A DNA stretch of 58,770 bases from a virus: IMG/VR virus record IMGVR_UViG_3300020283_000003, positions 1 through 58,770 of that record. One strand, given 5' to 3'. Position numbers and translations under genes: made by a program. Of this stretch, positions 1 through 58,770 are shown piece after piece. The notes below the pieces were generated by a model. It was not told the origin of the DNA and did no database searches. It saw nothing but the letters and a program-made list of their open reading frames with translations. How positions within the stretch are numbered: the stretch's first letter is position 1; each line of letters begins with the position of its first letter.

Positions 1-45
1 TTCTGGAACTTCTGGTCGTTCCCAATTTAAGTTAATGCGTAGCAT
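1..45 (-). CDS. truncated gene of unknown function (5' end only)
   Basis: Only the first 15 codons lie in the window (MLRINLNWERPEVPE). The start is well supported: a strong AGGAGG ribosome binding site lies 9 nt upstream of the ATG, and a late-promoter-like AATAAATA stands just before that. It lies downstream of the 382-codon gene on the same strand and probably has its own late transcript. The fragment is too short to assign a function. Confidence 0.6.
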   Translation of the reverse strand, partial: MLRINLNWERPEVPE

Positions 46-67
46 TTGTCTTTACCTCCTGTAACAA

Positions 68-75
68 TATTTATT
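68..75 (-). promoter_or_regulatory. late-promoter-like AATAAATA
   Basis: On the minus strand this reads AATAAATA, one base from the T4-type late promoter TATAAATA. It sits 23 bp before the start codon at 45 and lies inside the palindrome-like 12-mer CAATAAATATTG. The same variant precedes the tail sheath gene. Assignment is by motif and position only. Confidence 0.4.
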
Positions 76-76
76 G

Positions 77-1189
77 TCAGGAGATGTTGACAAAATCCTC
101 CATATAGTCAACAAAATCTACTTGTATTGGTTCTTCCTCACCCTCAAGTTGATGAAGAACATAAACCTCACCACCCAAACTATGAGGTCCTTTGTATGGA
201 AAATCAACTGTCCATCCAGTAGCTTTTAACTTACCATTGATAACATCCTCAGCATGTGTTTTGTAACTGTCGTATGCTAGGTTACAGTATTCAACTACTT
301 TGAAAAATAAATCGTCTCTATCAGTTTTTACACCCAGAGCAGTTCCTTTTCTAGATTGAACAAGTATTTTAACTGCATACCCATCTCTTTCTGCTTCCCA
401 AAGATGACGGAGTAAATCCCAAGCATATCTCTTGTTAAAATGGGTATCCGCAACCATTGTGAGTAGTTTTGTACCATTTTTATCAGTTGTATTATTACCG
501 AATGGATTATCTGTCTTTTCAATATAATCCTTAATTTCTTCATCCGTAGAGTTTTCTGTCATTCTTGTAGGTTCATCACCCCACTTAAGAATAGTATTCT
601 CTATAGTAGTAATAGCACCAATGTAATTATATCTTTTATTGATTCCACACAAATCAAGAATCTCTCTTACTATTTTGATGTTAGTGTAATCAAGGTTATT
701 ATCCTGACATACTCTTACCACAACAAAAACAAAATGATCTTGGACAGCGTTAGTTGTACCGTCAGTGGCATTTATATAAAGACCTGCCAAGATTATTTTT
801 GATTCAGGTTTTAAGAAACTATACTTATGTCCTTCTACTTCAACATACTCAACACCAGGTACTTTTGAAATTGCTAACTGATTAGCAGCAGCATGAGAAT
901 GTCTACGGTCAATTAATGTTTTTAATGTCTTTGAAACAAGAAAAGGAAATGGCCACTTTGTTAAGTCCCATCCTCCTGCATTGAAGGATGCATTCAAAGC
1001 ATGCACATTTCCTTTTTCTTTTGCTGTTCCTCTCGCTCCGTTGTCTCTGACAATTAAATGTTTGGTTTTCTCTAATGAAAACTTTACGAATTTTAGTAGT
1101 GGGAAGTCTATAAGCGGATCATCCAACTTATCTAATTTCGACTTGACATCCTCTACCGTTAGGTTTTCAAACCTTACTTTTCTAGCCAT
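77..1189 (-). CDS. hypothetical protein with a possible ParB/sulfiredoxin-like N-terminal motif
   Basis: The open frame extends to a TTG at 1225, but I choose the ATG at 1189 (MARKVRF...; 370 residues) because it is the first ATG. No good Shine-Dalgarno sequence is visible for either start. Around residues 92-105 the sequence LIDRRHSHAAANQL resembles the box LID(G)xHRxxAA seen in ParB/Srx-type domains, and it follows the segment PFPFLVSKTLK. The rest (about residues 110-370) is mixed alpha/beta and unrecognised. The gene lies downstream of the major capsid gene but behind a terminator, so it is probably transcribed separately from a promoter near 1240. The function is unknown and the ParB-like reading is only a motif-level inference. 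Confidence 0.8.
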   Translation of the reverse strand: MARKVRFENLTVEDVKSKLDKLDDPLIDFPLLKFVKFSLEKTKHLIVRDNGARGTAKEKGNVHALNASFNAGGWDLTKWPFPFLVSKTLKTLIDRRHSHAAANQLAISKVPGVEYVEVEGHKYSFLKPESKIILAGLYINATDGTTNAVQDHFVFVVVRVCQDNNLDYTNIKIVREILDLCGINKRYNYIGAITTIENTILKWGDEPTRMTENSTDEEIKDYIEKTDNPFGNNTTDKNGTKLLTMVADTHFNKRYAWDLLRHLWEAERDGYAVKILVQSRKGTALGVKTDRDDLFFKVVEYCNLAYDSYKTHAEDVINGKLKATGWTVDFPYKGPHSLGGEVYVLHQLEGEEEPIQVDFVDYMEDFVNIS

Positions 1190-1238
1190 TTTTAAATTGA
1201 TTAAATACGATCCCTGTAAAAACAACGATCAATGCAAT

Positions 1239-1244
1239 ATTATA
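1239..1244 (-). promoter_or_regulatory. candidate -10 box (TATAAT) within a TATATATAAT tract
   Basis: The minus strand reads TATATATAATATTG about 50 bp upstream of the ATG at 1189. It contains a perfect TATAAT and also resembles a degenerate late promoter. No convincing -35 box is seen at 17 bp. It lies between the capsid-gene terminator and the 370-residue gene, where a promoter is expected. Confidence 0.35.
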
Positions 1245-1270
1245 TATACAAGTTTTTGTTAAAAATAGAA

Positions 1271-1305
1271 GATGGTTTCCTATCGCCTCCATATCTGAAA
1301 CCATC
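1271..1305 (-). other. perfect 9-bp inverted repeat with GGAGG in its loop
   Basis: The arms GATGGTTTC (1271-1279) and GAAACCATC (1297-1305) are perfectly complementary around a 17-nt loop. On the minus strand the loop carries GGAGG. The element lies between the terminator after the capsid gene and the promoter candidate near 1240. There is no T-run, so it is not an ordinary terminator. A 28-codon frame starting at an ATG complementary to about 1310-1312 (MTAAYPFDGF...) would run through it but lacks a ribosome binding site. Confidence 0.5.
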
Positions 1306-1363
1306 AAAGGGATATGCAGCAGTCATAGGTAGCGAAAAACTTACGACTCCTATAGTATAACAT

Positions 1364-1390
1364 AAAAAAAGAGGGTGTCAAGCACCCTCT
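1364..1390 (-). terminator. intrinsic terminator after the major capsid gene
   Basis: On the minus strand the stem AGAGGGTG / CACCCTCT (8 bp, perfect) with a 5-nt loop is followed directly by a run of seven T. It lies 28 bp after the stop codon of gene 23 and closes the head-gene transcript. Confidence 0.9.
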
Positions 1391-1417
1391 CGGAAAAAAG
1401 TAATATAAGCATCTCGC

Positions 1418-2848
1418 TTACATTAGGTTGTCAACACGTACACGTCTATAGTATCTGTTAACACCAGCGAAGATACGACCTGCACCAGCAGAGTCTCCTT
1501 CAGAGAATGGGTTAGAAACCATACCGTAACGAGTCTTAAACCCGATTTTTGGTTGGAATGTGTTTTCTCCAACTGCTCTTACCATCTGTAGTGGAACGTA
1601 AGGGCAATAGAAAAGTCCAGCATCATAAGGTGAAGTACCTTTGTAACCAACAACGTAGTACTGAGCGCCAGAAGCGTTCTGACCACCTGAGAATGGGTCG
1701 ATGTATACTTTGTACTTACCATTGATTGTACCAGCAAATGTATTACCAGTGTCATCAACGTTAAGGTTAGCATTAAGTGCAGGGGTGTAATCTAGAACAC
1801 CAGCCATTGTTAATGCAGAAGCAACGTCAGAAGAACATAGGATTATGTTACCCTTTCCTCTACGAGTTCTTTGTGCGATTGCGTTAGCATCTCTCTCGAT
1901 TTGGAAAAGTAAACCTTTGAACTTCTCAACTGACCATCTACCATTGGAGTCAACGTCTAAGTCAAACGCACCTGCGGTTGCAACGTTGTTCTGAGCACCT
2001 GCCTCAGCAGACTTATAGATGGTTCTGATGACTTCGCGGTTGATTTCAGCAAGTATCTCTGTTGAGAGAATATTTGCTAATTCAGCCTCAGCATCTAAAC
2101 CATGAATAGCGCGGAGATCCTGTGCTAGTTCCAAACTGTACTCTGCCTTTAACGCTCTTGAACGTGCCTGAACAGCAACCTTCTCGATGCTGAAGGACAT
2201 TTCGCGGAAAGCGTTACCTGCATCACCAAGTGCTTCTGCCTCAGCAGTGCTCATTGCTTGACCTACGTTGTAGCTCTTGCCATCAGCATTAAGAGTAAGA
2301 AGACCAGGATTAGCTCCTTGTTGCTCGGTAGTACCGAAACCAACAGCAGCGCCACCATCAGTAGCACCAGTGTAGTCTGCACCAAGTGATTGGTTCGCAG
2401 CAGTTGATAAACCAGAGAAAGTTGTATCTGGCTCGTTGAATAATGCTTCGTTACCAAGTGAACCGTCGTCATTGACGAACTTAGATCTCATTGCGAAGAT
2501 AAGTCCTGTAGGACCGTTCATTGGTTGAACACCAGCAAGGTCATAAGCAACCAAGTTTGGCATTGATCTTCTGATCAATGAAATTAAAACTGGGTCGAAA
2601 CCTGCGGTGGGTGAACCAGTAGAAGTGAGTGCACCACCTTTAAAGTCTGCACCACCTGAAAGAGCACCGCCAAAACCAGAAGTAGGTGCTTCCTGAAGTA
2701 AACCTGCTTCTTCTTTAAGTGCTTTCTCTTGGTTCTCTAGAATAGCAGCAGTAACTGCTCTTCTATGTGGGTCTGAGATTTTCTCAACGCCTTCTGCGTC
2801 GAGTAGAGGAGCCCACTTCTCCTCTAGATAATTTGCATTGCCTAACAT
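1418..2848 (-). CDS. 23: major capsid protein precursor gp23
   Basis: A protein of 476 residues matching T4-like gp23 in size, sequence character (for example the N-terminal NYLEEKWAPLLDAE and the C-terminal GRIFAGVNRYYRRVRVDNLM) and position after the scaffold gene. It forms the hexamers of the capsid shell and has the HK97 fold. The N-terminal propeptide contains LQE at residues 51-53 followed by APTSGFGG, which fits the (I/L)xE consensus cut by the gp21 protease, so the mature protein probably starts at residue 54 (T4 gp23 is cut after Glu65). It is followed by a terminator. No gp24-type vertex gene follows directly. Confidence 0.97.
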   Translation of the reverse strand: MLGNANYLEEKWAPLLDAEGVEKISDPHRRAVTAAILENQEKALKEEAGLLQEAPTSGFGGALSGGADFKGGALTSTGSPTAGFDPVLISLIRRSMPNLVAYDLAGVQPMNGPTGLIFAMRSKFVNDDGSLGNEALFNEPDTTFSGLSTAANQSLGADYTGATDGGAAVGFGTTEQQGANPGLLTLNADGKSYNVGQAMSTAEAEALGDAGNAFREMSFSIEKVAVQARSRALKAEYSLELAQDLRAIHGLDAEAELANILSTEILAEINREVIRTIYKSAEAGAQNNVATAGAFDLDVDSNGRWSVEKFKGLLFQIERDANAIAQRTRRGKGNIILCSSDVASALTMAGVLDYTPALNANLNVDDTGNTFAGTINGKYKVYIDPFSGGQNASGAQYYVVGYKGTSPYDAGLFYCPYVPLQMVRAVGENTFQPKIGFKTRYGMVSNPFSEGDSAGAGRIFAGVNRYYRRVRVDNLM

Positions 2849-2896
2849 TTTAGTAGAGTTTTGCGTGAGATGTTTGAGTTTTTAATGATATTAAAA

Positions 2897-3994
2897 TCAC
2901 TTTCCAGAATACTTACCAAGTGCTCTGATATAAGCTGACATTGTATCTGAAGCACCTTTATCCATATTAGGTTCTTCTGCCTGCTCACTAATTTGAGTAG
3001 TTGTACCGTTAGAGAAATAAGATTCTTTAATAGTAGTTAACTTCTCTGTAAATTGTTCTTCACTCTCAAACTCAACACCTTCTGCAAGAGAGGCGAGTTT
3101 ATCTTTTTGAGACTCAGCTAAACCACGGGATAGTTCACTTACGATCTCAGCCTTAGTAGACTCAGATAGTTTTGAGTGAAGTGTGACGTTAGCTTCAATC
3201 TGCTCGTTGAGTTTTGTTTCCATTTCATCTAACTTGACGCTCATAGCCTCAAGTACATCATATTTATCTTCAGGTATGGATACATAATGATCTTCAAATA
3301 GACCTTTCATTCCAGATAGGAATGATTCAGTCATTTCTGTTTTGAGTCCGTTTTCAACTGCAAGTTGATTAGACTTGAACCACTCATCGGCAACGTACTC
3401 AAGGTAGTTGTCGATTCTTTCTGTTAGTTCTGTTTTGAACTCAGTGACTTCTTCAGCAGCTGCTTCTGCATACTGCTTTTCGATAGACTCTGCAAGTTCG
3501 TTAACTTTTGCTTTAACAGCAGCTTCAAAAATTGTTGCTGCCTTTCCTTTGAATTCCTCGGAGAGTTCTTCACCATTAAACATTGCATTAATGTCGTCAG
3601 TGACGTCGATATTAATATCTCCAGTAGAGTCGATTGTTTCTTCCTCAACTACATCACCTTCAACTTCGGTCTCTTCAACCTTAGTCTTTGCTTTACCGCT
3701 TCCAGTGCTGTAAGTTTCAGCGCCACCTTTACCAGGTGCATAGTCTGGAGCTTTGTTCATTGCATCTGCCTTAGCACCTGGTTTACCAGGAGGCTTTGCT
3801 GCAACAGCAGATGGTGTCTTCAGCTTTGCTGAATCGTCATCTGGTTTGTAATTTTCGGGGGATGGACCGCCAAGATCTTCGTAAGATGCTTGACCAGGTA
3901 CATAATCGGGGGTCTTCTGCATTGGTTCTGCAGATTTTGCCCCTTTGGTTACTACGCTTTCTGCCATTTCTTTTAATTGGTTACCAACGGACAT
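2897..3994 (-). CDS. 22: prohead scaffolding core protein gp22
   Basis: A protein of 365 residues lying between the protease gene 21 and the capsid gene 23, as in T4. The first 120 residues are Pro/Gly/Lys-rich with repeated segments (KTPDYVPGQASYEDLG... and KAPDYAPGKGGAETY...), and a Glu/Asp-rich segment follows. Residues about 140-330 are strongly helical and charged, as expected for a core protein that is assembled inside the prohead and degraded by gp21. It is longer than T4 gp22 (about 270 residues), mainly through the N-terminal repeats. A TATAAATA late promoter lies 53 bp upstream. Confidence 0.9.
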   Translation of the reverse strand: MSVGNQLKEMAESVVTKGAKSAEPMQKTPDYVPGQASYEDLGGPSPENYKPDDDSAKLKTPSAVAAKPPGKPGAKADAMNKAPDYAPGKGGAETYSTGSGKAKTKVEETEVEGDVVEEETIDSTGDINIDVTDDINAMFNGEELSEEFKGKAATIFEAAVKAKVNELAESIEKQYAEAAAEEVTEFKTELTERIDNYLEYVADEWFKSNQLAVENGLKTEMTESFLSGMKGLFEDHYVSIPEDKYDVLEAMSVKLDEMETKLNEQIEANVTLHSKLSESTKAEIVSELSRGLAESQKDKLASLAEGVEFESEEQFTEKLTTIKESYFSNGTTTQISEQAEEPNMDKGASDTMSAYIRALGKYSGK

Positions 3995-4046
3995 TGTTTA
4001 CTCTCCGACAAAAACAAAATAGTTACAAATTGTTTTAATCTATACT

Positions 4047-4054
4047 TATTTATA
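4047..4054 (-). promoter_or_regulatory. late promoter TATAAATA before gene 22
   Basis: The exact T4-type late promoter octamer is on the minus strand, in the gap between gene 21 (ends 4059) and gene 22 (starts 3994). It would drive the abundant products gp22 and gp23. T4 late promoters need the phage sigma factor gp55 and the clamp gp45. Confidence 0.75.
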
Positions 4055-4058
4055 GAGT

Positions 4059-4706
4059 TTATAGATTTAAGAGAAAATTATTGAACATTGAGAGTTTCTG
4101 TTCTTCTAATTCTCGACGGGTTACTGCATTCTCGATCTCGATTCTTGCTTGTTCAGCAGCCGCTTCGCGAATGGAACCGCCTTCCCAAACCCACTCTTTT
4201 CCTTCCATTACTCCATTAACAAAGGCATCAGGAGCAGAAGGATCTGCCACTATATCAGCAGCAGTTGCAAGGATGAAGTCGTCACCGACTACACTGCAAC
4301 TTTCTTGTTTAACTAAAGAACCAATACCACGAGATGAAACACCTAGTTTTACTCCTTCATCTAAAAGAGAAGAAGCGATTTTTCCCATAGGAGTATCAAG
4401 GATTCTTGCCTTTCCAACATAGTTTGTACCCTCTTTTACAAGAGAAGTAATCTTATGGGAAACACGATCAAGGTTTACAACAGGACCATCGGGATGTCCC
4501 AACTCTCCAAGTGCACGACCTTTTGATACGAAACCTTCGTTATAACGTGATACTTCTTTATCAAGAACATTCATTGGATACATGCGTCCATTGCGATTCT
4601 TGATTTCGCCCTGTAGGAAAACACCTTCGATATGCAGTTTTTTCTTGCCGTTAACCTCTTCAGTTACGACTTCTACATTTTCGATTTCTTCTCTAATTAG
4701 TTTCAT
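4059..4706 (-). CDS. 21: prohead core maturation protease gp21
   Basis: A protein of 215 residues of the T4 gp21 serine protease family (S77-type prohead protease). The segment GRALGELGHPDGP (about residues 63-74) carries the conserved His71, and LGVSSRGIGS (about 121-130) carries the nucleophilic Ser region. The N-terminal GVFLQGEIKNRNGRMYP is also typical. It cleaves scaffold and capsid precursors at (I/L)xE sites; a matching site is visible in gp23. It lies between the gp68-position gene (6 bp away) and gene 22, exactly as expected. Confidence 0.95.
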   Translation of the reverse strand: MKLIREEIENVEVVTEEVNGKKKLHIEGVFLQGEIKNRNGRMYPMNVLDKEVSRYNEGFVSKGRALGELGHPDGPVVNLDRVSHKITSLVKEGTNYVGKARILDTPMGKIASSLLDEGVKLGVSSRGIGSLVKQESCSVVGDDFILATAADIVADPSAPDAFVNGVMEGKEWVWEGGSIREAAAEQARIEIENAVTRRELEEQKLSMFNNFLLNL

Positions 4707-4711
4707 GGTTC

Positions 4712-4981
4712 TTAGTTTGTAAATCCTACTTTTGCTGCTTTAATTCCACCACTTGTGAAAATAACATCAGTAGATAATTTTTCTAAAAATTCAGTTCTAC
4801 CTGCTGCCATAGTAAATTGATTTGTGCTTGCTGCACCAACAGTTGCACTAACATTAACTACAACATCAGCACCAGTTTGGTTATAAAGTCTTACACAAGT
4901 TGCTTTACTGATACTGCTTGCAGTACCTGCTGTTGTTGGCGTTGCTTGTTCAGTTGCAATTATGTTAACTCGTTGAGTCAT
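4712..4981 (-). CDS. small virion or prohead protein at the gp68 position
   Basis: A protein of 89 residues, rich in Ala/Thr/Val and predicted mostly beta (MTQRVNIIATEQATPTTAG...). No similarity to T4 gp68 can be seen by eye, but it occupies that gene's place between 67 and 21. Its start overlaps the end of the gp67-like gene by 4 bp (ATGA), indicating translational coupling. The even beta pattern and lack of charge suggest a structural or decoration protein rather than a helical core component. Function inferred from position only. Confidence 0.8.
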   Translation of the reverse strand: MTQRVNIIATEQATPTTAGTASSISKATCVRLYNQTGADVVVNVSATVGAASTNQFTMAAGRTEFLEKLSTDVIFTSGGIKAAKVGFTN

Positions 4982-5274
4982 TCCTCTTCTTCCTCATCAT
5001 TGGATACGGTTTCCTCAGTATCTGCTTCGGCACTTGCTTCGACATCTACTTGAGTTTCGGATTCTTCATCGCCAACTTCAGTTTCCACCTCAGCACTTGC
5101 TTCACCTTCTTCCTCTTGCTCAGGTTCACCAAATAAAGTATCGGCAACTTGAGGTCTGAAAGCATCAATTTTTTCAGCTGCTTTTGCGAACAAAAGCTCT
5201 TTGATCTTGTCGGCAACCTCTGTGTTAGAGGAACCGCCTGTCAACATATCTGTTAATTCAGCAGTAGGTTTCAT
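4978..5274 (-). CDS. 67: acidic prohead core protein, gp67-like
   Basis: A protein of 98 residues. A helical N-terminal half (about 1-50, TEVADKIKELLFAKAAEKIDAFRPQVADTLFG) is followed by an extremely acidic tail of Glu/Asp/Ser/Ala ending in EEEEE. T4 gp67 is a small acidic core protein encoded at this position directly after the portal gene, and marine T4-like phages carry a similar gene. It has its own TATAAATA promoter 29 bp upstream. The assignment rests on position, size and composition. Confidence 0.8.
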   Translation of the reverse strand: MKPTAELTDMLTGGSSNTEVADKIKELLFAKAAEKIDAFRPQVADTLFGEPEQEEEGEASAEVETEVGDEESETQVDVEASAEADTEETVSNDEEEEE

Positions 5275-5302
5275 AGTATGTAAAAATTATAATCCTAATA
5301 TT

Positions 5303-5310
5303 TATTTATA
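5303..5310 (-). promoter_or_regulatory. late promoter TATAAATA before gene 67
   Basis: An exact TATAAATA on the minus strand, 29 bp upstream of the gp67-like start and overlapping the last codons of gene 20. It starts a transcript covering 67, the gp68-position gene and 21. Confidence 0.75.
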
Positions 5311-6910
5311 TTTCCCCACCTTCGGGGTTAATTTCTTCCCCTCCTCCTTCCTGTGGGATAGGATTACCCATCTCATCCACAGGTGCATTTGGATCAGGAA
5401 GAACTCCAGTTTCTATTTCTTGATCAATCTGTTTGTCGATCTCTCTAATCTCTTCATCAGTCTGACGAAGAACATGGCGTCTTACATATTCAACAGAATA
5501 GTACTTACCCAAATATGGTTCTACTTGAGATGCCAATGTTACTCTAGAAGTAATCATCTCATTCTCTTTTAGTTCAGAGAAATGATTATCCTTTAAGTAA
5601 TCAAATTGGATATGCTCAGCTAGAACTTCCCAATCTTCTGGAGTAACAACGTTCTTAAGAATTAGTTGTGTCTTTAAAAGATCAAGGAATACATTACTAA
5701 ATCTCTTTCTTAAACGACCAACAAATTTGTTGAATTTTAATTCATCTCTTTGAATTTCAGCAGTTCTACCAAGATTAAATCCATCACCACTTCCTGCAAT
5801 TCTAGACTCAGGAACGTTAAGTGCACGATATAGTTTCTTCTGGAAATATTCAATATCAGCAAGTTCTCCAAGATTCTGTCCACCAGGAAGTGTAGAGATT
5901 TCAGTTCCTCTACCACCTTCTCTTCTAGGTAACCAGAAATCTTCAAGCATACTCATGTGCTTGCGGTCATCACGAATCTCACCAGTGTTTGCATCGTAAA
6001 CTAATTTGTTACGATAACGATTCATGACATCTCTGAGGTATTGCTCAGATTTTACTTTTGGAAGATTACCAACATCAATGTAGAATATTCTTCTTTCTGG
6101 TGCTCTTGATAATCTGTAGATAACAAGTGCATCTTCAATCATACGAAGTTGATTGAGACCCTTGATTGCCTTATGGAGATATGATAATGTTAGATGTTTA
6201 TTTCTATCTACTAATCCTGATGTAATATAGGTTACAGCATCGGGTGCAATTTTGATTGTTTTTTGTGCGTTTGAATGTATTGATTTCTTATCAGGACTAA
6301 ACGCAAAAAATTCATCGATCTCAGGATCTTTTAAACTTATTGTATTATTTCTACCAGGTACATAATTTTGTGCAATTTGTAAATCAGTGCCCTTTTCTTT
6401 TTTAAGAACCCTCATATACTTCACTTTCATGGCATCCATGTGCCTGACTTCTTTAATTCCTTCTGAAGGTTTATCTAAATCAATTACCTTATGATAATAA
6501 ACTCTTCCGTCAACATACCAATTACGGAATATCTCATGACATTTCTTATCAAATTGTAAAAGATCTTTAATATATTTGAACTCTTCTCTAATAATTTTCT
6601 TTAATGGTTCACTAGCATTGAGGTTAGATAACTCAATCTCAACTGGTGAATCATTTAAATCTGATACTATTGCTTCGTTTACAACATCTTCAATCGCATT
6701 ATCCACTTCGGGATGTAATGCCATCTCACGATATCTACGCATTAAGTCGTGTTCGCTTTTAAAAACACCTTCGATATCTACGTACTGACCGTAAAAACCG
6801 CTGCTCAAATAATAGTCAACCCCGTCCTCATTGTTCTGAGGTACGGGGGAGACTACACCCTTTGGCTTTTTATCGCCATCATCAATTGAAAATCCAAACA
6901 GTTTCGCCAT
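5306..6910 (-). CDS. 20: portal vertex protein gp20
   Basis: A protein of 534 residues matching T4 gp20 in length (T4 524) and content, for example YYLSSGFYGQYVDIEG, the MRRYREMALHPEVDNAIEDVVNEAIV segment near residue 60, and the core motif with SRAPERRIFYIDVGNLPK and KMLEDFWLPRREGGRGTEISTLPGGQNL. Twelve copies form the unique head vertex through which DNA is packaged. The C-terminal about 40 residues are Pro/Glu/Gly-rich. It lies between gene 19 and gene 67. Confidence 0.97.
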   Translation of the reverse strand: MAKLFGFSIDDGDKKPKGVVSPVPQNNEDGVDYYLSSGFYGQYVDIEGVFKSEHDLMRRYREMALHPEVDNAIEDVVNEAIVSDLNDSPVEIELSNLNASEPLKKIIREEFKYIKDLLQFDKKCHEIFRNWYVDGRVYYHKVIDLDKPSEGIKEVRHMDAMKVKYMRVLKKEKGTDLQIAQNYVPGRNNTISLKDPEIDEFFAFSPDKKSIHSNAQKTIKIAPDAVTYITSGLVDRNKHLTLSYLHKAIKGLNQLRMIEDALVIYRLSRAPERRIFYIDVGNLPKVKSEQYLRDVMNRYRNKLVYDANTGEIRDDRKHMSMLEDFWLPRREGGRGTEISTLPGGQNLGELADIEYFQKKLYRALNVPESRIAGSGDGFNLGRTAEIQRDELKFNKFVGRLRKRFSNVFLDLLKTQLILKNVVTPEDWEVLAEHIQFDYLKDNHFSELKENEMITSRVTLASQVEPYLGKYYSVEYVRRHVLRQTDEEIREIDKQIDQEIETGVLPDPNAPVDEMGNPIPQEGGGEEINPEGGEI

Positions 6911-6913
6911 TGT

Positions 6914-6948
6914 ATAGTTAAACTTTTTTTACTGTTTAACTATTTATC
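6914..6948 (-). promoter_or_regulatory. inverted repeat and GATAAATA between genes 19 and 20
   Basis: Perfect 10-bp arms ATAGTTAAAC (6914-6923) and GTTTAACTAT (6934-6943) enclose a 10-nt A/T loop. Directly beside the repeat, overlapping the end of gene 19, the minus strand reads GATAAATA (6941-6948), a late-promoter variant. The AT-rich stem has no adjoining T-run, so it is more likely a regulatory or RNA-processing hairpin at the 5' end of the gene 20 message than a strong terminator. Confidence 0.45.
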
Positions 6949-7573
6949 ACTCTACAGATCCGCCATTTCCACCTGCTTCCCACCACTGAACTTGTAGTTC
7001 AACAGTAAACTCTTCGATAGTGTCGGTTGTTTCGTAAGAAACTTCGATCGGTGCGACCTGAGTTGGGAAGATATTATAGAAGTGATACGTTCTTAGAATA
7101 GGTAACTTGTCACCACTTGGTTGCTCACCATTAGGTGAAACATCTGCTCTGCCAAGTTGATGAATCCAAGCATCTACTTGGTAATCTTCAGGACTTGTTC
7201 TACCTGAAGCATCAGATACCTTATTAATAAAGTTCATCCATCTTTCAAAAGAAGAACGAATTGCGAAATCAGTATCGTTGATAACTGTGACTGTCCATGC
7301 ATCAAATGTTCTGTCACCAGCAACTTTCAGAGTTCTTCCTCTGAAAGGTACTTCGATTGGTGTGACATTAGATGCAGGAAGTTGTGCTGCTTTGATAAGG
7401 AAACGAGACTTAAGTTCGATATCCGTAACATCAGCTCCTACAACTCCTTCAGGGAAGTTCATAACAACCTCGAATAGGTTGCTTCTTGCACCGCCCCCAA
7501 TTAGTCTTTGTTTGAAATCATCGATTGTCCTAGTTTTGGTAGCAATCGAATTTTGTTGCCCTCTGTGTGCCAT
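6947..7573 (-). CDS. 19: tail tube protein gp19
   Basis: A protein of 208 residues between the sheath and portal genes, as in T4 (gp19, 163 residues). The segments GARSNLFEVVMNFPEGV near residues 30-45, LKSRFLIKAAQLPASNVTPIEVPFRGR near 55-80 and the C-terminal TIEEFTVELQVQWWEAGG are typical of contractile-tail tube subunits. It polymerises on the baseplate to form the inner tube. Confidence 0.95.
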   Translation of the reverse strand: MAHRGQQNSIATKTRTIDDFKQRLIGGGARSNLFEVVMNFPEGVVGADVTDIELKSRFLIKAAQLPASNVTPIEVPFRGRTLKVAGDRTFDAWTVTVINDTDFAIRSSFERWMNFINKVSDASGRTSPEDYQVDAWIHQLGRADVSPNGEQPSGDKLPILRTYHFYNIFPTQVAPIEVSYETTDTIEEFTVELQVQWWEAGGNGGSVE

Positions 7574-7595
7574 TGTTGTTTACCTAGGATTAAAA

Positions 7596-9851
7596 TTAAA
7601 CTCTACCAACGACTTCTTCAAACGAGATGCCAGTTCTAGTAGCAACGAATGTAAGACCGATGAAGTTGATGGAACGTGCAGGCTTAATGAATATGTCTGC
7701 GATAAATTCGTTACGATCAATAACGTCAGGAGTGTTATTGGTTTCGTCACAGACAACTAAGAAGTCACTAATACCTCTCTTTGCCTGAACATCACGTAAG
7801 AATGGTTCAATGATATTTACAAAGTTTGTTCTTGTAATATCATCGTTGAACTCGAATAACTGATCTCTTGCTGCAGCAGATATCGCCTTCTCTAGGAAGA
7901 TGAACAAACGACGGACGTTGATTCTGTCGAATGCAGATGCTTTTGCAAGACCAGTCTTATCACCAAATAGAATGATACCGCCACCTGGATTAAAGGTGAT
8001 TGGGTTAATTCTATTGGAATAGAGTTCGTCTCTTGCTCTCTTACCAGGATTGAACGCAAGTTTAACAGCATTCAGGATAGCACCTCTGGAAGTACCAGCA
8101 GGTGAGTACCATGGGAAGTTATTGATATCAGTTCTAGCACAAAGACCAGCGATATCAGCGTTCATTGGAACCCATCTAAACTCTTTGTTGAAACGGTCAA
8201 AGGTGTACTTGTAACCAGAATCAAACACAGCGAATGATGAGGATGTAACAGGAGCAAAGTATCCTGTGATCTTATCTAAGATCTCGGATGTTGGGTTGAG
8301 GGCATCGTCTGTAAGGAATGCACCTCTATAAGGAGAAATGAATGCAACTGCATCTTTTCTCAATTCTGCAACTTCAATTAGTTTGTTTGCAATTGCAGCA
8401 GCACCTTCTTTGCTGTAGTTTGCAGAACCCATGATGAGGAAGTTAATTTCAATCTCCTCAGGATTCTCAAACAATTCGTAACCAGCATATATGTTGCCAA
8501 CTGAAGCAGCATATTCACCAGTTAAACCAGAAGCAGCGTAGTTAACGCCCTTAGACATTACAACTTTCCAAGCACCTCTACCACCAAAACTGATGTCTTG
8601 TGCATCTTGGTTCCATCCAATGTCACTGTCTTGTTCAAACTTATCTTTCTGGAAACTAGAAGTAGTAACACCAACAGGTTCGTTACCACCGAAGATGTAA
8701 TCTGAATCTTCTACAAGATACTTTCTATACCATGAAGGTGTTGCAACAGAAGAAGTTGCATCCTTTGCTTTAGAAAGATTAAAGTGCTTCTCTAATATTT
8801 GACCAGGAACTCCTGTGATTGTACCTTTGTCGTCAATGACAAGGATATGCATTTCGTCATGTCTGGAGTTTCTCTCAGAACAATACTGAGAAGTACCAGG
8901 ACGATCTGCTACAGCGTTCCACTTAAAGTTATTATTATCGATACCTACGTATTGGTTATCAAACCAATCGTTCTCGCCAGAGTAAGAAGTAGTACCATAA
9001 GCAACATCCGAATTAGTTAACGTAGTAACACCGATTGTTACACCGTCAACAGTATGGAAAGCAAGTGAACCAGAGTCTGCAAATCTGTAAATACCAGTTG
9101 GTGTGTAATCTACTTCGGTTTCAGTACCCGCTGTAGAAACATGAGAGTGGAACTTAACATCGATAGTACCGTTTTTAGCACTACTGATACCAGTAATAAT
9201 ACCTTTAAAGTATCCATCTAATAGTGTTGTAGCACCTGCACCAGCAAGAACAGTGTTAGCAGGAACTGCTTGTGTTACACCGTAACCTACTTGTAGTGAA
9301 TGTGTTACTCTTACACTTTGTGTAGTACCAACACCAACAACAGATGCAAACTGTGTTGTATTAATACCAGTCATTTGTTGGTCTGCTTGACCGTCAATAA
9401 CGCAGATTGTTACATTATTTGCCCATGTACCTGGTGTTTGTGCAACGAAAGAAACGCCACTGATACCGTTTTCTAGATATCCAGTGGATTCAAAATCCAG
9501 ATCATTTTTAATTTTTATAGCAGTCCCCGTGAAGGCAATACCTGGTGTATCGTCAGCACATGCATTTTTCAGTGCAGTGCCATCAGCTCTGACAACACGT
9601 AATGCACCTCCATATGCAAGGTATGAAGAAGCCGAAATCCAATGTTCATAATGTCTATCTGCACTGTATGCAGTTCCGAAAACGTTAAGCAAATCTTGCT
9701 CACTTTCGATCAATGTTGGTTGGCCTACAGGACCCTTTGCAAATGGCGAACATAGCGCTCCGATACTATCAGAAGTTGCATCCACTCTACCAGTGGTTAA
9801 GTCAACTTCTCTAACCAGAATACCTGGAGATGCTAAGTTTAAATAGCCCAT
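7596..9851 (-). CDS. 18: contractile tail sheath protein gp18
   Basis: A protein of 751 residues, longer than T4 gp18 (659). The N-terminus MGYLNLASPGILVREVDLTTG and the C-terminal half (KLIEVAELRKDAVAFISPYRG, WYSPAGTSRGAI, and GIILFGDKT within FNPGGGIILFGDKTGL) match the conserved sheath fold. The extra length is probably in the variable surface domains around residues 110-330. The start is supported by an AAGGAG ribosome binding site. It forms the contracting outer tail layer. Confidence 0.97.
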   Translation of the reverse strand: MGYLNLASPGILVREVDLTTGRVDATSDSIGALCSPFAKGPVGQPTLIESEQDLLNVFGTAYSADRHYEHWISASSYLAYGGALRVVRADGTALKNACADDTPGIAFTGTAIKIKNDLDFESTGYLENGISGVSFVAQTPGTWANNVTICVIDGQADQQMTGINTTQFASVVGVGTTQSVRVTHSLQVGYGVTQAVPANTVLAGAGATTLLDGYFKGIITGISSAKNGTIDVKFHSHVSTAGTETEVDYTPTGIYRFADSGSLAFHTVDGVTIGVTTLTNSDVAYGTTSYSGENDWFDNQYVGIDNNNFKWNAVADRPGTSQYCSERNSRHDEMHILVIDDKGTITGVPGQILEKHFNLSKAKDATSSVATPSWYRKYLVEDSDYIFGGNEPVGVTTSSFQKDKFEQDSDIGWNQDAQDISFGGRGAWKVVMSKGVNYAASGLTGEYAASVGNIYAGYELFENPEEIEINFLIMGSANYSKEGAAAIANKLIEVAELRKDAVAFISPYRGAFLTDDALNPTSEILDKITGYFAPVTSSSFAVFDSGYKYTFDRFNKEFRWVPMNADIAGLCARTDINNFPWYSPAGTSRGAILNAVKLAFNPGKRARDELYSNRINPITFNPGGGIILFGDKTGLAKASAFDRINVRRLFIFLEKAISAAARDQLFEFNDDITRTNFVNIIEPFLRDVQAKRGISDFLVVCDETNNTPDVIDRNEFIADIFIKPARSINFIGLTFVATRTGISFEEVVGRV

Positions 9852-9888
9852 TTGTTACTCCTTGGCGTACTCAGAAATAGTCTAAAAA

Positions 9889-9896
9889 TATTTATT
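9889..9896 (-). promoter_or_regulatory. late-promoter-like AATAAATA before gene 18
   Basis: The minus strand reads CAATAAATATTTTTAG, 38 bp before the gene 18 start. The octamer differs from TATAAATA by its first base, like the one before the truncated left-edge gene. Sheath is made in large amounts, so a late promoter here is expected. Confidence 0.5.
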
Positions 9897-9936
9897 GTTT
9901 TGAACCTTTACACAGGGGAAACTTAGCGTGAACTTA

Positions 9937-10167
9937 CTACCAGTCAGGATATTGCCACCTTTCAATACTTTCAAATTTTTTACTTTTCACCCTTTTGATA
10001 GTGCACTTTTTACATTCATATGAGTATGATGATGCTACTGGTCCTCTATCTTTTCTGGTACGATAAAACCCATCAACTAAATTCTTTGTCTCTCTACAAG
10101 TCCTACACTCCCTATCAGAAAGTAACAAATGACCTAATGACAGGTTCTCATCTAAATCAATTTCCAT
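9937..10167 (-). CDS. small zinc-ribbon-like protein between terminase and sheath genes
   Basis: An open frame exists from 10185, but the ATG at 10167 overlaps the gene 17 stop as TAATG, which is the commoner coupling, giving 76 residues (MEIDLDENLSLGH...). Two pairs, CRTC and CKKC, about 30 residues apart are followed by a Lys/Arg-rich stretch (IKRVKSKKF), so it looks like a four-Cys zinc ribbon with a basic tail. Such ribbons occur in HNH/endonuclease VII-type phage proteins, but no His-Asn-His motif can be seen. It has no counterpart between 17 and 18 in T4. Confidence 0.75.
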   Translation of the reverse strand: MEIDLDENLSLGHLLLSDRECRTCRETKNLVDGFYRTRKDRGPVASSYSYECKKCTIKRVKSKKFESIERWQYPDW

Positions 10168-11819
10168 TAAGATTGGTAGTCCCACATATAAGATCTGTCA
10201 CCATATTCGTCAACCTTATTCCATCGGTCTCCCTCTGTATCTACAAATGTATCCTGATCTAAACCGTCATCTATGAAACCAAATGGTGCCATGTCTTGTT
10301 CAATTTGATTTTTCTGTTCTTCATATAACCTCTTACGAACGTCTTGATCTGTAAGTTCTTTAAAATAATCTTGAGCAACTAACCATGCATATATTACAAG
10401 ACACATAGCAAGGTCATCATTACATCCTTCTTCTGCCTCAAATGAATTACTTTTAGATATGAATGTAGTAAGTTCTGAGATAATATCATAATCATTAATG
10501 ATAACTTTATCACCCTCAATCATTGTCTTAAGGTTCAATGATCCAACCTTCTTTACTGTCTTGGACATCTTGACACCTAATTGTGTCTTCTTACCAGAGA
10601 ATCCTTGACCAACTATTTGACCTGCACGTCCTCTCATAGAACACATAAGAAGGTTAGAGTATTCAAGATCATAGTTTAGAATAGATGCAACTTGATCTCC
10701 AATATCATTTACCTCACATAATATGAATGCATTATTATAATTTCTTGCTACTTCCCAAATAATATTCGGGAACAACATAGGTTTGATTTCATTATTTCTA
10801 TACTTTGCCACAAGACGATGTGGAAACTCAGTGATATCAACTACAACAAATGCAGAGTAGTCAAAACCAACCCCTCTTGCAACGTCAACCGTAATCATGT
10901 AATCATGTTTGTCTATAGGTTGTTCGTATACGTCCAAACCAGCATTTCGTGTGGTTGGATTTTGATAGACCATCGCTTTCAGTTTTGATGGTGCAATTAA
11001 AGTATCAACAGATCCTAAGAACTCACATTCAAACTCAACTCTGAACTGTGCTTCAGAAGTGTTCTTGATTGTTTGTGCTCTCCACTTATCATCTCTACCT
11101 GGTACTTCTGACCAATGAACTTCTGTAGGTACATATTCATTTTCTCCTCTCTCGGCATCATGCCAATATCTGTAAAAATGATTCATCCCGTGAGGGGTAG
11201 AAACCATTATGACTTTTGTGTTTTTACCAGAAGATATAGTAGGGTAAACAGAGGCAAAGAATTGATCAGCAATGTGATTCGGGATGAACGCGAATTCGTC
11301 AAGAAAGATGATATTATAGGAGCCGCCACGGACAGCAGATGCAGACGTGCTGGCGGCGATAATTTTAGATCCATTTTCTAATTCCATTGAACCCTTATTA
11401 TACACCAAGATTCCTTGCTGCATCCATTTGGGCAGTTTTTCGTATGCAAATTGTAATCTGTTTAAAAGATCTCTAGCAGTTGATGCTTTGTTTGCTAGAA
11501 TAGCAATATTGACATTAGCATTAAAAATAGCATAGTGTAAGAGATACGATACACAGGTTGTAGACTTACCTGTCTGTCGTGGCATCTTACAGATATTAAA
11601 TCTGTTCTCATGAAATCTTCTTACTAACTTCTCTTGGAAAGGATATAATTTAAAAGGAACTTCTCCTTCATCAAGAGAAACGATCTTTACATGATTTCTG
11701 GCAAAATATACAGGATCATCTTTACATTTGAGGAACTCAATAACTTGATCCTCTGTAAATTGAATTTGAGTATTTGCTCTTTTTAGATTCGGATTGCCAA
11801 GATATACATTATCACTCAT
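10167..11819 (-). CDS. 17: terminase large subunit gp17 (packaging ATPase and nuclease)
   Basis: A protein of 550 residues with both terminase domains. ATPase: Walker A MPRQTGKST at about residues 79-87, Walker B IIFLDEF at about 170-176 with Glu175, and the coupling motif MVSTPHG near 205. Nuclease (RNase H fold): Asp312 in MITVDVARG, the acidic pair in CEVNDIGDQ near 368-374, and the late Asp468/469 in CNDDLAM. It docks on the portal, pumps DNA into the prohead and cuts at headful. It is shorter than T4 gp17 (610). Here it is separated from gene 16 by three genes. Confidence 0.97.
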   Translation of the reverse strand: MSDNVYLGNPNLKRANTQIQFTEDQVIEFLKCKDDPVYFARNHVKIVSLDEGEVPFKLYPFQEKLVRRFHENRFNICKMPRQTGKSTTCVSYLLHYAIFNANVNIAILANKASTARDLLNRLQFAYEKLPKWMQQGILVYNKGSMELENGSKIIAASTSASAVRGGSYNIIFLDEFAFIPNHIADQFFASVYPTISSGKNTKVIMVSTPHGMNHFYRYWHDAERGENEYVPTEVHWSEVPGRDDKWRAQTIKNTSEAQFRVEFECEFLGSVDTLIAPSKLKAMVYQNPTTRNAGLDVYEQPIDKHDYMITVDVARGVGFDYSAFVVVDITEFPHRLVAKYRNNEIKPMLFPNIIWEVARNYNNAFILCEVNDIGDQVASILNYDLEYSNLLMCSMRGRAGQIVGQGFSGKKTQLGVKMSKTVKKVGSLNLKTMIEGDKVIINDYDIISELTTFISKSNSFEAEEGCNDDLAMCLVIYAWLVAQDYFKELTDQDVRKRLYEEQKNQIEQDMAPFGFIDDGLDQDTFVDTEGDRWNKVDEYGDRSYMWDYQS

Positions 11820-11822
11820 AAT

Positions 11823-11900
11823 TTAATGTGGATCGTAATACCTTATAAGTGCTCCTGTAGCGACGATGAGCACAACAACAATAATAACAACAGCTGGCAT
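11823..11900 (-). CDS. 25-residue single-pass membrane peptide upstream of gene 17
   Basis: The frame MPAVVIIVVVLIVATGALIRYYDPH has about 17 consecutive hydrophobic residues (3-19) followed by a short basic/aromatic tail, the look of a tiny membrane-spanning peptide. It fills the gap between the basic protein gene (ends 11910) and gene 17 (starts 11819) and stops 4 bp before the gene 17 start. There is no Shine-Dalgarno sequence. Its clean hydrophobic pattern and tight spacing argue for a real gene. Confidence 0.55.
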   Translation of the reverse strand: MPAVVIIVVVLIVATGALIRYYDPH

Positions 11901-11909
11901 TTTTATTTT

Positions 11910-12419
11910 TTAACTATAATGATATGTAGGTTTGTTAGTCTTACCTAGTTTTCCACTTCTTACTTTTGTACCAGAAGTTTCACCATAACCTTTAGGATGC
12001 TTACCAGGTGTTGTCTTACCTAGATTTCCAGAGGGTTTTGGTTTCTTAGATTCAGTGTCATGTAATCTTGCAGGTTTGTTTTTATCCTTTGTAATTACAG
12101 TCTCTTGACCATGTTTTCTACCAAGACGACGCATTACCTTACCAAAACGTCTCTTAGACATTCCTTTACCAGGACTTGTTTGGTATGAAACCTCACGTCC
12201 TGTTCCTTCACCTGATGAATACTTATATTCACCAACTCCTTTTTTGTACCCAATCCCTTTCTTTTTTAAATCTTTTTCAAGAGACTTTCTACTTTCTCTA
12301 TTTTTCTTTTCATCAGTTCCACGATCAGCAGCAATGTTACCAGTCTGCTGTGTCTTTGCCTTTGTCATCATACGGGTAGTGGGGTTACCCTCTAACATAA
12401 ACTGTTTAAAACTTTTCAT
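11910..12419 (-). CDS. basic, low-complexity protein between genes 16 and 17
   Basis: I start it at the ATG at 12419 (MKSFKQFMLEGNPTTRM..., 169 residues), just after the stop of the upstream gene at 12421; a frame from 12464 would overlap that gene. The protein is very rich in Lys, Gly, Arg and Ser with no hydrophobic core (SKRRFGKVMRRLGRKHG near the centre, GNLGKTTPGKHPKGYGETSG at the end). This suggests a nucleic-acid-binding or disordered virion protein. No enzyme motif is seen. Conserved function not recognised. Confidence 0.8.
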   Translation of the reverse strand: MKSFKQFMLEGNPTTRMMTKAKTQQTGNIAADRGTDEKKNRESRKSLEKDLKKKGIGYKKGVGEYKYSSGEGTGREVSYQTSPGKGMSKRRFGKVMRRLGRKHGQETVITKDKNKPARLHDTESKKPKPSGNLGKTTPGKHPKGYGETSGTKVRSGKLGKTNKPTYHYS

Positions 12420-12420
12420 C

Positions 12421-13230
12421 TTAACAATTCCATGCTCTGAGTGACTTAGACAATCTATCATCACCTGTATTATTAGATGGTTTCTGTCTCTTTCTCATTC
12501 CTTTCATTCTAGCGCAGAATGATGCCCTGCGGGGGTTTCCAACTTTCTTGCTAGGTGCTTTAAGGTCAGATCCAGGATTTTCGCGTTCGTAACTTCTTCT
12601 GCCTTTTTCGTTAAGTCCGCCTGACTTACTCTGTCCTGACTTTTTTGTCCATGCTGCTCCTTCTTCGAGTCCATGTTCTTCGTTTGCCTTTACACAGCGG
12701 TTGTACGTTTTGCCGAATAGTTTTTGGGTTCCCGTTTTTTTATATCCCTTCCAACACTTCTTTCCTTCATTCATGAAATCTTGGAAAGACATTTTACCTT
12801 CAAATTCTTCTTTTTTACTTTTGTTTCCCCAATTATTAGCACCAACTTTACGGCATTTGACAAGTGCACCGCTTGCATAAGCACTTGGCCAAACTGAATA
12901 GCGAGATTTTACTTTTTTATAGCAGGCATCTTTTTTGCCTTCTTTCATTGTTGCAACATTCTTCGCCTTCCCCTTTTTATCTGGGTTTGGGTCTTGACGA
13001 TTCTTACGACGAAATGCTGACTCCTCTTCATCTTTAGAGAGAGCACGTTTCATTTTTGAAGATCCACATTTTGGTTTAGTTGTTTGACCTGGTTGTTTAG
13101 CACAGGGCTTTCCTGAGTATTTACCGCCCAGTTGAACCCAACCAGGGGTACCATCAGAAGAGCGACTCTTGCTAAACCAGTCGCGCAAAGAACTATCACC
13201 ACTTTTGTTTTCATCTAATCTCCAATTCAT
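12421..13230 (-). CDS. basic Cys-containing protein, DUF5872-like
   Basis: A protein of 269 residues. The central block DACYKKVKSRYSVWPSAYAS followed by GALVKCRKVGANNWGNK (about residues 100-140) is characteristic of a conserved marine-phage family (DUF5872 by memory). It is preceded by WVQLGGKYSGKPCAKQPG near residue 31 and followed by a second Cys motif KKCWKGYKKTG near 157. The C-terminus GDDRLSKSLRAWNC is also typical. Lys/Arg content is very high. The role is unknown; position between the terminase genes suggests a packaging or head-associated role, which is inference. Confidence 0.85.
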   Translation of the reverse strand: MNWRLDENKSGDSSLRDWFSKSRSSDGTPGWVQLGGKYSGKPCAKQPGQTTKPKCGSSKMKRALSKDEEESAFRRKNRQDPNPDKKGKAKNVATMKEGKKDACYKKVKSRYSVWPSAYASGALVKCRKVGANNWGNKSKKEEFEGKMSFQDFMNEGKKCWKGYKKTGTQKLFGKTYNRCVKANEEHGLEEGAAWTKKSGQSKSGGLNEKGRRSYERENPGSDLKAPSKKVGNPRRASFCARMKGMRKRQKPSNNTGDDRLSKSLRAWNC

Positions 13231-13247
13231 CGTAAATGAAGGAACAA

Positions 13248-13676
13248 TTACTTATTATTTAGTATTCCTTGTTTTAGTAACTTTTGCAATTCTGAAGTTG
13301 ACCCAACAAAAACTGCATTATTAGTCACATTACCACCTACTGGTTTTCCACTATCTTCCTCAAGATCTTTTAGTTTCTTTTGTAAATCTAAAAGTTTATC
13401 TGTATTGTCACCAACACTTTTTAAAATTTGTCCAGCAACTTCATATGCTCTAGGACTGTCACTTTCTGCTGCTAGTTCCATGATTCCATTGAGTGCTTCT
13501 TGTCCCTTTTCAATTAAGGAATACAAGTTACCTCTAGTATATTCATAATCTTTAGTTACATCATCTGTCTCTTGTTTAGGAATTGGCACAGCATCCTTCT
13601 TAATCTCAGTAATACTAGACTCGATTGACGTGTCTAGTGCTTCATTAATTTGGTCGAATTTGTTGTCTTTCATCAT
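13248..13676 (-). CDS. 16: terminase small subunit gp16
   Basis: A protein of 142 residues. The segment DDVTKDYEYTRGNLYSLIEK followed by GQEALNGIMELA...SPRAYEVAGQILKS (about residues 38-90) and the coiled LLDLQKKLKDLEE are typical of T4-like gp16, which forms the ring that recognises concatemeric DNA and stimulates gp17. T4 gp16 is 164 residues. Its start overlaps the end of gene 15 (ATGATG), and the order 15-16 is canonical, but gene 17 follows only after three unrelated genes. Confidence 0.9.
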   Translation of the reverse strand: MMKDNKFDQINEALDTSIESSITEIKKDAVPIPKQETDDVTKDYEYTRGNLYSLIEKGQEALNGIMELAAESDSPRAYEVAGQILKSVGDNTDKLLDLQKKLKDLEEDSGKPVGGNVTNNAVFVGSTSELQKLLKQGILNNK

Positions 13677-14527
13677 CCGTCAACATCCTTTCCTTCACTT
13701 GGACTATATTTAGTTGGAGTCAAATATATTGATGTAGTTTCATTGAATCCAAAATCATCACCTTCTACAATTAACGGATCATCGGCAGCAGTAATCGCTC
13801 CGTCGTCGTTGTAATCTTTCTTTGCTTTTGGTGTAGTTGTATATCTGACACTCTTTCTTGCGGTTCTTGTATTTGTATCTTGGTAGATATCGACCATAAC
13901 CTTCTTGATGATTCCATCTGGAGAATCTGCGATTGCACCGAAGAGTTGAGTTTTTGCAGAAAAAGATAATGTGTAAATGAGTGCTCTACGAGTCGTAAAG
14001 TCTCCCTCATATTCGTCAGAAAAACTAATATTGTTTAGTGTAATAGGAACATCTCTTTTCTCTCCAATAGAACTTACTAGGTCTATTGTAACATTAAAAC
14101 TTGGTTGGAAATATGGTAATATCTGTTCAATAATTTGTAAAGCATCATCATTTAATTTTGTAAAAATATTTAATTCAAAATTAAGATTATAAGGAACAGG
14201 CATGAATACCTTTTTCAAAGAACCACTAGGTTTTATAGTGGTTTTGAATGTTTGAGTAATTCCTGTTTTTCTTGTTGCATCATACTCAATACCAGTCATT
14301 TCAAATGACATTCTTGGTAAAGTAATTGCAATGTCTCTCTCATTTGTTTTACCTTGCTCAATTCTTGCCAAGAATTTTTGCATAGGACCATATGCTAGGG
14401 GTACTTTAATCGCACTAATATCCTTACCAGCAGCATCTTGATGGCGTAGTTGAATATTATTAAATAAGGTTCCGAAACCAATAATTGTTTTTCTTAGGAT
14501 TTCGTGATAGTAATACTGTCCTAACAT
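13673..14527 (-). CDS. 15: tail completion / sheath terminator protein gp15
   Basis: A protein of 284 residues. MLGQYYYHEILRKTIIGFGT, NIQLRH, and KVPLAYGPMQKFLARIEQ and ITLPRMSFEMTGIEYD (about residues 40-90) match T4-like gp15, the ring that caps the tail tube and sheath and joins to the neck. T4 gp15 is 272 residues. It starts on the stop of gene 14 and ends in a 4-bp overlap with gene 16, so 13-14-15-16 is one translationally coupled unit. Confidence 0.95.
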   Translation of the reverse strand: MLGQYYYHEILRKTIIGFGTLFNNIQLRHQDAAGKDISAIKVPLAYGPMQKFLARIEQGKTNERDIAITLPRMSFEMTGIEYDATRKTGITQTFKTTIKPSGSLKKVFMPVPYNLNFELNIFTKLNDDALQIIEQILPYFQPSFNVTIDLVSSIGEKRDVPITLNNISFSDEYEGDFTTRRALIYTLSFSAKTQLFGAIADSPDGIIKKVMVDIYQDTNTRTARKSVRYTTTPKAKKDYNDDGAITAADDPLIVEGDDFGFNETTSIYLTPTKYSPSEGKDVDG

Positions 14528-15912
14528 TAGAATTCACCAAATGGGTTTTTCTCAGAAAAATCTAAGATTAAATCTGCCTCTGTTTCAAAGACATCTCCTT
14601 CATTGAAGGCATCATAAGTATCTTCAAAATTATACGTCCTCACAGTATATGTAGCAGATGATGTAGAACCAACAACTGTTTCTCCGTCATAGAAGGTTCC
14701 AGTAACAATACCAACCTTAAGAACACCCTTAGTTGCATCCCATTCCCTAACTCTTGCTGTTGTACTGCTTGATTGCCCAGTAATTAGTTCATTGTACACA
14801 TAAGTGCCAGTTCCGTTCTGAGGGGCACCAGAGAAGGTTACAGAAGGTGCCTCTGTATATCCAGCACCTGCATTAGTAATGTATACATTAGTAACCTGAC
14901 CTCTAGAATTAAGAGTTGCAAATGCAGTTGCATCAATTCCACCAGCTGGTGCAGTTCCGATAGCAACAGTTGGTGCAGCAGCATATTGAGTTCCTGCTGT
15001 TCCAACAGTAATTTCTCCAACACCGAAGGAAGTTCCAGATCCAACTACAAAAGTACAGGTTGCAATAGCACCAGATCCTCCACCACCTGTAATGTAAATG
15101 GTTGGTTTTTCACTATATCCATAACCTGCATTTGTCAATCTAATTGCTTCTACTGCCTGTAATTGTCCCATAGCAGTTGTGATTGCAACAGCAGTAGCAG
15201 TCGTAAATCCAACTGGAGGAGAAGTAAATGTTACTAGAGGAGTGCTTGTATATCCATATCCATCATTCTGTAAGAATACTTGACCAACATAACCAGTAGT
15301 TGTACTTGCAGTTCCTAAAGCAGTGGTTCCATTTCCTACAATGTTTAATGTAGTAATAAATCCTTCATCAAGAACTGTCTTATCAATACTATCAATACCT
15401 GTATCAAGTACCTCATCCTCGTACTCAAATAATTCACATCTAAGTTCAAAAACGTAGTTTTTACGAAGCATGAAGAAAGGTTTTTCTACTTCTACATACT
15501 TGATCTCAAATAACTTTTTCCCAAGTGGGAAGTATACTAAATCACCCTCTCTAGGGGTATCAAAGAATTCAACTTCATCATCATCCATCTGATCCATAAA
15601 TGGACGGATAAAATCTGTAAATCTCTCTTTAGAAATGATCAAAGATACTTCATCTTTTAGAGTGATTCCAAATTTTGTCATTATATCTCCATTACCTTGG
15701 AACCCATCATAGTTTTGCAAATAGGCTTCAATAGTAAAATTATCATCAAACTTTGATGATTGCACTTCTTCTATAATTGATTTTTTATTTACAAACTTCC
15801 TTGGAATGTATGTTACATCGATACCATACATCCTCAACTGTTCGTTGATCAAATCTTGTACGAGGTTCTGTTCTCCAGTGGAACCTTGTATAAAAAAAGG
15901 ATTAAGTGCCAT
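14527..15912 (-). CDS. 14: neck protein gp14 with a large beta-repeat insertion
   Basis: A protein of 461 residues against 256 in T4. The N-terminal 180 residues (MALNPFFIQGSTGEQNLVQD, MYGIDVTYIPRKFVNKKS, DLVYFPLGKKLFEIKYVE) and the C-terminal FETEADLILDFSEKNPFGEF match T4-like gp14, which with gp13 completes the head and joins the tail. Between about residues 195 and 380 lies a Gly/Thr/Ala-rich insertion with repeated units of the form GYGYTSTPLVTF, GYGYSEKPTIYI and GAGYTEAPSVTF. The same unit occurs in gp8 and the giant protein, so it is probably a surface-exposed module exchanged among virion proteins. Confidence 0.93.
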   Translation of the reverse strand: MALNPFFIQGSTGEQNLVQDLINEQLRMYGIDVTYIPRKFVNKKSIIEEVQSSKFDDNFTIEAYLQNYDGFQGNGDIMTKFGITLKDEVSLIISKERFTDFIRPFMDQMDDDEVEFFDTPREGDLVYFPLGKKLFEIKYVEVEKPFFMLRKNYVFELRCELFEYEDEVLDTGIDSIDKTVLDEGFITTLNIVGNGTTALGTASTTTGYVGQVFLQNDGYGYTSTPLVTFTSPPVGFTTATAVAITTAMGQLQAVEAIRLTNAGYGYSEKPTIYITGGGGSGAIATCTFVVGSGTSFGVGEITVGTAGTQYAAAPTVAIGTAPAGGIDATAFATLNSRGQVTNVYITNAGAGYTEAPSVTFSGAPQNGTGTYVYNELITGQSSSTTARVREWDATKGVLKVGIVTGTFYDGETVVGSTSSATYTVRTYNFEDTYDAFNEGDVFETEADLILDFSEKNPFGEF

Positions 15913-16754
15913 TATCCAATAAGATCAAAAGGTGGAAGTTCGTATTCGCTAATCATTGCCTGTCTCAATTCGGCAAGTTCTCTTTCAGCATCGTCATATA
16001 TTGGTCTACCATTTAATTCAATACCACCAGGAAGTTTTACACCTTGGAACTTAATTAAGTTTTGACCCCATTGTCTTTTAATCAATGCGGTGGTATATCG
16101 TTTTAAGAAAGAATTATTCCAAACTAACTGATTAGTTGATGGATCAATCGCTCTGTAACAATCAATAATAATATAATCATCCACAGTTGCGTTATTCCAC
16201 TCAATGTCGATATAAAGTTTTCCTTGAGTTTTATTGAATCTTATTTGCTTATCAGTTGTAAGTAATCTATCAATAGTCTCTAAATGACTCTTTACCATAG
16301 AGTAACTTAATAACTCACTAGCACCTAACCAATAAATGTCATTTAAGAATAATTGATATTTAACACTAAACATTCCACTAGAAATGCTACTACTATCAAA
16401 TCTGAATACTTTATTTACTCCAATGATATCATCTGGAAGTTTTAAGAAATTGCTATTTTCCTCAAAGTTAAAAGCAACACTACTTCCAGTAATAGTAGCA
16501 CTATCTGTTGTTGTAGTAATACCTGCACCTTGATTTCCAACTCTTGCCTTTCCTCTATCAATATCATCTTGTGTAATCTTATATTTTAAGTATTGGCTCT
16601 CTGTCCCATCAAAATGTCTCTCTTGCCAAAACTGCAAAGCATCATCGACTAGATCATCAAGTTGGTCATCATCAACATTGATTTCTAGTACAGGAGCACC
16701 TAATTGCCTTAGGCAATAGTCTTTAAATCCTTCTCTGGTAGATGGTTTTGCCAT
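15912..16754 (-). CDS. 13: neck protein gp13
   Basis: A protein of 280 residues (T4 309). The N-terminus with TREGFKDYCLRQLGAPVLEI and VDDDQLDDLVDDALQFWQER is diagnostic for T4-like gp13, the head-completion ring below the portal. The segment KLYIDIEWNNATVDDYIIID near residue 180 and the C-terminal RQAMISEYELPPFDLIG also fit. It overlaps gene 14 by one base. Confidence 0.95.
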   Translation of the reverse strand: MAKPSTREGFKDYCLRQLGAPVLEINVDDDQLDDLVDDALQFWQERHFDGTESQYLKYKITQDDIDRGKARVGNQGAGITTTTDSATITGSSVAFNFEENSNFLKLPDDIIGVNKVFRFDSSSISSGMFSVKYQLFLNDIYWLGASELLSYSMVKSHLETIDRLLTTDKQIRFNKTQGKLYIDIEWNNATVDDYIIIDCYRAIDPSTNQLVWNNSFLKRYTTALIKRQWGQNLIKFQGVKLPGGIELNGRPIYDDAERELAELRQAMISEYELPPFDLIG

Positions 16755-16756
16755 AT

Positions 16757-16894
16757 TTACCCGCTTACAGTAATGTCAACATTTTCATTGTCGTTATTAT
16801 TTAGAACGGTTACCTTCTGGGCAGTAGAGGTTTTAATTAACTTAGTATCTACCTCTGCAGATTTAGGAACAGTTATTTTTTGAGTATAAGTCAT
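16757..16894 (-). CDS. 45-residue protein of unknown function upstream of gene 13
   Basis: The frame MTYTQKITVPKSAEVDT...ENVDITVSG (45 residues) starts in a 4-bp ATGA overlap with the stop of the upstream 112-residue gene and ends 2 bp before the gene 13 start. Such tight coupling on both sides supports expression. The sequence alternates polar and hydrophobic residues and looks like a small beta protein. No family recognised. Confidence 0.75.
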   Translation of the reverse strand: MTYTQKITVPKSAEVDTKLIKTSTAQKVTVLNNNDNENVDITVSG

Positions 16895-17229
16895 GTGGTT
16901 ACTCCTGCTCTTACCATTGCAGAACCTTCTATAATATGGACTTTATCTCCACCAGATTCTGTAACCAAAACATCATATCTGTAACGACCTTCTTTTAATT
17001 TGTTAGTATCTGTTGCGGTCATTGTCAATTTTAATTCACCACCTGCAAGATCAGTAGAAGTCATTGCAAACCCTACTCCAGAACTAGCACCAGGATGTTT
17101 TTTCAAAATAGCACTCATTCCAGCACCAACTAAACTGTAAGAAGTCTCATCTGGATTTCTTAAGTTATAGGTTTCATTGAAAGTTGAACCAGTATTAATA
17201 ACAATATTTTTATTGTAAACTGCTGCCAT
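16891..17229 (-). CDS. small beta-sandwich-like virion protein
   Basis: A protein of 112 residues. The pattern INTGSTFNETYNLRNPDETSY...MSAILKKHPG...TSTDLAGGELKLTMTA...KLKEGRYRYDVLVTE resembles the N-terminal domain found in phage baseplate upper proteins and other tail-associated beta-sandwich proteins. It lies between the coiled-coil gene and the neck genes and is coupled to the next small gene by an ATGA overlap. A structural role is inferred. Confidence 0.8.
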   Translation of the reverse strand: MAAVYNKNIVINTGSTFNETYNLRNPDETSYSLVGAGMSAILKKHPGASSGVGFAMTSTDLAGGELKLTMTATDTNKLKEGRYRYDVLVTESGGDKVHIIEGSAMVRAGVTT

Positions 17230-17248
17230 CAGAAAAAATATATACCGT

Positions 17249-17704
17249 TTAGTTATTTAGTCCTTTTATTAAATCTCTAATTAAACCTTTCAATTCTTTA
17301 AGATCTCCCTTGATTTCTTCAACTTCAAGATCCATTTTGTCAACCTTAGCAGTTTGCTCGTCTTGTTTCTTCTGGATTGCCTCAGATCTTTTTTTCTGCT
17401 GCTGATAGATTTTGTAAGAAGTATTATCCATATTCAAAACTGCACCAGTGCTCATGTCTTTAAAGAGACCTGGATTATCTTTTACTGGTCTAATATCAAG
17501 ATCATCACCAAAATTCATTAAAGAGAATTCTTCATCCTTTTCTCTTGCATCTTCAATGTATTCAATATTTTTTTCTTCTTCTTTTAATTGCTCATCAAGT
17601 TTTTGCTGATCTTTATACATCTTCCAAATTTCTTTTTCAGAGTATTCATCCAATTTAGTTTGGAAGGCAAATTCATTGAAAACTGACAAATCAGGATCAG
17701 ACAT
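17249..17704 (-). CDS. coiled-coil protein of unknown function
   Basis: A protein of 151 residues. Long charged helices are predicted at about residues 15-60 (YSEKEIWKMYKDQQKLDEQL...) and 95-150 (YQQQKKRSEAIQKKQDEQTA..., ending in LKELKGLIRDLIKGLNN with a heptad pattern). The middle (about 60-95) is a short acidic linker. In T4 the fibritin and short-tail-fibre genes lie in this interval, so a fibrous or chaperone role is possible but unproven. It begins just after a terminator. Confidence 0.8.
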   Translation of the reverse strand: MSDPDLSVFNEFAFQTKLDEYSEKEIWKMYKDQQKLDEQLKEEEKNIEYIEDAREKDEEFSLMNFGDDLDIRPVKDNPGLFKDMSTGAVLNMDNTSYKIYQQQKKRSEAIQKKQDEQTAKVDKMDLEVEEIKGDLKELKGLIRDLIKGLNN

Positions 17705-17715
17705 TTTATTATTAA

Positions 17716-17743
17716 AAAAGACACCTATATTTAGGTGTCTTTT
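17716..17743 (-). terminator. terminator between the DUF4815-type gene and the neck genes
   Basis: A perfect 12-bp stem AAAAGACACCTA / TAGGTGTCTTTT with a 4-nt loop, flanked by A on one side and T on the other. It can terminate in either direction; here it lies 6 bp after the stop of the 2478-residue gene on the minus strand. Confidence 0.85.
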
Positions 17744-17748
17744 ATAGT

Positions 17749-20700
17749 TTATGTATATGCAATCGCTCTGATTGATCTGAACTTAGGAGGATCAGCAGCA
17801 TTTGTACCAGACATCATAATCTTGATTCTAAATCCTGTGAATTCAGTTAGGTCTTGAGCATTAAACTCATACTGGATGAATTCATCGGATAGAGGAGCAG
17901 ATGGTCTGATCTTTCTATCTGGGCGACCATTATTATTCAATTGAGTAATTACTTGATCACCTAATCCGTTACCATCAGTGTCTTTCAAGTTATCATAGCC
18001 AGGGAAGAGACGCCATGGAGCAGCACCACCTTCAGCACTTGTTTGAAGTTGATATGCAACACGGAAATCAGATGTTTCACTTCTGTATGCTTCAATAATA
18101 ACTTTTAAAGCAACTGATTCATTTTCAAGAGAAACATTCTTACTTACGTAAGCAGATGCGTGTGGATCTTCTCCACTAATGTTAACACGACCGTCTAGTG
18201 CGTAATTGCTGACTGGATCATTAATTCTAAAGAATTCAAATTCAGTTGCACCAACAGTAGAGTCAATAGTTGGAGATACATTTTCATCTGTTGTTTGTAA
18301 TGTGATTGCAGTTGTGAAAGACTTATTCCTGAATAATTCAGTGTTGTATGCGTCTTCGTTAACTTTAGATGCAATCATTCTTACATCACTAAATTCATTA
18401 ACATTACCAAGATCAATATTCACATAACCCTTATCTACGTAAGAGACTTCATTTCCACTTGGACTTGTACCTGTGATCGTTCTAGCTTGTGCAGTAACAG
18501 AAGTCTTACCAGTAGGTTTAATAACTCTGTAGTTAGGTTTGATGCTAGAGTACAACAAGTTAGTTGTAGTATCGATTTCATCACCACCAGCAGCACCGCT
18601 ATCAGCGAAACTTAGGAGTGGAGCGTTAACCAATGATCCATCATCAGTTCTGTCTGTACCATTTTGATCTCTTTGAATTCTGATATAGAAGTTATCAATA
18701 TCAAACTCATAAGGGTCAATGTCATGAGTTGTGTTAATTCTTCTGAGAGATACACCTTGTAGTTCATACAAGTCAACTTCTTCTCCAAGAGTATGTGGGG
18801 TAGAAACTGTACCATCAACACCTCTAGTGCCGATAGTTAATGTTCCTGCACCAACACCAGTGTAAGAAATAAGTTCTTGGTCAACCAAAACATAACCTGG
18901 GTTTGTTGCAGTTACTGGCATTCCTTCAAATGTATCATATCCAGCAGTAGAAGCAACCGAAATTACCGTGCTAGTAGAAGTAACATCTGCAGATAGTTGT
19001 GTTGCATCAGCAAGATCCTTACATCCACTAATAGTAATCTTGTTAGATCCACTATACATTCCGTGGTTTGGAAGATAAACAATTATCATGTCACCTTCGT
19101 TAGAGGTAGGACCAGTTCTTGCGGACAATGTAATTGTCGTAGTTCCAAGTGCTATTCTTGTTCCAGAGTCATTGTAGTAAACAAGTTTTTCGCTAGTAAC
19201 AAAGGTGTTACCACGTACATCTTCTAAGAATAATCTATCAACACCACTAGTTGCTTCAATTGACAACTGTGCTTGAGAACCAGCACCACCAGCGTCTGCT
19301 GTTGTAATACCGATAATGTCACCTACAGCATAACCATGTCCTGCAGTTACAATAGTTGCACCAGCAGCAGTTACGTTTCCATTTTCAACAAAGATGTTTG
19401 CTTTTGCACCAACTCCATTACCAGTAACAGCGAATAGATCAACATTATTATATTGACCATCGATGTAATCAGTACCACCAATAGCAACTGTAGAAATACC
19501 TGCGTAAGAACCAAATGTTAGGTCGATAGGACCACCTGTACTTTCAATAGTACCAAACTTATAGGAACTACCAGAACTACCACCTTCAGCAGCAGTTGCT
19601 TCACCAATCTTCCTACCAGTAGTAAGAATACCTGCCATCACAGTTCCATTTGTGACTGTATCAATACCAACGGTTACAGATCTAGAAATGACTTGGAATG
19701 AATCAGGATCTAATCTTCTGATGTAGTTGTTACTTACATCAAGATCTGGGTTGTGCATATAAACAGTACCAGAGGTAGCTGTAAATTTCGCTCTCTTAAG
19801 TCTGAATGTTAAATCTTCTTCCTGAGTTGGAGTCCAAATAGAACCGTTCTGAGACTTGAATAGAGAACCAGCACCCCACTGTTTACTATGCTGAGAGTTC
19901 TGACCTAATCCTAATGCCTTAAAGTTGAGTGTCTTAGAACCCATCCTTGCAAGGAAGACTTCATAAGAATCAGACTCAGACAAGAGAACGACACAGAATT
20001 CAGTGTTTGGAGCACAGAATACAGGAGACTTAAAGTTAAATGTAGTCTTATAAGTTTCATTACCTGCAGATGCACCAGTGTCAGGAACCAATGTAACTTG
20101 GTCTGGATCAAGTTTTACTTCAGAATATTCTAAAACATTTCTGGTTGGAATACCCAACTGCATTTGTCTGACTTCAAGGAATACTGGGAGTTTTTCATCC
20201 TTAGTATAGAACCAAACGTCAAGACTAGTAAGGAAGACACCACTAGCATCTGTTGTAAACGACTGTGCAAGAGGGTCTCTGTGGAAGTAAACCTTATACT
20301 TTGTCGTTCTCCAAGTTTCAATAACACCAGTAGACTTATAATCTGCTTGTCCTGAGGAGATCTTGGTAGATCCAGGAGTTGCTTTAGTATTGTTAATATC
20401 AGTGTTAAGAACAAATTGCTTAGTACCTGTCTTAAATCTGTTTGGAGGTGCAGGATTTGCAAGAGGATCTCTAATAAAGAAGCATGCTTGGATATCACCA
20501 AACTTATCAGAAACCAAACGAATCTGACTTACCTTTGCAGTAGCACCAGACTTTTGACCAGTCAGTAACATGTCATTAACAACATATCCACTGAATGAAC
20601 CCTGTGCTTCTTCTGCCATAGAAGCAACGTCAACGTTTATAATTGTCGAAGACTTAGAATATGTCGTAGGAATATTCTGTGCGGTATTGTATGGGTTTAT

Positions 20701-23700
20701 GCTATAAGTTCTATCTGGTTTGTTATACTTACCTCTCTTATGGTTAGGTGTACAAACTCTGAACTTAATTTTTGCCTTTCCTTTCTTACCAATTACAGTT
20801 TCACCAATTTTGAATGCACCTGTAACATCCTTGATTTCAAGGAGTTTTGGTACGATATCCAAATTATTACTTCCATCAAAGAAGTGGTAATACCTAGTTT
20901 TTGGTTTACAAGACAGCGCATCAACAAGTACGTTTCTAGAACGCATATACTCTTCCGCTTGCGACTTGATCTTCTCGACCTTATCTGCGGGTGTTGGCGT
21001 TGGTACGTCAACTTTCTTGTAAGTAGTGGTGTAAGTAGCGACGCGACGCATACAACGCCAGCCCCAGCCCCACCAGCCCCAATAGCCGTAGCGCCAACGA
21101 TATCCATACCAACCCCATCTCCACCAATATCCATATCTCCAACCACGACGATACCAGTAGTACCCCCAATGCCAATGGCACCATCTCCATCTATAACGAC
21201 CCCAATACCAACGCCAGCGACCCCACCAGCCCCACCAGTAACCAGTACGAACCCACTTATAACGTTTGGTAACAACCTTTACTGTTTTTTGCTTACCTTT
21301 AATCTTTACAGTTTGCTGAGTCTGAATCTTTCTAGACCAACTATCAATATCAGGTTTTAGTGTAATTGCAACTGCCCATGTAATAACGTTAAATGGGTTA
21401 ATATTACTTACACCAGTTGCTGCAAGTTGTTTTACCCACTCTTTCTCTTCATACTTAAGCATCAAGAGATCACCACGTTTAACGACGTTCTCATCTAAAA
21501 GGTCATAATCAATTGTACTATCGTAAGTAGAAGATGTTGTTTCGTCTTTAGTTACAATTAATGTTTTTAAAGATGCATTTGATGGTAATGGTGTAATTGT
21601 ACCGCTACCTTCATCACTCTGTTCACACTTATTATCTGGGTGTCCATCATCAATTTGTTCACTATTTTGGAAATTATCAGCAAAGAAACCATTTTTGAAT
21701 CGTGCTTTACCACTTGCATCTCTGATGTCAACATTTTTTGTTTGCTCTTCTAACATAGAAAGAGTAACTGCACTTTCAAGAGCACTGATCTTTCTATCTA
21801 ATTTACCAATATCAGCAAAGGTATATCTTCTTGGGTTTTCTAAATCAATATCAATAGAATCAGTTTCATCTGTATATGCAGGTAAAGTGATAGTACCCAA
21901 TAACATATGGTCAGCATCTAAATCATCAGGTTCACCCTCACCAGGCACACCTTGAACAATAGATAGATCACCATTTTTATTCAAGAAAAGTTTATCAGTT
22001 CTACTTAAGTAATATTCAAAACTTACAACAGATCCTTCCCCAACTGCTAAAGGTAGAGCTGGTTTATTATCAGCACCAAAGTCTCTAGATGCAAAACTAA
22101 ATGGAGGTGCAGTCGCAGTTGCTGGATCATATACAGAAACAGCAGGTCTAAAGTCTAAGACGTTTGTACCACCAGTAGTAGAACCATTTACTTCAGACTC
22201 CATATCTGGTATTAAACCTCTAAACACAGACTGTGGGTAACTATCTACAGTTACAACATCGCCATCATCTCCAGAAGGAACAGAGTAATAATCAAATACA
22301 ATTTTTAATTGTTTAGTTGGAGGTTGACCACTAGTAGCAGTTCTCTTAATAGAAGCATAGTTAGAGAACGCATGTTCCTGACCATTATTCAATTCATATC
22401 TGTAAGTAATATCCTTATAATTTCCATTAACAATACTATCAATACTTGCAACAATATCACTCTCATCAAAAGAAATATCTTCTCCAACAATAAACCTAGC
22501 ATCAGTTAGATATACAAAATCTACTTGAGCAGCACCAGGTTTTGCTACAAGTCTTGCAATTGCTTTACTACTAGCACCGATAATACTTTCACCAATAATC
22601 GCACTAGTCTGTACATTTTCTACAGAAGTTAGATTTAGTTTATCAAATGTAGGTGCATTACTATCAAAAGACTCATGAACAGCAATAATTTCAATAACCT
22701 CTGGATAGTTCAAACAAATTTTCTTGTCCTGAACTCTAGTTCCAAAAAATGTACTATAGGACAAACCATCATTTAAACTGTTATTTGCTGTAGATCCAGA
22801 CTGTTTGTTTGCAGATCGGGTAATATTTACGACATGTGAACGATTAACAACCTTATTTTTTGCCTTGAATTGAGGTTTCTTCATTACAACGTTGGCAACA
22901 ACGTTAGTCTGAGATGGTCTTAAACCTTTAAGTGTGATTGTATTTGAACCACTATTATATTCAAATTTGTTTGCTGTGATTGTTGCAATAACACCATCAG
23001 AATAAACAACACTATATCTGTCCTCATCAAATGCTTCAAATATAGCACCTTGAACACCACTGGTATTGGTGATTGTCATTTCACCAGAACCATTAGTTGC
23101 TAATGCAGTAAGTTGGGTATGGTACTCAAGACTTGAATTTTTTAGATCTACTGTTGCAACATCACTTTGTGGAAGAGCAACATACATCTCATCCTGTTGA
23201 ATGTTTTGTACAATAGGTGTAAAAGCAATAATTGTTGATGTAATATCCGCTGCAGGAAGAGCACCAGTAGTAATTCCAATAACATCTGTAGTCGCTTCTA
23301 TAGTAACTTCCTTACCAGTTTTTGCAATATCTTTTACTCTATACAATGTGGTAGTTGTAAAACCAACTTGTTGAACAGCAAGTAAAGAATCTGTCCTAAT
23401 ACCAGTAAGAGATTTACTATTAAGTGATACTTTACCAGTAGTGGTAATATTAAACTGGTCTGTTTCTTTAAATCCAGGAACAGGTTGACCAACTAAAAGT
23501 ACATCACCATAAAAATCTGCCTGTAGACCTAGTGTAGAAGCTTGCTGATAAACAGATTTTACATCAGTACTATCAAAGACTCTTACATCTAATGTTTTTC
23601 TAGCATTCTCTTTAACACCATTAATATAAATTTGTTCACCTTGGATGAAGGTTCCAGATGTATCCCTTACAAAAATCTTAGCACTTCCAGTACCAGCTGC

Positions 23701-25185
23701 GGTTACATATCCAGATGCACCACTAGATTGACCTGTGATATATGCACCTGCAGGAAGTTGAGCAGCACTGAGAGGGTTGGCAAGATGTAACTTCTGATAT
23801 AATGTTACGTCATAAACAAATAAAGTAAATGGAGTACTAGGAGATAAGTATTCTCCAGAACTTAAATTAAAAGAATAACACCTAGCATCACCAATTCTTT
23901 CACCTGCAAGAGTTGTTCCATTAGCACCTAATCTTTGACTGTATAATTGAATTTCTCTCTTAATTGCAGGATGTCCATAAACATTATTTACTTGAATTTG
24001 ACTACCTAGATTATATGGAACAAAAGCTTGTTCAACTTTACGAGTTGTTCTTGGTTTTGGAATATCTAAAATTGTTGCAACAGGTTTATCGATATCATAA
24101 CCTTTTACATATGCTTTACCAGATCCAATAGAAACACAAGCTAAATCATCAGAAGGAACATTACCTTCATCAGTTACTTGGTTATCATAGTAAAGACCAT
24201 TATTACCTCTTCTATTATTCAAACACTCATGGAAAGTGATGTCAAAAGGTTCAACAAAGAAGTTACCAGTTTTCTCAAAATCTCTTTCAGCAATATAATC
24301 TTTAATAACAGAATATTGTGGTTTATTAGGAACTGTTAAAAGTACACCTTCTTCTACTCTTAAGAGTTCAATAAAACTTGAGTCATTAAGATCAGTAAGA
24401 CTCTTTTTAACTAAGGTAGTTTGTATTTTAAATCTATCAGCACCAGGAGCAGCAAAGTTAGTGAAACCCTTTGCATTATCATATAAAGTATTATCTTGCT
24501 TTGCGTTTACAATTTCTTCACTAATTTGAAGACCGACTCTGTATGAAGGAGCATCGTTTGCTTCGTCTAAAACTACTGTTTGCTTTTTAACGTCAACGAA
24601 GTAACCTCTGAAGAAGAAAGTACCTGCATCTACGTGAGCAGCAGAACCTATTTGTGCTGCACTTGTTGCAATAGTAACTGCAAAAGTGTTTCCACTAGAA
24701 ATAGTTGTATTTCCATATACGACGTTTTCTTCAGTAATTAAAGTCTCTCCATCTTGGAAAGCACCTACATCATTACTAGCTGTACCAGAAGTATATTTTA
24801 TGAAAAGAGTAATATTACCACTTTCTGTTTGCGAAGATAGAAGAACATTTACGATCTTTGCTTCAAGACCTGTTTGTTGTCCTCTAATCTCTTTTCCTAC
24901 AAAGGATGAAATATAATCACTAACATTTAAACCAAGGAAAGTTGATTCAATCTGAATTGATTGATAATCAAAATCATAGCTAACTCCACCAGGTATTACA
25001 ACAGATCCATCTTTGAAAGTATGTCTAGCAAATTTTTCAATCTGATTCTGAAGAATAGATTGAGACGTAGTTAATTCTCTAGCCTGTACTGGAAAACCAG
25101 GCTTAAACAATACCCTATAGTAATTGTTTTCTGCGTCAAAATCGTCATAATATGGATTGATATTTAAATTGGTTCTTTGTGGCAT
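17749..25185 (-). CDS. very large baseplate/tail structural protein with DUF4815-type N-terminus
   Basis: A protein of 2478 residues. The N-terminus (RTNLNINPYYDDFDAENNYY, RVLFKPGFPVQARELTTSQS, ILQNQIEKFARHTFKDGSVV) is characteristic of the DUF4815 family of large structural proteins in marine T4-like phages. The first about 1250 residues are beta-rich. At about residues 1308-1382 lies a stretch made almost only of Trp, Tyr, Arg and Gly, framed by basic beta strands (VKIKGKQKTVKVVTKRYKWV before, VATYTTTYKKVDVP after). Downstream come a tail domain (FFDGSNNLDIVPKLLEI; HRDPLAQSFTTDASGVFLTS near 1665), Gly-rich GHGYAVGDIIGI units and a C-terminal discoidin-like AYQLQTSAEGG...FRSIRAIAY region. 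It occupies the T4 9-12 position after gp8 and may be a peripheral baseplate or receptor-contacting protein (inference). Confidence 0.92.
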   Translation of the reverse strand: MPQRTNLNINPYYDDFDAENNYYRVLFKPGFPVQARELTTSQSILQNQIEKFARHTFKDGSVVIPGGVSYDFDYQSIQIESTFLGLNVSDYISSFVGKEIRGQQTGLEAKIVNVLLSSQTESGNITLFIKYTSGTASNDVGAFQDGETLITEENVVYGNTTISSGNTFAVTIATSAAQIGSAAHVDAGTFFFRGYFVDVKKQTVVLDEANDAPSYRVGLQISEEIVNAKQDNTLYDNAKGFTNFAAPGADRFKIQTTLVKKSLTDLNDSSFIELLRVEEGVLLTVPNKPQYSVIKDYIAERDFEKTGNFFVEPFDITFHECLNNRRGNNGLYYDNQVTDEGNVPSDDLACVSIGSGKAYVKGYDIDKPVATILDIPKPRTTRKVEQAFVPYNLGSQIQVNNVYGHPAIKREIQLYSQRLGANGTTLAGERIGDARCYSFNLSSGEYLSPSTPFTLFVYDVTLYQKLHLANPLSAAQLPAGAYITGQSSGASGYVTAAGTGSAKIFVRDTSGTFIQGEQIYINGVKENARKTLDVRVFDSTDVKSVYQQASTLGLQADFYGDVLLVGQPVPGFKETDQFNITTTGKVSLNSKSLTGIRTDSLLAVQQVGFTTTTLYRVKDIAKTGKEVTIEATTDVIGITTGALPAADITSTIIAFTPIVQNIQQDEMYVALPQSDVATVDLKNSSLEYHTQLTALATNGSGEMTITNTSGVQGAIFEAFDEDRYSVVYSDGVIATITANKFEYNSGSNTITLKGLRPSQTNVVANVVMKKPQFKAKNKVVNRSHVVNITRSANKQSGSTANNSLNDGLSYSTFFGTRVQDKKICLNYPEVIEIIAVHESFDSNAPTFDKLNLTSVENVQTSAIIGESIIGASSKAIARLVAKPGAAQVDFVYLTDARFIVGEDISFDESDIVASIDSIVNGNYKDITYRYELNNGQEHAFSNYASIKRTATSGQPPTKQLKIVFDYYSVPSGDDGDVVTVDSYPQSVFRGLIPDMESEVNGSTTGGTNVLDFRPAVSVYDPATATAPPFSFASRDFGADNKPALPLAVGEGSVVSFEYYLSRTDKLFLNKNGDLSIVQGVPGEGEPDDLDADHMLLGTITLPAYTDETDSIDIDLENPRRYTFADIGKLDRKISALESAVTLSMLEEQTKNVDIRDASGKARFKNGFFADNFQNSEQIDDGHPDNKCEQSDEGSGTITPLPSNASLKTLIVTKDETTSSTYDSTIDYDLLDENVVKRGDLLMLKYEEKEWVKQLAATGVSNINPFNVITWAVAITLKPDIDSWSRKIQTQQTVKIKGKQKTVKVVTKRYKWVRTGYWWGWWGRWRWYWGRYRWRWCHWHWGYYWYRRGWRYGYWWRWGWYGYRWRYGYWGWWGWGWRCMRRVATYTTTYKKVDVPTPTPADKVEKIKSQAEEYMRSRNVLVDALSCKPKTRYYHFFDGSNNLDIVPKLLEIKDVTGAFKIGETVIGKKGKAKIKFRVCTPNHKRGKYNKPDRTYSINPYNTAQNIPTTYSKSSTIINVDVASMAEEAQGSFSGYVVNDMLLTGQKSGATAKVSQIRLVSDKFGDIQACFFIRDPLANPAPPNRFKTGTKQFVLNTDINNTKATPGSTKISSGQADYKSTGVIETWRTTKYKVYFHRDPLAQSFTTDASGVFLTSLDVWFYTKDEKLPVFLEVRQMQLGIPTRNVLEYSEVKLDPDQVTLVPDTGASAGNETYKTTFNFKSPVFCAPNTEFCVVLLSESDSYEVFLARMGSKTLNFKALGLGQNSQHSKQWGAGSLFKSQNGSIWTPTQEEDLTFRLKRAKFTATSGTVYMHNPDLDVSNNYIRRLDPDSFQVISRSVTVGIDTVTNGTVMAGILTTGRKIGEATAAEGGSSGSSYKFGTIESTGGPIDLTFGSYAGISTVAIGGTDYIDGQYNNVDLFAVTGNGVGAKANIFVENGNVTAAGATIVTAGHGYAVGDIIGITTADAGGAGSQAQLSIEATSGVDRLFLEDVRGNTFVTSEKLVYYNDSGTRIALGTTTITLSARTGPTSNEGDMIIVYLPNHGMYSGSNKITISGCKDLADATQLSADVTSTSTVISVASTAGYDTFEGMPVTATNPGYVLVDQELISYTGVGAGTLTIGTRGVDGTVSTPHTLGEEVDLYELQGVSLRRINTTHDIDPYEFDIDNFYIRIQRDQNGTDRTDDGSLVNAPLLSFADSGAAGGDEIDTTTNLLYSSIKPNYRVIKPTGKTSVTAQARTITGTSPSGNEVSYVDKGYVNIDLGNVNEFSDVRMIASKVNEDAYNTELFRNKSFTTAITLQTTDENVSPTIDSTVGATEFEFFRINDPVSNYALDGRVNISGEDPHASAYVSKNVSLENESVALKVIIEAYRSETSDFRVAYQLQTSAEGGAAPWRLFPGYDNLKDTDGNGLGDQVITQLNNNGRPDRKIRPSAPLSDEFIQYEFNAQDLTEFTGFRIKIMMSGTNAADPPKFRSIRAIAYT

Positions 25186-25194
25186 TGTCTCAGT

Positions 25195-26751
25195 TTAGAA
25201 TTCCAGTACGATTTTTACGTCTTCTCTTTGTCTCAGGTTCCTCGAAACGGTTTGCCTGTTATCAATATATATAAGCTCACCCGATGAGACTTCAATTTCT
25301 GGACCAGAAAGACCGCTTGTGAAGTTAATTCCAAGATCTATTAGAGCACCTGCGCTACTTACTGTATTAATACCAGTAAATCCTGTATTGATTGTGCAAC
25401 TTGCAGAACCAATTGTGACGTTCGCTACGGCACTTGTAAAGGCATGTTTGATGAAAGATTGACGAGAAGCAAATGGGTCGTCTTCTTGATTTGTTGTAGA
25501 CTGGTTAAAGTATAAAGATCTATCTTGAGCATATCTAACAACATTTGTTGAACTATCAAAAGATGTTACCCATCCAAAGGCAGTAACACCAGCACCGATA
25601 GTTTGAGAAATTTTAGATCCTACGTTAATTTGCGTAATGTCAGAAATTGTATCTAAAACAATCGCATTTGTGGAACTAAATGAATTAGAAGACTGTACAG
25701 ATGTCGAACCAACAGAAAGTGGGTTCTTAAGTAGAGCAACTTGTGAGAATTTTGTAGAAGTTGGGAAATCACCGATATCGTCAAAACGAGCATAGATCAA
25801 AACTTTGTCAGCACCTAATTCATTATATGCATTAAAACCATGTCCTTTTGTTGGTGGAATGATTGGAATTAAGAATGCTCTATCAGTAATAGATCCAGTA
25901 TTAATTGAAGATAAATCAACAATACCAAAAGAATAACCACTACCACCAGATGATACAGTGGCACTAGTAATCTTACCTGAAGTATCTACAGATAAAACTG
26001 CCTTTGCTCCTGTTCCATCACCAAGGATATCAACGGGTTGGTTTTGCCCAATACCATATCCCGCACCTTGTTTTTCAATATAAACTGTTTTAATTTGATT
26101 CAGGTTTACATCCGAGTTTCCATTATCTCTAACCGCTGCAACTGGACCTGTAGCCGTTTCCCATTCATTTGGTACAGGTATGTACTCCAAAGTATCAAAC
26201 TTAATAATATCTCCAGGTGAGACAGTATACATATATTTCCAAACATAACCATCTCCACTATTACCCGCTTTAGATGGTTCAAGGTCAGTAAAAGTTGGTT
26301 CATCAAGAGATTGATTACCAACAGTATTGATACCTGAAGAACCGTTCTGTAAACAAATATAGACTTGGAAGTCTGAGTTCATTACATAGTAGTTCGCATC
26401 ATATAATCTAGTAGAGTTGGTTACAGGAGATGGAGATTGAATACTGTAATCGTGTCGGTACATTTCATAAATTGTACCTTGCGTCCAGTCAACTCTTCTA
26501 ATTAATCTTCTGATATTGTCTTTGGTAATTTTCTTACCAAAAAGTGCAGTATCACGAACATGATTAGCATAGTTGAAATCATCTACTGGATACGGGGTTG
26601 AATTATCCCAATCGGAACTCCTACCAAAACCAACCTGAGTTGGGTTCGCGAGTCCAAGAACGACATAATACGAATTATTTGAATCTGAAACATCAGACAC
26701 GAAATTGGCTGCGTTTAGGATCCTAAATTGGTCTGATACTATAGCGGGCAT
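25195..26751 (-). CDS. 8: baseplate wedge protein gp8
   Basis: A protein of 518 residues. The N-terminus (MPAIVSDQFRILNAANFVSD, YYVVLGLANPTQVGFGRSSDW, the pattern TPYPVDDF) and the segment KKITKDNIRRLIRRVDWTQG, then TIYEMYRHDYS and FQVYICLQN match gp8 of marine T4-like phages. T4 gp8 is 334 residues; the extra length includes a GAGYGIGQNQPVDILGDGTG unit near residue 225 and a long C-terminal extension. It follows a TATAAATA promoter and lies where gene 8 is in T4. Confidence 0.9.
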   Translation of the reverse strand: MPAIVSDQFRILNAANFVSDVSDSNNSYYVVLGLANPTQVGFGRSSDWDNSTPYPVDDFNYANHVRDTALFGKKITKDNIRRLIRRVDWTQGTIYEMYRHDYSIQSPSPVTNSTRLYDANYYVMNSDFQVYICLQNGSSGINTVGNQSLDEPTFTDLEPSKAGNSGDGYVWKYMYTVSPGDIIKFDTLEYIPVPNEWETATGPVAAVRDNGNSDVNLNQIKTVYIEKQGAGYGIGQNQPVDILGDGTGAKAVLSVDTSGKITSATVSSGGSGYSFGIVDLSSINTGSITDRAFLIPIIPPTKGHGFNAYNELGADKVLIYARFDDIGDFPTSTKFSQVALLKNPLSVGSTSVQSSNSFSSTNAIVLDTISDITQINVGSKISQTIGAGVTAFGWVTSFDSSTNVVRYAQDRSLYFNQSTTNQEDDPFASRQSFIKHAFTSAVANVTIGSASCTINTGFTGINTVSSAGALIDLGINFTSGLSGPEIEVSSGELIYIDNRQTVSRNLRQREDVKIVLEF

Positions 26752-26788
26752 TGCTTTCTAAAAATTAAAACACATTGGATCTAGGTAT

Positions 26789-26796
26789 TATTTATA
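26789..26796 (-). promoter_or_regulatory. late promoter TATAAATA before gene 8
   Basis: An exact TATAAATA on the minus strand, 38 bp before the gp8 start and just beyond the stop of the giant gene (26801). It makes expression of gp8 and the DUF4815-type protein independent of the 21-kb gene upstream. Confidence 0.75.
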
Positions 26797-26800
26797 CTCA

Positions 26801-29800
26801 TTATTTTGTGATTCCTCCAGTACCCCTTAAACCGAACCCTCTTCTCTGGAAAAGTGGGTAAGATCCTAGACCAACAGAGAACGTATTTCCATCGACATTA
26901 AGTGCGATTGGATTACTTCCTCTACTAAATCCAGTAACAATTCCCCAACTGTAGGTACCAACATTAGTGTATGCAAATCCAACAGTACTGAGTCCAGAAG
27001 TATTTGAATTTGAATCAATATTGCAGAAAGTGGTTATGATTCCGTTACCTGCATCATACTGAACTTGGTGAACTTTATAGATGTTGTTACAAGCAGTTGT
27101 ACCAATACCAATTACTTGGGAATTGTGAGTATCGATAGAAGTTACACCTGTACCAACATTAGTATCGTTAATAAAGATTCTCATTCCATCTCTAAGGGTA
27201 TCTGATGGGGAAGATGGAAGAGTTAAAGTAAACTTCAAACAGAGATCAGTACCGATTCCAGTAGAAGTTGTAATTCCAATAATATCACCATCATAACCAT
27301 TTACAGTTGGTGTTATTGTGATACTTTCAATCTCCACAACTGGATTTGGTACTAACGCAAATGCACTAGTTCCATATCCACTACCAGCATTGGTAATATT
27401 TGCACCAATGATTGAACCGCCAGAAATAATTGCAGTTGCTAGTGCAGTTGTTCCGAAACCAACAGTAATATCAGGTGGATTTGATATAGAAATTGTTACG
27501 ATTCCAGTATATCCAGAACCACCATTAAGAACAGTGATTGTGGAAATCGTACCAGCACTTGCACCTGTAGTTCCAACTCCAACGCTTAGAATACCTACAA
27601 CTGGATCTGTTCCTGGAGTAATGATGCCATCAAAATTAGTAGATGGACTAACATTTTCATAGTTAAACAAACTAGTATTATCAAGGAAGAGGTAATCTTG
27701 AGTTGAAGATGCAGAACCAATAATTCTTGCTGTTGGATAGATTTGTGGTTCTAGTGCTTCACGAGTCTTAGGAATAATACGTCCATCAACAGTTCTATCA
27801 ACTTTTTGTTTTCTCCAAACAACAGGTCTCTTGAAGTTACCATCAATACCCTGTCTAGAGTATAAGTTAGTTGCAAGAATATCGGATGCAACAATGTCAT
27901 TAACAACTCTTGGTTCTTGATCTGGAACAGTAGAAACACCAACTGGTTTAATTAAGATTAATTCATCACCAATTTTGATTGATTCAACTACGTTAACAGT
28001 ATTAACATCATCATTACTACCTCTATAGAAGTAAATTGTAACTTGGTCAGCCTCTGCTGGAGCACTTGTAAATTCAAATGCAGTACCACCTTCAAAGCTG
28101 TAATCTTTCTCTGGTATTTGAAGAACACCATTGATAAAGATGATAAGAAGTGATGGGAAACTAATAGGTGTTCCATCTTGTTTCTCAAAACTGACTAACT
28201 GCTCATTTTGGAATAGTGGGAATCTCTTTGTTACACCATCTTGTAGTGAGGTAATATCATCAATATAATCAAGTTGACCGAATTGCCATCCATAGAAAGT
28301 ATCGGAGAATGTATCAACAACTTGAAGTTCAAATGGTTCAGTTTCAGTTGTATAACCAACTGTCTTAGATCCAGCAAGGACTTTTGCAGCAGTTACCAAA
28401 CCAACAGGACTAACCTTATCATTAACTTGGAAACCATATCCTCTGTTTCCGATTGTAAAGTTCTTAACTCCACTTGACTCTGATGCAACACCACTAGTAC
28501 TAATACCACCAACATTTAGAGTTACAGATAATCCAATACCAGTCTGGGTTGTCTCACCAATACCTAATCTAAAGAGACCTCTAACTGGTAGATCATCATA
28601 AGATGGTCCAGGAGTTTCTAACCTTGGAGCAATAGTAAATCCAGTTCCAACATAATCTAGAGAAGGAACGAGACTTCCACCAAAACCAACTGTAGTAGTA
28701 ATTGTTAAACCAGTTCCAACATTATTTTCAGGAACTACTGTTACTGGAACACTATTTCCATAGAATCCACTACCAGGGAAGAACTGATTAACCTTACCAA
28801 CTTTACCACCAGAATGATAGAAGTGTTTAAATGTACAGATACCAACATCAGCAGTAAATTCAGTAGCAGAATATACTTCCTTAACTCTAAATGGACCTGG
28901 ATTTAATTTCTTCTCAGCAATACCAGAACGTAATTGGGTAACCATACCACCACTACCGTAGAAGTGCTGATAAGTTGAAATACCAACTCTTACTCTTATT
29001 GTATTTGCGTCATCTGCACTGATTACTTTATAAGGACCAGTATATTGTTGTGGTTTGGATGTACCACCACCAGTGTAAGTATGAGCAATTGGGGATCTTC
29101 CAACATTAATGGTATATTCCTTACTATTAGCAATAGCAAGTACTTCATAAGGTCCAGTATATCTTACAGGAGATACTCTACCAGAGTGATCGTAAGTATG
29201 GACGTAAGTAGAAACACCAACATTAACAGTGAATGTATTTCTGTCAATTCTTTCCTTAACTGTGTAAGGACCAGCGAATTTAACTTCTGCAGCAGTACCA
29301 CCAGAAACATATGTATGAGCAAGAGTTGATACTCCTACATTAGTTACAAATGTTGTTGAGTTAACAATAGTCGTCAATTCAAAGTCAGTTTGCTTATCTG
29401 GATAAGTCTTAGAACCATATGCACATGATACGGTCATACCCTGCAATCTAACCTTCTTAAATCGGACAAAATTATGGTTGGTTGCGGTAGTAACAGTCGC
29501 AATACCTGATTGATTATCATATTGGAAGTTACTGATATTAACAGCGGTTCCAGTATCTTGTGGGAATACATGTGTAGTACCACTACCAATTGGGCAAAGC
29601 ATATGGATATTTTCAAAGTTAATTAACTGCCCAGTTCCAAGTTGATTGAATCCATTGGTTGTTACTGTTGCCAAACCAGTCATATTATTATATTCAAAAT
29701 TAGCAATCTTAATAAATGCACCTTGAGGATTAGGGAACCTGTCACTTGTAACACCAGTTCTTACATTACCACCACTGACATATGTGTGTACTATAGTTGA

Positions 29801-32800
29801 GATACCTGTGTTTGTTACGAAGGTATTAGCATCAATAACATCAGTTACTCCGAAGAAGAATCCTGTTCCACCATCTGGATATGTCTTCATACCAGAAGTA
29901 CATGTCAAAGCAATACCAGATAGTTTTACATTTTCACCTGTTGTTAGTCCATGACCAACTGCGGTTATAGTTGTAACACCAGTAGTGTTAGTGTAGTTAA
30001 ATCCAGTGATAGGAACATCAGTGAAATATGTTGGTCCTGTTAATCCAGTGCTCTGCTGAAGATCTGGAGTTGCTCCAATATTAACTGTAATTGTATTTGG
30101 AGTTCTTGCCTCAATATTAATATTATTATCGTAGAATGGATCTCTCTTATGTGATAAACCTTCATCAGTTGCACTTACAAATGTATGTACAGAAACGTTT
30201 GTAGAAGGTACAGTTGCTAATGTTTGTACTTCAAAAGTATTTGTAGTGACGTTTTCTACCTTTATCCACTTACCACTTACAGGATCAGTTGCTCTTGGAT
30301 AAGTTTTAACTGAAGTGTTACCATCTAAAGTACATGTAAATGATAATGAATTATCTGCTAACTTAATTTGTCTACCATTCTCAAATCCGTGGTTAGGAAC
30401 AGTAAGTACCATCATACCAGTAGTAGGATCGTAAGTAGCATCAGTTACAGTTTTGGTCTCTATAAGAGTTCTAGGATAACTATGCTGAGTCGCATTATTA
30501 TCTTTATCACATGTAAATGTGAGTGAGTTATCTGCTATCTTGATACTTGTTCCTACATCTAAGTCATGAGAACCAATGGTAAGTACCATTTTACCTGAAT
30601 TTGGATCGTAACTAGCATCAGAAACATTATAATTTACGGTAGTTGATACACCAACATTTAAACTGATTGTATCACTAGTTGTAGCAGCAATAGCAACAGA
30701 AGTATTATAGTATGGGTCTTTTGCACGTTTGAATGTGATGCCATTAGTCTTACCAGAGACAAATGTATGAGCATCAGTATTTGTAGAAGGGATTACATCT
30801 AATACTTGGACATCAAATGTTTTTGTGGTTACATTAGAAATCTCAACCCATCTATTACTGATGAAATCAGTAGAACGAGGATATGCAGTTGCCACAGTTC
30901 CACTAGTAGCACCAACATTAACTGTGATTGTTCCACCTGCTCCGTCTACAGCAGTAATATTAAGAGGCGTATTATATGCAGGATCGGTTGAACGAGGATA
31001 GTACTTAGTCTTGACGTTACCGTCAGCAGTACAAGTAAATGCAAACTTATCAGCACCAATTTCTACTAAGTCATCAGTTGTGAAACTATGAGTACCAATG
31101 GTAATTACCATATCACCAGTTGCAGGATCATATGTGGCATTAGTTACATCATGTTGTGTCTGCACAGGACCAACAGTAATTGTAATTGCATTAGTTACTG
31201 TTCCACCAGCCCAAGTATGTACTGAACCTACACCATATTGACATGAGAATGAAACCGCACCATCTTCAAGTTTAACTAGATCACCATTTTTCATTCCATG
31301 AGCAGCAGGAGTAGTAACAGTCATGATACCTACAACAGGATCATAAACTGTACCAGTTGTTGCGGTAAGAGAACCAGTAGTTGAACGAGGATATGCATGA
31401 ACTGTTGCATTATCATCCTGTGAACATGTGAATAGTAATGAATTTTCATTAATTTTAACAGCAGTTCCAGTTTTTAAGGTATGAGCACCAATGTTTGCTA
31501 CCATTAATCCTGTAGCAGGATCGTAAGTTGCAGAACTAACATCAAATGGGAGAATAGGAGATTTACCTACATTAAGTGTGATTGTATCACTAGTTGTTGA
31601 AGCAATACCAACAGCAGTATCATAGAATGGATCAGTGGATCTTGGATAATTCTTCGTTGATGTATTACCATCCATTGTGCAAGTAAATGGTAGTGAACCA
31701 TTAGCAATCTTAACACTTGTTCCTGTTCTTAAGGTATGAGCACCGATGTTTAGTACCATTACACCTGTAGCAGCATCATAAGTCGCAGCACTAACATCAT
31801 GATTTACGATAGTTGATATACCAACATTTAAACTGATTGTATTACTGGTTGTAGCAGCGATTGCAACAGCAGTATCATAGAATGGATCGGTTGATCTAGG
31901 ATATGTCTTAGTCGATGTATTACCATCCATTGTACAGGTAAAGGATAATCCATTATTAGCAATCTTAACACTTGTTCCTGTTGTCAAGGTATGAGCACCG
32001 ATGGTTAGTTCCATCACACCTGTCGCTGCATTATAAGTTGCATTGGTGACATCATGATTTACGATAGGTGATGCACCAACGTTGATTGTAAAGGTATCTG
32101 TGGTTGTTCCTGTAATAGCAGTTGCAATTCCAGAAATAGGATCGGTTGATCTAGGATAAGTCTTCGTTGCTGAATTGCCATCCATTGCACAATTAAAGGA
32201 TAACCCATCATTAGTAATAGAAATTGTATTTGATGTAGTTAATAAATGAGCAGCAGAAGTGATAACCATATCACCTGTTGATGGAGTGTATACTGCATTT
32301 GTTACTGGATTAGGTAAATTACCAACATCTGAGGTAACACTGTTTATTCCAGCAGATACGAATGTATGAAGATAATTACCACCTGACTGGATTGCACTAG
32401 AAGCAGTACCACCTGCCCATGTATGGGTGTAATCACCACCTGATTGGATTGCACTAGTTGCTGTACCAACAAATGTATGTGGGTGGTCACCACCACTCTC
32501 GATTACTGCTTTCTTAATACCACCAGGTTGTGCAGTTACAAATGTATGAGGTGAAACATCTGTAGAAGGTGTAACTGTTAATACTCCTACACTAAATCTG
32601 TTTTCATCAACAACAGTAACCTGTGTAAACGTACCACTAAGAGGATCAGTAGGTCTTGGATATGGGTGAGTTGTTGCATTACCATCTTTATTACATGTAA
32701 ATGTAATTGCATAATCATCAAACTTAATGTAATCACCATTTCTTAATCCATGATTAACTTTAACACCCTTTGAAGTAGCACTTACGAATGTATGAGGAAC

Positions 32801-35800
32801 AGCATGACTGATAGCACCTTTTCCGCCATTAACATTAACTGTAATTGTGTCAGATGTATAACGTATGATTGGAAGATCCTTGCCATTGACATAATCACCT
32901 GATGCTCTTGGATATGCCTTAGTCTCTAACTTACCTTCAAATACACAACTAAAGGATATTGATTCTGTATCAAGACGTACACTATCATAATTTGTCAATC
33001 TATGAACTCCAACAGTTAATGTCATTTCACCACTAACAGGATCATAAATCGCATCTGATACAGTCAACTGCTGATTAGTAACAGTCATTATACCTGTAAC
33101 TGGATCATATAAAGCAGTATCAGGTGTCAAACCATATTGAGGAACAAATGTGTGTGCATAGTTACCACCAGTCTGGACTGCGCTAGTTGCTGCACTTACA
33201 AAAGTATGACTTCCACCAGCTCCGCCAGTACAAGCGAAACCAAGATTTTCAAGTTTTACAAATTGACCAACAAATGTAACACCATGACCAACGTTAGTGG
33301 TCACTGTCATTATACCTGTGAAATTATTATAAGTAGCGGTGCTAATATCTCTACTCAAACCATTTGGATCTGGGAAAATATGAGTCGTAATACCTGTTCC
33401 ACCAGGACAAGTTAAAGCAAGACCAGAAATACTGATTAGTTCACCACCCTTAATTCCATGACTAGGAACAGTAAATGTTGCAATACCAGTAGTAGTGTTG
33501 TATGTCATTCCAGTAATACTACTAATACCACCAGGTTCTTTACTTGGTTTTGGATCATATACGTGACGATATGAAGAAACCCCTACATTAGTTCTAAATG
33601 TTCTATCATCATAAACAGTATCAACAATAAAGGCATCAGTCCTTAATTTCTTCTTAGTAATTCCACCACCATTGTAGAAGTGTTGATAAGTTGAAATACC
33701 ACAATCAATATTAAATGCCTTCTTATTGACAATACCAGTTATGATATAAGTATCATCTACGCCACCAAAATTGAGTTTGGATACTTCACCAACACCAATT
33801 GATGGTGTATATGTGTGTTTGTAAGAGGTAATACCAACGTTACAGTTGAATCTAGGACCACCTTTTGTGATAGCACCAGTAGCAACACCAACAAATGTAT
33901 GTGCGTAATTACCACCTGCAATAACAGCACCAGCAGTTGCACTAATAAATGTGTGAGCAGATAAGTCACTGATAGAAGAGAGACCTACAGCACCGTTGAC
34001 ATTGATAGTAATAGTTGTTGAACTTACTGCACTAATTTCTAAAGATTTCTCATATGCATAATCTGGAGTACCAGCATTAATACCAGTACCACTAGCACGA
34101 GGATATGTCTTAGTTACAGAGTAACCATCTAAAGCACATCTGAATGATAATGAATCAGTTGCTAATTTTATATGTTGACCGATTACAAAATTATGAGCAC
34201 CAATAGTAAGTTCTAATACACCAGTACTAGGTTCATACGCAGCGCCAGTTACATTGAATAGTTGTTGTGGTGATCTACCAACTTGAAGATCGATAGTAGT
34301 ATTTCCAACGCCAACAACTTCAACTGGTTGCTCGAATGATCTATCTACCTTATGTGTAATACCATCAGTTACAGCAGATATAAACGTATGTGAATCTACA
34401 TTTGTAGATGGAACAGAATTGTCAGATAACGCCTGAATTTCAAAAGTGTTTGCTGTAGTATTAGAAACTTGTACCCATTGTCCACTAATAGGATCACTAG
34501 AACGTGGATATGATTTTGTACTCTTACTTCCAAGAGCATCTCCGACATAAATTATAAACTCAGTTCCTGATGTAACAGTTACAGCAGTGGTTATTCCTGC
34601 AATAGGATCAGTAACACGAGGATATGTGTGTGTTGTTGCATGATAATCTGCAGCACAAGTAAATGTCAATGAATTATAATCAAGAGTAACTGTATCACTA
34701 GTTGACATTCCATGAGAAGATAGGAATACTAATGTAAGAGCACCTGTTGTTGCATTATAAGTTGCGTTAGCAGGTGTTAATTCAGTTCCAGATACTGCAC
34801 CACTCTGAACATTAACTGCACCAGTTGTTGCAGATACAAATGTATGATCAGTTACACCATAACCACATCTGAATGATAATGCATTATCTGCTAATTTAAC
34901 CCATGATCCATCATCCATACCATGATCAGCAACAGTTATAGTTGTTACACCTACAACAGGATCATAGATGGCATTAGTTGGTGTAAAGGATTTAATTAAG
35001 TTTCTTGGATATGTCTTCTGAGAACCTGTGGAATCCATATCACAGGTAAATGTTAATGCATTAGTTCCAATATCAACAGTTTCACCAACAGAAATACCGT
35101 GTCCATTACCAATAGTAACAGTCATGATACCTACAACTGGATCATAAATGGCATTAGTTACGTCATATGGTCTAGGTGGAAGAAGTCTGGTTACTTCATA
35201 AGGACCAGTTTTCTTAATTGCAGAAACTGTACCACGAGTATTAATTCCAACATTTAATGTAATAGTATCTGCACCAACTGAATCAATGTTAATTGCAGTA
35301 TCATAATAAGGATCACTAGCTCTTGGATAAGTCTTAGTTGATACATTACCATCATCCTCACATGTAAAACTCAATGCTCCGTTTGCTATCTTAACACTGG
35401 TTCCTGCAGTCAAACTATGTGCTCCGATAGTTAAGACTAAAACTCCAGTATCACTATCGTAAGTCGCATCAGTAACATCATGATTTACAATAGGTGATGC
35501 ACCAACGTTAACTGTAATAGTATTAGTAGTTGTTCCTGTGATACTAATAATTTGTCCTGATACAGGGTCAGTAGATCTTGGATAAGTCTTCGTTGCTGTA
35601 TTTCCGTCCATTGTACATGTGAAGGACAATGCGTTATCAGCGATGGTAAGTGTATTAGAAGTTGTTAGTAAATGATTAGCAGAGGTAATTACCATATTAC
35701 CTGTGTTAGGAGTATATGCTACGTTTGTGATTGGGTTTGGTAAGTTACCAACATCACTCTGAACTCCATTTGTTACAGCAGATAAGAATGTATGTACGTA

Positions 35801-38800
35801 ATTACCACCAGATTGAACCGCAGCACTTGCTGTACCACCTACCCATGTATGTCTGCCAAGGTTGTATGTGTGAACAATTGTAGAAACACCAACATCAACC
35901 CAGATTGTATTTGGATCAACGATTCTTAGAACTCTGAAAGATCTATTAGGTTCTGTAGCAGGATCTGGGAATCTGTGAGTAGTTACGCCAGCATATGCTG
36001 AAGAACAATTAAAGAGGAGATTTTGTAAATCTAAACTATCTGTTACTTTGAAATCATGAGCAGCAGTTGTGGTTACAGTAGCAAGACCAGTAGAATTATC
36101 ATAATAAACTGTACCAATATTATATTTTCTTCCTAATGATTGTGGGAAAATAGTTGATGTTAGACCAGCAAAACCACTAGGACATGTAAATCCTAAACCA
36201 GCAAAGTTAATTCTATCACCTAATCCAAATGGTAGAGAATTTCTTGCAACAGTAACAGTAGAAAGACCTGTAGTATTATCGTAGATAAAGTCTGTTATAC
36301 TATGACCAATACCTGATGCTGCTGATGGATATATGGTTGTACTTAATCCAAGAAGTGCATTACCACCACTTACATAAGTGTGAGCAATTGTAGAAGGTCC
36401 AACATTAACTCTGAACTTATTTTTGGTTGGTGTGCTAGAAACAATGAATTCAAATCCATATTTACCAGTAGGATAGATGTGAGATGTAACACCAACCTGT
36501 ATTTCACCACCAGCATCGTAAACATGAGGAATAGAAGTTATACCAACATTTGTTAGAATCTTGGTTGGAGAAAGAACTTTAGTAACTCTGAATTGACTTC
36601 CTTGTGTACCATCTGGGAATATTGAAGTTGTTACGCCAAGATAGTTAAGAGTTTTAATCGCATTTGTAGTTGCACTAACAAAAGTATGTGGGAATGTACC
36701 TGTACCACCAGTTCCAACATTAACTTGGAATGAATTTGTAGTTACACCTGAAATTGGTAGGTACTTATTATATGCAAAGTCTGTAGCACGAGGATATGGA
36801 TGAGTTGTAGCACCACCATCTAAAGTACATGTAAATACGATACTGCTTGCACCAATGGAGATTTTATCACCATTTGTTAATCCATGATTAGAAGCAAATG
36901 TGACTGTAGAAAGACCAGTTGAAGGTTCGTAAGTAAATCCAATAGGTGTTCCAACATTAACTTTTGGACATGTAAATCCAAGACCTGTTAATTTTATCTG
37001 TTCTCCAGGTTTTGCTCCATGAGGACTAGGAGTTGTAATCGTAGTAATACCTGTAGAATTATTATATTCAAAGGCAGAAATAGCAAATGTTATTCCATAT
37101 CCAGCACAACTGAATTCAAGACCCTGCAATCTAACCTTATCTCCTTTGGAGAAATTATGAGCAGATGCTGTAGTTATTGTTGTAAGACCTGTTGGTGCAT
37201 CATATAGAGCATCAGTAATATTAACGCCATATCCACATTTTAAGTTGAGATCTTCAATATAAATTCTGTCTCCTTCCTCATATCTGTGAGGAGTTGCCAA
37301 AGTAATAGTACCAAGACCAGATGTATTATCATAATTAAAGGCAGAAATAGTCTTAGCAATACCTGCTCTGCAAGGGAAGAGAGTGGTTGTAATTCCAGCT
37401 TTCTGACTGATTTGAGCATATTTTTGACCAATACATGTGAAACCAATACCATTGAAGAATACTTCCTCACCTTCTTCTAAGATACCAAATCTTTCTAGAG
37501 TGGTTACTGTTGCCATTCCAGTTTTATTATCATAGAGGAAGTCAACCACAGTCTTCTTAAGACCTCTAGTGTATGGGAAGACACCAGTAGTAATTCCAGA
37601 TTTAGTTGGTACACAAGTAAATCCAATACCTACAAAATCAATACTATCACCTGCTTCTAATCCATGAGCAGTAGAAGTGGTAACTGTAGAAAGTCCTATG
37701 GTATGATCGTAGACATAATTGGTAATGCTACTCATTCCTTGAGTTGTAGGTGCAGTCAGAACCTTATAAACTTCACCTGCATGGTTAATAGAAGCACCAA
37801 TAGAAGGATTACCTAGATTTGCAAATCCTCTTCCTTCACTAGAACCTAAAGTAACAACAACACCACCTCTAGGTAAACCATTTTGGTTAATATCTGTTGC
37901 AGAAACAATAGGATCTCCACTTTCATTAAGAATACCAGTGAAAGTTAGATCAGTAGCACCACCTTGTTCTCTAATGAATAGGTTTGCATTAAAGTTATTT
38001 GGAGTTTGTGGTTTTTGGAACATATTGTTCACAAAGAAGATACCAAAACCACCTTCACTACCAATACCAGTTATATTTTTACCTTCAGACTGAAGAGCAA
38101 ATGTTTTCGCAACACCAGTAAACTGACCAGAAATATCATCAAAGATCTTATTAGAATCATAATTTTTCCTCAAATAAACTCTTCCATTGAAACTAGATCC
38201 TGCTTCTGGAATACCAGTTGTGGATGCTTCATCGGAAGATTTACCACCATTAGGAGCACCAGTGAAGAAGATATTATTTCTAGCGAAGCTATAAGAACCA
38301 GTGTATTTTTGAATTATTGAACCATTAGGATGGAATGATGCTGCTGTTCCTACTGAACCACGTTGAATCTTACATAAGTTAAATGTACCAATACCAGCAG
38401 TATCAATTTCAGTATTTGTAGTACCTACACCAACAGCTTCAACAAGTACAAATTCATCATTAATTTCAAATATATCACCAAGAATAACAGATGAAATACC
38501 TGAAATTGCCATAAATGTGGAAGTTTTACCAAGACCAAGAACTCCACCCCCAGAAAGAGTTGTATTATTCTCTAGAGTTCTAGTAATTGGTGCCCAAGTA
38601 AGTGGTTTCTGAACAAGACCGTCAATCGCAATAAGAGATCTGGATAATTTACCAGTTGTATCAAATTCATGAAGATTACCTGCACCAACAGATCCTAAAG
38701 TAGTTCCAATACCTGCTATGGCAGCTGCTGTAGTAAGACCAATTCTAAACTCATCTTCATTATCTTTAATTGCATAAACTGGAGATGGTAGAGGATCTCC

Positions 38801-41800
38801 GTTTGCAAGAGTCATTGGTGCTGTGACAACACCAACAAATGTTCCACCAGGAATATATTTTAATTCTTGACCAGTTGCAAAGAAGTGATTTTTAATCCTA
38901 AATTTACCAGTAGCAAGATTAAGTGCAGAAGTATTAGCAGGGTTAAATGTTTTAGAGAAAATTGGATATCCATTCCACAACATTGGGAATTCAAAGATAT
39001 TTCTAAAATTCAAACCAGTGTAAGTAGTATTGAAAGTTTCTTCAACAACTGCTCCATATTCTAGTGGATTTACAGTATTTCTTTCAAGTTCTAAGTAAAG
39101 GACTTCATTAAATGTCCTCATAGACATTTTATCAGTTATACCTGCCTCAGGTGTAAAGACAAGAACTGCCTTTTCACCATCATATTTGGCAAATACCGTT
39201 CCCAGACCCGTCGTATTACCGACCGATAGTACGGGATATTCAGAGAAGTATAGAGAATCACCAAGTTGGTCATTCAAGAACATGTACTGGAAGGCAGAGA
39301 ATGTCCTTCCATATCCAACAACCATTGTACACTGGTTTACGGACTGAATATCACTCTTAATACCAGCAAAGTTTGCAGTAGATCCAACACCAACACTCTG
39401 ATACTCAGTATAATACTGAGCAGATCTTTCATTATCAGGAATCATTCCTGTTGCTAAGAATCTATAGTCTCTATTAGTAGTTCCAACAGTATTACCGAAA
39501 CCTAATGTTCTTGCTTTTAAGTTTACAAACTCACCAGGTCTAGCATTGTAGAATTCAATACTAAAGTTATTACCACTAGGATCATAAGTACTTCCAAATG
39601 TACCAAATGCACCTGCGTTAGTACCACCAAAAGAACCATCAGAAAGAATAATATTATATTCAGACATATAACTATCATTTCCATCATGAATTGCTTTTAG
39701 TTCAACAAACATGGTCTCTTTTTGACCAGCAGACACAGTTTCTACTTCAACTTGAGAATGTAGATAATCAAAGTTTGTTGCAGCAACAGAAACAAAAGAT
39801 TTGGATGTGTTAGGTCCAATTTCAGCATCAGAACCCATTAGAACAGCAAAACCAAATGCAGTTGTTCCGATACCAGTAAGTGTTGGTTCAGTATTATAGA
39901 ACTGGTTTAAAACCTTAATATCATAGTTCTTATCAAATGGATCAGCAGGATAAAATCTTAAACGAACCTGTGAGTTATCTACATCTACAGAACCTTCAAG
40001 AGTTCCGATCTCTTGTGGTGTACTATGTAATTTCTTAAAGGTTGGTTCTGAATAGTAAGTATTAGTTCCATCTTGAAGAATAGTAATTTCAGAAACTTGG
40101 AAATCTCTACGGTCTTCACTAGTGATTTGAACAAGGAATCTATTTGAGATAAAGTTAAATGGATATCTGTAAATATTTTCAAATAGATCCAAAGTGTTTG
40201 GATTACTAATATTACTAAACTGACTAGAAATATCGTCAATGTTTAGAACTCTGTTTGTAATAGATTCAAAATAGTCAGATAATTTTGCATTTTCTAATTC
40301 AATTTCATTACTGAGTTCTACCTCACTTCTAGTTGCAATATTAACATCTCTACCTATATCAAAGTAATATTGATCATCAACTCTTACTTCTTCAACAAGA
40401 TCTACTGTAGCATCAGTAGCAGTGGTAGAAGTTTGAATACCTGCATTTTTACCAACAGTTACTAACTGATTATCAACAAAGTTTTTAAGACCTGTTGGGT
40501 GAACACTGTTGTTTACCGCATCAATACACTCTTCATAAGAAACTTCAGTTTTAAGTGTATATGAAAGATTCTGATAATAATTGTTATCTTGAATAACTTG
40601 ACCACTGGAATTTAATTTTCCAGAATCAGATGTTCCTTCAATAGTCTTATCTGTCTCAGCTTCTACGCTGTAAACACCATCAAATCTTAAGATTTCTACA
40701 ACTTTTGCTTGAGAACCACTCTTTGCTCCAATGATAATATCATCAGGAACAATAGGAGAAGTACCAACAAACTTAATATTTTCAGCAGTTGCATCAAAAG
40801 AAATTACTTGTAAATCACTCTCTTCACTGTTTACAATTAATTTTTCATTTTTATCAAATGAAGCTTGTTTTAAATCAACCCTGAATGTAGGTAATTCATC
40901 TTTTGGAATAACACGAGAGAAGTTTTGAGTATCACTAACACCTAAACCAACATTAAATGTATAATCAGAATAATCAACTGTAAAGGAGAATGGGTTAGTT
41001 GTTACAACATTAGTAACTTTTAAGAAATTGTATTGATGATTGGCTGAGTTGTAACCATCTGCACCAGCATCTTTTTCAAAACCTTCGATCCAAACTTCAT
41101 CATTAACTTTAAATGGTGGAGCACTAAACCCAAGAACAGGAGTAGAAATTGTAAATGTTACAATACCACTTCTAGTTGGGTTAGCTTCTGATTTTGTGAT
41201 AACAATACCATTTGTATTATTAACTGAATATAACCTATATTCTCTATTTTGTAGACCTACAGGATTCGCTGCAATTTCTGTATCTACAATAGAACCTGAG
41301 TTTTCATTAATTCTTGCAACAATATTAGCACCATCAACTTTTGTACCTACAAATCTATCGACAAGTTCTAACTTAGGAGCAGAAATATAGTTTTTACCAT
41401 TAGACAAAATACTAATGTTACCAACAGTATTAAAGTCTCTAATAGTAGTAACAGTAGGAACATCAACAATTGGTCTTAAAGTACTATCAGAAGAATAGTT
41501 AAATCCTTCATTTACTAACTGAATTGAATTAATTTGACCAATTTTAGTTGATTTTGGTTTAATAGTAGAGTTATCACCTTTTACAGATTCAACACCCAAG
41601 AATCTTGGTAGTTTTGTATAGAATTCTCCATTGGATAGTAGATTAATTTTATCAATTGGACCTTCTGGACCAATGGCAGCTGTAGAATAGAACCTTCTAC
41701 CTTCAGTTGCAGCATAAGAAACTTGCTCTGGAGTTTTTGCAATTGCAAAACTGAATGTGGTAGTACCAACTCCAACTGCAGAACTACCGATACCAGTGAT

Positions 41801-44800
41801 TGCAAAATTACCAGTATATGCACTATTAACATACTTAATAGTGTTATTTTCTTTTACATCACTATCTGGTATTAATGGTTTTCCATCCTTAGTAATATTA
41901 TAATAAAGAATCTTAGGACAGAAGATATTATTATTAACATCTAATCTAGCATAAGTATTACCAATACTAATTACACGGTCTTCTGCATCAAGAACATCAC
42001 CAACTTCAGCAAATGTACTTTGACCAGTTCCTACAAATTCACTATTAAATCCTTGGTCATAATAAATTTTGAAATCATATCCATTTAACTCATAGTTTTG
42101 TAAGTCAAATACGGCAGTAGATCTGCTAGGAATTTCTATTTTTGGATTAATTAAACCAAAGTTATGATCAGTTCCACCAATACTTGTTAAAGGAACTATA
42201 ACAGGCACATCTGCTACAGCATCTTCATACGTTTCACATAATCGGAAATTATTAGGAGAATCCCTGTAAATGTAATATCTACCCCTACTCAGTCCACCAA
42301 TAGGTTCTGGACATTTTGGTTCATAGTAAATTCTATCACCTGTTTTAAAATTATTACCTTGAATAGAAATTCTATTAGTTGATGTATTGACACCAGCAGA
42401 AGAAATGCCTTGAGAATCGACAATAACCAAACCTTCAGAATTTAGTTCTAATCTTACTCTAGAACTTGTACCAATACCAACTTCTTGATTTGCAATTACG
42501 TTAAAGTTAATAGTATCTCCTACTTGTAACCCATGAGCTTGAGTTGTAGTAACTGTTGTAGTTGGTTGTAATACAGATCCTCTTACTGCTGTACCAATAC
42601 CTTGAACAAAATATCCATCATCATTACTACCATCGCTAGTAAAGAACAATTCAGCACCATTTTTCTCAGTTTTTATACCAATTGTATTGATTGATTTGTA
42701 TACAATATAAACTTCTTGCTCAACACCTGATCTAGGTAAAGAATCAGTAACTAGAGTAGCTGTTGTTCCAACACCAATTGCAGTGGCAACACCAAGAGAG
42801 AGTTGACCTGATTTCTTAACAAATAAAGCTTTTTGTCCATCTAAGAAAGGATGTTTATTTAAGAAAATAGATTTATGCTCAACTACTCTAGTTTGGGCAA
42901 TATTATTTTCTGTATAATTAAGAGTTTCATAATTTCCTACAGTTGTACCTACACCAACTGTTTGTTTTGGATTAAAGAATTTTTTAGGGAAGAATTCAGA
43001 TACGAATTGTGGAGCATCACTGTCAATAGTAAATCTATCTTGCAGATAACTGATAGTACCAGAAGCACTAAATGATGCAATACCTGTTCTCTCAATACGT
43101 AGTAAATTTTTACTTTCAATTACATTTAAGACTTTAGCAACTTCACCATCACTAAATTTAATACTAGATCCACCACTTACATTTTGTGGAATTCTACTTA
43201 CAATAAGATCAGTTATAACACCAACCGCTCCCGCTTTAACTGGATCTAAAAGTATAGCTCTTTCTGATGCAACACCAACTACATGGAATCCTTGAAGACC
43301 TTTAACATCAGTATTTGTGTTAAAGATTTCAATAACCTCTCCATTATTAAAATCATGATTTGGTTGAATAATTCCTGTAATTTCTGAATCAGCTGTTTTT
43401 TGGAAAGTTACTTCATCAAATTGAACATTAGTACTTTGTAAATCAGTAACGCTCTTACCTTTAACGAAAGAAACTTGTGCAGATACTCCATTACCACCAG
43501 TTCCTTCTTCATCAAATTCTAAAACATCTCCAACTTTATAAAGATCACCACCTTCAACAATTTCTAACTGTTCAACACCGCCAGTCAAAACAGAATCAAT
43601 GACACCTTCTTGTCCAACTAATTCATCAGCTTCAATAACAAAATCGTAACTAGCACTATTACTCTTTAATCTGTAAGGATAAGTATTCCTACTAAGATCT
43701 AACGCATTGATATCATCGTCCTGAGAGATCGACTGAGACGCTTTAGGAGCGATGTAAGTGTCTCCGATATAATATGGGAAGGATGCTCTTGGTAAACCTG
43801 TTCCAGGGTCAATTTCGAGGGTAGCAACGTATCCATAAATTCCATCAGGGAAATCGTCAGAAACAAACCATCTACCATTATGAACGTCAAGATCACCAGT
43901 TCCCATGAACTTATAATCTTCAACAAAGAAACCAGCAGGATATTCTCCTGGATCTGGTCTATTTGGAACTAAATGACTTGCTAATTGGTATCCAGAACGA
44001 ACATATGTTGTGATACCTGTATTTTGTTTTGGATCTCTTGTTGCAAAAGGACCAAAAATTGGGTTTCCATCATATGCCCAACCAATAATAGGAGATCTTT
44101 GTGCAAGAGTATCTCCAAAATCAGTTTGAAGATCTTGTGAATATGCTAAAGATGCATATTGAATTGGATATTGAGTCTCAGCATTTAAGAAATCATCTGT
44201 TGAATACTTTTCATGTAAGTTTACAGTCAAAGGTCTTACTGTCGATTCAATAATACCAGACTGTCCTACAGACCTTACAACAATAGCTGTATCTTCTGCG
44301 TCATATCCTATACCACCAGAAATTACCTCAACTGTAGCAACTTTACCTGATGCATTGAGTTTTGCCTTTAATTGGGCACCAGAACCTGTAGGACCTACAA
44401 CTGTTAAATCTGGAGCAGAAGTATAATTTGAACCTGCACCGATAATTTGAACCTGTGTAATAATTCCATTACTAATCAATGGTTGGAATTGTGCTCCACT
44501 ACCACTTGAAACTGTAATTAGAGGTGGTTTTTCAAAGTTTAATACCTTAGAACCATAATCTGATCCAGGTTCAGATAGATATGCACCAATGATTTCACCC
44601 CTTACATCTGGTTCGCAAGGAATAGATACTGTTGTTCCACCAATAGATGCTACAATATTAGCAGTAATATCTGGATATTTAACAGTATGAATACCACTAC
44701 CAACATCGCTAAGGAAAATATATCTGCCTCTAGTAACATCAGTTTCAGAAAGAGCTAGTCTAAACTCATCTGCACTTATACGAATAATTCTATAATTTGT

Positions 44801-47800
44801 ATCTGTGGTTAATTCAGGAATAGAATTAGTTGCTTGATAAATTACATCTTCATTGTTTTGGAAACCATGATTTTTTACAATGAAACAATTAGTTCCTGTA
44901 CTGATACCAGTTGTTTTAATTTCATAAGTTCTTTTTGTATAATCGGAACCTTCAGTAACAACAGAAATATTTTGAATTTTATTTTTAAAATCAAAAGATC
45001 TAAACTTATGAATACCTAAAGTGTTGAAAGTTGTGATACCAACAGTAGCAACACCTGCATTAGCATCATCTTCTGTTTCATGAAGTTTAATAGTAGTCGT
45101 GTTAATTACATTGGCAAAATATGTAACACCATTTTGTAAAGTACTTTCAGGATCATATTGGGTAATATCATCAGAACCTAATGTAAGTGCAACACCTAAT
45201 GGTTGGTTTCCATTTGAATTATAAACAATTTTCTGTCCTGTTTTAAAATTATGAGCACCAACGAAAGTAAGTGTATTACCAGGAATATCAACACCACCAT
45301 TTGCTAAAATATTTTTAGCATTAAAATTTGCTTCTGTATAATCTTGAGATAATGTAATTTCACCACTAGCACCTTCTCCATTACCACCTTCAATATTGAT
45401 ACCAAAAACTTGGTCAATATCATAAGACTCTCTATTTTCGAGATATAAAGACTTTAGAGATCCACTAAGAACAGGATTAATTACAGCAACTGTTCCACCA
45501 GCTCCAGGATTAGATACTTCAATTTTAGGTGGATTAATAACATCATAATCAGTACCACCACTAACTAATTCAACAGACTGAAGAGGACCATAATACAAAT
45601 AATCATTTGATTTATAGTTTAGTATTTCAATACCATTGATCAACATTCCTGTTGGACCATAGGTAGTAGTTTGAGCAAGACCTGAAGAAACACTTGGTTT
45701 TAGTGGGAATTGCCTTAGAATTTTTTGAGGTTGTATTTGCTTTCCATACTGAGAAGCAAGAGTTAGTCTATGTGTACCTGTTCCTTGCTTTAAATCAATA
45801 AATTTACTAACTTCAATAAAAGATCTAGCATTTGCTAGTTTTAATTGATTATTAGCAGCTGGATTTACCCAAATAAAGTATCTTTTACCACTTTCTAATC
45901 CCTCTAGAACAGTAGATCCAGATAATGCCTCATATACAATTTCATCACCTGTAACAAAGGGTAAATTTGTCTGGAATGATACTAATTGATCGATTTGACC
46001 AATACCAACATCTTGTCCATTAAAATCTACAAAAACTCTATCAACACTAAATGAGAAAGAAGGTAAACCTTGAGTCGCAACGTACATGGACTCATTAACT
46101 TTGTCTTTAGTAACATATGCATTTTGAATATTGGAAATAATTGTTTGATTTCCAAATTCAATCAAATTATTACTAGAAGTTGCCCTACTAATTACTCTTC
46201 TAATATCCCAATTTCTATCAGTAGTAATTCCTGTTGTATTAGATAATTGTACAGTATTATTATCGATAACAGTTACAACAGCAGTTGTTGTAATTGTATT
46301 TGTTCCTCTAGCAAGAATATCTACAGAATCTCCTGTTCTTAGATTACTCTTATCAAACTTATCTGAAATAGAAACTGTAGAACCAGTAATTTCAGATACT
46401 TCATATCTTGTTGCAATATTATAGATCCAAGAGTTAAAAATTCTTTGTTTGTAAGTCGGTAAAGTTAATGGATCTGCTGGTGGAGCAATATTTTCACCAA
46501 TACTCTTGATGTAAATTTCATTACCAACATCAAGATAGTAATTACTTCCTTGAGCCTCAAACTCTCCAAGAACTCCAGTGATTCTCATTTCTACCTTTCT
46601 GGTAGAATCTCCTTCCTCATAACCATATGCAATAACTGTAGATCTGACTTCGCTTCCAACTGGTAGATCAGATGTTAAACCAGAACAACCTAAAAATTGA
46701 GTTAGGTTTTTATCAGTATAAGTTACAGTAATTCCAAGGGAATCAATATAGAATGAACCACTCCTAGAGAAACCAACTGTACTATCTACGTTAATAACTC
46801 TGGTATTAGCAGAAGCAAGTAAAGTATTTTTAGTAAAACCTGGAACAAAGAATGAACCAGAGACCAAAGATTGTTCGTTATATCCAACAAAAAGCGGAAT
46901 TTTATAAAACTCTTCACCCTGACGAGTAAAAATTTCTACTTCAGAAATAGGACCAGATGCAGGTTGAACGTCTGGGTTAGTTGGGTCTGCATCTTGATAA
47001 AGAGTTTGACCAGTAAGTAGTAAAGGATTTCCACTAATTGCACTTACAACAACAATTGCTCTTCTTAAGTAATCAGAAGTAGATGATTTTACAACAAAAT
47101 CTTCAAGGTCAACTACTTGAACCTTTTTACCATAAAGAACATTGAATAAAATTCTGAATGATTCTCTTGTTCCTTTTGTTTTGTAGAAAGAATTTACGTT
47201 TTTAAGGAAATTTCCTACATTAATACCTGAATTTAAGGTTCTATCTTCAAAACCAGGAGCATATAGTTCTTTTAATTTAATATAATACTCTTTTAAAAAT
47301 TCTACACTAAGATTTTGAACTGCTGTAGTTGTACTTGCTCCACCATTAGTAACTCCAGTTGTTAAAACTGCAGTTGTATCATATCCATTACCTATATTTT
47401 GAATCCAAACAGGAAATCCCTGTGCATTTACAATAAATTCAATTGTATCACCTTCATCAATGACAATAGTTTGATTTAAACCTAAAGAATCAATACCAAG
47501 ATTGGTTAAATCATTTGTATTTACATCTCTATTAGCATTACTTAATTGGTAAAAATCATTATCAATATTCGTGATACCTAATCTGAATGTAGTAGGAGTG
47601 CTTCTACCACTAGTTCCTCTTGCCCTAACACGAATAATACCAAACATCTTAGTGATGGTGGCACTCTGATAATAGTAATCGGCAGCAGCATATCCAGTTG
47701 TATCAAATACAAGAACTCCTGAAGTATGAGCAGATGCATCTGTAGACTCAAAAACTAACTCTTCAGGGTTATTTTCATCTCTATATTTTGAAATACCACT

Positions 47801-48163
47801 AAAACCTCTAATACAACCCTTAATAGTGTTACCATCTAGTTCAGTATATGTGAGGATCTCATCATTAATCTTTATTAAACCATATTCATCAGGCAATCCC
47901 TCAGAACTAGACAATACAATCTCACTAGATGTTGCTGTACATTCTCTCTCTAAAATAATGTCTGGATTGATTACATTATCAATCAGATTGTCTAATTTAA
48001 TATATTGATCTAAATTTTCCGCAAGGTCAATCGAACCACCTTGAAATTCTTGAGAAATGTAGTACTGTCTTAGAAAATCGGCGAATTTTGGGTTATCTTC
48101 TAATACAAATCTAGGAAGTTGGCTCTCAATAACGTCCTTGATTTTAACTCTCTTGTTTATCAT
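26801..48163 (-). CDS. giant repeat-rich virion protein at the gp7 position
   Basis: An uninterrupted frame of 7120 residues (roughly 0.75 MDa), more than a third of the window. It starts 3 bp after gene 6, where T4 has gene 7 (1032 residues), and is followed by gp8. The N-terminal about 340 residues (INKRVKIKDVIESQLPRFVL, FADFLRQYYISQEFQGG, FLKNVNSFYKTKGTRESFRI) look like the anchoring domain of baseplate proteins following gp6 in marine T4-like phages. At about residues 1360-1470 is a YHYH-type domain (GWAYDGNPIFGPFATRD, DLDVHNGRWFVSDDFPDGIYGYV). From about 3490 to 6450 come repeats with SFTCxxDGN...TKTYPRSTDP and NVGxSTxxHTY motifs. The last about 650 residues are non-repetitive and conserved-looking (QDYLFLDNTSLFNYENVSP). 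A baseplate-wedge core with an enormous fibre-like adhesin region is inferred. Confidence 0.9.
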   Translation of the reverse strand: MINKRVKIKDVIESQLPRFVLEDNPKFADFLRQYYISQEFQGGSIDLAENLDQYIKLDNLIDNVINPDIILERECTATSSEIVLSSSEGLPDEYGLIKINDEILTYTELDGNTIKGCIRGFSGISKYRDENNPEELVFESTDASAHTSGVLVFDTTGYAAADYYYQSATITKMFGIIRVRARGTSGRSTPTTFRLGITNIDNDFYQLSNANRDVNTNDLTNLGIDSLGLNQTIVIDEGDTIEFIVNAQGFPVWIQNIGNGYDTTAVLTTGVTNGGASTTTAVQNLSVEFLKEYYIKLKELYAPGFEDRTLNSGINVGNFLKNVNSFYKTKGTRESFRILFNVLYGKKVQVVDLEDFVVKSSTSDYLRRAIVVVSAISGNPLLLTGQTLYQDADPTNPDVQPASGPISEVEIFTRQGEEFYKIPLFVGYNEQSLVSGSFFVPGFTKNTLLASANTRVINVDSTVGFSRSGSFYIDSLGITVTYTDKNLTQFLGCSGLTSDLPVGSEVRSTVIAYGYEEGDSTRKVEMRITGVLGEFEAQGSNYYLDVGNEIYIKSIGENIAPPADPLTLPTYKQRIFNSWIYNIATRYEVSEITGSTVSISDKFDKSNLRTGDSVDILARGTNTITTTAVVTVIDNNTVQLSNTTGITTDRNWDIRRVISRATSSNNLIEFGNQTIISNIQNAYVTKDKVNESMYVATQGLPSFSFSVDRVFVDFNGQDVGIGQIDQLVSFQTNLPFVTGDEIVYEALSGSTVLEGLESGKRYFIWVNPAANNQLKLANARSFIEVSKFIDLKQGTGTHRLTLASQYGKQIQPQKILRQFPLKPSVSSGLAQTTTYGPTGMLINGIEILNYKSNDYLYYGPLQSVELVSGGTDYDVINPPKIEVSNPGAGGTVAVINPVLSGSLKSLYLENRESYDIDQVFGINIEGGNGEGASGEITLSQDYTEANFNAKNILANGGVDIPGNTLTFVGAHNFKTGQKIVYNSNGNQPLGVALTLGSDDITQYDPESTLQNGVTYFANVINTTTIKLHETEDDANAGVATVGITTFNTLGIHKFRSFDFKNKIQNISVVTEGSDYTKRTYEIKTTGISTGTNCFIVKNHGFQNNEDVIYQATNSIPELTTDTNYRIIRISADEFRLALSETDVTRGRYIFLSDVGSGIHTVKYPDITANIVASIGGTTVSIPCEPDVRGEIIGAYLSEPGSDYGSKVLNFEKPPLITVSSGSGAQFQPLISNGIITQVQIIGAGSNYTSAPDLTVVGPTGSGAQLKAKLNASGKVATVEVISGGIGYDAEDTAIVVRSVGQSGIIESTVRPLTVNLHEKYSTDDFLNAETQYPIQYASLAYSQDLQTDFGDTLAQRSPIIGWAYDGNPIFGPFATRDPKQNTGITTYVRSGYQLASHLVPNRPDPGEYPAGFFVEDYKFMGTGDLDVHNGRWFVSDDFPDGIYGYVATLEIDPGTGLPRASFPYYIGDTYIAPKASQSISQDDDINALDLSRNTYPYRLKSNSASYDFVIEADELVGQEGVIDSVLTGGVEQLEIVEGGDLYKVGDVLEFDEEGTGGNGVSAQVSFVKGKSVTDLQSTNVQFDEVTFQKTADSEITGIIQPNHDFNNGEVIEIFNTNTDVKGLQGFHVVGVASERAILLDPVKAGAVGVITDLIVSRIPQNVSGGSSIKFSDGEVAKVLNVIESKNLLRIERTGIASFSASGTISYLQDRFTIDSDAPQFVSEFFPKKFFNPKQTVGVGTTVGNYETLNYTENNIAQTRVVEHKSIFLNKHPFLDGQKALFVKKSGQLSLGVATAIGVGTTATLVTDSLPRSGVEQEVYIVYKSINTIGIKTEKNGAELFFTSDGSNDDGYFVQGIGTAVRGSVLQPTTTVTTTQAHGLQVGDTINFNVIANQEVGIGTSSRVRLELNSEGLVIVDSQGISSAGVNTSTNRISIQGNNFKTGDRIYYEPKCPEPIGGLSRGRYYIYRDSPNNFRLCETYEDAVADVPVIVPLTSIGGTDHNFGLINPKIEIPSRSTAVFDLQNYELNGYDFKIYYDQGFNSEFVGTGQSTFAEVGDVLDAEDRVISIGNTYARLDVNNNIFCPKILYYNITKDGKPLIPDSDVKENNTIKYVNSAYTGNFAITGIGSSAVGVGTTTFSFAIAKTPEQVSYAATEGRRFYSTAAIGPEGPIDKINLLSNGEFYTKLPRFLGVESVKGDNSTIKPKSTKIGQINSIQLVNEGFNYSSDSTLRPIVDVPTVTTIRDFNTVGNISILSNGKNYISAPKLELVDRFVGTKVDGANIVARINENSGSIVDTEIAANPVGLQNREYRLYSVNNTNGIVITKSEANPTRSGIVTFTISTPVLGFSAPPFKVNDEVWIEGFEKDAGADGYNSANHQYNFLKVTNVVTTNPFSFTVDYSDYTFNVGLGVSDTQNFSRVIPKDELPTFRVDLKQASFDKNEKLIVNSEESDLQVISFDATAENIKFVGTSPIVPDDIIIGAKSGSQAKVVEILRFDGVYSVEAETDKTIEGTSDSGKLNSSGQVIQDNNYYQNLSYTLKTEVSYEECIDAVNNSVHPTGLKNFVDNQLVTVGKNAGIQTSTTATDATVDLVEEVRVDDQYYFDIGRDVNIATRSEVELSNEIELENAKLSDYFESITNRVLNIDDISSQFSNISNPNTLDLFENIYRYPFNFISNRFLVQITSEDRRDFQVSEITILQDGTNTYYSEPTFKKLHSTPQEIGTLEGSVDVDNSQVRLRFYPADPFDKNYDIKVLNQFYNTEPTLTGIGTTAFGFAVLMGSDAEIGPNTSKSFVSVAATNFDYLHSQVEVETVSAGQKETMFVELKAIHDGNDSYMSEYNIILSDGSFGGTNAGAFGTFGSTYDPSGNNFSIEFYNARPGEFVNLKARTLGFGNTVGTTNRDYRFLATGMIPDNERSAQYYTEYQSVGVGSTANFAGIKSDIQSVNQCTMVVGYGRTFSAFQYMFLNDQLGDSLYFSEYPVLSVGNTTGLGTVFAKYDGEKAVLVFTPEAGITDKMSMRTFNEVLYLELERNTVNPLEYGAVVEETFNTTYTGLNFRNIFEFPMLWNGYPIFSKTFNPANTSALNLATGKFRIKNHFFATGQELKYIPGGTFVGVVTAPMTLANGDPLPSPVYAIKDNEDEFRIGLTTAAAIAGIGTTLGSVGAGNLHEFDTTGKLSRSLIAIDGLVQKPLTWAPITRTLENNTTLSGGGVLGLGKTSTFMAISGISSVILGDIFEINDEFVLVEAVGVGTTNTEIDTAGIGTFNLCKIQRGSVGTAASFHPNGSIIQKYTGSYSFARNNIFFTGAPNGGKSSDEASTTGIPEAGSSFNGRVYLRKNYDSNKIFDDISGQFTGVAKTFALQSEGKNITGIGSEGGFGIFFVNNMFQKPQTPNNFNANLFIREQGGATDLTFTGILNESGDPIVSATDINQNGLPRGGVVVTLGSSEGRGFANLGNPSIGASINHAGEVYKVLTAPTTQGMSSITNYVYDHTIGLSTVTTSTAHGLEAGDSIDFVGIGFTCVPTKSGITTGVFPYTRGLKKTVVDFLYDNKTGMATVTTLERFGILEEGEEVFFNGIGFTCIGQKYAQISQKAGITTTLFPCRAGIAKTISAFNYDNTSGLGTITLATPHRYEEGDRIYIEDLNLKCGYGVNITDALYDAPTGLTTITTASAHNFSKGDKVRLQGLEFSCAGYGITFAISAFEYNNSTGITTITTPSPHGAKPGEQIKLTGLGFTCPKVNVGTPIGFTYEPSTGLSTVTFASNHGLTNGDKISIGASSIVFTCTLDGGATTHPYPRATDFAYNKYLPISGVTTNSFQVNVGTGGTGTFPHTFVSATTNAIKTLNYLGVTTSIFPDGTQGSQFRVTKVLSPTKILTNVGITSIPHVYDAGGEIQVGVTSHIYPTGKYGFEFIVSSTPTKNKFRVNVGPSTIAHTYVSGGNALLGLSTTIYPSAASGIGHSITDFIYDNTTGLSTVTVARNSLPFGLGDRINFAGLGFTCPSGFAGLTSTIFPQSLGRKYNIGTVYYDNSTGLATVTTTAAHDFKVTDSLDLQNLLFNCSSAYAGVTTHRFPDPATEPNRSFRVLRIVDPNTIWVDVGVSTIVHTYNLGRHTWVGGTASAAVQSGGNYVHTFLSAVTNGVQSDVGNLPNPITNVAYTPNTGNMVITSANHLLTTSNTLTIADNALSFTCTMDGNTATKTYPRSTDPVSGQIISITGTTTNTITVNVGASPIVNHDVTDATYDSDTGVLVLTIGAHSLTAGTSVKIANGALSFTCEDDGNVSTKTYPRASDPYYDTAINIDSVGADTITLNVGINTRGTVSAIKKTGPYEVTRLLPPRPYDVTNAIYDPVVGIMTVTIGNGHGISVGETVDIGTNALTFTCDMDSTGSQKTYPRNLIKSFTPTNAIYDPVVGVTTITVADHGMDDGSWVKLADNALSFRCGYGVTDHTFVSATTGAVNVQSGAVSGTELTPANATYNATTGALTLVFLSSHGMSTSDTVTLDYNSLTFTCAADYHATTHTYPRVTDPIAGITTAVTVTSGTEFIIYVGDALGSKSTKSYPRSSDPISGQWVQVSNTTANTFEIQALSDNSVPSTNVDSHTFISAVTDGITHKVDRSFEQPVEVVGVGNTTIDLQVGRSPQQLFNVTGAAYEPSTGVLELTIGAHNFVIGQHIKLATDSLSFRCALDGYSVTKTYPRASGTGINAGTPDYAYEKSLEISAVSSTTITINVNGAVGLSSISDLSAHTFISATAGAVIAGGNYAHTFVGVATGAITKGGPRFNCNVGITSYKHTYTPSIGVGEVSKLNFGGVDDTYIITGIVNKKAFNIDCGISTYQHFYNGGGITKKKLRTDAFIVDTVYDDRTFRTNVGVSSYRHVYDPKPSKEPGGISSITGMTYNTTTGIATFTVPSHGIKGGELISISGLALTCPGGTGITTHIFPDPNGLSRDISTATYNNFTGIMTVTTNVGHGVTFVGQFVKLENLGFACTGGAGGSHTFVSAATSAVQTGGNYAHTFVPQYGLTPDTALYDPVTGIMTVTNQQLTVSDAIYDPVSGEMTLTVGVHRLTNYDSVRLDTESISFSCVFEGKLETKAYPRASGDYVNGKDLPIIRYTSDTITVNVNGGKGAISHAVPHTFVSATSKGVKVNHGLRNGDYIKFDDYAITFTCNKDGNATTHPYPRPTDPLSGTFTQVTVVDENRFSVGVLTVTPSTDVSPHTFVTAQPGGIKKAVIESGGDHPHTFVGTATSAIQSGGDYTHTWAGGTASSAIQSGGNYLHTFVSAGINSVTSDVGNLPNPVTNAVYTPSTGDMVITSAAHLLTTSNTISITNDGLSFNCAMDGNSATKTYPRSTDPISGIATAITGTTTDTFTINVGASPIVNHDVTNATYNAATGVMELTIGAHTLTTGTSVKIANNGLSFTCTMDGNTSTKTYPRSTDPFYDTAVAIAATTSNTISLNVGISTIVNHDVSAATYDAATGVMVLNIGAHTLRTGTSVKIANGSLPFTCTMDGNTSTKNYPRSTDPFYDTAVGIASTTSDTITLNVGKSPILPFDVSSATYDPATGLMVANIGAHTLKTGTAVKINENSLLFTCSQDDNATVHAYPRSTTGSLTATTGTVYDPVVGIMTVTTPAAHGMKNGDLVKLEDGAVSFSCQYGVGSVHTWAGGTVTNAITITVGPVQTQHDVTNATYDPATGDMVITIGTHSFTTDDLVEIGADKFAFTCTADGNVKTKYYPRSTDPAYNTPLNITAVDGAGGTITVNVGATSGTVATAYPRSTDFISNRWVEISNVTTKTFDVQVLDVIPSTNTDAHTFVSGKTNGITFKRAKDPYYNTSVAIAATTSDTISLNVGVSTTVNYNVSDASYDPNSGKMVLTIGSHDLDVGTSIKIADNSLTFTCDKDNNATQHSYPRTLIETKTVTDATYDPTTGMMVLTVPNHGFENGRQIKLADNSLSFTCTLDGNTSVKTYPRATDPVSGKWIKVENVTTNTFEVQTLATVPSTNVSVHTFVSATDEGLSHKRDPFYDNNINIEARTPNTITVNIGATPDLQQSTGLTGPTYFTDVPITGFNYTNTTGVTTITAVGHGLTTGENVKLSGIALTCTSGMKTYPDGGTGFFFGVTDVIDANTFVTNTGISTIVHTYVSGGNVRTGVTSDRFPNPQGAFIKIANFEYNNMTGLATVTTNGFNQLGTGQLINFENIHMLCPIGSGTTHVFPQDTGTAVNISNFQYDNQSGIATVTTATNHNFVRFKKVRLQGMTVSCAYGSKTYPDKQTDFELTTIVNSTTFVTNVGVSTLAHTYVSGGTAAEVKFAGPYTVKERIDRNTFTVNVGVSTYVHTYDHSGRVSPVRYTGPYEVLAIANSKEYTINVGRSPIAHTYTGGGTSKPQQYTGPYKVISADDANTIRVRVGISTYQHFYGSGGMVTQLRSGIAEKKLNPGPFRVKEVYSATEFTADVGICTFKHFYHSGGKVGKVNQFFPGSGFYGNSVPVTVVPENNVGTGLTITTTVGFGGSLVPSLDYVGTGFTIAPRLETPGPSYDDLPVRGLFRLGIGETTQTGIGLSVTLNVGGISTSGVASESSGVKNFTIGNRGYGFQVNDKVSPVGLVTAAKVLAGSKTVGYTTETEPFELQVVDTFSDTFYGWQFGQLDYIDDITSLQDGVTKRFPLFQNEQLVSFEKQDGTPISFPSLLIIFINGVLQIPEKDYSFEGGTAFEFTSAPAEADQVTIYFYRGSNDDVNTVNVVESIKIGDELILIKPVGVSTVPDQEPRVVNDIVASDILATNLYSRQGIDGNFKRPVVWRKQKVDRTVDGRIIPKTREALEPQIYPTARIIGSASSTQDYLFLDNTSLFNYENVSPSTNFDGIITPGTDPVVGILSVGVGTTGASAGTISTITVLNGGSGYTGIVTISISNPPDITVGFGTTALATAIISGGSIIGANITNAGSGYGTSAFALVPNPVVEIESITITPTVNGYDGDIIGITTSTGIGTDLCLKFTLTLPSSPSDTLRDGMRIFINDTNVGTGVTSIDTHNSQVIGIGTTACNNIYKVHQVQYDAGNGIITTFCNIDSNSNTSGLSTVGFAYTNVGTYSWGIVTGFSRGSNPIALNVDGNTFSVGLGSYPLFQRRGFGLRGTGGITK
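31380..32340 (-). repeat. best-preserved tandem block, 255-bp period (85 residues)
   Basis: The YPRSTDP codons recur near 31387, 31640, 31895 and 32150, that is every about 255 bp, with long near-identical DNA between them (for example the segments encoding GAHTLxTGTSVKIANxxLxFTCTMDGN). The low divergence suggests recent tandem duplication. Each unit carries one Cys and the motif YPRxxDP. Confidence 0.8.
35280..35760 (-). repeat. second tandem block of the 85-residue repeat
   Basis: Two units spaced about 255 bp apart closely resemble those at 31.4-32.3 kb, including the following segment PNPITNVAYTPNTGNMVIT, which also recurs near 32.3 kb as PNPVTNAVYTPSTGDMVIT. This implies that a block of several modules was duplicated about 3.4 kb away within the same gene. 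Confidence 0.7.
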
Positions 48164-48165
48164 TT

Positions 48166-50058
48166 CTATCTGGTGAGTGATCCGTTAGTGTAGCTAGAAG
48201 AAGTTGGATATGATACTCCAGAAATCTGATCTCCTGAACTAATCGTATCTTTAATCATATTTATCGTACTTTTTGACAAGTCAACATTGAGGTACAAATC
48301 TTTTAATCCTATGACATCATTGGACTCTGGAGTTGCCTGTATTTCAATAATATTTTGACTTAAAGCAGTTCCAGTGATGAAAATTGAGTTAATAAGGATT
48401 TCTCCGTGCATATAATCAACTGTACCTGCATTACCGTCTATAGTAACAACTTCACCATTACTATCTACGCTAACAATAGTTAATCTTCCTGAAGTTGTAC
48501 TACCATCTGGTTCATCACTAAAGTAAACAGGTGCACTTTCTCCTCTGATAGTAAAAGCAGTAGATTTAATGTTCCTACCTTCTAAATTAACGTGGAATTG
48601 GTTACCATAACATAATTCATATTGACTCGTAACGTTAATTTCTGCACGAAGGTCTCTTCTCATTTGGATTCTTGTGATATTTGAAGTAATCGATCTATCA
48701 GAATCATCGACAATATTAACGAACTTACTATACTTGAATCTTCCACCGAATTTATTGAGATCTAAGGAATTAGCATACTTTTGAATAGAGTTACTGACTC
48801 TTGTTTGAAGAGTAGATACATCATTGAATATATTACTGTTGTAATATACAAAACAATCATATTCAACTGTTAATATTTGTAGATCAACTAACTGTTGGTT
48901 AATTCCTGCAAGAGCAAATTTCTTTAACTCAGTTGAAATTTGCTGTTTAGTAAAGTCAGAAATAAAGTTAGCATTTCTTGGTTTAATACTAATTATAACA
49001 TTTCCAAATTGTGGTGGGTCTAATTCTTCACCACCAACTACTGAAACACTCTCAGTATCAGGGTAAATTTGTTGAATTATTGCTTCATAATCAGTCGCAG
49101 AAACCGCCCTGTACTGCGATGAATATAACCTAGGAGCATAATACTTAACTGAGTTAATAGATTCGATCTCATCACCATTCTGAGCGGGTTGAATGGTAGT
49201 TAGAGTGATAGTTAGGTTGCTCTGATTCACACTTACATTCAAACCATCATAAAAATCTCCACCAAATGAGAAATTACGAGCACCATTTCCTTCTCTACCC
49301 TCAGTTACAATATAATCGACCCTAACATCAGTATTTGGATCTAATTTCTTACCAAAGAATCCATCACCAAAGAGAATTTCATATTTTTCATCTTCAATCT
49401 CCTGAAGTAGGAACACTTCAGAGTCTTTAGTAATTTTAACGATATTATCAACTAATCTATACCTTCTACCATCTCCAATCTCACCAGGTCTAAAAACAAT
49501 GCTTCTAATAGTCGATGTATCAATGAATGGATTATCTAAAATGAACTTTTGCTCACTATGACCACTAACTGTAAATGCTTTTGATAATAATGTTCCTTCA
49601 TATACCTCAAATTGCCCAAAATCAGCAACTCCATTCACAACTGCCACTGTTCTATCCTCTGGGATGGCAAAAGCATAGGTTGTTCCAGAAGAATCACCAG
49701 TACAAACTAAACCTTTCCTTAAAGTCAGTGTATTTCCGTTAATAACACCAGTTGAATCAGTAACACTAAGACTTACAGTACCTTTTGCAGCAGTTCTTGA
49801 CCTAGGAACATAACCAATATTTCTAGCAAGCGAAACAACGTTCTCTCTAAGAGTTGCAGAGTCAATAAATGACTCATTAACGACCATATTGGTGTTAAAT
49901 GCAGTCTGATACGTATTATATGCTAATGTATCGATAAGAACCGACATATTTGACCCTTCATAGTCAAAACCAGTAAAGTCGGTATTCGCTCTTAGGTAGT
50001 CTTTAATCGAGGATTTGATATCCTCATAGTCTAAATTTGTAAACTTGTTAGATGGCAT
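48166..50058 (-). CDS. 6: baseplate wedge protein gp6
   Basis: A protein of 630 residues (T4 660). The N-terminus (KFTNLDYEDIKSSIKDYLRA, FTGFDYEGSNMSVLIDTLAY, NTYQTAFNTNMVVNESFIDS) and the central KYYAPRLYSSQYRAVSATDYEAII with VVGGEELDPP are diagnostic of gp6/gpJ-like wedge proteins, which form the inner ring linking the wedges. It overlaps gene 25 by one base, the conserved 25-6 pair of contractile tails. Confidence 0.96.
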   Translation of the reverse strand: MPSNKFTNLDYEDIKSSIKDYLRANTDFTGFDYEGSNMSVLIDTLAYNTYQTAFNTNMVVNESFIDSATLRENVVSLARNIGYVPRSRTAAKGTVSLSVTDSTGVINGNTLTLRKGLVCTGDSSGTTYAFAIPEDRTVAVVNGVADFGQFEVYEGTLLSKAFTVSGHSEQKFILDNPFIDTSTIRSIVFRPGEIGDGRRYRLVDNIVKITKDSEVFLLQEIEDEKYEILFGDGFFGKKLDPNTDVRVDYIVTEGREGNGARNFSFGGDFYDGLNVSVNQSNLTITLTTIQPAQNGDEIESINSVKYYAPRLYSSQYRAVSATDYEAIIQQIYPDTESVSVVGGEELDPPQFGNVIISIKPRNANFISDFTKQQISTELKKFALAGINQQLVDLQILTVEYDCFVYYNSNIFNDVSTLQTRVSNSIQKYANSLDLNKFGGRFKYSKFVNIVDDSDRSITSNITRIQMRRDLRAEINVTSQYELCYGNQFHVNLEGRNIKSTAFTIRGESAPVYFSDEPDGSTTSGRLTIVSVDSNGEVVTIDGNAGTVDYMHGEILINSIFITGTALSQNIIEIQATPESNDVIGLKDLYLNVDLSKSTINMIKDTISSGDQISGVSYPTSSSYTNGSLTR

Positions 50059-50465
50059 TATCTTGTCGCCTCTAGGATGAAGGAAATTGCTTGTGTTGCG
50101 GATAAATCACCAATAATATCATAAAATATAGTTACTCCAAATGCATTTTGCTCAGGTCTTGACTCAACTTCTACACTTACATTACTAACTCTAGTTTCAT
50201 ATAACTGAATTGTGTTTTTAATTGTATCAGCGACTACAGAAGCAGTTGCATCATCAATTAAATTGAATAAAGTGTCTCTTATTGGCGATCCAAATTGTGC
50301 ATTAAAAAATTTTTCACCAGGAAGTGTAAAAACACAATTCTTAATTGATGTTTTTATTGCATCTTCATTCTTAACTACAGTCAAATCATTGGTTACTGGG
50401 TGTGGTGTAAACGAAAAACTGATATCTTTGAATGATTTTGAAGTAATCCTATTAGAAATAGGCAT
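50058..50465 (-). CDS. 25: baseplate wedge protein gp25 (GPW/gp25 family)
   Basis: A protein of 135 residues (T4 132). The segment SFTPHPVTNDLTVVKNEDAI, KTSIKNCVFTLPGEKFFNAQ and GSPIRDTLFNL are the conserved core of the GPW_gp25 family found in phages and type VI secretion systems. It joins wedge to sheath. It follows a TATAAATA promoter and is the first gene of the baseplate transcript. Confidence 0.97.
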   Translation of the reverse strand: MPISNRITSKSFKDISFSFTPHPVTNDLTVVKNEDAIKTSIKNCVFTLPGEKFFNAQFGSPIRDTLFNLIDDATASVVADTIKNTIQLYETRVSNVSVEVESRPEQNAFGVTIFYDIIGDLSATQAISFILEATR

Positions 50466-50484
50466 GTTTTGGAGGCTTTAAATT

Positions 50485-50492
50485 TATTTATA
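50485..50492 (-). promoter_or_regulatory. late promoter TATAAATA before gene 25
   Basis: An exact TATAAATA on the minus strand, 20 bp before the gene 25 start and 31 bp after the terminator that closes the accessory region. It probably starts a long transcript through 25, 6 and the giant gene. Confidence 0.8.
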
Positions 50493-50522
50493 CGTATAAT
50501 TCACAACTTTTTATCAAAACAT

Positions 50523-50547
50523 AAAAAAAGAGGGTTTTTACCCTCTT
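50523..50547 (-). terminator. intrinsic terminator separating accessory genes from the baseplate operon
   Basis: On the minus strand the perfect 8-bp stem AAGAGGGT / ACCCTCTT (4-nt T loop) is followed by seven T. The stem begins inside the last codon of the upstream 37-residue gene. It isolates the accessory transcript from the late gene 25 promoter. Confidence 0.9.
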
Positions 50548-50659
50548 ATCCTTGACCTCTAGGACGTTTTTTCTTGTGATTTCGAGCAGTTGCAGCATAC
50601 TTTGTATGTCTACCTGCCCCTTGTCTTGTTTTTTTCGGTCTTCTTTCAATAGTTTTCAT
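50546..50659 (-). CDS. 37-residue highly basic peptide
   Basis: The frame MKTIERRPKKTRQGAGRHTK...KKRPRGQG (37 residues, pI very high) overlaps the preceding gene by 4 bp (ATGA) and ends in the terminator stem. More than a third of its residues are Lys, Arg or His. It looks like a small nucleic-acid- or ribosome-binding peptide; similar short basic peptides are, to my knowledge, common next to structural genes in marine T4-like phages. Function unknown. Confidence 0.75.
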   Translation of the reverse strand: MKTIERRPKKTRQGAGRHTKYAATARNHKKKRPRGQG

Positions 50660-50826
50660 GAATTTACCTCTACTTTAATGTCTTTTGATGCTGGATGTCC
50701 CTTTTCGTAGTACTGATGGGCAAGATCTTCGAGAGTCTCGAACATTTCTTCCTCTGAAAGATCCTTCCATGCCACTACACCCTTGATTGAAATGTTATAT
50801 GTTTCAGATAACTCTTGTTTTTTCAT
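50656..50826 (-). CDS. 56-residue acidic protein of unknown function
   Basis: The frame MKKQELSETYNISIKGVVAW followed by KDLSEEEMFETLEDLAHQYY (56 residues) overlaps the glycosyltransferase gene by 23 bp and the next gene by 4 bp. Its C-terminus (SKDIKVEVNS) resembles the TFEDIKVEEV end of the small protein at 51779-51946, and both have an LS(K/E)EE helix, so the two may be paralogues. No catalytic motif. Confidence 0.75.
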   Translation of the reverse strand: MKKQELSETYNISIKGVVAWKDLSEEEMFETLEDLAHQYYEKGHPASKDIKVEVNS

Positions 50827-51568
50827 GTCCTACACGTATATTTGGGTCACACCAGATCTCAAAACCTGCTGCAATCGCATCTAAACAGAAAGAAACGTCT
50901 TCTCCGCACATATCTTGTACCTCTCCTGACTCAAATTCTTGCATTTTTGGAGCAAACCAAGGATATTTCATTTCTGGGTGTTCAAAAACTCCTTTTTTGA
51001 TGAGTACCCACCCAAATCCTGTGTAATCCACCGTGAAGGGCTTACGGCGCTTTTGCATACTTTCACCAGTTTCATGATTCATGACACCTCCATTGGTACG
51101 GAAGTCTTGCTCCTCCAACCAGTGAGCGACAGAAGTTGTGCGTCCATCTTCGGTCATGTACCAACCTGCAGCAATATCCTTCTCCATAAGGATTAACTGT
51201 AAGAATTGTGCAGAGTTAAAGATAATATCACTATCAATCCACAGTTGATAATCGTACTTGAGTTTACCGTCCCATGGGATTTGGTTAGGACCACGTAGGA
51301 CATTTGCACCTAATACCTTACAACGTGCAAAGTTGACCATTGATGAGTAATCCTGAGAGATTTGGATACTCACACCCATTTGTACCAGATCAAAACATAG
51401 TTGAACAAAGTTCTTCATGAATGCATATGAACAACCACGACCAGGTAGGCACAGTACAACTGCCTTACCTTTTGCTATTTCCTTTGCTTTTTCGTAGTCG
51501 TATTCTATTTCTTTTTTCTTTCCTCCCTTAGTCGGAGTCTTTGCCTTTACAGTAAATCCTTTAGCCAT
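50804..51568 (-). CDS. GT-A-type glycosyltransferase-like protein
   Basis: A protein of 254 residues. After a basic N-terminus comes AVVLCLPGRGCSYAFMKNF (about residues 36-54), then a nucleotide-sugar region with the metal-binding DxD motif in YDYQLWIDSDIIF (Asp112-Ser-Asp114). Further on, MCGEDVSFCLDAIAAGFEIW (about 221-240) and the C-terminal GHEK provide the acidic and His residues expected in a GT-A fold. Phages use such enzymes to modify DNA, virion proteins or host surface glycans; the acceptor cannot be told. It has a strong host-type promoter just upstream. Confidence 0.8.
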   Translation of the reverse strand: MAKGFTVKAKTPTKGGKKKEIEYDYEKAKEIAKGKAVVLCLPGRGCSYAFMKNFVQLCFDLVQMGVSIQISQDYSSMVNFARCKVLGANVLRGPNQIPWDGKLKYDYQLWIDSDIIFNSAQFLQLILMEKDIAAGWYMTEDGRTTSVAHWLEEQDFRTNGGVMNHETGESMQKRRKPFTVDYTGFGWVLIKKGVFEHPEMKYPWFAPKMQEFESGEVQDMCGEDVSFCLDAIAAGFEIWCDPNIRVGHEKTRVI

Positions 51569-51590
51569 AATTTGTTTGGGTTACATCAGT

Positions 51591-51619
51591 ATCATACTAT
51601 AGTATGTAGTCATTGTCAA
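51591..51619 (-). promoter_or_regulatory. sigma-70 promoter TTGACA-N17-TATGAT before the glycosyltransferase gene
   Basis: On the minus strand a perfect -35 TTGACA (51614-51619) is followed by exactly 17 bp and TATGAT (51591-51596), 23 bp before the start codon. The -35 overlaps the stop codon of the upstream gene. This is host RNA-polymerase type, so the gene can be expressed early, unlike its late neighbours. Confidence 0.8.
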
Positions 51620-51795
51620 TAAGAGGATTCTTCAATACACATATCCCCCACACATTCTGTGTACGTTAGTTCTTCTTTGAAATATGAGTGATAAATTCTT
51701 CCCCATATTATATCAAATTCTTCTTTATTTAAGTTCTTGAATAAACATTTGTCATTCAAGTAAATGTGAAACGTTACGCTAGTTGTCGAAGTCAT
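51616..51795 (-). CDS. 59-residue protein of unknown function
   Basis: The frame MTSTTSVTFHIYLNDKCLFK...CVGDMCIEESSY (59 residues) has a strong GAGGAGG ribosome binding site inside the end of the upstream gene and overlaps it by 17 bp. It contains three Cys, with CVGDMC near the C-terminus. No family recognised. Confidence 0.75.
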   Translation of the reverse strand: MTSTTSVTFHIYLNDKCLFKNLNKEEFDIIWGRIYHSYFKEELTYTECVGDMCIEESSY

Positions 51796-51946
51796 AAACC
51801 TCCTCTACTTTAATGTCCTCAAAGGTGTACTTGGTATCAAGTAAATTATTATCGATAATTGTTTTAAGCATTGTAAGTGTATTATCCTTTTCCTCTTTTG
51901 AAAGACGTTCGTAAAATGTCTTTTCCTTAATAACAATATTATACAT
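51779..51946 (-). CDS. 55-residue protein, possible paralogue of the 56-residue gene
   Basis: The frame MYNIVIKEKTFYERLSKEEK...TFEDIKVEEVYDFDN (55 residues) starts on the stop of the AbrB-like gene (one-base overlap). Like the protein at 50656-50826 it has an amphipathic helix opened by LS(K/E)EE and an F/SxDIKVE end. Function unknown. Confidence 0.75.
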   Translation of the reverse strand: MYNIVIKEKTFYERLSKEEKDNTLTMLKTIIDNNLLDTKYTFEDIKVEEVYDFDN

Positions 51947-52125
51947 TAGAAATCCTCTTCTTCATCGATAAATTTACAAGATAGTTCAACTTCTGATTTC
52001 AATTCCCATTCTACCACATCTCCTTCTTCCCATGTGAGATCCTTAAGGATTTCTTCTGGAATTGTAACAAAGAGATCTCCTGTGAGATCATCTTGTTGAA
52101 TCACTGCTTTACGAATGTGCTTCAT
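51946..52125 (-). CDS. AbrB/SpoVT-like small DNA-binding protein
   Basis: The frame MKHIRKAVIQQDDLTGDLFV, then TIPEEILKDLTWEEGDVVEW (59 residues) has the swapped-hairpin AbrB/MazE pattern: a beta strand, (I/L)PxEIL, a helix, and W(x)EGDxVEWE. Family members bind DNA as dimers and act as regulators or antitoxins. No toxin partner is obvious beside it. It starts in a 4-bp overlap with the secreted-protein gene. Confidence 0.75.
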   Translation of the reverse strand: MKHIRKAVIQQDDLTGDLFVTIPEEILKDLTWEEGDVVEWELKSEVELSCKFIDEEEDF

Positions 52126-52472
52126 TGCTTCTGTAATTTCTCCACAACTGTTGATGCTTGCATAGGTGCAACATCATTTAATCCATTAGCATCAAACCAA
52201 GGTGCACTTTCCCAATCGAATCCTTCTCCGAATGTGTTATCAGGTGCCATCACATACCAATGACATTTTGCATCAGGTATATCAACGGCACATACTGCCC
52301 AGTCATCTGCCCATTGAGGTACTTGAACGTACATCACAGGTAAGTGATTTGCATGAGTGATTGTCGGAAATACAGTTAAGACTATCATGAATACAAACAC
52401 CCAGAAAATCTGAGGTATATATCTGACACTCATTGGTCTCTTGTATACTTCCATTACGTCGTGGTAGTTCAT
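52122..52472 (-). CDS. membrane-anchored or secreted protein of unknown function
   Basis: A protein of 116 residues. A hydrophobic segment at about residues 20-40 (IPQIFWVFVFMIVLTVFPTI) ends in THANH, which would fit a signal-peptidase site after Ala, although 18 residues with three Arg/Lys precede it, so a single-pass anchor is equally possible. The soluble part is Trp-rich with two Cys (WADDWAVCAVDIPDAKCHWY), suggesting a disulfide-bonded periplasmic domain. Unusual among the small cytoplasmic accessory proteins here; it might act on the host envelope (inference). Confidence 0.75.
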   Translation of the reverse strand: MNYHDVMEVYKRPMSVRYIPQIFWVFVFMIVLTVFPTITHANHLPVMYVQVPQWADDWAVCAVDIPDAKCHWYVMAPDNTFGEGFDWESAPWFDANGLNDVAPMQASTVVEKLQKQ

Positions 52473-52519
52473 TTGTATCGACCCTCTATGAGTTTATATA
52501 TGGCGGAAAATTTTTTCAT
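52469..52519 (-). CDS. possible 16-residue leader peptide (MKKFSAIYKLIEGRYK)
   Basis: A 16-codon frame ends in an ATGA overlap with the start of the 116-residue gene, the same coupling used by real genes throughout this region. There is no clear ribosome binding site, so it may be a coincidental frame. Confidence 0.3.
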   Translation of the reverse strand: MKKFSAIYKLIEGRYK

Positions 52520-52590
52520 TTGAAGTATATTTAAAGGTCGAATTGTCACCTCTGTAGGTTAGGGGTACCTAACGGTTTTCAAACCATAAT

Positions 52591-52616
52591 AAAAAGGGGG
52601 CATAAGCACTGCCCCC
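52591..52616 (-). terminator. strong intrinsic terminator ending the GC-rich transcript
   Basis: On the minus strand the perfect stem GGGGGCA / TGCCCCC with a 7-nt loop is followed by TTTTTATTAT. It is the most GC-rich terminator in the window and closes the transcript that starts before 53 kb. Confidence 0.9.
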
Positions 52617-52743
52617 CACGAACAACTTAGGCACAACCCCTACATTGCGCCCATTGGGTCTTACATGGTCAGAGGTCTCCACACATAAAGGGCATATTCC
52701 ACTGGGGTCGCCCACCCTTGCCTGACCAATGCCCAGAGGAGAG
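52617..52743 (-). ncRNA. GC-rich intergenic segment, possible structured RNA
   Basis: Between the DUF7249-like gene and the terminator, 127 bp of distinctly GC-rich DNA (the surroundings are about 36-40% GC) contain several complementary segments on the minus strand: GGTCAG with CTGACC, CATTGG with CCAATG, and GGGT with ACCC around GGGCG. A 68-codon frame (52569-52775) crosses it but would run through the terminator. A 3'-UTR-derived or stand-alone small RNA is inferred. Confidence 0.35.
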
Positions 52744-52995
52744 TTATAACTCCTCAAGCATTTCGTCCATCTCAACTGCGTTTACGTTTGGGTCGTCCCA
52801 TCTGACACCATCACCAGTTGTTTCTATTCCGTAGTTCGCAAAGATCTCCAATAAGTGTGACCAGTCCATTGCTCTACGTGCTATGTCGTAAAGTCCTTCG
52901 TCGTTGCCGATCCAGAGGGAGACATTCCACGTTTCGTAGTTTGTCCAACCGTTGTAGTTTTTGTGTGTTAAGTCTGTTTGAAAAATTGAAGTCAT
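52744..52995 (-). CDS. DUF7249-like small protein
   Basis: I start at the ATG at 52995 (83 residues), which has GGAG 6 nt upstream and lies after a TATAAT; a longer frame to 53079 would include that promoter. The motif YNGWTNYETWNVSLWIGND at about residues 11-30 is the signature of a small protein family frequent in phages and plasmids (DUF7249 by memory). The C-terminus is acidic (MDEMLEEL). Function unknown. Confidence 0.8.
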   Translation of the reverse strand: MTSIFQTDLTHKNYNGWTNYETWNVSLWIGNDEGLYDIARRAMDWSHLLEIFANYGIETTGDGVRWDDPNVNAVEMDEMLEEL

Positions 52996-53004
52996 GAATG
53001 CTCC

Positions 53005-53026
53005 TGTGTGGTATGAGTTCATTATA
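53005..53026 (-). promoter_or_regulatory. promoter-leader module: TATAAT ... ACCACACA (gene at 52995)
   Basis: On the minus strand TATAAT (53021-53026) is followed by 9 bp and then CCACACA (53005-53011), GGAG and the ATG. The sequence GGTTATAATG and the ATACCACACA box are both repeated before the gene at 56150. The likely transcription start falls just before the CCACACA box. Confidence 0.6.
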
Positions 53027-53053
53027 ACCTTAAATGTGTGAGAAAATAAGGTG

Positions 53054-53206
53054 TTAGTGGACAGAGTTTGAATTGGCATACTCTAATAAGTCATGCTCTC
53101 TGAACAAATTGTAATAGGTGTCGTTCATTAACCCGAACTCAAACGAAGTGTTTGCATGTTGTTCGGTTACACCTTCGTAGCACTTTAAAATTTCTTCGTA
53201 GTTCAT
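53054..53206 (-). CDS. 50-residue protein of unknown function
   Basis: The frame MNYEEILKCYEGVTEQHANT...LLEYANSNSVH (50 residues) starts as TAATG on the stop of the 32-residue membrane peptide gene. The sequence is acidic and helical. It is the last member of the four-gene unit 53674-53054. Confidence 0.7.
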   Translation of the reverse strand: MNYEEILKCYEGVTEQHANTSFEFGLMNDTYYNLFREHDLLEYANSNSVH

Positions 53207-53304
53207 TAGTGCTTCCTTTGTCTGATGTATTCGCTGACTCTGTCATTTGCGTCAGCGATTAGGACGACTGAAAAGAGAATTAAAAATGTTTCAATCATTG
53301 GCAT
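53206..53304 (-). CDS. 32-residue membrane peptide
   Basis: The frame begins MPMIETFLILFSVVLIAD and ends YIRQRKH. Residues 7-17 form a short hydrophobic segment, followed by a polar, positively charged tail, so it may insert in the host inner membrane. It overlaps the upstream gene by 10 bp and is coupled to the next by TAATG. Similar in design to the 25-residue peptide before gene 17. Confidence 0.6.
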   Translation of the reverse strand: MPMIETFLILFSVVLIADANDRVSEYIRQRKH

Positions 53305-53423
53305 AAATCCTCAAAACGTTTTTGTGCAATTTCAATTTGTTGATCTTCTGAGAGGTAGGGGAAGCACTCTTGCACTTCCTCAAAAATTCCTTCTAAGATC
53401 ATTTCATTCTGTAAGCAACTCAT
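53295..53423 (-). CDS. 42-residue acidic protein of unknown function
   Basis: The frame MSCLQNEMILEGIFEEVQEC...EIAQKRFEDLCQ (42 residues) starts in an ATGA overlap with the stop of the 84-residue gene. Two predicted helices with three Cys; LSEDQQIEIAQKRFEDL resembles short host-modulating peptides of T4-like phages only in general character. Confidence 0.65.
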   Translation of the reverse strand: MSCLQNEMILEGIFEEVQECFPYLSEDQQIEIAQKRFEDLCQ

Positions 53424-53674
53424 GAGAACACCTTAGGTAATGCGTACTTGCTGCAAGGGTGTGGATTATCTGGTGTACACCCGAAAGAAGCAAAGAAATC
53501 ATCAAGTGCTTCAAGGTTTAATTCAGGATCATCAAAATCAACCTTTGCGATTGACTGAACACCCCACTCGGCAACTTCATCAATGAATGTTTGGAAGTCT
53601 TCGCAGACATATGCTACGTTTTCAAAGTTGTCTACTTCTTTGATTCTTTTAATTAATCTTTGAGTTTTGGTCAT
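53420..53674 (-). CDS. 84-residue protein of unknown function
   Basis: The frame MTKTQRLIKRIKEVDNFENV...CSKYALPKVFS (84 residues) starts directly after the leader motif TTTCCACACATG. A basic N-terminal helix is followed by an acidic middle (KVDFDDPELNLEALDDFFAS) and a C-terminal pair of Cys (GCTPDNPHPC). It heads the unit of four coupled genes down to 53054. Confidence 0.75.
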   Translation of the reverse strand: MTKTQRLIKRIKEVDNFENVAYVCEDFQTFIDEVAEWGVQSIAKVDFDDPELNLEALDDFFASFGCTPDNPHPCSKYALPKVFS

Positions 53675-53709
53675 GTGTGGAAACCTCTGTTTGTTATACT
53701 ACTATTATA
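53674..53709 (-). promoter_or_regulatory. promoter-leader module: TATAAT ... TTTCCACACATG (gene at 53674)
   Basis: On the minus strand TATAAT (53704-53709) precedes AGAGGTTTCCACACATG; the CCACACA box (53674-53680) runs into the start codon. Upstream, TTATTTTTCTCAC matches TTATTTTCTCAC before the module at 53026, suggesting a shared -35 region. Confidence 0.6.
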
Positions 53710-53751
53710 AACGCAAAGGTGAGAAAAATAACCCACCCTTGTGACACTATT

Positions 53752-53937
53752 TTAATCGGCATAGTATTCGCCTTCGGTAACTCTTGTGCCGTTTAGTGAA
53801 TACCAAACCACTTCGGCATGCCCGTACTGTTGTGCCATGTCATAGCACATGTCATAAGCGAATGAACCATAAGGTATTGGTTCTCTTATTACTGAACCGT
53901 TAAATTTTGCTTCAATGAATTTTTCAATCATAATCAT
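53752..53937 (-). CDS. 61-residue protein of unknown function
   Basis: The frame MIMIEKFIEAKFNGSVIREP...GTRVTEGEYYAD (61 residues); a second ATG two codons later is equally possible. The stretch FAYDMCYDMAQQYGHAEVVW and the VxxYSLNGTRV strand suggest a small alpha/beta fold. It stands alone between two copies of the leader module and ends in the repeated stop-codon element GCCGATTAAAATAGTGTC. Confidence 0.7.
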   Translation of the reverse strand: MIMIEKFIEAKFNGSVIREPIPYGSFAYDMCYDMAQQYGHAEVVWYSLNGTRVTEGEYYAD

Positions 53938-53971
53938 AATGTGGAAACCTTTAATTGTTTATACTATTAGT
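53938..53971 (-). promoter_or_regulatory. promoter-leader module before the gene at 53937
   Basis: The minus strand reads AATAGTATAAACAA followed by AAAGGTTTCCACATT before the start codon. This closely parallels AGTATAACAAACAGAGG and TTTCCACACATG at 53674, including the AGGTTTCCACA core. The -10 is probably TACTAAT or TATAAA. Confidence 0.5.
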
Positions 53972-54027
53972 ATGGCATATTTTTTTGCAAAACGCGAGCA
54001 AAAATGGACACTATTTTAATTGGCACA

Positions 54028-54210
54028 CTAGTAACCTTTTATGCCCCCGTCGCCGTAGACGTCCTCCATCAGTTCATTATATAATGACTTAAGTTCCTTA
54101 TTATCAAAATGATGATCTGGGACGATTAAGTTAAGGATTCTTTCCTTGGTTTTGTCATCAAAGTTTTTTGCCAAATCTTTGATTTCTTTGATAAGATAGT
54201 TTCTGTTCAT
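54028..54210 (-). CDS. 60-residue protein of unknown function
   Basis: The frame MNRNYLIKEIKDLAKNFDDK...MEDVYGDGGIKGY (60 residues) starts in an ATGA overlap with the upstream gene. Two charged helices are followed by a Gly-rich end. Last gene of the unit 54604-54028. It ends just before the repeated element GCCAATTAAAATAGTGTC. Confidence 0.7.
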   Translation of the reverse strand: MNRNYLIKEIKDLAKNFDDKTKERILNLIVPDHHFDNKELKSLYNELMEDVYGDGGIKGY

Positions 54211-54419
54211 TTTAATTGAATGTCGTAATCAATGGATTTAATGCACCAACCTGATGCTGCGGTTATCTCTTCAATAAGGTCATCTTCATCGTCTGCTTCC
54301 CATACACCAAGTGCAAGGTCACGAATTTCAATCTCCTCATCAAATGTGAGTTTACTTTCCCAGTTCCGATCATACCAATCGTCAAAGTCAAACTCAACTT
54401 CGGTTACGTTAAATTTCAT
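54207..54419 (-). CDS. 70-residue acidic protein of unknown function
   Basis: A frame exists from a GTG at 54431, but the ATG at 54419 forms TAATG with the upstream stop and is chosen (MKFNVTEVEFDFDDWYDRNW...DIQLK). Very acidic (for example GVWEADDEDDLIEEI) with a C-terminal WCIKSIDYDIQL strand. Small acidic phage proteins sometimes mimic DNA or inhibit host factors; nothing specific supports that here. Confidence 0.75.
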   Translation of the reverse strand: MKFNVTEVEFDFDDWYDRNWESKLTFDEEIEIRDLALGVWEADDEDDLIEEITAASGWCIKSIDYDIQLK

Positions 54420-54604
54420 TAGTGAGTACACCTCTTGTCTGTGTATGCGTCTTCATTCCAATGTTCCCCATCTTCAAGAACACCTAAGTTAATCGCGATT
54501 GCGTCATAACATTCCATCGCTGATCTACTCATTCTGTTACATGTGTAGTCCCAACCTAAGTTAGCGAAGTCATCATAAAGTTTTGAAACGTTAATTTTTT
54601 TCAT
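54419..54604 (-). CDS. 61-residue protein of unknown function
   Basis: The frame MKKINVSKLYDDFANLGWDY...YTDKRCTH (61 residues) starts within the CCACACATG leader motif. It heads a unit of three coupled genes. The segment YTCNRMSRSAMECYDAIAIN looks like a helical pair. No recognised family. Confidence 0.75.
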   Translation of the reverse strand: MKKINVSKLYDDFANLGWDYTCNRMSRSAMECYDAIAINLGVLEDGEHWNEDAYTDKRCTH

Positions 54605-54637
54605 GTGTGGATTAATGAATTGTATGACTTAAGTATA
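54604..54637 (-). promoter_or_regulatory. promoter-leader module: TATACT ... CCACACATG (gene at 54604)
   Basis: On the minus strand TATACT (54632-54637) is followed by TAAGTCATAC and later by AATCCACACATG, the CCACACA box (54604-54610) running into the start codon. No Shine-Dalgarno sequence is present, which makes the box the only conserved feature near the start. Confidence 0.55.
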
Positions 54638-54691
54638 ATTCAAAATATTTAAAAATGAAATAAAAAATGTACACCTTGTAAAGTGTCACAA

Positions 54692-54856
54692 TCATTCTAT
54701 AAATTCCAGATCTTCGGGACGATATGTGATACGATCGTTTCGGGACTCGTCGCAGGTGATCAAAACGATCTTATTGAGCTCTGGAAACAGAGAGAGAACC
54801 CACCACTCCCGATCCTCTGGGTCTCTCACCTTATCACCAATTGAAAAATTAGTCAC
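54692..54856 (-). CDS. 54-residue GTG-start protein
   Basis: The frame starts with GTG in a GTGA overlap with the upstream stop, behind a strong AAGGAGG. Sequence: MTNFSIGDKVRDPEDREWWV...ITYRPEDLEFIE. The opening FSIGDKVRDP and the pattern of short strands resemble KOW/SH3-like small barrels (F.VGD.V..P), but this is a weak match. Last gene of the unit 55436-54692. Confidence 0.7.
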   Translation of the reverse strand: MTNFSIGDKVRDPEDREWWVLSLFPELNKIVLITCDESRNDRITYRPEDLEFIE

Positions 54857-55101
54857 GAAACCTCCTTAAGTTCTTCTAACGTGTACTTCCAATCGTCTAA
54901 CCAAAAATCCTCACAATCACTAAGAAATTCTGCTTCGGGTTGATTTTCAACGTCTTGCATCATACTATTATAAACGTACTCTTGCAAGTCTTGAGTCGTC
55001 ATAGTCTCAACCCATCTTTCAACGTACCACTCTTGTAGTGTGGAATATTGAGAGGCGGTTAGTCCCGTCCTCTCTTTTTTCAGTTTGTCATTTAATGTCA
55101 T
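54853..55101 (-). CDS. 82-residue acidic helical protein
   Basis: The frame MTLNDKLKKERTGLTASQYS...YTLEELKEVS (82 residues) starts as a one-base overlap on the stop of the upstream gene. The segment LQEWYVERWVETMTTQDLQE, then YVYNSMMQDVENQPEAE, is of a type seen in small conserved proteins of marine T4-like phages, of unknown role. Confidence 0.8.
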   Translation of the reverse strand: MTLNDKLKKERTGLTASQYSTLQEWYVERWVETMTTQDLQEYVYNSMMQDVENQPEAEFLSDCEDFWLDDWKYTLEELKEVS

Positions 55102-55436
55102 TACACCACGGGGATAGAGATGCCATCATGAAAAGGGACGATTGTATTAAATGCCCTAACGTACCAGTTCCAATTCTTCTGAAAAATTCCATTAGACATT
55201 GGTTCACAAAACTCATTAATAAGTGCATTGAGTCTGGATTTTGTGGTGTTGGTGAACCACCCGCCACCAGAAAATAGGGTCAAATTCTGATCCGTGACTG
55301 TTGCAATGTGGTTTCCGTGCAGGTAAACCTCAGCTGACATATTATTTGTTGGGTCATAAGTAACGCAAGTGTTATCTTTAGACCATGCGTGACCATTTCT
55401 GATCGCTTCATTCATTTCAAGTTCAATTTTTCTCAT
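55101..55436 (-). CDS. 111-residue conserved marine-phage protein of unknown function
   Basis: The frame MRKIELEMNEAIRNGHAWSK...PFHDGISIPVV (111 residues). The order VYLHGNHIATV, LTLFSGGGWFTNTTKSRLNALI and GIFQKNWNWYVR (about residues 38-95) is typical of a small protein common in cyanophages. The LHGN(H/K)IA and TKSRLNAL blocks suggest a conserved globular fold, but its function is not known to me. It follows a terminator and its own leader module with CCACACATG. Confidence 0.85.
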   Translation of the reverse strand: MRKIELEMNEAIRNGHAWSKDNTCVTYDPTNNMSAEVYLHGNHIATVTDQNLTLFSGGGWFTNTTKSRLNALINEFCEPMSNGIFQKNWNWYVRAFNTIVPFHDGISIPVV

Positions 55437-55470
55437 GTGTGGATTGAATTGCTTTACTCTTTAATATTAA
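55436..55470 (-). promoter_or_regulatory. promoter-leader module before the gene at 55436
   Basis: On the minus strand TTTTCTGTTAATATTAAAG, with TAATAT as a possible -10, is followed by CAATTCAATCCACACATG. The box (55436-55442) runs into the start codon. It directly follows the terminator at 55474-55497, so a new transcript must begin here. Confidence 0.55.
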
Positions 55471-55473
55471 CAG

Positions 55474-55497
55474 AAAAGGGGGTGATTGAAACCCCCT
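55474..55497 (-). terminator. intrinsic terminator after the YubB-like unit
   Basis: The minus strand has the perfect stem AGGGGGT / ACCCCCT with a 7-nt loop followed by TTTT. It follows the 50-residue gene by 12 bp, directly after the repeated stop-codon element. Confidence 0.85.
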
Positions 55498-55509
55498 GTG
55501 TGACACTAA

Positions 55510-55662
55510 TTAAATTGGTCTACGCATGTCCCTAACATATAACTCTTTTGTTATCATGTCATGTGTCTCTGGTGATATGTCCTCTTTGAGACAACTGCGT
55601 AAGTAATTACTGGACAAACTGCGTATGTCGTCCAGTGTTAAATCTTGCATTTGATATTCCAT
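55510..55662 (-). CDS. 50-residue protein of unknown function
   Basis: The frame MEYQMQDLTLDDIRSLSSNY...LYVRDMRRPI (50 residues) starts as TAATG on the stop of the YubB-like gene. It is all-helical, with the pattern LTLDDIRSLSSNYLRSCL and DMITKELYVRDM. Its end forms the repeated element with the stop codon (CCAATTTAATTAGTGTCAC). Confidence 0.75.
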   Translation of the reverse strand: MEYQMQDLTLDDIRSLSSNYLRSCLKEDISPETHDMITKELYVRDMRRPI

Positions 55663-56150
55663 TATGCCCCCAAATAACCTGCAACTTGGGCGCCTGGTTC
55701 ATCATAGAACCACGTAATATCAACTGTTGGGTATTTTTCACGAAGAGCATAATATATTTGCTCAGGTGGTGACCATGCAGTTTCAAAGGTGACTTGAAAA
55801 CTGTAATCATCACCATCTAGTTCTGAATACTTGCCGTCAATGTCCCATTTAGTTCCCCAGTTGTTGATGTTCCAGTCATACCATCTGTCATCATTCATAT
55901 CAGTTGACGGAAAGTATAGACCCTTACCGAATCCTTTGTCCTTGACGACTGGTAGTTCACCAACTTCACCACGAGGTTTTGAGAACGAATATTCTTGCAC
56001 GTCCTCTGGTGCTAGTGGTGTTTTCTCCCAGTTTGGGGGTGGAACTATCTTTTTAAAGACATCATCAGATTCAAAGATTTCACGAAGTTCCTTAATTTTG
56101 GAAGTATCGTCAGAGTAGAAGTCAACTCTGTTGTTGCACCAGTTTGGCAT
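55662..56150 (-). CDS. YubB / DUF1281-type ferredoxin-like protein
   Basis: A protein of 162 residues. The N-terminal MPNWCNNRVDFYSDD, the central NINNWGTKWDIDGKY and the FQVTFETAWSPPEQIYYAL block followed by WFYDEPGAQVAGYLG are the signature of the YubB/DUF1281 family, which occurs on plasmids and in phages and has a ferredoxin-like fold. Its biochemical role is unknown. It is preceded by the leader module with TATAAT and ACCACACA and is coupled to the next gene by TAATG. Confidence 0.85.
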   Translation of the reverse strand: MPNWCNNRVDFYSDDTSKIKELREIFESDDVFKKIVPPPNWEKTPLAPEDVQEYSFSKPRGEVGELPVVKDKGFGKGLYFPSTDMNDDRWYDWNINNWGTKWDIDGKYSELDGDDYSFQVTFETAWSPPEQIYYALREKYPTVDITWFYDEPGAQVAGYLGA

Positions 56151-56160
56151 AATTGTTTCT

Positions 56161-56182
56161 TGTGTGGTATATAACCATTATA
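56161..56182 (-). promoter_or_regulatory. promoter-leader module: TATAAT ... ACCACACA (gene at 56150)
   Basis: On the minus strand GGTTATAATGGTTATATACC leads into the CCACACA box (56161-56167); the -10 is 56177-56182. The spacing from TATAAT to CCACACA (9 bp) is identical to the module at 53005-53026. The promoter overlaps the end of the upstream gene region. Confidence 0.6.
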
Positions 56183-56190
56183 ACCGCACA

Positions 56191-56415
56191 TTACGCACCT
56201 TGATATGCCGAGTGTGCCACTTCTTCTTTTGTCACACGGACCCAACGGATCGGATCACCGCTGGTCATCTTCCAAATAATTTGATCACCGAATCTGGTTT
56301 GATCGCGCGCCACGCGGTATGCTGTGTTAATATCCGCGCAGTAGACACAACCATCAGAGTCGAAGTTAAACCACGAAGACGGTTGGACTGCCCATCCTAG
56401 GGAATTATTTTCCAT
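56191..56415 (-). CDS. 74-residue protein of unknown function
   Basis: The frame MENNSLGWAVQPSSWFNFDS...VTKEEVAHSAYQGA (74 residues) overlaps the upstream gene by 11 bp. The pattern DGCVYCADINTAYRVARDQT suggests a small alpha/beta domain, with CxxC at CVYC. No family recognised. The end lies 9 bp before the -10 of the next unit. Confidence 0.7.
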   Translation of the reverse strand: MENNSLGWAVQPSSWFNFDSDGCVYCADINTAYRVARDQTRFGDQIIWKMTSGDPIRWVRVTKEEVAHSAYQGA

Positions 56416-56614
56416 GTAGTGCCCCCTTTACATCGCTGGTTAAAATTGTAGAGTAACCGTTGGTGATGTTGTCAACCAGGTTATCATAAGTTTGTAGATC
56501 CCATCCTTTCTGATCAGGGATATCCAAATCATAACCCATCATGACTAGGTCATACATCATGTCAAATTGTGACGGGGTTAATTGAATGTTGATGCCGTTT
56601 GGTGATTGTCTCAT
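56405..56614 (-). CDS. 69-residue protein of unknown function
   Basis: An open frame reaches a TTG at 56626, but the ATG at 56614 (MRQSPNGINIQLTPSQFDMM...DVKGALHGK) is the better start. It is helical with a Met/Asp-rich centre (MYDLVMMGYDLDIPD). It overlaps the next gene by 11 bp. Confidence 0.65.
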   Translation of the reverse strand: MRQSPNGINIQLTPSQFDMMYDLVMMGYDLDIPDQKGWDLQTYDNLVDNITNGYSTILTSDVKGALHGK

Positions 56615-56684
56615 AATAAAATTCAACGTTACATTTAATTTAATCTACAGGAACTGCAGTTGCAAGTCCTCGTGTGCCAGTTAA

Positions 56685-56954
56685 TTAATTGGCATGTACG
56701 TAATCATAATCTTGTAGGAGGATGTCACGGACTCTTTCACGATCCAAGGAATCACCATCTCCCCACGAATAGTGCACATATTCCAAATCACCTTTCATGC
56801 ATCGATCGATGTAATCTAATGCTGCTCTCAAGATATCCACTTTGTGCAGTGGTTCCTGTGTGCTTTGTTCGATCAGCGGATAGAGCGGATCATTGGTACC
56901 GTAGAATGAATCAACGTAATCTACGAACTCTGGAACATTGTTAGGATAATCCAT
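56685..56954 (-). CDS. 89-residue acidic protein of unknown function
   Basis: The frame MDYPNNVPEFVDYVDSFYGT...ILLQDYDYVHAN (89 residues) has AGAGG 5 nt before its start. It is rich in Tyr and Asp, with a long central helix (VDILRAALDYIDRCMKGDLE). Its last codons with the stop form the repeated element GCCAATTAATTAACTGGCAC. Function unknown. Confidence 0.75.
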   Translation of the reverse strand: MDYPNNVPEFVDYVDSFYGTNDPLYPLIEQSTQEPLHKVDILRAALDYIDRCMKGDLEYVHYSWGDGDSLDRERVRDILLQDYDYVHAN

Positions 56955-57080
56955 AAACCTCTGAGAAATGACGAGAGAAACAAAAACTGGACTTATGTTG
57001 CTTTACATGAGAATTACTAACTCTTCGAGTGTTGTTCCGATCTGGGCATGCCAGTTTTGTTTCCCATCTTTAATATACAT

Positions 57081-57105
57081 CAAAAAAGGCACCCTTGGTG
57101 GATGC
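57081..57105 (-). terminator. intrinsic terminator after the first minus-strand accessory gene
   Basis: The minus strand has a 7-bp stem GGCATCC / GGGTGCC (one G-U pair) with a 5-nt loop followed by TTTTTT. It closes the message of the gene at 57162-57368. Confidence 0.85.
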
Positions 57106-57143
57106 CTGTGCCACTAATATTATTGTCACATCTGGTATACATC

Positions 57144-57172
57144 ATTCTCAATAACGAGGTACTATTGAGAAT
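57144..57172 (-). other. perfect 10-bp inverted repeat across a stop codon
   Basis: The arms ATTCTCAATA (57144-57153) and TATTGAGAAT (57163-57172) enclose a 9-nt loop. The TAG stop codon of the gene at 57162-57368 lies at the edge of the stem. There is no T-run beside it, and the true terminator is 40 bp further on, so it may protect the 3' end of the message or be a protein-binding site. Confidence 0.55.
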
Positions 57173-57368
57173 AAAGAATATCGGCTGCCTGGTCCACATC
57201 GTCTTCCTCATGCTCCGAGACGGTAACCTCGACTGTCTCGTCTGATTCCAACATGAGAATTCTATGCCAATCCAGTACCCGCAGCACCTGCGCGTCTAGA
57301 TCCCCGTATGCATCTAGATCTAGATGCACTGAGACTTTACGTTTTTGACTGAGGTAAGGAGTTGACAT
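57162..57368 (-). CDS. 68-residue acidic protein next to the repeat array
   Basis: The frame MSTPYLSQKRKVSVHLDLDA...DDVDQAADILYSQ (68 residues). A beta strand (RKVSVHLDLDAYGDLDAQV) is followed by an acidic segment VEVTVSEHEEDDVDQAAD. No family recognised. It is transcribed away from the repeat array, and a TATAAT on the same strand (57402-57407) with one array motif at the expected transcription start suggests control by whatever binds the array. Confidence 0.7.
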   Translation of the reverse strand: MSTPYLSQKRKVSVHLDLDAYGDLDAQVLRVLDWHRILMLESDETVEVTVSEHEEDDVDQAADILYSQ

Positions 57369-57389
57369 AAGGAGTAGAGGTGTGCTAAG

Positions 57390-57715
57390 CTCGACTAGAT
57401 TATTATATCACTCATAGGGTTTGCGCGCAAGCTCGTCGAGATTGTGTACGTCTCGCGCAGGTATCTCGTCGAGATTAGTACGCATGTGCTCGTCCGCGTC
57501 AGGAAGCTCGACGAGATATTCATAAGACCAATCGTACATAGCTCGACTAGATTGTGTGTGTCATACATGTAGTATAGCATATTTATGAGAACTCGTCGAG
57601 ATTTGTTACAGTTTGTGAACATTCTAGACGAGATTATTATAATGCGCGAAAGCTAGTCGAGAATTATGATGTGTGTATCTCGACTAGATCATAATGCGCG
57701 GATCTCGACTAGATT
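57390..57715. repeat. array of ten near-palindromic 12-bp motifs, CTCG(A/T)C(G/T)AGATT
   Basis: This is most of the 519-bp gene-free stretch 57369-57887. Ten copies, all in one orientation by their AGAT tail, start at 57390, 57432, 57465, 57507, 57542, 57592, 57624, 57653, 57679 and 57704. Variants are CTCGACTAGAT, CTCGTCGAGATT, CTCGACGAGATA, CTAGACGAGATT and CTAGTCGAGAAT. Each is an imperfect palindrome around the central A/T. Spacing falls from 32-50 bp to 25-29 bp towards the plus-strand promoter. GCGCG words occur between copies. It fits an operator cluster or origin iterons; it is too irregular and short for CRISPR. Confidence 0.9.
57402..57407 (-). promoter_or_regulatory. -10 box TATAAT inside the array, towards the 68-residue gene
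   Basis: The minus strand reads TATAATAATCTAGTCGAG, a perfect -10 directly followed by array motif 1, which covers the expected start point. The same arrangement (TATAATAATCTCGTCTAG) occurs at motif 7 (57624-57641). The -35 is weak (TTGCGC at 17 bp). Confidence 0.45.
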
Positions 57716-57729
57716 TTGGGGCGGTGGGG

Positions 57730-57758
57730 TTGACAAACTCCGATTCTTATGCTATGCT
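57730..57758 (+). promoter_or_regulatory. consensus sigma-70 promoter, extended -10
   Basis: On the plus strand TTGACA (57730-57735), exactly 17 bp, then TATGCT (57753-57758) with a TGC extended -10 directly before it. It starts 15 bp after the last array motif and drives the GIY-YIG gene. It is the best host-type promoter on the plus strand. Confidence 0.85.
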
Positions 57759-57800
57759 CGCTAAGATAACATAAGATCTCTACCTTTCTCAATAATTAAT

Positions 57801-57819
57801 GATAATGAGAATCAATTAC
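57801..57819 (+). promoter_or_regulatory. Fur-box-like sequence / hairpin arm in the 5' leader
   Basis: GATAATGAGAATCAATTAC matches 15 of 19 positions of the classical Fur box GATAATGATAATCATTATC. It lies 43 bp downstream of the -10. The part ATAATGAGA (57802-57810) is also perfectly complementary to TCTCATTAT (57876-57884), 3 nt before the GIY-YIG start codon, so it may instead be an arm of a translation-blocking hairpin. Confidence 0.4.
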
Positions 57820-57887
57820 ATCACACAACCATATTTTTGTCAATAATTCCCTATATACATGTACATACGTGAACATCTCATTATTCT

Positions 57888-58649
57888 ATGGCAATAAAAC
57901 AAGGTACAATCTACTGTATTACCAACAAAGTAAATAAGAAACAATACGTAGGACATACAACTCTACCAATTAACAAGATATGGAAGAATCACATAACAGA
58001 TACTACCCATAAGGACTTATACAAGGATATAAAACAACAAGGTACTGGTAGATTTAATATATCTGTATTGGAAGAAACAACAACTGATAGGTTAGAAGAA
58101 CGTAAGGACTATTATATTAGTAAACTGGGTAGTGAATATAATAACCGTGAGGTAGCAGAAAAGATAATAATAAAGAATAAGGAGAAGACCAAGGAATGGG
58201 TCAACAACATAAAGAATAGTATTAATAAGAAAGTAGCATCAGGAGAGAAATGGGGTTTTATGTGTGAAGAGCATAGAGGTGACGGTACACACATGAAACA
58301 GAAGATAGAGGGAACATGTGTCAAGACTGGAGATATAAAGATATGGAATAGTATAAGTGATGCAGCAGCAGATGTCGCAGGTGATAAGAAGAGAAATGGT
58401 AATATTGTACTGGCAGCCCGTAATGGATGGGAAGCATACGGGTACACATGGAAAAAGATAGGTAAGAACCTACACAAACGTAAAATATATGGTGTACACA
58501 AGTCTAATGGTAAGAAGACAATGGTATATGAATCTATATCTGCTGCCGAGCGTACTATTAATGGTAAACGTGGCGGTGGTATTCGTAAATCGTTATTATA
58601 TCCTGGTAAAAGGACATGGAAAGGTTATTATTGGTATTATGCCGATTGA
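57888..58649 (+). CDS. GIY-YIG homing endonuclease
   Basis: A protein of 253 residues, the only gene on the plus strand. The N-terminal nuclease domain has GTIYCITN (residues 6-13) and YVG (20-22), matching the GIY and YIG motifs, then KIWKNHI (W and H present, Lys in place of the usual Arg) and LEETTTDRLEERKDYYISK, with acidic residues near 65-75. The C-terminal half has two NUMOD-like DNA-binding repeats (ISDAAADVAG...NGWEAYGYTWKKI and ISAAERTINGKRGGGIRKSL...TWKGYYWYY). It is free-standing between two phage genes, without an intron in sight. Such enzymes cut related phage genomes lacking the gene and spread it. The AT- and AGATA-rich codon use differs from the neighbours, fitting horizontal arrival. 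Confidence 0.9.
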   Translation: MAIKQGTIYCITNKVNKKQYVGHTTLPINKIWKNHITDTTHKDLYKDIKQQGTGRFNISVLEETTTDRLEERKDYYISKLGSEYNNREVAEKIIIKNKEKTKEWVNNIKNSINKKVASGEKWGFMCEEHRGDGTHMKQKIEGTCVKTGDIKIWNSISDAAADVAGDKKRNGNIVLAARNGWEAYGYTWKKIGKNLHKRKIYGVHKSNGKKTMVYESISAAERTINGKRGGGIRKSLLYPGKRTWKGYYWYYAD

Positions 58650-58769
58650 TTATTCTTTATCTGGTGGATTATCAGGTGCAATGAGGTGACCACCAATATG
58701 ATGATCAGTCCACATGTTGTGTATCCATCCTGTTACAATATACTTGTTACCTGAGAGTACCATGTTACC
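58650..58769 (-). CDS. 3' end of a gene, possibly a 2OG-Fe(II) oxygenase
   Basis: Only the C-terminal 39 residues are in the window (GNMVLSGNKYIVTGWIHNMW...DNPPDKE). The stop lies directly against the stop of the GIY-YIG gene. The strand pattern SGNKYIVTGWIHN resembles the last strands of phage 2OG-Fe(II) oxygenase / prolyl-hydroxylase-like proteins (Arg/Lys-Y-hydrophobic-W-hydrophobic-H), but the metal-binding residues would lie outside the window. Confidence 0.5.
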   Translation of the reverse strand, partial: GNMVLSGNKYIVTGWIHNMWTDHHIGGHLIAPDNPPDKE

Positions 58770-58770
58770 C

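Follow-up and report, generated by a model that had tools for sequence, protein, structure and literature searches.

What are ten copies of one short palindrome doing within approximately 325 bp of a cyanophage genome? The question is raised by the window, the whole stretch of 58,770 bases from a virus record analyzed here, which represents part of the genome of a T4-like cyanophage. Homologues of gp23, gp22, gp21, gp20, gp19, gp18, and gp17 (numbers by T4 usage) are encoded in its left part. The relatives that bear names infect Synechococcus or Prochlorococcus, and most of the records consulted belong to Kyanoviridae. Early-gene control in T4-like cyanophages is little known, and an operator array that recurs and comes with a candidate regulator would offer a switch open to direct testing. 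The sequences compared below make it fairly probable, in our view, that the array controls the transcription of small, presumably early, genes as a multi-site operator; a replication origin, a partition site, an RNA element, and a selfish repeat are less likely. The sequence-only reading that first drew attention to the locus was partly confirmed in its observations and partly supported in its interpretation. The option that is supported is the operator cluster, in that the motif is clustered, lies at the same place in relatives, and appears at stereotyped positions within promoters.

The ten-site array and the form of its sites

A scan for the 9-bp core CTMGWCKAG gave ten sites, first to last 57390–57712, all within the array and none elsewhere in the whole window (Table 1). 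The narrower pattern CTCGWCKAG had 14 strand-matches, every one inside the array, compared with a mean of 0.37 and a maximum of 5 in 100 shuffles, and the reversed pattern, used as a control, matched 0 times on the forward strand and once on the reverse strand. The positions given by the earlier reading for ten clustered motifs (57390–57715) were right. It had described them as sharing one orientation, a statement that rests solely on the flanking AGAT or AGAA because the core itself is palindromic. It had also placed them in a gene-free stretch, which does not hold: a conserved minus-strand open reading frame (ORF) of 43 amino acids, here called smORF1, lies there and contains three of the ten motifs. 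The promoter elements that it reported were recovered, namely, the consensus-like plus-strand promoter (P3) and, by eye, two minus-strand TATAAT boxes, one abutting motif 1 (57402–57407) and one beside motif 7 (57635–57640).

Table 1. Coordinates of the array, its sites, and the associated genes and promoters in the window
Feature	Position	Strand	Description	Basis
Whole array	57388–57714	.	Ten palindromic sites, core CTMGWCKAG	Sequence scan
Site 1	57390–57398	.	CTCGACTAG; overlies predicted P2 start site	
Site 2	57432–57440	.	Read Leu-Asp-Glu in smORF1; immediately upstream of P2 −35	
Site 3	57465–57473	.	Read Leu-Asp-Glu in smORF1	
Site 4	57507–57515	.	Read Leu-Val-Glu in smORF1	
Site 5	57542–57550	.	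2 nt ahead of smORF1 start codon	
Site 6	57592–57600	.	Occupies −35 position of P1	
Site 7	57624–57632	.		
Site 8	57653–57661	.		
Site 9	57679–57687	.		
Site 10	57704–57712	.	17 nt ahead of −35 of the divergent promoter P3	
smORF1	57408–57539	−	43 aa, MYDWSYEY...ELARKPYE; three sites overprinted in frame	Sequence, relatives
P1	57571–57576	−	Extended −10 (TGCTATACT) for smORF1	Sequence
P2	57402–57430	−	TTGCGC (57425–57430), 17 nt, TATAAT (57402–57407); for 68-aa gene	
P3	57730–57758	+	Divergent; TTGACA (57730–57735), 17 nt, TATGCT (57753–57758)	Sequence
68-aa acidic protein gene	57162–57368	−	phrog_12516; "cluster 1"	Profile match, relatives
GIY-YIG homing-endonuclease-like gene	57888–58649	+	Downstream of P3	Cluster found near arrays (see text)
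MazE/AbrB-like protein gene	51946–52125	−	59 aa; phrog_661; putative site-binding protein	Profile, model
ORF of 55 aa	51780–51947	−	Overlaps end of AbrB-like gene; small second gene here in many relatives	

The form of the site was examined in 79 array zones left after removal of redundancy. The palindromic core always has A or T at its center: the forms counted were CTCGACGAG (139), CTCGTCGAG (137), CTCGACTAG (48), CTAGTCGAG (45), CTCGTCTAG (19), and CTAGACGAG (17), all other one-mismatch forms of CTCGWCGAG occurred at most three times each, and a G/C center occurred 0 times. Only the third base (C to A) and the seventh (G to T) vary in these zones, the rest of the palindrome being strictly kept. 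The zones were chosen by motif pattern, meaning that rare forms are underestimated, with other forms inside them free to appear, and the counts ignore shared ancestry. The A and T centers are equally frequent, as predicted for a symmetric DNA dimer site. The spacing of the motifs in the same zones is non-random, with hinted peaks near 24, 32, and 42; helical phasing is not claimed because the best single period in a period scan was 8.8, not 10.5.

Recurrence of the arrays in cyanophages

A scan of IMG/VR with a pattern of two spaced motifs matched at least 120 stretches (loci L006–L125). Together with part of the window and two stretches from named phages, these made up 123 sequences, which contained 156 arrays of at least three sites (one array in 93 sequences, two in 18, three in 9, and none in 3). 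In IMG/VR stretches, the motifs are clustered, and up to ten sites were counted in 450 nt. When whole IMG/VR records were searched, all 25 gave matches, and among the matches listed, the positions were nearly all clustered. Whole-record searches of 15 named records found four clustered sites in P-SSM2, five clustered sites in S-T4 (seen twice, near both record ends), 13 sites forming three arrays in S-SRM01, and two sites approximately 100 bp apart in S-SKS1. The other 11 (Bellamy, S-SM2, S-SSM7, MED4-213, DSL-LC03, S-SCSM1, S-CAM7, S-CAM9, SynMITS9220M01, S-8S55, and AG-345-E02, the last searched with a longer pattern only) had 0–6 scattered sites. The motif is therefore spread neither over the window nor over the array-bearing named genomes, and among close relatives it was clustered in L006, L033, L077, and L080, with both flanking genes present in L080. 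In full-text literature searches, for which most subscription papers were outside the scope, the array was apparently described nowhere among the matches listed, and the main text of PMC3037559 contains neither "palindrom" nor "repressor" (0 times each).

The arrays also recur beside the same gene. The 68-aa acidic protein of the window matched the phrog_12516 profile (E = 1.3e−7), and 72 of the 74 members found in motif-selected loci had an array immediately upstream of the 68-aa-type gene, the exceptions being L025, with two exact sites there, and L038, with none. Searching by this gene without use of the motif gave 80 loci, of which 75 extended 400 nt upstream and 30 were left once redundancy was removed; at least three sites lay within 650 nt upstream in 20 of the 30 non-redundant loci and in 55 of the 75 before thinning. 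Other repeats were also noticed: S-CAM7 has a different repeat, ATACTGCG..., with a spacing of 32–33, upstream of its 68-aa-type gene (L155, 2540–2780), and S-SKS1 has a 22-bp tandem repeat of approximately five copies beside the control region (L153, 2397–2528).

The sequence-only reading had also offered an origin iteron set and a partition-like site, and GC skew lends no clear support to either. As a replication origin with iterons, the array would be suitably placed between divergent promoters; one theta origin is predicted for cyanophage Syn9 (available text of PMC2984593), and the skew extremes of S-T4 (171.8 and 4.3 kb) are near its array copies, although both the extremes and the copies lie close to where the record begins and ends. 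No whole-genome cumulative GC-skew minimum occurs at the array in P-SSM2 (minimum at 5.7 kb) or S-SRM01 (minimum at 0.8 kb), S-SRM01 has three arrays whereas most named relatives searched have none, and sites fall within promoter spacers and codons; we consider an origin very unlikely. In the window, a change in the sign of GC skew coincides with a change of gene strand; skew follows gene strand too, and the skew evidence is hence indirect. The positions of DnaA boxes gave no clear support for an origin. Regarding partition, a ParA/ParB-like annotation was present in none of the 20 window ORFs scanned with PHROGs, a subset of its ORFs.

Promoter positions and overprinting of smORF1

The available texts of PMC2984593 and PMC3037559 assign sigma-70 promoters to early and NATAAATA promoters to late cyanomyovirus genes, and mention sigma-70, late, Pho, and NtcA promoter classes; the host RNA polymerase, without modification, is believed to transcribe the early genes (available text of PMC2984593). 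P1, P2, and P3 of the window resemble the sigma-70 class and lie in a region of small genes, and TATAAATA-like boxes stand ahead of several of its structural genes. P2 overlaps the end of smORF1, and its start site is predicted to fall within motif 1. In many relatives, the smORF1 promoter consists of TTGCAN or TTGACA, a motif in the spacer, and a TATAAT-like box, as in TTGACA-ATCTCGACGAGATCTGG-TATAAT of P-SSM5. Counted over the non-redundant zones, the motif lay wholly within the −35/−10 spacer in 35 of 105 promoter-like sites, compared with approximately 8.8 expected if positions were uniform, and 33 of these 35 motifs began 0–2 nt past the −35 hexamer. Relatives have a further site approximately 20 nt past the predicted start and ahead of the smORF start codon, and a second promoter over the last smORF codons. 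In the window, site 6 stands in place of the −35 element of P1, and this −35 is poor. Additional arrays lie between same-direction genes, in places overlapping the final codons of the gene before them; some second and third arrays have no promoter visible by eye, a point against the operator reading. Array-less phages have a similar divergent promoter, also by eye.

These positions suggest how the operator might work. A dimeric DNA-binding protein would recognize a 13-bp palindrome around CTMGWCKAG, at sites lying in and around the putative sigma-70-type promoters of smORF1 and the 68-aa protein gene and beside the divergent P3. Bound sites would conceal the promoters from host RNA polymerase, and the small, presumably early, genes may be switched off or tuned later in infection, with the many copies providing cooperative, tight control. 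Repression as the mode of control is our inference, and so is the choice of binder. What is seen in the sequences is the palindrome, its clustering, its recurrence in cyanophages, its stereotyped promoter positions, and the apparent selection on the motif inside the smORF. If this reading is right, the array type could mark small, unannotated early genes. In S-SRM01 (L134, approximately 3640–3790) and S-T4 (L152, approximately 2800–2940), smORF1 is present yet unannotated.

Binding by a host transcription factor or an activator, with the phage borrowing a host regulator or soaking it up via decoys, would instead fit site 6 at the poor −35 of P1, a position at which activators can act, and the phage binder discussed below is a candidate only. 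The in-spacer promoters listed (25 of 35) are, however, near consensus at both −35 and −10, and a scan for three spaced motifs across 84,980 bacterial and archaeal species, each represented by a single genome, gave 15 stretches, none of which was titled Synechococcus or Prochlorococcus; L142 was the sole other cyanobacterium among them. In 12 of the 15, the spacings are divisible by three, a pattern seen in coding repeats; of the rest, L144 and L149 carry a gene of the phage 68-aa type. We consider a host factor or activator unlikely. L144 and L149 are contigs assigned to genomes of Flavobacteriales and Sphingobacteriales, but they have an array with cyanophage genes and are probably misbinned.

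The sites might also act in RNA, as binding or processing sites in leaders or between genes, and several copies do lie in predicted transcripts, a few nucleotides before start codons or between same-direction genes. Yet other copies occupy the −35/−10 spacer and would not be transcribed from that promoter; the equality of A and T centers (139 versus 137) and the symmetric exchange of C3A and G7T fit double-stranded DNA, with the caveat that the counts are pooled over transcription directions; and no Rfam family matched in the window and nine other sources. We regard action in RNA as extremely improbable.

In relatives, smORF1 lies between the array and the 68-aa-type gene and is conserved. Among 81 distinct sequences chosen by a C-terminal pattern (70 of the 81 listed), the median dN/dS was 0.19, based on 235 equal-length pairs that are not independent, with motif codons left out. 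The Leu-Asp-Glu tripeptides were encoded by CTC-GAC-GAG in 94 of 130 cases, compared with CTC for 72 of 227 Leu, GAC for 274 of 845 Asp, and GAG for 76 of 158 Glu residues elsewhere in smORF1. Therefore, the DNA motif itself appears to be under selection on top of the smORF1 protein, and the smORF is a clear case of mutual constraint between DNA sites and protein sequence. An origin of the motif as a coding artefact is argued against by this codon choice and by the copies in promoter spacers. In phage Sf-CH8, a smORF whose tail is similar occurs in the absence of any site, indicating that the protein is independent of the sites.

Short palindromic repeats could also spread alone or with neighboring homing endonucleases, with no regulatory role. 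A GIY-YIG cluster occurs near arrays in 38 of the 123 sequences, an HNH gene adjoins the third S-SRM01 array, copy number varies, and relatives differ in the motif type of whole arrays, all of which would suit such repeats. Fixed promoter positions, a strictly kept sequence, and selection at the codon level would, on the other hand, be unexpected of neutral repeats, and we consider this explanation very unlikely.

Candidate binding protein and motif switching

The sequence-only reading had found no identifiable binding protein in the window; a candidate DNA-binding protein is nevertheless encoded on its minus strand, in the form of the 59-aa MazE/AbrB-like protein listed in Table 1. It emerged when array-bearing genomes (S-T4, S-SRM01, and P-SSM2) were compared with array-less ones (S-CAM9, S-SM2, Bellamy, and S-SSM7) by BLAST at thresholds of 1e−4 and 1e−3. 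At these thresholds, four families were present in all three of the former and none of the four latter: three large proteins (536–784 aa) that do not look like regulators, and one 58-aa protein annotated in S-SRM01 as "DNA-binding domain-containing." The window protein is a member of this last family. With an E limit of 0.01, a profile of the 58-aa protein matched in 8 of the 15 named records; S-SRM01, P-SSM2, S-T4, S-SKS1, and S-CAM7 gave strong matches (E of 1e−15 or better) and S-CAM9, S-8S55, and S-SM2 weak ones. The five strong matches include all three array phages and S-SKS1; the protein of S-CAM7, which has two scattered sites, is divergent. The 68-aa-type protein was also considered as the binder and rejected: its family is also present in array-less Bellamy, S-SM2, and others, it has no match in array-bearing P-SSM2, and its model (pLDDT 76) gave no Foldseek match.

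The match of the candidate to PF04014 (MazE_antitoxin) scored 22.1 bits, below the curated cutoff of 24.7, and 20 of 41 family members matched at E up to 0.1 (best, 9.7e−5). A structural model (mean pLDDT 73.9, pTM 0.43) has strands at residues 8–11 and 18–21, a helix at 24–29, and strands at 37–42 and 48–53, in addition to a short strand at 2–4; the predicted order is thus the beta-beta-alpha-beta-beta order of the swapped-hairpin fold. In Foldseek, the best E was 0.46 and none was significant, with C56, SpoVT, C68, MazE, and AbrB standing out among the 18 best matches; VIA gave Z of 2.0–2.4 to MazE, C68, and AbrB, a level that unrelated chains tie. A profile search of PDB sequences found no convincing match, its one hit at E = 0.64 being unrelated. 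With SpoVT/AbrB and MazE swapped-hairpin domains, the candidate shares the strand-strand-helix-strand-strand order of its model and, at a weak level, the match to MazE_antitoxin; it differs in being very acidic (by inspection) and below the Pfam cutoff. AbrB-type factors have been noted in a few jumbo phages (available text of PMC7824862).

The protein was present in 17 of 23 long array records, and five of the six others end 0.2–6 kb downstream of the array, with the direction set by the smORF, by the 68-aa-type gene, or by an array of identical sequence. The sixth, G017, carries arrays but lacks an AbrB-like gene in the 3.6 and 7.4 kb that flank them. Among phages picked by the AbrB-like protein alone, with 18–34 kb examined in each, AG-345-F15 and P-SSM5 (the same species as P-SSM2) each had a four-site array, whereas Sf-CH8, with a strong homologue, had no array in the 18 kb examined, and ACG-2014f, with a weak match, had none in the stretch examined. 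In loci found by neither motif nor protein and followed 7.5 kb downstream, the protein was present in all six that have an array and in all three that lack one. When the gene following the AbrB-like gene served as anchor, the protein was present in 27 of 29 loci (29 of 80 examined); in ten of these with at least 7 kb upstream, it was present in all ten, with an array in five and none in five. A table of 14/14 versus 4/5 (p = 0.26) included protein-fetched loci and is hence not independent. In other words, the AbrB-like protein is nearly always present where arrays occur and is equally present where they are absent. The phage's own MazE/AbrB-like protein is the best candidate for the binder, but we hold it to be a doubtful one because its presence does not track the arrays in neighboring loci.

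Two further elements were noticed around this gene. An element like CTATATAAAA lies approximately 30 nt ahead of it in many loci and is possibly another promoter class. At 52522–52580, upstream of genes including the AbrB-like gene, an intergenic stretch of 43–53 bp is 89–93% identical in Bellamy and S-SM2, with no Rfam match.

In loci that have the AbrB-like protein and lack CTCGWCKAG arrays, sites of the TACGAGA type often occupy the corresponding positions, that in the P1 spacer among them. Of 90 distinct AbrB-like proteins with at least 3.5 kb upstream, 56 were accompanied by at least four CTCGWCKAG in 450 nt, six by at least six ACGAGA and at most two CTCGWCKAG, and nine by neither array type (three of these nine have three sites), the remaining 19 being short or undecided; many of the loci were chosen by motif, and these proportions mean little. 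Nearly identical AbrB-like proteins accompany both CTCGWCKAG and ACGAGA-type arrays (by eye). Because close protein relatives occur in both groups, the case for the AbrB-like protein as specificity determinant is weakened, unless it reads mainly the CGAGA half; protein type does not separate with array type by eye, local co-occurrence is non-discriminating, and we rejected that role. A wider, rather unlikely proposal would join these observations into an undescribed T4-like cyanophage regulon, in which a phage AbrB/MazE-type protein would shut off small host-takeover genes via palindromic operator arrays, overprinting would dictate Leu-Asp-Glu repeats, and whole arrays would switch in concert from CTCGWCKAG to TACGAGA between close relatives.

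The putative operator array can be compared with the stoperators and operators of Cluster A mycobacteriophages, which are likewise many copies of one short regulatory site, bound in that system by a phage repressor. As described in the available parts of the sources, stoperators are asymmetric, distributed genome-wide, and bound by the repressor of a temperate phage, whereas the cyanophage sites are palindromic and packed in one to three arrays, with a few scattered copies besides.

Finally, two giant minus-strand ORFs were observed in the window, at 26801–48163 (7120 codons) and 17749–25185 (2478 codons); the larger lies at the place of the baseplate wedge initiator gp7 in relatives.
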